DNA of 22,064 nt from contig QAXH01001025.1 of NCBI GenBank assembly GCA_004335635.1, positions 1 through 22,064 of the forward strand. The letters run 5' to 3'. Of this stretch, positions 1 through 22,064 are shown piece by piece. The position numbers and the translations under genes are program-made. Positions within the stretch are counted from its first letter, which is position 1. Each line of letters opens with the position of its first letter. Source of the DNA: Chloromonas sp. AAM2 (taxonomy: Eukaryota > Chlorophyta > Chlorophyceae > Chlamydomonadales > Chlamydomonadaceae). The notes beneath the pieces are model-generated. The model was given only the letters and a program-made list of their open reading frames with translations. It was not told the origin of the DNA and did no database searches.

Positions 1-1
1 G

Positions 2-97
2 GCGGTGGGAGAGGTGGCAGGGAGCACCGGGGCTGCTGGGGCATGGGCAGGTTCAGTAGGGGCATCAAATGATAGTGGCCATTACATCATTGAATGA
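2..97 (+). CDS. Possible C-terminal end of an upstream gene (partial)
   Basis: One plus-strand frame is open from the window edge to a TGA at 95-97. It encodes a Gly/Ala-rich stretch ending in ASNDSGHYIIE. A true C-terminus followed by a 3' UTR would fit the lack of coding signal after it and the TGTAA motif at 1096-1100. The stretch is GC-rich, and all three plus frames and one minus frame are open over most of it, so the choice of frame is weak. I recognise no domain. It could instead be part of a minus-strand Pro/Ala-rich exon. Confidence 0.25.
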   Translation, partial: AVGEVAGSTGAAGAWAGSVGASNDSGHYIIE

Positions 98-1547
98 AGG
101 CCTTTAGTCATTCAATGACAGTGCCCTGTTCATCACTCCAGTGGCGCGCCCCTGCCCCACATAGAATGTTGTCATTGGCACTGTCCAGTCTTAACATGCT
201 GAAGTTACTGTCACTCTTGGTGATGTGCCTGCAGCGGGCGACAACAATTGGATTGATTGTAGAGCATGGCTTTACTTGCATCTTCTTTGCACTGAAGTCT
301 CACATAACCTGAACCTTTCCTCACGCAGTTATGTTCGTTGCTGTGAGTAGCTGTGTTAATCGTTGATGGTGAGTTATGGCAATGTCAACTGGGACATAAT
401 AAGGAGCTGGTCTTTGAGAGGTTAAGATTGGAGGCGAAACGAGTGGTGTGCACAACCCCATGTTACAACTTGCTGTCACCTCACTTCAGGCGAGCTTTTT
501 TTTGTTTTACGATGCGACCACGCTGCAATAATGAATTGGCTCAGCAGAAGCCGATTCTACAGACTTGCGTGTGATGGGCCTCTGTGGGCAACGTTCAGCA
601 GGACCCACGGGCGTTCATTCATTTGTCGCTGCTACATTCTTGTTTTGCATGTCTCAGAGTCGAATGTTGGTCGTGGCAGGGCGGCAAGTGAAGTGACCAT
701 GCTCTGAGGGATTAGGGCTCACAGAACGTAAATAATAGCGTGCAGTATCACTCGAAAACACTGTCGCGAGCTGCTGTGTCTTCTTGTATGTTCCTTTCCT
801 ATCTTCTTTTTGTGCCTTGCACATTTGTTATCTGTGTTTTGGCCGTGTATTTGAGAGGAGGCGCTTTGCGCTTGAGAAACCGTTGGCATGTCCACAGGTT
901 ACAGCATGAGGAGTTCAGAGAGTGTGCGCGCTAGTGAGGGGAGTGTGGTGTTGGATAGAGTGGCATTGGAACAGTTGTTGAAGCCTATGGGACTGCACGC
1001 GTTACGAGGGTCTGTGCGTCCAAGGGATTGCACAACTGTGTTGTGGGTCGATATCTTAGCCCGAGTTCATATGCGTTCTCCTGCCTACAGCTAGCTGTAA
1101 GGTGATTCGCACCCCATGTTCATCATGGTTGCCAAGTCCACGAATGGGACATACAGTGGCTGCCGGCCAGCGATGACGCAATGACGATGATGCAAGTAAC
1201 GTCACAGGGCGTTAGAACGGGCGCACAGAGCGTTAGAACCATGCCGTGTCCTTGTCTGCAGCTTTGTAAGTTGACAGTCCTCATCCAAAAGGGACTTGGC
1301 AACCTGAGTCTCAAGGCTGTATACATTTATTACGTCAGAGGGGCCCACATGCACCAAGCACGAACGCTAGCAAGCCATGCAAGAGACGAGGCTGGCGGCG
1401 AAGTAAAGTTGTGGTGTATGCCTGTAACTGGCGTCAGTAGACTGGCAGCTAGGCAAGGTCACTTGAAATGTGTTAAACGGTGGAAGCAGCATGCGCGACC
1501 ACAATTAGAACCACGAGCAGTTGCACATGTTACTGACGCCCGGCCCC

Positions 1548-1610
1548 ACCAACAGGAATAACCACACGGGTGCCTGTGTGTGAGCGTGGCCTGTGCTTAT
1601 TCCTGTTGGT
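1548..1610. repeat. Inverted repeat, 14-bp perfect arms
   Basis: The arm accaacaggaataa at 1548-1561 is the exact reverse complement of ttattcctgttggt at 1597-1610, with 35 bases between them. It could fold into a hairpin in RNA or mark the ends of a small decayed foldback element. The flanks are C-rich on the left and G-rich on the right, which extends the pairing imperfectly. Confidence 0.7.
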
Positions 1611-1730
1611 CGGGTTGGGAACATGTTTGAAAGAAGGCCCAGTAGCGCGACAACATCAATGAAAATCAAGTTGATTAACCTGACCCAATGGGTTTGTATC
1701 CACCACCATACAGGGACCCTATGGCTGTTC

Positions 1731-1763
1731 ACCCTCAGCACAGCACCACCACCCTCAGCACAG
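1731..1763. repeat. Short direct repeat, 20-bp period
   Basis: The 13-mer accctcagcacag occurs at 1731-1743 and again at 1751-1763, separated by a CAC-rich spacer. It looks like local slippage in intergenic DNA, with no sign of function. Confidence 0.6.
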
Positions 1764-2254
1764 TGCTCAGCTAAGCTGCTTCGGCGTCAGCATGTCGCGT
1801 GCAACATGTCCTCTCATCATGTCAAACCTGTCTCACACGCTAGCGCATGCTCACTTGCCTCGTTTGCAGTTTAGCTTCAGGTGATCCAAGCGGGTGCTGC
1901 TTTGCTCTGCATTAGGTTCGAACCGGTCCCCGGAATTAGCGCGTGTCACAAAGTGGGACTTCTTCCGTGTGCTAAACGTGAATTGCAACGATTCCAAGAC
2001 GAACGAGGTCGGTTGCGGTGGTTGCAGTAGTTTATGAACCTGGTCGGAACCCGGTTCATCCATTGTAGACGGCTGACATTGGCTGCCTACTAAACTGACG
2101 TGAACGGAAGGCAGCGGAAATGACGTTTGCAGGCTGATTCAGATCGACAACTAGCACATTGCAGACTTTTCATCACTGGAGGGAGGAAGAGAATTGTATT
2201 GGTAGAGAATTCTGGAGAACAGAACCACTTCTCTGACTGAGCATCTCTTCATGC

Positions 2255-5200
2255 ATGGGCGTGGCCATGGCGCCCCACCAGCACGGCGAGGTCGTGGGAG
2301 TGGGAGTGGCGCACTCTGGGGTCATTGGCAGCCTACAGAGCACTGCCACACTGGTGAGAACTGGGATGCTGCTGCCCGGTCTGGTCAGAAGCAGCCACAA
2401 ATCTGTCAATACTGTGAGCCATTGCCCACTGGTTCATACCTACCCATCCACATGCTCAGAATCAACCACAATTCGGCACACGCATGACCTGGCCCAGGCA
2501 GCACGCAGCACAGTGACATGGCATATGCATAGTGCTGATTTTGAGAATGATGGACACATACAGTCACATGGGTTAGTGTAAGCCATGGAAAGGTGCAAAA
2601 AGTAGCTCTCTCACCTTGTAGAACAGTCACACAGGTGCTTTGGTGCATGACAGCACCAAGGCAGTCAACAAATCAATCTACCAGGAGCATGCCACTTGAA
2701 TACAACACATGCAGTGTGCGGAGAAGCATGGGCTGTGTGCTTGTATGCAGTGAGATGGAAGGCGCCATTGCAGCATTGATGCAAACTCACATAGTAAACC
2801 TACTGAACAGTGGCATGAACTGGCATATTTCATCTGGCACCACCATCGCATCCCAGTGACGTGATGCACCTGTGCAGATGGCCTTCAGCTGCCTTGTTTG
2901 TACCCCGCAGGTCAACTGCATGTGTGGTGCCGGTCTGGTGGCGCTGCCCTTCTGCTTCTTCAGCTGCGGTGTGGGGCTGGCGCTGGTGACCATGCTCGTG
3001 TCCATGTTGGCGTGCAGGTGACTGGGCACACACATGCAGCCCTAATGCATGGCAGCCTGTGAGCAGTAGCATTCAAAAGACCACAGCAGTTTCTGTACAC
3101 TATATCAGGTTGGGTGATACGAGCGGGCTTCAATAGGCAGTCCTGGAAACGCTCAATTGCAACTCTGTCTGCCTGACGTACACACAACCACAGTTCATGC
3201 GTGGCCACACATTCTGGTGTTCTTGGTCTGCTGCAGGTTCTCGTTCAGCCTGCTTCTGAGCTGTCGCCAACTGTCCAACCGCAAATCATATGAGGTGTGA
3301 CTTGTTTTTGCTAGCTTCACAACATATGGAGCAGTGCTCCGCAGTCTTAGAACTCATCGAGTCTTAGAACTCCTCAAAACAACATGCTAGCCCTTAAACC
3401 ACTTACAAATCATGCCAGTAGTGCGTCACCACTCAAGTTGCGTCATGAGCAGCACTTGTCAAGTTAAGTCGAGTCAAGTGACGTGCAGATGCATACAAAA
3501 CACTGGTTTGTGGAAAGGCACACAAAGCGTGGGTCCGTCAGACTTCACTATCAAGTGCTTCAGCGCAAGGGTTAGCAAAAAAAAGTTTTTTTTGTTGCTC
3601 AGCTATTCTTGACATGCATGAACGCCATTCGCAGCTCGTGATGTCTTGATGTAATTTGCTGTTACGCTGCATGTATTAATGCCAGGCAAGCTTGATGGCT
3701 ACTCAGCCCGTGCCAGATGTCTGACAGGAGCCCGCTGCCAATGCTCCACATGAACTGCGATTTTCCAGCCAAAGTCCAGCCAAAGTCTGCTCCTTGGCAT
3801 GAACTGGTTTGGTTTGCCTCATGTGTCGTTTGCTTTCGTTGTCATACGCTTACTGTCCGTGTCACGTCTGTTTTCGCAGGAGCTTGCTGAGCAAACACTG
3901 GGCGTTGCAGGCCGCCAGTGTGTGCGCTGGTGCGAGGCTGCTTTAAATCTGGGAACCACTGTAGGTGGCAATGATGTTCACAGAGTGTGAGCGGTTCTGG
4001 GCAGCAGATAGCAGGTTGAAAGCGCCAAGCATCAAAGCGCTTCAGTGGCTTAAATACTCTTTGGGTGTCTAGTTGAAAAACAGGGCGAATTGGTTTGTAG
4101 TAGCGTACAATCTCAAGCAGCAATGGAGGAGAGGATGGTTTGCATCGCGCGCAAGTGTACGGAAGGACGGACAGGCTGCCGCAGGCTGTGACAGCTCCAT
4201 TACCAGACGCTGGAGTTGCATTAGGCTGGGATTGTCAAGCTGCTGAGGGATGCCAGGCTTGATGAGGCGGTCAAGGCTGTTGTCCTAGGCGCCAGGTTGA
4301 TGACCTGTCGAGTGTGCGTGTGGGCGCCAGCTTGATGTCAGAATGTGCGCGTGCGGGCGCCAGGTTGATGTCCTGTCGAGTGTGCGTGTGGGCGCAGGTG
4401 GCTCACCTGAATATCCTGGCCGATGTCCTGTCGTCGGTGGCGGGCTCACTGATCCCTCCAGGTGCAGAGCCATCACGCCAAGCGTACGTGACAGGTACGC
4501 CTACTTGGTGTGCATACGGGGACATGACACGCTTCGTGTGATGACATGCATCGCATACTTTGCAAGGGTTTGCTTCCCATCTCACTTTGGTTGCATACTG
4601 AGGCAGAATCAGAGCAGACAGTGCAGATGGGCACGTGTCAGCAATTATAGTTGGTAAGAGAGTTGTCTGCAGGTGTTATCTGGTGAAGCATTCCGAATGG
4701 GCTCTCGTGCGCATGAGACTTGCTTGCAGTGACTGGCATCTATTCCGCATCAGGCAAGCAGTATGCTCAGGAGTACCGGCAGTGGCCGCAGGAAGACTGC
4801 CGCACTGCTTGAGTCAGTGCAGACTGCCTGAATGCTGTTTCAGGCGTCACAATCCTGGGTGCCCTGCCTGTGGCTGTGTTGGTGCGGGACCCGCGCTCCG
4901 TGTCGGCGCTATCTACTGCCAGCGTGGTGTTTGTGTTCGCCTTTGCCACGGCGTGTGTTATCATGGCGCTGTCATCACCCTCTGCAGCAGGTACAGGGAA
5001 TGCATAATGTGACAGGAGTAGCAGTAGCCAGTGCCTTGACATGTAATGAGTGTATGTGAGCGCTGTGGGGCACTAATACGAAGTAAACCAACTTTGCCCC
5101 AGGCGTTCAAATAATGATTGCGGCATCGTTCGGGAGGCGTAAACTTGCAGATAGTCGAGTCACCTGCTATCTGCAGATCTATCGGAGCTTGATGCCTGGC

Positions 5201-8200
5201 GTTGGCGCGGCCTGGCCGTGGCCTTTCCTGTGTTTGCCTACGCCTTCTCAGCCCACAGCGACCTGCTGGGCATCTACGCCGAGATGAGGCGACCGACCAT
5301 TCTGCGCATGCTCAGGGTTACAGACTCGGTAAGGTATCAGAAAAATTCGCGTGGTACAGGCTGTGCTGGCATCTCGATGCAGGGCTACAAAGTACTCAAT
5401 ACTGTGACCCCGACAGCTCTCTGATTGCAGCCATTCATTTGGTGGCAAGTGCAAGGCTTCCTGCGGAGCAAGAAAACGTAACAAATGTAACAAATGGCGC
5501 AAGCCTGAAAGGTTTATTGTAGCTGACTTGCTTGTGGCTTGCTGCTGGCTAGCCTGCCCTTGCTCTGCATGCTTCTTGATTGATGGGACAGCTTGCAAGC
5601 GAATGGCCTGCCTTTTCAGGCCTCGTTTAGCCGCTTGGTTGAGCAGACCTCAGTTAGTCGCCCACTGGCTCGCTGGCTGCAGGCTCTGTCAGTTGCCTCC
5701 ACGTTGTATGCGGTGGTGGGCGTGGCAGGGTATCTTCAGTGGCAGGTCAGTGCAGGCCAAATCTGTGCATGGTCACGCATGAAAAGTGTTCCCAGCTTCG
5801 AGCCAAATTACCGCTTGTCTTCCAAGGCTGTTCGACTGGCACAGTTGTACAACAGCCATGATTACTCCTTCACTCTTCTGGTCAGCTGCAGCATCAATGG
5901 TTGAACAGAGCCAGCCAGTGGTAATGTCGTTGTCCACGCTGAGGCCCTCCTGCCCACCGCTGCCCACGCTACTCCTGGCGGCATGCAGTCGCGCACATCG
6001 GGTGACATGCTACGCAACCTGGGCGCTGCGGACCTCCAGGGTGTTCGGGGCGCCTACGAGCGTGCCCTTAAGGCCTGCTACGGGCTGTCCATCCTCGCGT
6101 GCATACCCCTCATGGTGCGTGCCACACTGATCTCAAACTCGTGCCTTGAAATGATAGCAAGGCGTTAAGTTGGGTGCAGTCCAGCGCCCACATGCACCTT
6201 ACACACGCCACAGGGTTCCACTCCGCTTGCGACTGAGGTGACAGTCGACCGCCTTTTCAATGGCACTGGCTGCTTGAGGCTGGGGGCAGTCAGCCTGAGT
6301 GCAGTCCAATGCCCTGTCCACCAAACGGTGTGTACGTCCTTGCAGGTCTCACCGTTCTACGTGTTGCTCCTACAACCCCCAGAAGATGCCGAGTGCGGGC
6401 CTTACACAGAGCAAGTCAAGAGTACAAGGTCGTCTACCTAGGCTGACACCAGGCATCAGAGACCATGCCAGCATGACACGGTCTGACAGCCCCTGATACT
6501 TTGCTTTGTACCATGTCTGTGAGTTTGCAGGAAAGCCTGGTCGCTGGATTTGTGAATGCCTGCAGCAGGCTTCCGGCATCAACAGGCGCGGTCTGTTGCA
6601 TGTCCGTCCTATCTGCAGGCGTGCCAAGTCTGCCAAGTCAAGCGACGGCGGGAATGATGACATTCAGCAGATCGCACGTGCCGAGGCCAGTCCGGTCATG
6701 GCAGGCGGGGAGGAGAGCACCCCGCTGCTGCTGACTGTGAGCTCGCAGGGAGAGTGGCCCGGGGCCAAGGGCCAGGCGTCTTCAACACTCAACCGCAGGG
6801 CAGCAGCGCGTGCGGAAGGCCACGGTGAGCACTGCTGGAGGGTTGGTGGAATGGCCTTGCACTCAAGCTTGTACATTGAGCTTGTCATGCCTCACTGTAT
6901 ATGTCATGTATTCGTGCCCTTGGCCTCAGGTGTGAAGGAAGGCATGTCGGAGCATGCCCACGCACCGCCACACCTAGCCAACACACACAGCGGTGATGTT
7001 GATGCACCCACAGGGACCAGCAGCCGCAGGCCTCTTAGCCCTGTGGCTGGCAGCACCACCACCGGCAACGCTAACAATAAGGGAGTCCTCGCATTCCTCA
7101 GCACGTCCAAGGACGCCCAGCCAAAATGCACGGGGGTGAAGGCATCCGAATCCGACCTGGGTGCACGCCAAGACGGCAATGATGACGTGCACTATGTTGA
7201 TCCTTCGACTGGGAAGACGAGTGCAGCTTTGTCTGGGGGTGCTCCGCCCACGGCCTTCACGGCCAGTCGTCACGATGTGGCCACCTACTGGCTGTTCAAT
7301 CAACCCACCTTCTGGCAACATGCGTATGCTGTTGTAGTTGTGCTTGGTAGGTGAGGGCTTGTGTGAGGGCAAGTGTTGATGCTTCATTGTTCTGGCTGCG
7401 TTAGTCTGGCTCATTGCGTTGAAGCACGTAAGGCGTGACGCCACAAGTGTTAGGCGTTGAGTTCGAATGAACAACTTCACACGCCCACACGGCACACACT
7501 GTTGGACATGCACTTGCACGTGTGCCCTTCCTTGCCCCTTTCATTTACACTCACACATCTGCAACGTCCAATGCACTTGCAGGAGTGGCGATCCTGTGCA
7601 CCAACTGGGTGCCAAACGTGGAGGTCAGTGAACGACATGTGCGGTGTGCTTCAGACTCACTCCTTGCATGCTCCATTTGTGCTGACACTCTGGCCTACCC
7701 CTGTGTTATCAGCCCTTGCTCAGACTGTTTGCCTTGTCCCACCCGTGTGCTGTCTCAGTTCATCATGGGCCTCACAGGCTCCACCGCCTGCCTGATGCTC
7801 TCGTACGTCCTGCCCCCCGCAATGCTGCTGGTGCTGATGTCATCCTGCCCGGAGCTGAGCAACAAGGTATGGGCAGCTGGAGTTGAAGTCAGGGTCAGGG
7901 TAGAGCCTTCTGCAGGGATGGCGTCGATGGCTCGCCCCGCGGGACGCTCCTGTCCTTTGAGATTGTTTGGTAGGAAAGAAGGCCCAATATGAGCTTTCTT
8001 TTGCTTCACATAATGAGGAAGGTGTCTTTTCCTTCAGTGACTGCTATGGTAGTTAATCCCTTGCCACAGACACGTGTGTGTGGACGTCCAAGTGTCTAGG
8101 GATATAAAGTACATAAACTGTCTCAATTGTATGCCGCAATGCGTCTTACCATGTGTCTGCATCACAGCCAGTACCGGGAGTGGTCATGCTGCCGGACGAC

Positions 8201-11200
8201 ATGCGGCGCTCCTGGGAGTGGCGGCGAAGGGGAGCCATCGTGCTGCTGGTCTTTGGACTCATCACCGGCGTGGTGCGTGCGGGTGATGGTTCCTGCACGA
8301 TCCGGCCAGGTACCATGGTGCTCAATGCCACAGCGGAACCAACGCATGGCCCAACACAGCCCAGGGCAAGATGTAGCCGTTGGCCGACTTGGCACCGCCC
8401 AATTTAGTGTTCTTATGTTTGTATGAGTGCAGCTGACCCTTGCGCCACTGTGCATGCAGGTTTGTACGGCTGCTGTGCTGGGTGCAGTGCAGGAGGAAGC
8501 TGCGGTGGTCCAGCTAGCTCAGGTACACATGGCTGGCACAGCTGCAATAGTCAAGATTACAAGATTACAATAGTCATATCCTTGATATCATAGGATCATG
8601 CCAAGCCAAGTTGGTCAAGCCTTGCTACAACAAGTTTACCTTGCTTGCTTGCTTGCTTGATTGATTGATTGATTGGTTAATTGATTGATTGATTGATTTG
8701 TTACATCAGGGAAGCCGTCGAAGGTCACATGGCGGCATGTGTACCGGCCTGACATGCCCTGAGCAAGAAATAAGAAGAAAGGCAGGGAGATAGGCAGAGC
8801 GAGCGCAAAGAGGGCAACTGCAGGAGATAAGCCTACTTTGGCAAACACAAAGAGGATTGCCAAGCTCGTCTGCTTGCTAAAGTTTTGGCACGTACCTTGT
8901 CTGTTTGCCAAAAGCATCACACATTTGGGCATAGAAGTTGGAGTGCAAAGTTTGTCTAAAACGTGGTACCTTGTTGTCTGGGCTGTAGGAGCTGGTTGGG
9001 GCTGAGGCCGTGGCCCAACAGACCGCCGAGGGGCGGGCTAAGGCGCAGCAGGCGCTCACCACCGTAGCGGCAGTGGAAGCAGCAGCAGCACAGCTTAATG
9101 CAGCACAGATAGAAGCAAACAGCACTATGGACAGGTGGGTTTTTACTTCACATCGATACAATGCTCATGCCTACCACTACCTACCTAAAAATATGGTGTC
9201 TTTGCCACACTGATGGACAGGGTTGGCATTGATGCCTGGGTCCAATTTTCACAGTATGTGTAGGCATTGATGTAAGCTTTAATCATTACAAGGCTCAAGC
9301 CCAGGCCTCACTGCGAATCCTATGAAAAGCTCCGTCAAGTGCACGCAGTTTACGCATTTATCGCAAATAAGGCAACTTTGCCACGCTGTCAATCAGGGTT
9401 CGCAGCGACCTACGCGGCCAACTTTCACAGTATGCATAGGGAATGATGTCAACTTCACACAGAAGAAGTACCAAGTCCATACGTCATCGCTAACCTTACG
9501 AAAGGCCCGTTAAGAGCACGCAGTCATCGCAGTCATCGATGTGCAGAAATCAAGTGTTTCACAGTTTCAAGATTGCGGTTGAGCATGCGGTCGTGTCCAC
9601 GATCATCATATGCATTACTGCTACTACCCGGAAGACCCAACGCAGCCACCGCACAAGTCGCACTCGGTGCACGCACCCTGCGCGAACACTCCATGCTCTC
9701 ACTTTCCCGTATGCAATCATGCAGTTTGACAGGGCAGTTACTACGAGGCTCAGCGCAGCCAGCGCACCCGCCACAGTCCCAGCACGTTGAGTGCTCTGAC
9801 TGATACTTTAGCCAACCACCTCTCGAGGTGCTTGGCTAGTTCTGCACTTGCTTTCCAAGCTGTGCATTTGGCTGCGGTGGCTGTCAGCTGACCTTGGGAC
9901 GGACAATCCCAGCTGCTTGGCCATGCGCCGGATGTAGGAGATGACGTCCAGTGCCCGCAGGTACCCCAGCACTTGCATGAGCGTGGCCTTGAAGCCAGCA
10001 CCATTGGTGATGCACCAGAACTCATTTTCAATGTCGTCTGTGCTGAGGGACTGCTCCACCATGTGCTGGCCAGCTGCAGGCAGCATGCACAGGAGATGCA
10101 TACGCGCCTCCACATTGCACATGTCCACCCACTAGATTTTTGCTGTGAAGCCGGCGATGCGGTTGTGGCAGCTGGCCAAATGGCTGCTGCAATTGTCCGT
10201 CAGCTGCATATACAGGTGGCAGCTGATGATGCGACGGTTCTCTAGCCTGATGGTACGGGAGACACTGTCCATGCCTGGCATGTCCCACGCCTGGTGGGCG
10301 TGGCCCAGCACACGCAGGTCCAGAGCATCCTGACCAAACCCAAGGCACAGCAAGGCGACCTGCAGTTCCTGGCTGGTGAACAGAAGCTGGACTATCGGCA
10401 CTTTCTGGTTGTCCTGAAGGCCAGCTTCAGCTGCTCCGGAAATGCTTCAGCAGCCTGATGGAGTGTATCCAAATTCAGCTGGTTGTTGTTCTGGCTCAAC
10501 AGATAGCTTTGGGAGCTTCACAAGCTGCTGATACAAGTGGGCTGACAGGCAAGGTCCTTCCTGCCACTTGGGTGTTGAAGATGGATGGAAGGCCAGTAGC
10601 TTGGCCCAAACAGGCACCTTCAGCACACCACGGAGCTTTCTTGCAACACCTATCTGCTGCTGCAGGTGTCTGCTGTTCTGACGCAAGCACCTTTGGCACA
10701 AGCAGGCTGGTGAAAACATGGCAGAAGGGCTGTGATGGGTCCATGGGGCAAGCACCACATGATTAGTGGTCTTGTAGAGTTGAAGACCACGCCATTTGCG
10801 TTGGAAAGGCTCGCAATCACATGCAAAGCATGCTGTAGGGTCTGGCATGGCCGCAAGGTTGCGATTTGGGTCAGAACCCTAGTGCCGATTATCAGTTCGG
10901 GACCATCGGGATCACCTCAGGGCGTAAAAACTTGGCAAGCACTTTGTTACATGCGCAGACAGTCGCAAAAGACGGCATCGCCAGAGCTGCTGCCGTTCCC
11001 GAGTTCCTCAGAATAATGACCGTTTGACAGGAGTGATAGGCATGTGGACACAATGCGATACGTTGCTTTGCTCCCCCAACGCGTTCTCGAGGCTAGGTCA
11101 AGGTTTTCACCCAGTTGGGGGTCTGGCTCTGGCCATCCTCGTCGCTCTGTCGAGCAGCGAGCTGAAGTTCACGAAGTCGCAAGGCTCTAGGATAGAGGTC

Positions 11201-14200
11201 ACGGATCCTTCGATCCTCTCGAGCATCCACGAGATGTGGATCTGCGACACGTCGATCTTCTGCTCGGTCGGAGCCGCAACCAAGTGGCCTCGCCTCGACT
11301 TGAACACGAAATGGGGCTACGAGTGGATCTTCTTCCCCTGCACCATGAAGCGCAGCGGGACCTCCCGCCTCTTGATCGCCTCCAGGGTGCAGACGAACAG
11401 GACGCATTCTCCGTCTGCAAGCTGCACGAGCCCTCCATGATCCTCTTCATCGCCATGGTCGCGACCTCCTTCGCGATCGCGAGCGAGTCCTTCCTCACCG
11501 GTGCAAGACCCTTAATCTCCATCTTGCCCGAGAAGTCCAAACAGCAGTACTTCTTCTTGCTCGTGATGATGATGCTCTTGAACAATCTCGTGATCTCTGC
11601 CTTGATGCCCGCAAGGGGCATGCCGCTCGTCTCCTTGTCGATCTGCTTCACGATGACGTTCCCGGTGGCTTCAGCCTCCTCGGAGCCCTCAGCGTTGATG
11701 GCAACGACGACCGAGTCCGTGTCGCCGTAGATCGCCTTGAACCCCATCCTCTCCGTCACCCTGACCATCGTCGCCAAGCAGACCCTGGCGACAAACGTCA
11801 TGGCTTCCGAGCAGCTCTTGGACAAGAGAATTTCGTGCCTGCTCACCATCGCGCCGTAGAAGCTGATTGCCCGCTGCATCGCCCATAGAAGCTGACTGCC
11901 CGCTGCATTGCCTCGTCCTTGCGCGCGAACGCCGCCTTCCTGAGCACGATGACCGACTTGGTGCTCTTCGAGAAGATGTTTGACCCCTTCCTGTCGATCG
12001 CGATGAAGCTCTCCCTGGTCCTCATCACGACCACCTGTTGTCCCAGGCCAGAGACCCGATCTTCATTAACTCGCTGGCGATCGGGATGCCGAGCTTGAAG
12101 GAAATCTGCTTGACGCTGAAGCCCGAGGCGCAGGTGTTCACAAAGACCAGTTGAATCGCCGGTCCTCCTTCTAATTTCTGTCTCAGCCTACTGCATTCGT
12201 CTCATTTGACAACAAGCACGCTCTCCATGCTGATGATTCTATCCAGCTGCAGAAGGTTCGGTTTTACTGTAGATCTGCTTCATACGACTTGCGCACCAGT
12301 ACGCTAGCTGCAATATCCTCCCATGTCACCCTGTTATGCCACCCTGCTTGTCCCAACCCACAGATTGAATCAGGCAGCCGCCTCACTTCACCGCTTCACA
12401 AACAGGGGCGGAGTTGAGGGCATAGACGGCCCACCGCGACCGCCAGGCAGCGAGGATGCTGGGGGGAGCGCAGCCAGCGGCTGGGGTCTCAACACATGGG
12501 TGGAGGAGCATAAGCAAGAAAGAGCGGACAGCAAAACGCTCAAAGGAGTGAGTCATACTGCCAGGATAAGCCGAGTAACTGGCAGCTCTGCTCTTCATCA
12601 GTGGCATGGACAAGTCAGCACACATTTCGCATCAGATGTCTGACACTTCCTCTTCTACGCATCTTGTTCTCCTGCAGCAATGCCAAGCTGTAGATTGTGT
12701 TGCCGTACTGCTGCTCAGGTGGAAGCTCAGCTGCACGTGGCCAAGGCACAGGTGGGTGATCACTGCCATGCCTTGTTGGTATTAGGGACTTTAAAAAGTG
12801 ATCAATTGGTAAAGACGCCCCCAGACCCGCCTCCAGGTGTTGCAAGTATTCAAAGGTCCTTGCAACGCTCTGCGCACGAATCGGAAGGTTTTGACGGAAG
12901 GTTTTCCCGGGGAAGCTGGCCAGAAGCTGAGTCAATTTGTTGATGTCAATACATGCAGGTTGCCACCTCAGCTGGCATGATTCGTGATATCATCAAGCAG
13001 CTGGACGCTGCCAGGGAGGCCCTGAAGCAGGAGCAAGAGGCAGCGGTTGCTGTAGCCAACGCCACCGCTGAGGCAGAAGCAGCTGGCTCCAGCACCGGCA
13101 GCAGCGGTACCGGTGATGGACCGTCTGCAGCACGCCTAAGGGCTAAGAAGGTTGCATCAGAACTGTCAAAAACGTTGCAGTTGTATGGGGCTGGTGGAGG
13201 AGGGCGCGGCAGCGGAGGTGGAGGGCGAGGGAGTGATGGTGCGGAGGCAGCGCCCCCACCGCCTGGTGGCAGGCCTCTGGAGCAAGTGCGTGCGAATGCG
13301 GTAGCCACCCTCGCCGCGCTGCAAGAAACTGCCACAGTATTGAATAAGGTGGGGATACAGCGGTTTCAGCTCTCTTGCCACCTGTGGGCGGATTGTTTGT
13401 CCCCGGCTGTCATATGGAGTGATCTAGGAGCCACTCCCTTTTCACAAGAGACGTGTTACATGGGCTCGGCATTTGTTGACGTACCACCGCGTGTGTACAC
13501 TGCAAGCTAGTTTTGGCAAGGAATTATTTGAAATCCCAGGCTTGCCCGAATCAAGACGTTGGCGAGAGAGCTGGAGTCTTCGCTTGTGCAGCTTGCCCGT
13601 GTACTCAATCAGGCTTGTGTCCAACCCGCAGGTGTCGGACACGATTGCCTCTGCTCGGCTTGCAAGCCATAAGGACGTGGAAGTGCGACGTGAGGCGGCG
13701 GCCGCCATGGCTGAGGCCCTCAACGCCAGTGCCACCTCCGGCCTAGCTCTCACCATCACGCAGCAGGTGCTGGCTGCAAGTGCCAGTCAAGAGGCGGACG
13801 AACTGATTGCTGCACTCACAAAGGTAACCAGCACCTCAGACAGGAAGCTGAGGCGTGGATGGTCGATCATTGAATAAGCACAGCACGTCCAAGGTCTGTT
13901 GTGCCCATACTCGACGTTGTGCATTTTCCTGCAGAAACGGCGGTTTCAATGCTTTACGACTGCTCAGGGATCAGCGATTGGCCGGCTTTGTTCATTCACC
14001 TGCTGGATTTTGTTCAGTCAGAAACTGCATATGGGCTGTGTATTGATCTGATGCCTACATGCTGTCTCAGGTGGCATCTGATCTGCAACTGGCCCGGAGC
14101 AAGGGCGGCACGGTGGGCGCTAGGCTAGTCAGCAGCCCACCTCCCCCGCTTTCTTTCCCTCCACCTACAGACACCTTGCCTCTCCCGCCCAGCAGCGATC

Positions 14201-14931
14201 TCTCAACAACCAGTCAGGCCGCTCCAAACGTCGCTTCCAGTCCTGCATCATCTGACGAAGGGGCCCATGGCATGCCTGACAGCGGCAGTGCCCAGCACTT
14301 GCCGGGTGATATGCCTCTACCCAGCGCTGGACCAGCACCAGCACCGACAGATGCTGCAGCACCGGTGGCCAGCGGAGTCGGGCCGGTTGCAGCTCCAGGG
14401 CCGCCGGCCACAGGAAAGGTTGGGGCGCTCACTAGCGACAAAATTCAAGCCCTTCAAAAAGCAGTCGACGATCTTGATATCGCGAGTGGGGGCGCCCTGA
14501 CAAAGGGCTCAGCTGCAGTCACGGGATTCTTTACAGGAACACCAGCGGACAGTGCACACGCCTCAGCGGACGGCATGCCGACTCCAGTGACTGATGAAGC
14601 AGTTGACTTGCCAGGCAGCACTGAAGATAAACCATCAATCCAGGAAGACTTCCAAGGCTCAGGCTCACCAGCCCGGGTGAGGAATGCACGGCCTGTTGGC
14701 ATAGCCAGCAGGAAGGGCAAGGTCAGGATATCGCCACCACTTGATGCAGGCCTTGCCTCCACCCGAGCTGCCACCACAAAGGACACACAGAGCGCAGCAG
14801 CTACCGGCAGTGATGCTCCTCCTGTGGTCCAGGCGTCGGCCCAGGATGTGCTGCGGGATGCAGTGCAGGCGACGCAGGTCGTGCATGATAGCATTGTGCA
14901 GCAGATAGACAAGGCAGAGGCAGGGCTCTGA
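2255..14931 (+). CDS. SLC38A10-like amino acid transporter with long C-terminal tail (22 exons)
   Basis: Membrane transporter of the AAAP/SLC38 family, presumably moving neutral amino acids with a cation. Exons: 2255-2353, 2911-3017, 3237-3294, 3880-3960, 4398-4461, 4844-4990, 5177-5328, 5620-5745, 5911-6114, 6346-6428, 6619-6824, 6930-7346, 7583-7623, 7759-7866, 8168-8272, 8460-8522, 8989-9134, 12364-12547, 12719-12751, 12959-13348, 13632-13823, 14071-14931. Every junction keeps phase, giving 1,288 codons. Family signatures are LVNCMCGAGLVALPFCF (about 33-49), AFPVFAYAFSAHSDLL (about 198-213), and NWVPNVE followed by FIMGLTGSTA (about 589-605). The final membrane segment is near 653-676. Unusual parts are a polar loop at about 355-565 and a tail at about 680-1288, Ala/Gln/Glu coiled coil to about 1002 and then Pro/Ala/Ser-rich. 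Animal SLC38A10 also has a long tail. The start could be 2267, which has a better gccATGg context. The exon 9 acceptor, the exon 10/11 junction and exon 19 are the least certain; an alternative exon at 6531 also keeps phase. Confidence 0.85.
3343..3372. repeat. Short direct repeat in intron 3
   Basis: The 13-mer agtcttagaactc occurs at 3343-3355 and 3360-3372. It lies within intron 3 of the transporter gene and looks like local slippage. Confidence 0.6.
4288..4397. repeat. Tandem repeat (33-35 bp) ending at the exon 5 splice acceptor
   Basis: Three copies of a unit beginning ggcgccagg/cttgatg lie at 4288-4322, 4323-4355 and 4356-4390. A truncated fourth start, ggcgcag, at 4391-4397 provides the acceptor of exon 5. 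Each copy carries its own ccag, so each is a potential cryptic acceptor. The core gatgtcctgtcg of the unit also occurs inside exon 5, so the array may have grown by duplication of the exon border. Confidence 0.8.
8641..8699. repeat. Simple repeat (TTGC)n then (TTGA)n
   Basis: About four TTGC units pass into an interrupted run of TTGA/GATT units inside intron 16 of the transporter gene. It is a compound tetranucleotide microsatellite. Minus-strand reading frames across it encode repeats such as INQ and are not genes. Confidence 0.9.
9198..9540. repeat. Diverged tandem duplication of about 170 bp
   Basis: Copy 1 (about 9198-9365) and copy 2 (about 9372-9540) share ordered blocks: tttgccac, then aattttcacagtatg versus aactttcacagtatg, then gatgt, then cctatgaaaagctccgt versus ccttacgaaaggcccgt, then gcacgcag followed by a cgca/tcgca tail. 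The order and spacing of blocks agree, so this is an old duplication and not chance. I see no coding potential. Confidence 0.6.
9808..10848 (-). pseudogene. Degraded transposon-like protein gene
   Basis: Three minus-strand open segments follow one another: 10447-10848, 10132-10401 and 9808-10128. The last two are in the same frame and separated by a single TAG at 10132-10134. The first joins only after a frame change near 10400-10440. The last segment has the motif LSTDDIENEF (about 10015-10047) followed by a G-F-K-A-T stretch and a YLRALD block. From memory of algal genomes, a similar acidic S/T-x-D-x-E block followed by G-[YF]-K-[PA]-T is common in repeated transposon-associated proteins of unknown class, but I cannot name the superfamily. 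I see no terminal inverted repeats or target duplication. The opposite strand has no credible gene. Confidence 0.4.
11090..12170 (-). pseudogene. Degraded viral-type family B DNA polymerase (palm/thumb fragment)
   Basis: The longest open piece (11400-11879) has the family B motif C signature YGDTDS at 11712-11729, preceded by a motif B-like SFYGAM and followed by a KKKYCCLDF / KGLAPVRKD block typical of the palm-thumb junction. Further pieces lie upstream (about 11895-12034, and about 12046-12170 in a third frame) and downstream (about 11107-11405). The exonuclease domain is absent, so only part of the gene remains. Breaks are a frame change near 12045, a 29-bp tandem duplication at 11854-11911, a frame change near 11405, and an in-frame TAG at 11317-11319. 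It has no introns and lies antisense inside a host intron. It looks closer to large DNA virus polymerases (giant virus, mirusvirus or herpes-like) than to cellular delta or zeta, but that assignment is from reading only. It is not functional. Confidence 0.75.
11854..11911. repeat. 29-bp tandem duplication inside the polymerase fossil
   Basis: The unit at 11854-11882 is repeated at 11883-11911 with about three substitutions (ccgtagaagctgattgcc versus ccatagaagctgactgcc). Because 29 is not a multiple of three, the second copy shifts the polymerase frame exactly at its motif B-like segment. The few differences between copies give a rough sense of the time since the duplication. Confidence 0.85.
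13556..13612 (+). other. Possible cryptic or decayed exon in intron 20
   Basis: After an AG at 13554-13555, 19 codons read TLARELESSLVQLARVLNQ, a Leu/Ala-rich helix like the flanking tail exons and resembling the end of exon 20 (ALQETATVLNK). No GT donor follows, and only 19 bases separate it from the exon 21 acceptor, so as written it cannot be spliced in. It may be chance, a decayed exon, or an exon hidden by a one-base error. Confidence 0.2.
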
Positions 14932-15507
14932 GTGTGGCATGGGGCGCACTTATAACTTATGGGACCTCACATGCTTAGAAGGCTTCCATGCCAAAATCAC
15001 AGTCAAGTTTTCCGAGGAGCGGTGCCTCTGTATCCAGCAGTTGACGGCCATGTCTTTCACACTGGTCCGTGTACAGCAGGCCTTGGCCAGATGGCCACGC
15101 CCAGGGAGCATGCCCTGAGGTGTGCAGCACCGGCGAGTACGACTTGTGTCTTTGATGGATGGTCCCTTTGTGAACCTTGACAGGAATGATTGCCATGCAT
15201 TGCAAGCCATCCTACAGAAGCCCGGTCGTGTTTAAGCGGCACTATAATTGTTGCGAGCGTTAAAGAGCACTGATGCCTGAAGTATGTCGGTATGCTGCGG
15301 ACCTTTCACACAGCGTTCAGGTGGCTCGCCCGCATGACTGTCAGAAGTCGATGCGCCATGACGTCAGGTGTGAGTTACGTCATGAGTGAGCGTCCAGCAT
15401 CGGAGACTAACACCCAGGCAACTTGGGCCATGGCCGTTGTTGCTATACACAATATTGGTGGTTGACAGGCCCACCATGGGGTGCAGTCCCCCTTGCAGTT
15501 AAAAACC

Positions 15508-15702
15508 TTATAAGCTGATCGGATACCGGAAATAGGGCATATCACTGTATACATCAGCAATTCGTTGTCCCTCTTGCCTTTGGATTTCTTCTGCAGCTGC
15601 TTGTCCGTCGCTTTTGCTTCTTCCCTTATCACGAAAAAAAACTATGAAGCTGCTTGTGAAGAGTTGTGGGCTTTTGTTTTGCATGGTGCGGAGCTTGTAC
15701 AT
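15508..15702 (-). pseudogene. Short unidentified reading frame, possible remnant of a dispersed element
   Basis: A minus-strand frame of about 64 codons ends in DMPYFRYPISL at a TAA. Its last dozen codons resemble those of another stop-terminated frame at 21440-21498, which ends DLPYFRSSQYPIIG. The upstream part is Lys/Arg/Gln-rich and matches nothing I know. Frame shifts may have removed the rest. It could be the last exon of a small gene or part of a transposon; no start or splice acceptor is clear. Confidence 0.25.
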
Positions 15703-16136
15703 GTCCTTGACCTGATCAAAAACAATAGAAGTCTGGTTTTACAAGTGTGTCAGCATGTGTCTTTCATCCAGCAACTCTGACTGACTGTGCACCATTGTGT
15801 GATAGAACATGATCGGACACCATGCATGTACCTGAATGCCTACGATATGGACAAGATGCTTTTGCTGACCTACTGGGTGCCTGGAATATGAAATGCATGG
15901 CCGCGTGGTGAGAACAAATCGGCCGTGGAAGAGTGACTGCCACCCACCCTGTAGTTGACTTCTCCCACCCAAAGGGCAGTGCCACAACTACCCGTGTGCT
16001 TGCTCCCTTTGCTGTTTCTCCTCAGAAAGAGTCCCTACTCTCAGGGCAGGTCCTTTGTTATCTAGTCTCGTGGACCCGGCCCTCCCTCCAGCACCACTTG
16101 CAGCTTTGGTCAACTTGTGTACATAACCAACCTCAG

Positions 16137-16141
16137 TTACA
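16137..16141 (-). terminator. Candidate TGTAA poly(A) signal for the uS11 gene
   Basis: The plus strand reads ttaca, so the minus-strand RNA has TGTAA about 690 bases after the uS11 stop. TGTAA is the usual poly(A) signal of chlorophyte green algae. A second copy lies further on at 15739-15743. The pentamer is short and could occur by chance. Confidence 0.3.
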
Positions 16142-16621
16142 AACTGAAAGTTCATCTGTTAGGTGCATCATCAACATCAAGCACAAAAGCAAACTCAGTG
16201 CACGAAGTGTGCAAGAAACTCATGGATGAGCACTCATTCATGAAAACACAATGGAACAGGCATGGCCTAAGTTGAAGCAGGTTTGTTGTTGATAGACATC
16301 AAGTCTGATCGTGCAGCAGGCCTGTATAACATCGTGGCCAAGGGGGAAGACGCGCTCTTTTCCAGAATGTGTTCTAGCCCGTCAGTCTGTTCAGCAGCCG
16401 TGCGACGGAAATGCGGCTACATGCACATTTTGCTCATATGATGCGGTCGCTTTCAGCAGTGACGTGCTCAAACCGCCAAGCAAAGTGGCCAGAGAATGAT
16501 TTATTTCTTCACAACGTCGTTTCTGCGTTCCGGGCCACAAGATGCCATCAAATCCTTCACATGTGTGCTTGAGAGGCCAGACGGGTGAAGAACCAGGCCA
16601 AGCACTCAGTAGTGACATCCA

Positions 16622-16684
16622 CTAGAAGTAGTGGTACTAAGAAGTAGTACTACTACTGGTAAGAAGTAGTACTAGTAGTAGTGA
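16622..16684. repeat. AGT/AAG-rich simple repeat
   Basis: Variants of gaagtagtac recur about every 25-30 bases together with runs of AGT and ACT, giving partly self-complementary DNA (for example agtagtactactact). It lies about 150 bases beyond the uS11 stop, probably in that gene's 3' UTR. Confidence 0.8.
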
Positions 16685-16828
16685 CAGCTATTCACAGGGT
16701 GTTTCTAAGCTGGCCTAAGCTGCACAAGCCATGAAAAGCTGATAAAGCTCCACACAGGCGTAAAGCCAGATGGGTAGGCCAGAAAACTGGTGCAGGTTCC
16801 GGCTTCTGGCGGCTGCACCTTGCGAGCC

Positions 16829-17614
16829 CTAAATGCGTCGTCGTTTTGGTAGTCTGCAGCCATTGTACGCCACCGGAGTGACGTCCTGAAGCTCTGTGAT
16901 GCGCAGACCGCATGCATGCAGCATCTGCGCGGCTAGCTGCTTGTGAGGGCCCACGCCCTTCATGCGCACCACCACACTGCTATACCCCAACTTGAGTGCA
17001 TCCTTTGCCAAAGACTCTGCTGCCTTCTCTGTCGCCACTGGCTGTGACTTGCGGGCATTGCGGAACCCAACGCTGCCAGCTGTCCTCGAGACTTTGACGT
17101 TGCCTTCAAGATCCGTCAGTGCCAGATGTATGTTGTTCATAGTGTTGTACACATGCACGACACCTTGAAGCTTCTCACGACCCCGTGACTGACGTGCAAT
17201 CTGCCGTGTGCCAAACGCCATGCTGTAACCAGCACTGCTTATGTCAGCATCCGTCTGGCTGCTGTCCGTTTCTATAAAAGTGGAAGCAGTCGAGGCACCT
17301 GCTGTGTTGGCCTTGCCACCTGCAGGAGTGGGCTCAGCTGGTTGCTCTGTAGTGCTGGAAGCGGCAGGTGTGCTGCGCAGTTGGTCTGATTGGGGACTTG
17401 CGGCTGACTCGGGTGCTGAGGCTGCTGCAGATTCAGAGGGGTGCGATGTAGTGGCGGTGAGGGGACGGAAGCTTGCTTGCCACAGGTTGTGAGGTAGCCA
17501 TGGAGGCTGATGCAGGCAGGGGAGGGCTTGTGAAACTCCTGCAATGCACGCATGACCGGCATGGACGTGGTCAGTATGTGAATCCAGGCTCAACAATGCT
17601 GCGTTCCAGCGCAT
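16829..17614 (-). CDS. Ribosomal protein uS11 (S11), probably mitochondrial, nuclear-encoded
   Basis: A component of the small ribosomal subunit that binds 16S-type rRNA on the platform near the mRNA exit. The 261-residue frame has a typical uS11 domain at about 150-261: GVVHVYNTMNNIHLALTD, then TAGSVGFRNARKSQP, then VRMKGVGPHKQLA, and the signature end NGCRLPKRRRI. Bacterial S11 is about 130 residues, so the first 150 are extra: a possible targeting peptide (LPHNLWQASFRPLTAT near 40-55) and a Ser/Thr/Ala/Pro-rich linker. Green algae keep rps11 in the plastid genome, so a nuclear copy with a presequence is best explained as mitochondrial; this is inference. The exact start is uncertain: an upstream ATG in another frame and a possible acceptor (cattgcag) near 17543 allow a spliced N-terminus. 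It is transcribed divergently from the RING-H2 gene. Confidence 0.9.
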   Translation of the reverse strand: MRWNAALLSLDSHTDHVHAGHACIAGVSQALPCLHQPPWLPHNLWQASFRPLTATTSHPSESAAASAPESAASPQSDQLRSTPAASSTTEQPAEPTPAGGKANTAGASTASTFIETDSSQTDADISSAGYSMAFGTRQIARQSRGREKLQGVVHVYNTMNNIHLALTDLEGNVKVSRTAGSVGFRNARKSQPVATEKAAESLAKDALKLGYSSVVVRMKGVGPHKQLAAQMLHACGLRITELQDVTPVAYNGCRLPKRRRI

Positions 17615-17927
17615 GAACCAATGCGTGGGATGCTGCCATGCAGCTCACTCGTCACCTCTTCTCAAGCAATCCAGCAGGGTTGATCGAGCCCACATGGCTG
17701 CCTGCTGCATGGATTCGTCTGATTACAAATCGTCCATTCGACTACTCCAGCGCAGGGCAGGCAAGTGCAGGTGCAGGACTGGATCACAACTGTCTGCCGT
17801 TACAACTAACTTGTGACTGGTGGTCTCGACTGTAAATTGACTGTGATTTGGGCGGTAATGATTCGAGCCTCGCAGGTTTGTTTCCGACAGCTGTACCAGC
17901 AGTCAATCCGTTTGTGTGGAGGCTGCG
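17615..17927. promoter_or_regulatory. Shared promoter region between divergent uS11 and RING-H2 genes
   Basis: Only about 313 bases separate the two start codons, so both promoters and 5' UTRs must fit here, unless the uS11 gene starts further out. I see no TATA box or repeated operator-like motif. The compact head-to-head layout suggests a bidirectional promoter. Confidence 0.5.
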
Positions 17928-20303
17928 ATGGACCCAAACTTACCTTGGCAGGGTTTACAAGCAGTCCTAATCCGTGCGCAAAGAGCCATACAGCGAGCCA
18001 AAAGTCTGAGTGAACGCTATGGCTCCGATGCCGTTGCTGGTGACGACGCGACAGAAGCTCCATGTGCGCAAGAACCAGTTGCAGCCAACGAGGCCTTGGA
18101 GCCTTCCAGCTCACAATCTGGGCAGCAGCAAGGTTCCTCCAGGGAGACCTTTGACAGAAACACAGAAGAAGGGCTTTCAAGCCCTGCCAGCTCTTCCGGC
18201 GTTTCCCCAGCAAGACAGCAACTGTCTCTGCCACCTATCAAGCCTGCATCTGAGCGCATAGCGCAGGAATTGGCCACTAACTCAGATGGGGAACAGCCAG
18301 AGGAGTCCATGCAGCAATGGACTCCACTACACGAGCCTGGCGCCCAGCTTTCATCAGCTCAACCCACCAGCACTGGCAGCTTGGAAGCAACAAGTGCACA
18401 GGGAGAGCACGTTCACAGTGACTTCAGACCCGCACCCATGCCCTTACCACTGCCTTCTCATCCATTGCTGGCAGTCGCACGGCGACTCTCATTGCTGCAG
18501 CAGCAGCAAAACAGCACACTGTCGCAGCTTTTGGGCTTGAGGTTAGAACAGTTGAGGTGAGAGTCTGACTTGAGTCTAGCTCTTGCATTCATTCCTTCAA
18601 CATCGAACTGCAGCAACATGTCCATGCCGCCGACACCACAGCTACGTTCTGGCCAGGCTTGCAACACACCGCCTGTTCTTGACATGCACATGCAGTCCAC
18701 AGCAGGCCCTGCGCGCAACATGGAGCCTAGCCATGAACCACTGTTGGTCGTTGTTGTGGCAAAACCACCCTCATGTGTCGATTGCTCCATGACGGCTGCA
18801 GGTTACGGCAGCAGCAGCTGTCAGCGCTTCAGGAGCTGCTGAGGGCCGAGTCTGCCAGTGTTGAAGGCACACCCCTGCAGGTGCGGCACAGACATGACGG
18901 GTATGACATGAATCAGTCCCAGACCGCTCACACTGTGTGTGTCACTGGCCCACTGCGCATAGTGTAGGCACTGTTCACGACGTCATGTCAAGAAGGCCAA
19001 TCGTTACTTGATGCAGTGTTGCACACTCATGCAATCATGCACCAAACCATGAATGCATTCTCGGCCACCTGTACTGATGGTTAACACAACAATCCTTGGA
19101 CGCTCAGACAGTCTGTGTAATGCCCACTGTTTTGTCGCACGTATGGTTCAAGCACTGTCTGTGACATGGCTGTGCAGATCTCCGCCGTGCAGCAAGCGCT
19201 GCTGCTGCTCTCCCAGTCGCTCGAGGACATGGACAGTGCCGCAGCCGCCATCACCGCGGGGGGCGGGCCCAGCAACAGCGGTGATGTGGCGGTGGTGGCG
19301 GCCACAGTGTCGTGTGCGGATGCGCGGGCAGAGGACATTTCCCGCATGGCCCGGCAGCTGCTGGGGGTGTTGAGGGAATATCCCCGCAGGGTGGTGCACG
19401 GGCGTGGCGGGCCCACACGAACACACATCACTGTGCGAGGTAGGTCAGGAAGGTGGGGCGTTCACAGAAGCCAGACCATCTGCCCTTACTGTGTGGGTTC
19501 AGAATGCACCGACAGTTGTCTGATGATGTACGTGCTCTATCCCGGTGGTGTGTGTTGTTCATCCCTCCATGTTACCGGCTTATAATCACTCTCCCTTGAG
19601 CTGACAAACGCAGTGTGACAATTGTATGCAATCATATACCGATGTGCAATGCATGCACCTGAGCAATTTATCGAAATCTACTGCGTTGACAAACACCATG
19701 CTCCATCCTGTTGATCCCAACTGACAGTCAATGGCCTTGGTCTCATGCTCAGGTGCCACGGAGTTTGAGCTGGAAGCTTTGCCCACTGCCTCCTGCGATG
19801 AAGCCCATCCCATGTTTGGCGAGCCATGCGCCATCTGCCTGGCTCACTTTGCGTGCGAGGATCGGCTCAAGGCCTTGCCCTGCATGCACCGCTTCCATGG
19901 CGCATGTGTGGACCCATGGCTGCGCATCAAGGCGTGCTGCCCGCTGTGCAAGCTTTCACTGCCCAACACAACCGTCCGCGTGGTATTGGATGCTAATACA
20001 TTCGAACACGTGGCCACGCTCGCACACACAGCGTCGGTGACCGTGTCAGACTTGGCTGCTCTTCCTGCTATGCCAGCTGAGCCAAGCGCACCAAGCCAGT
20101 CTCCTGCATTGAGGGCAGGCGACGTGGCAGAATCGCCTGATGTAGCGGTAGATCAGAGTGGTGTGGGCCAGGCAGCAGCAGTGGAAGGGGGAACGTCAAC
20201 GCCTGGCCCGGTTGAGGAGTCGCTTGTGACATGTGGGGCATTACAGGAGGGGTGCAGAGATGGCAGCAGTGTCCAAGGCAGTGGTGAAGATAGCAGGCAG
20301 TGA
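17928..20303 (+). CDS. RING-H2 zinc finger protein, probable E3 ubiquitin ligase (4 exons)
   Basis: Probably transfers ubiquitin from an E2 to a substrate. Exons: 17928-18556, 18802-18880, 19178-19439 and 19753-20303. Phases match and give 506 codons plus a TGA. The RING-H2 (C3H2C3) spans about 349-389: CAIC, then CMHRFHGAC, then a Trp-Leu pair, then CPLC, with all eight metal ligands present. Before it are a Ser/Gln/Pro-rich disordered region (1-180), a Gln/Leu coiled coil across the exon 1-2 junction (about 190-236), and a helical segment with a Gly/Ser insert in exon 3. After the RING comes an acidic, low-complexity tail of about 110 residues. I see no membrane segment. The start at 17928 is the first ATG of the frame, in a gcgATGg context. 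The substrate and partners cannot be told from sequence. Confidence 0.85.
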
Positions 20304-21072
20304 AGCTGTAGCGCATCAGCAAGGCTGTCCCACCATGACAAGCGTACAGTTGAACTGTAGAGGGCTGCAGACCCTAGAGATGTGTGCACAATCATTGAGT
20401 GCTTATAATTGTGGTGTACTTTAAGTGGACCTAGTGGCCTCTAGTTGGAGCGTGTCCACTTGCAAAGCGTAGCGCTTGAGCTATTATGGGGTCCGTCAAG
20501 CAGCATAAGCCAAGCATGAGGAAATGGTTTCAATCTGAGCCGTTCTTGGTCATCGCAAGTTTATGGCAAGTATATGATTGTTCGACAGACAAGAGTACCT
20601 GCTTGTGGCAGTCAAGGACTGTGCATCCCTTCAGTATTTTTTCATCCTTGAATACTACACTTATCCTCATATACTGGCCTGCTTATCCTCACCAGTTCGA
20701 CTGTGGTGTTTTTCATGATGTAGCTTGCGTAGCGCTAACATTTCATGCCTTATGCAGGGCGGTTCAAGCTGCATTGCACAGAGCCAACTGAAGCAAGTGA
20801 AGACGTAGGCGCTGTCACTGTCCTTTTCTTACAATCTGCGTACAAGTTGAGCACGGTCAGCACACCACCGGCTTGTGAAGCCCGGTTAACATACGGACGG
20901 GCGGCATCTGATATCATATCAATGATTGCGCCCCGCAAGGGCCAGTACCCAAAGGACGATTGAGCTGCCCACAGCTGCCTGTAGTTGCTGTAGAGTAGAA
21001 TGCGTCGTGGGAGTTGCTTGTGCACTGGGCAGACAAAATGTTGTTCAACATATCATGTCAATTCTCCAAGGA

Positions 21073-21108
21073 CGCGTCCGTTTCTTAGGTACTGCCGCGT
21101 CCGTTTCT
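21073..21108. repeat. 13-bp direct repeat, 23-bp period
   Basis: cgcgtccgtttct occurs at 21073-21085 and again at 21096-21108. No function is visible. Confidence 0.7.
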
Positions 21109-21333
21109 CACTGCACGAACGTGAGAAAACATGCTGATACCATTTAAGCGGCAACCGTTTCTGTGCTCCTGTTGCTGGCTTGCGAGATTACAAGGAGCTT
21201 CTTTGATCTCACAGTCGTCGTTTTCCCGTCGTCGGTGATCATGATTCCAGGTGCTGGAGTGGTGCTGATTTGCGAAAGTCGAAGGACACACGCAACCAGA
21301 TACTTTCATTAGACAACCGGGCCCTTCGATCTT

Positions 21334-21351
21334 AAGAACAAGCTTGTTCTT
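21334..21351. repeat. 18-bp perfect palindrome
   Basis: aagaacaagcttgttctt equals its own reverse complement, with a HindIII site at its centre. It could be a dimeric protein binding site, a hairpin, or the remains of a foldback element. Nothing nearby tells which. Confidence 0.7.
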
Positions 21352-21439
21352 CCATCAGCGCTGGCCGAACAGAATGGCCAAGTAAACCACCCCGCCTGCA
21401 TTAATCCCACAACTCGTGAGCGTCACGTTTGTTTGACAG

Positions 21440-21498
21440 GCTGGAACTACGGTGACCTGCCCTATTTCCGATCGTCCCAGTATCCGATCATCGGATAA
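21440..21498 (+). pseudogene. Possible terminal exon or element remnant ending YPIIG-stop
   Basis: After a gtttgacag acceptor-like site, a frame reads WNYGDLPYFRSSQYPIIG and stops at TAA (21496-21498). The end resembles the minus-strand frame near 15.5 kb at both protein and DNA level: tgccctatttccg and gtatccgatca are shared, and the stop falls at the same place. The difference between them is nine bases, which keeps the frame. I do not know the family, and no upstream exon is clear. Confidence 0.3.
21481..21497. repeat. Interrupted palindrome tatccgat-c-atcggata
   Basis: Eight-base arms flank a single C. It overlaps the end of the possible terminal exon. The left arm is part of the sequence shared with 15507-15540, but the right arm is not conserved in that copy. 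Confidence 0.6.
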
Positions 21499-22064
21499 AG
21501 GGGCTGTCACTGCACTTCTGCCTAGTCGTGGCCTTTCCCCTAACGGGCGGCTTTTGGAAGGCAGTCCGCGGGGTGACCACTGGAGTGGTAACTAACAGCC
21601 GCTGACCAATGAGGGATCCTCTTTACCTGATGCCTAACTTCTTATCTCTCCATCCCTTGGACAAGTTTGTGGCCTAACTCTCCCTTCATATAATACCACA
21701 GCAACCCTGTCAAGTGCAACAGCCAGCCTTCTGACAGCATTCGTTCAGTCAACAAAAACCTCATAGCGCCTCTGATGCCACCAGGGCAACATTCAATCAA
21801 TCAAGCAGGGCAACATTTGCGTCAAAAGCTAGAAATAAAGTTGCATCTGGTTGCAACAAAATTGTTTGATTGTGTACTTAAGACATTCCTTCAGGTGACA
21901 TGATTGGGCGTGGTCCGCCTTCTGTTTTGACATGTCTTGATCAACCCTGCTGGGTGGAGCTGGCTAGCTGTTGATACTGACTATGATCTACAACACACCT
22001 AGATACTGGCTAAAATCCCAAACCTCAAGTCTGCCAGGCACACACGCTGAAGGCTTCGTGCTAC

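What the first reader, a model, noticed from the sequence alone, without database searches (positions are those of the whole stretch)
11090..12170. Fossil of a large-DNA-virus-type family B polymerase inside an algal gene intron
The minus strand keeps YGDTDS (motif C), a SFYGAM motif B-like segment and the KKKYCCLDF / KGLAPVRKD block, but is broken by at least three frame changes and a stop. It has no introns, unlike every confident multi-exon neighbour, and lies antisense in an oversized intron. The likely explanation is past integration of a viral genome or viral fragment (giant virus, mirusvirus or herpes-like lineage) that has since decayed.
Basis: partly seen in the sequence, partly recalled or inferred. 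Interest (0 to 1): 0.75.

Follow-up and report, generated by a model that had tools for sequence, protein, structure and literature searches.

The report
Broken foreign DNA-polymerase fragment in intron
A green alga carries, apparently inside one of its introns, the decayed end piece of a DNA-copying enzyme that does not match its own polymerases and probably came from a virus-like invader, although which kind of virus cannot be told from a piece this short.

Summary
One 151-residue open block (window 11427-11879, minus strand) is a family B DNA polymerase, motif B to the thumb (Pfam DNA_pol_B, E 9.1e-20). It is damaged, single-copy and antisense in a predicted ~3.8-kb intron. Host pol delta, alpha and zeta lie on other contigs as exon-split genes. 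The contig is algal: a host repeat abuts the fragment, so contamination is unlikely.

"Foreign, virus-like" is the best reading, not proven. For: a 16-residue KKxY-to-G linker, against 21-24 in the host, human and yeast delta, alpha and zeta sequences tested; in the larger tree it falls outside those clades. Against or open: archaeal PolB3 and pol alpha match it better than herpesvirus; constrained trees were not rejected; GC3 is host-like; capsid, VLTF3 and terminase profiles found nothing, but had no positive control. A delta-type giant virus is disfavoured, not excluded. Mirusvirus and herpes-like origins could not be put in a tree. Word- or pattern-limited searches of protein, prokaryote, phage, plasmid and viral-contig collections found no close relative. 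A relic of an unsampled virus-like lineage fits best (0.6).

The parts
11427..11879 (-). Core of the relic: open 151-codon block of a family B DNA polymerase, from motif B (SFYG) through motif C (YGDTDS) to KKKY and the start of the thumb
   Evidence: Pfam PF00136 E 9.1e-20 within ORF 11199-12062; NCBIfam TIGR00592 3.6e-18, 65 bits, below its whole-protein cut-off of 240; AlphaFold2 model pLDDT 77.8 matches PolB palms
11848..11905 (-). Imperfect tandem duplication of about 29 bp that repeats the SFYG-coding segment and shifts the frame
   Evidence: 21 of 29 identical without gaps; sequence read directly
11107..11440 (-). Probable remnant of the thumb and C-terminus in another frame, with an in-frame TAG at 11317-11319; open to a stop at 11107-11109
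   Evidence: weak support only: 11143-11262 at E 3.9 with one of three thumb profiles
11880..12165 (-). Coding-like DNA 5' of the core (pieces in two other frames); assignment to the polymerase is inference, motif A not found
   Evidence: CpG observed/expected of 11100-12165 is 1.02 against 0.63 for the window; no homology hit
9164..11046 (.). Host interspersed repeat (DNA-transposon-like, ends CTCATGCC/GGCATGTG) that abuts the relic
   Evidence: 52 of 60 other matches to 9200-12990 fall here, 7 of them end at 11046-11048 (best candidates only); blastn; ends
9155..9163 (+). Target-site duplication, left copy GATACAATG
11047..11055 (+). Target-site duplication, right copy GACACAATG (8 of 9)
9135..12958 (+). 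Predicted intron of the plus-strand host gene that holds repeat and relic (donor GT at 9135 or 9139, acceptor AG at 12957-12958)
   Evidence: read by eye from open frames 8989-9213 and 12944-13510 and GT/AG sites; no transcript evidence

Best explanation
This is the decayed 3' part of a family B DNA polymerase gene, intronless in the part kept, that came into the alga's nuclear genome with the DNA of a large virus or virus-like element of an unsampled lineage. It landed antisense in an intron, where it is presumably spliced out and harmless. It has lost its front half including motif A, and has gathered a duplication, frame damage and a stop. A host repeat sits next to it. It makes no working enzyme now. 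Shown: the polymerase homology, the damage, the single copy, the host setting and the difference from host delta, alpha and zeta. Inferred: the viral source, the integration and the splicing out.
For: PolB homology E 9.1e-20. Searching the genome with the fragment finds only itself, by protein and, apart from 48 bp of the repeat flank, by DNA. Host pol delta (C1990), alpha (C1697) and zeta (C434) are split into exons by my reading; joined host zeta exons score 239 bits to yeast zeta, the fragment at most 49.6 bits to any PDB chain. Linker KKxY to G: fragment 16; 120 of 121 proteins on hand (the 120 listed, a delta set, plus one host exon) could be called, all 21; host delta 21, alpha 22, zeta 22; human and yeast references 21-24. 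Starred branches keep the fragment out of alpha, delta, zeta and delta+zeta+L145. Its branch is long (3.4 and 1.5 changes per site) although its motifs are kept, which I would not expect of a young host pseudogene. PolB-only viral regions are reported in Rhizophagus (PMC10640383, passages). This genome also holds virus-like elements: a D5 primase-helicase ORF and polinton-type PolB traces.
Against: Nearest matches are archaeal PolB3 and eukaryotic pol alpha, not viral ones; herpesvirus scores lower. The smaller tree puts it beside pol alpha (95/72, not starred). Constrained trees with host alpha, delta or zeta are not rejected (p-AU 0.27, 0.185, 0.087). GC3 0.89 is like host exons' 0.85, so codon use does not mark it as foreign. 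None of 14 other window pieces between 8989 and 14931 matched a Pfam family above its cut-off; the rest of the contig was not scanned that way. Capsid, VLTF3 and herpes-type terminase profiles found nothing in the genome (no positive control).
Confidence: 0.6

Rival explanations
1. Relic of a divergent cellular polymerase of the alga: an old pol-alpha-like paralogue, or a retrocopy that lost its introns and decayed.
For: Highest aligned identity is to human pol alpha (33.7% over 98 columns; host alpha 28.6%); sister to alpha at 95/72 in the smaller tree; host-like GC3; AU tests do not reject it.
Against: It is closer to human than to host alpha, so no recent copy of host alpha; it lacks the longer linker of the alpha, delta and zeta sequences tested; very long branch with intact motifs; the larger tree keeps it out of the alpha pair at 100/99; no second copy in the genome.
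Confidence: 0.15
2. Prokaryotic DNA: an archaeal- or phage-type PolB taken up by horizontal transfer, or a contaminating stretch.
For: Best PDB matches are Thermococcales PolB3 (E 3.4e-12); the linker of 16 is that of all 11 archaeal loci that could be called and of 12 viral-collection loci; the assembly seems to hold prokaryote-like contigs such as C1205 (inference).
Against: Best prokaryotic identity is 31% over the block (35% over 52 residues); phages at most 38.5% over 40% of it; plasmids at most 26.4% in the 10 rows listed of 22; the contig carries host-type exons and a host repeat.
Confidence: 0.13
3. Fragment of a polinton-like, plasmid or transposon polymerase carried by a mobile element of the host.
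For: The genome has polinton-type PolB_2 traces and an element with a D5 primase-helicase and a recombinase-like ORF.
Against: The core matches PF00136 and not PF03175; single copy; the adjoining repeat family does not carry the polymerase in the copies seen.
Confidence: 0.06
4. Chance resemblance or artefact.
For: Only 151 codons are strongly matched.
Against: Pfam E 9.1e-20, NCBIfam 3.6e-18, PDB 3.4e-12, and a model that fits PolB palms.
Confidence: 0.01

Closest known systems
Archaeal PolB3 (Thermococcus, Methanothermococcus)
   Same: Palm from motif B to thumb alignable, mostly 25-31% identity, same 16-residue linker
   Different: Far too distant to be the source; the fragment is in an algal intron and damaged
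Eukaryotic DNA polymerase alpha
   Same: About 29-36% identity around motif C and KKKY
   Different: Alpha has a longer linker (22-24) and several exons in this host; a starred branch separates it in the larger tree
Herpesvirus DNA polymerase (UL30)
   Different: Weaker than archaeal and alpha matches; no sequence at hand for a tree
Nucleocytoviricota delta-type PolB (L145, giant-virus type by my reading)
   Same: Same polymerase family; 41% identity over residues 48-112
   Different: Groups with pol delta and zeta, excluding the fragment (100/98); linker 21
PolB-only endogenous viral regions, as in Rhizophagus irregularis (PMC10640383, passages)
   Same: Isolated polymerase genes left in a eukaryote genome
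   Different: Those are attributed to Asfarviridae-like viruses and present in 15-33 copies per genome; this is one unassigned fragment

Membership tests
Family B DNA polymerase (PF00136) | Palm with motif B, motif C (DTD) and KKxY | tested here: met
   E 9.1e-20, profile 163-328; motifs read
Family B DNA polymerase (PF00136) | Complete active site with motif A and an intact frame | tested here: not met
   Match begins at profile position 163; no upstream hit; frame broken on the 5' side. It is a relic, not an enzyme
Host nuclear pol alpha, delta or zeta | KKxY-to-G linker of 21-24 residues | tested here: not met
   Fragment 16
Host nuclear pol alpha, delta or zeta | Tree position inside the clade | tested here: inconclusive
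   Outside by starred branches, but constrained trees not rejected (p-AU 0.09-0.34)
Host pol epsilon | Tree position or similarity | not tested
   No host epsilon locus identified here
Nucleocytoviricota delta-type PolB | Position in the delta/zeta/NCLDV clade | tested here: inconclusive
   Clade with L145 excludes the fragment at 100/98; holding it with L145 p-AU 0.136; only one such sequence at hand
Nucleocytoviricota endogenous element | Other hallmark genes (major capsid, packaging ATPase, VLTF3) | tested here: inconclusive
   No hit for PF04451, PF16903, PF04947, no positive control; PF04665 two hits, both below cut-off; D5_N on another contig
Mirusvirus, herpes-like or EukVir1 PolB | Tree position among these | not testable with these tools
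   Their sequences could not be retrieved; PF02499 terminase no hit, no positive control
Polinton-type or plasmid PolB (PF03175) | Match to DNA_pol_B_2 | tested here: not met
   Only PF00136 listed at E <= 1
Assembly contamination | Contig lacking host DNA | tested here: not met
   Host repeat with 52 other matches and flanking open exon-like frames on the same 22,064-base contig

The most novel reading that the evidence does not exclude
The fragment is a fossil of an undescribed lineage of large DNA virus (or virus-like element) of green algae whose polymerase lies outside the delta-type clade of giant viruses, nearer to archaeal PolB3 and pol alpha, with no sampled living relative.
Probability: 0.22. 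Interest if true: 0.65.

Novelty: new member of a known kind. Interest (0 to 1): 0.34.

Why it matters
Endogenous viral pieces are known from green algae, so one more decayed fragment is no great surprise. It would matter if a well-sampled tree placed it in its own deep branch: it would then record a virus group that metagenomes have missed, and bear on how pol alpha, archaeal and viral polymerases are related. As it stands it is a lead.

Tried and rejected
Protein search of 5.8 billion sequences with the block, unpadded (125 candidates, none at E <= 0.001) and padded with X so that full-length proteins fall in the length range (178 candidates, none at E <= 0.01), found nothing; these searches need shared 5-residue words. 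A search with fragment plus host pol delta returned 6,040 hits among 7,989 scored candidates; of the 120 listed none is named as viral, so it gave no viral references.

Viral-contig scans (7 of 8 used): searches gave no relative; 31 stretches by pattern; 60 loci at 21-41% identity; 20 loci, one of them its own query. Eukaryotic viruses seem nearly absent from that collection: I recognised one (L145, my reading), so a tree against eukaryotic viruses was not possible. Genome-contig scan: 15 loci, best over the block 31%. Phages: 10 records, plasmids: 22 records, all under 60%.
Full report

Damage. A ~29-bp imperfect tandem duplication at 11848-11905 repeats the SFYG segment out of frame. Beyond 11427 the likely thumb continues in another frame and holds an in-frame TAG at 11317-11319. 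In a search of all window pieces of 25 aa or more with a profile of 73 related C-terminal regions, the only two hits at E <= 10 were 11430-11498 (E 4.4, overlapping the core) and 11143-11262 (E 3.9): right place, weak score. An archaeal-only profile (11 sequences) and a pol delta profile (39) did not hit the thumb. Nothing upstream of 11880 got homology support, and motif A is missing. I read this as the 3' part of a gene with the front gone.

Setting. The fragment lies in a predicted intron (donor at 9135 or 9139, acceptor at 12958) between open frames 8989-9213 and 12944-13510 on the plus strand; the splice sites were read by eye. Window 9164-11046 is a host repeat: of 60 other matches to 9200-12990 in the genome (40 of 55 candidates scored), 52 fall in this part, 7 of them ending at 11046-11048, and 8 in 12808-12934. 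The repeat has CATGCC/GGCATG ends and 9-bp flanking repeats GATACAATG and GACACAATG. It therefore seems to have inserted into a continuous sequence just beside the fragment; which came first is not resolved. The fragment itself is unique. Ten window ORFs on both sides gave no Pfam family above its cut-off.

Not a copy of a host polymerase found here. PF00136 finds, besides the fragment, C1990 (delta), C1697 (alpha), C434 (zeta: 239 bits to yeast zeta) and C2313 (delta-like), all split into exons by my reading. Searching the genome with the fragment protein returns only itself. Aligned identity to host alpha is 28.6%, host delta 25.3%, host zeta 18.4%. The linker from KKxY to the next conserved G is 16 residues in the fragment; it is 21 in 120 of 121 proteins on hand (the 120 listed plus one host exon; one not callable), 21-22 in host, human and yeast delta, 22-24 in host and human alpha, 22 in host and yeast zeta, and 16 in KOD and Tgo PolB3. 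Of 75 prokaryotic and viral-collection loci, 51 could be called: 15 in 1, 16 in 23 (11 of them archaeal), 20-25 in 27. The block thus has the shorter linker of archaeal PolB3 and some viral-collection polymerases, which was not seen in these eukaryotic ones.

Trees. With 28 rows the fragment stood beside the two alphas at 95/72, not starred, on a branch of 3.38; holding it with delta, zeta or PolB3 was not rejected (p-AU 0.23, 0.23, 0.12). With 49 rows, including one giant-virus-type polymerase (L145), it moved to an unresolved fork (branch 1.5). Starred branches separate it from the alphas (100/99), delta (98/91), PolB3 (99/99) and delta+zeta+L145 (100/98). Holding it with the alphas, host alpha, host delta, host zeta or L145 gave p-AU 0.34, 0.27, 0.19, 0.09 and 0.14: none rejected. 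The block is too short and too far from everything for a firm place.

Viral or not. Herpesvirus polymerase matches at 2.4e-7, below archaeal and alpha. Among predicted viral structures the ten best rows are at 20-24% identity; those that bear a name are baculovirus, herpesvirus, Medusavirus and Erythrocytic necrosis virus polymerases. Kazlauskas et al. 2020 (PMC7544198; passages, section 18 and part 1 of section 14 seen) put most NCLDV in EukVir2 and Herpesviridae in EukVir3 within the delta-like clade, and cite earlier work grouping alloherpes-, malacoherpes-, pox-, baculo- and nimaviruses apart. PMC12198294 (passages) places mirusviruses and herpesviruses near but outside the delta/NCLDV clade, while PMC10132985 (passages) puts mirusvirus PolB between known NCLDV orders, and PMC12768974 (passages) reports that most okeano- and styxviruses lack a polymerase. 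The fragment's separation from delta+L145 could fit one of the groups outside it, or none; I could not get their sequences. Capsid, VLTF3 and herpes-type terminase profiles found nothing, without a positive control; the packaging-ATPase profile gave two hits below its cut-off. A D5 primase-helicase ORF of 857 aa lies on C549 with a recombinase-like ORF, and polinton-type PolB traces lie on three contigs: virus-like elements occur in this genome, but nothing ties them to this fragment.

Verdict. I hold a foreign, virus-like source at 0.6: no introns in the part kept, single copy, old motifs on a long branch, short linker, embedded in host DNA. The main rival is a divergent alpha-like cellular relic (0.15), then prokaryotic DNA (0.13). 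The giant-virus label of the finding is disfavoured but not excluded; mirus- and herpes-like origins are untested. Endogenous viral remnants in green algae are known (PMC10675990, passages), so this is a new member of a known kind, of moderate interest unless a better tree gives it a branch of its own. My literature searches were not aimed at this locus, and I make no claim that it is unreported.

Noticed in passing
window 9164-11046: Interspersed host repeat with CTCATGCC/GGCATGTG ends and 9-bp flanking repeats; 52 other matches at 69-93% identity. Four minus-strand ORFs in 9750-10878 gave no Pfam family above its cut-off.
   Followed up: partly
window 12808-12934: A second, short repeat family with 8 other matches at 77-95% identity in the genome.
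   Followed up: no
window 21001-21500: Besides the relic, the only 500-bp step of the window with CpG observed/expected near 1 (1.07); I saw no evident gene among its ORFs (not scanned against a library).
   Followed up: partly
window 4288-4327 and 4356-4395: A 40-bp direct repeat, 97.5% identical.
   Followed up: no
L079 and L080 (own-genome contig C549, 20,443 bp): The contig reads largely as one long inverted repeat: the same ORFs appear mirrored. They include an intact 857-aa D5-type primase-helicase (PF08706, PriCT-2) and a 426-aa recombinase-like ORF (PF00589 below cut-off), like a virus-like mobile element.
   Followed up: partly
L075 (C2313:13000-20000): What looks like an extra delta-like, exon-split polymerase gene whose motif C reads YGQTDS instead of YGDTDS, with cysteine clusters near its C-terminus; it may be a non-catalytic paralogue.
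   Followed up: no
C2055:44618-44875, C1940:17276-17500, C1822:38347-38907: Traces of polinton-type PolB (PF03175), two of three over the cut-off.
   Followed up: no
L013 (C1205, 13,566 bp): Compact ORFs one after another without obvious introns and high CpG look prokaryotic or phage-like; possibly a contaminating contig in the assembly.
   Followed up: no
L145 (IMGVR_UViG_3300042875_001020): A 1,259-aa PolB that I read as giant-virus type, the only eukaryotic-virus polymerase I recognised in the viral-contig collection.
   Followed up: partly
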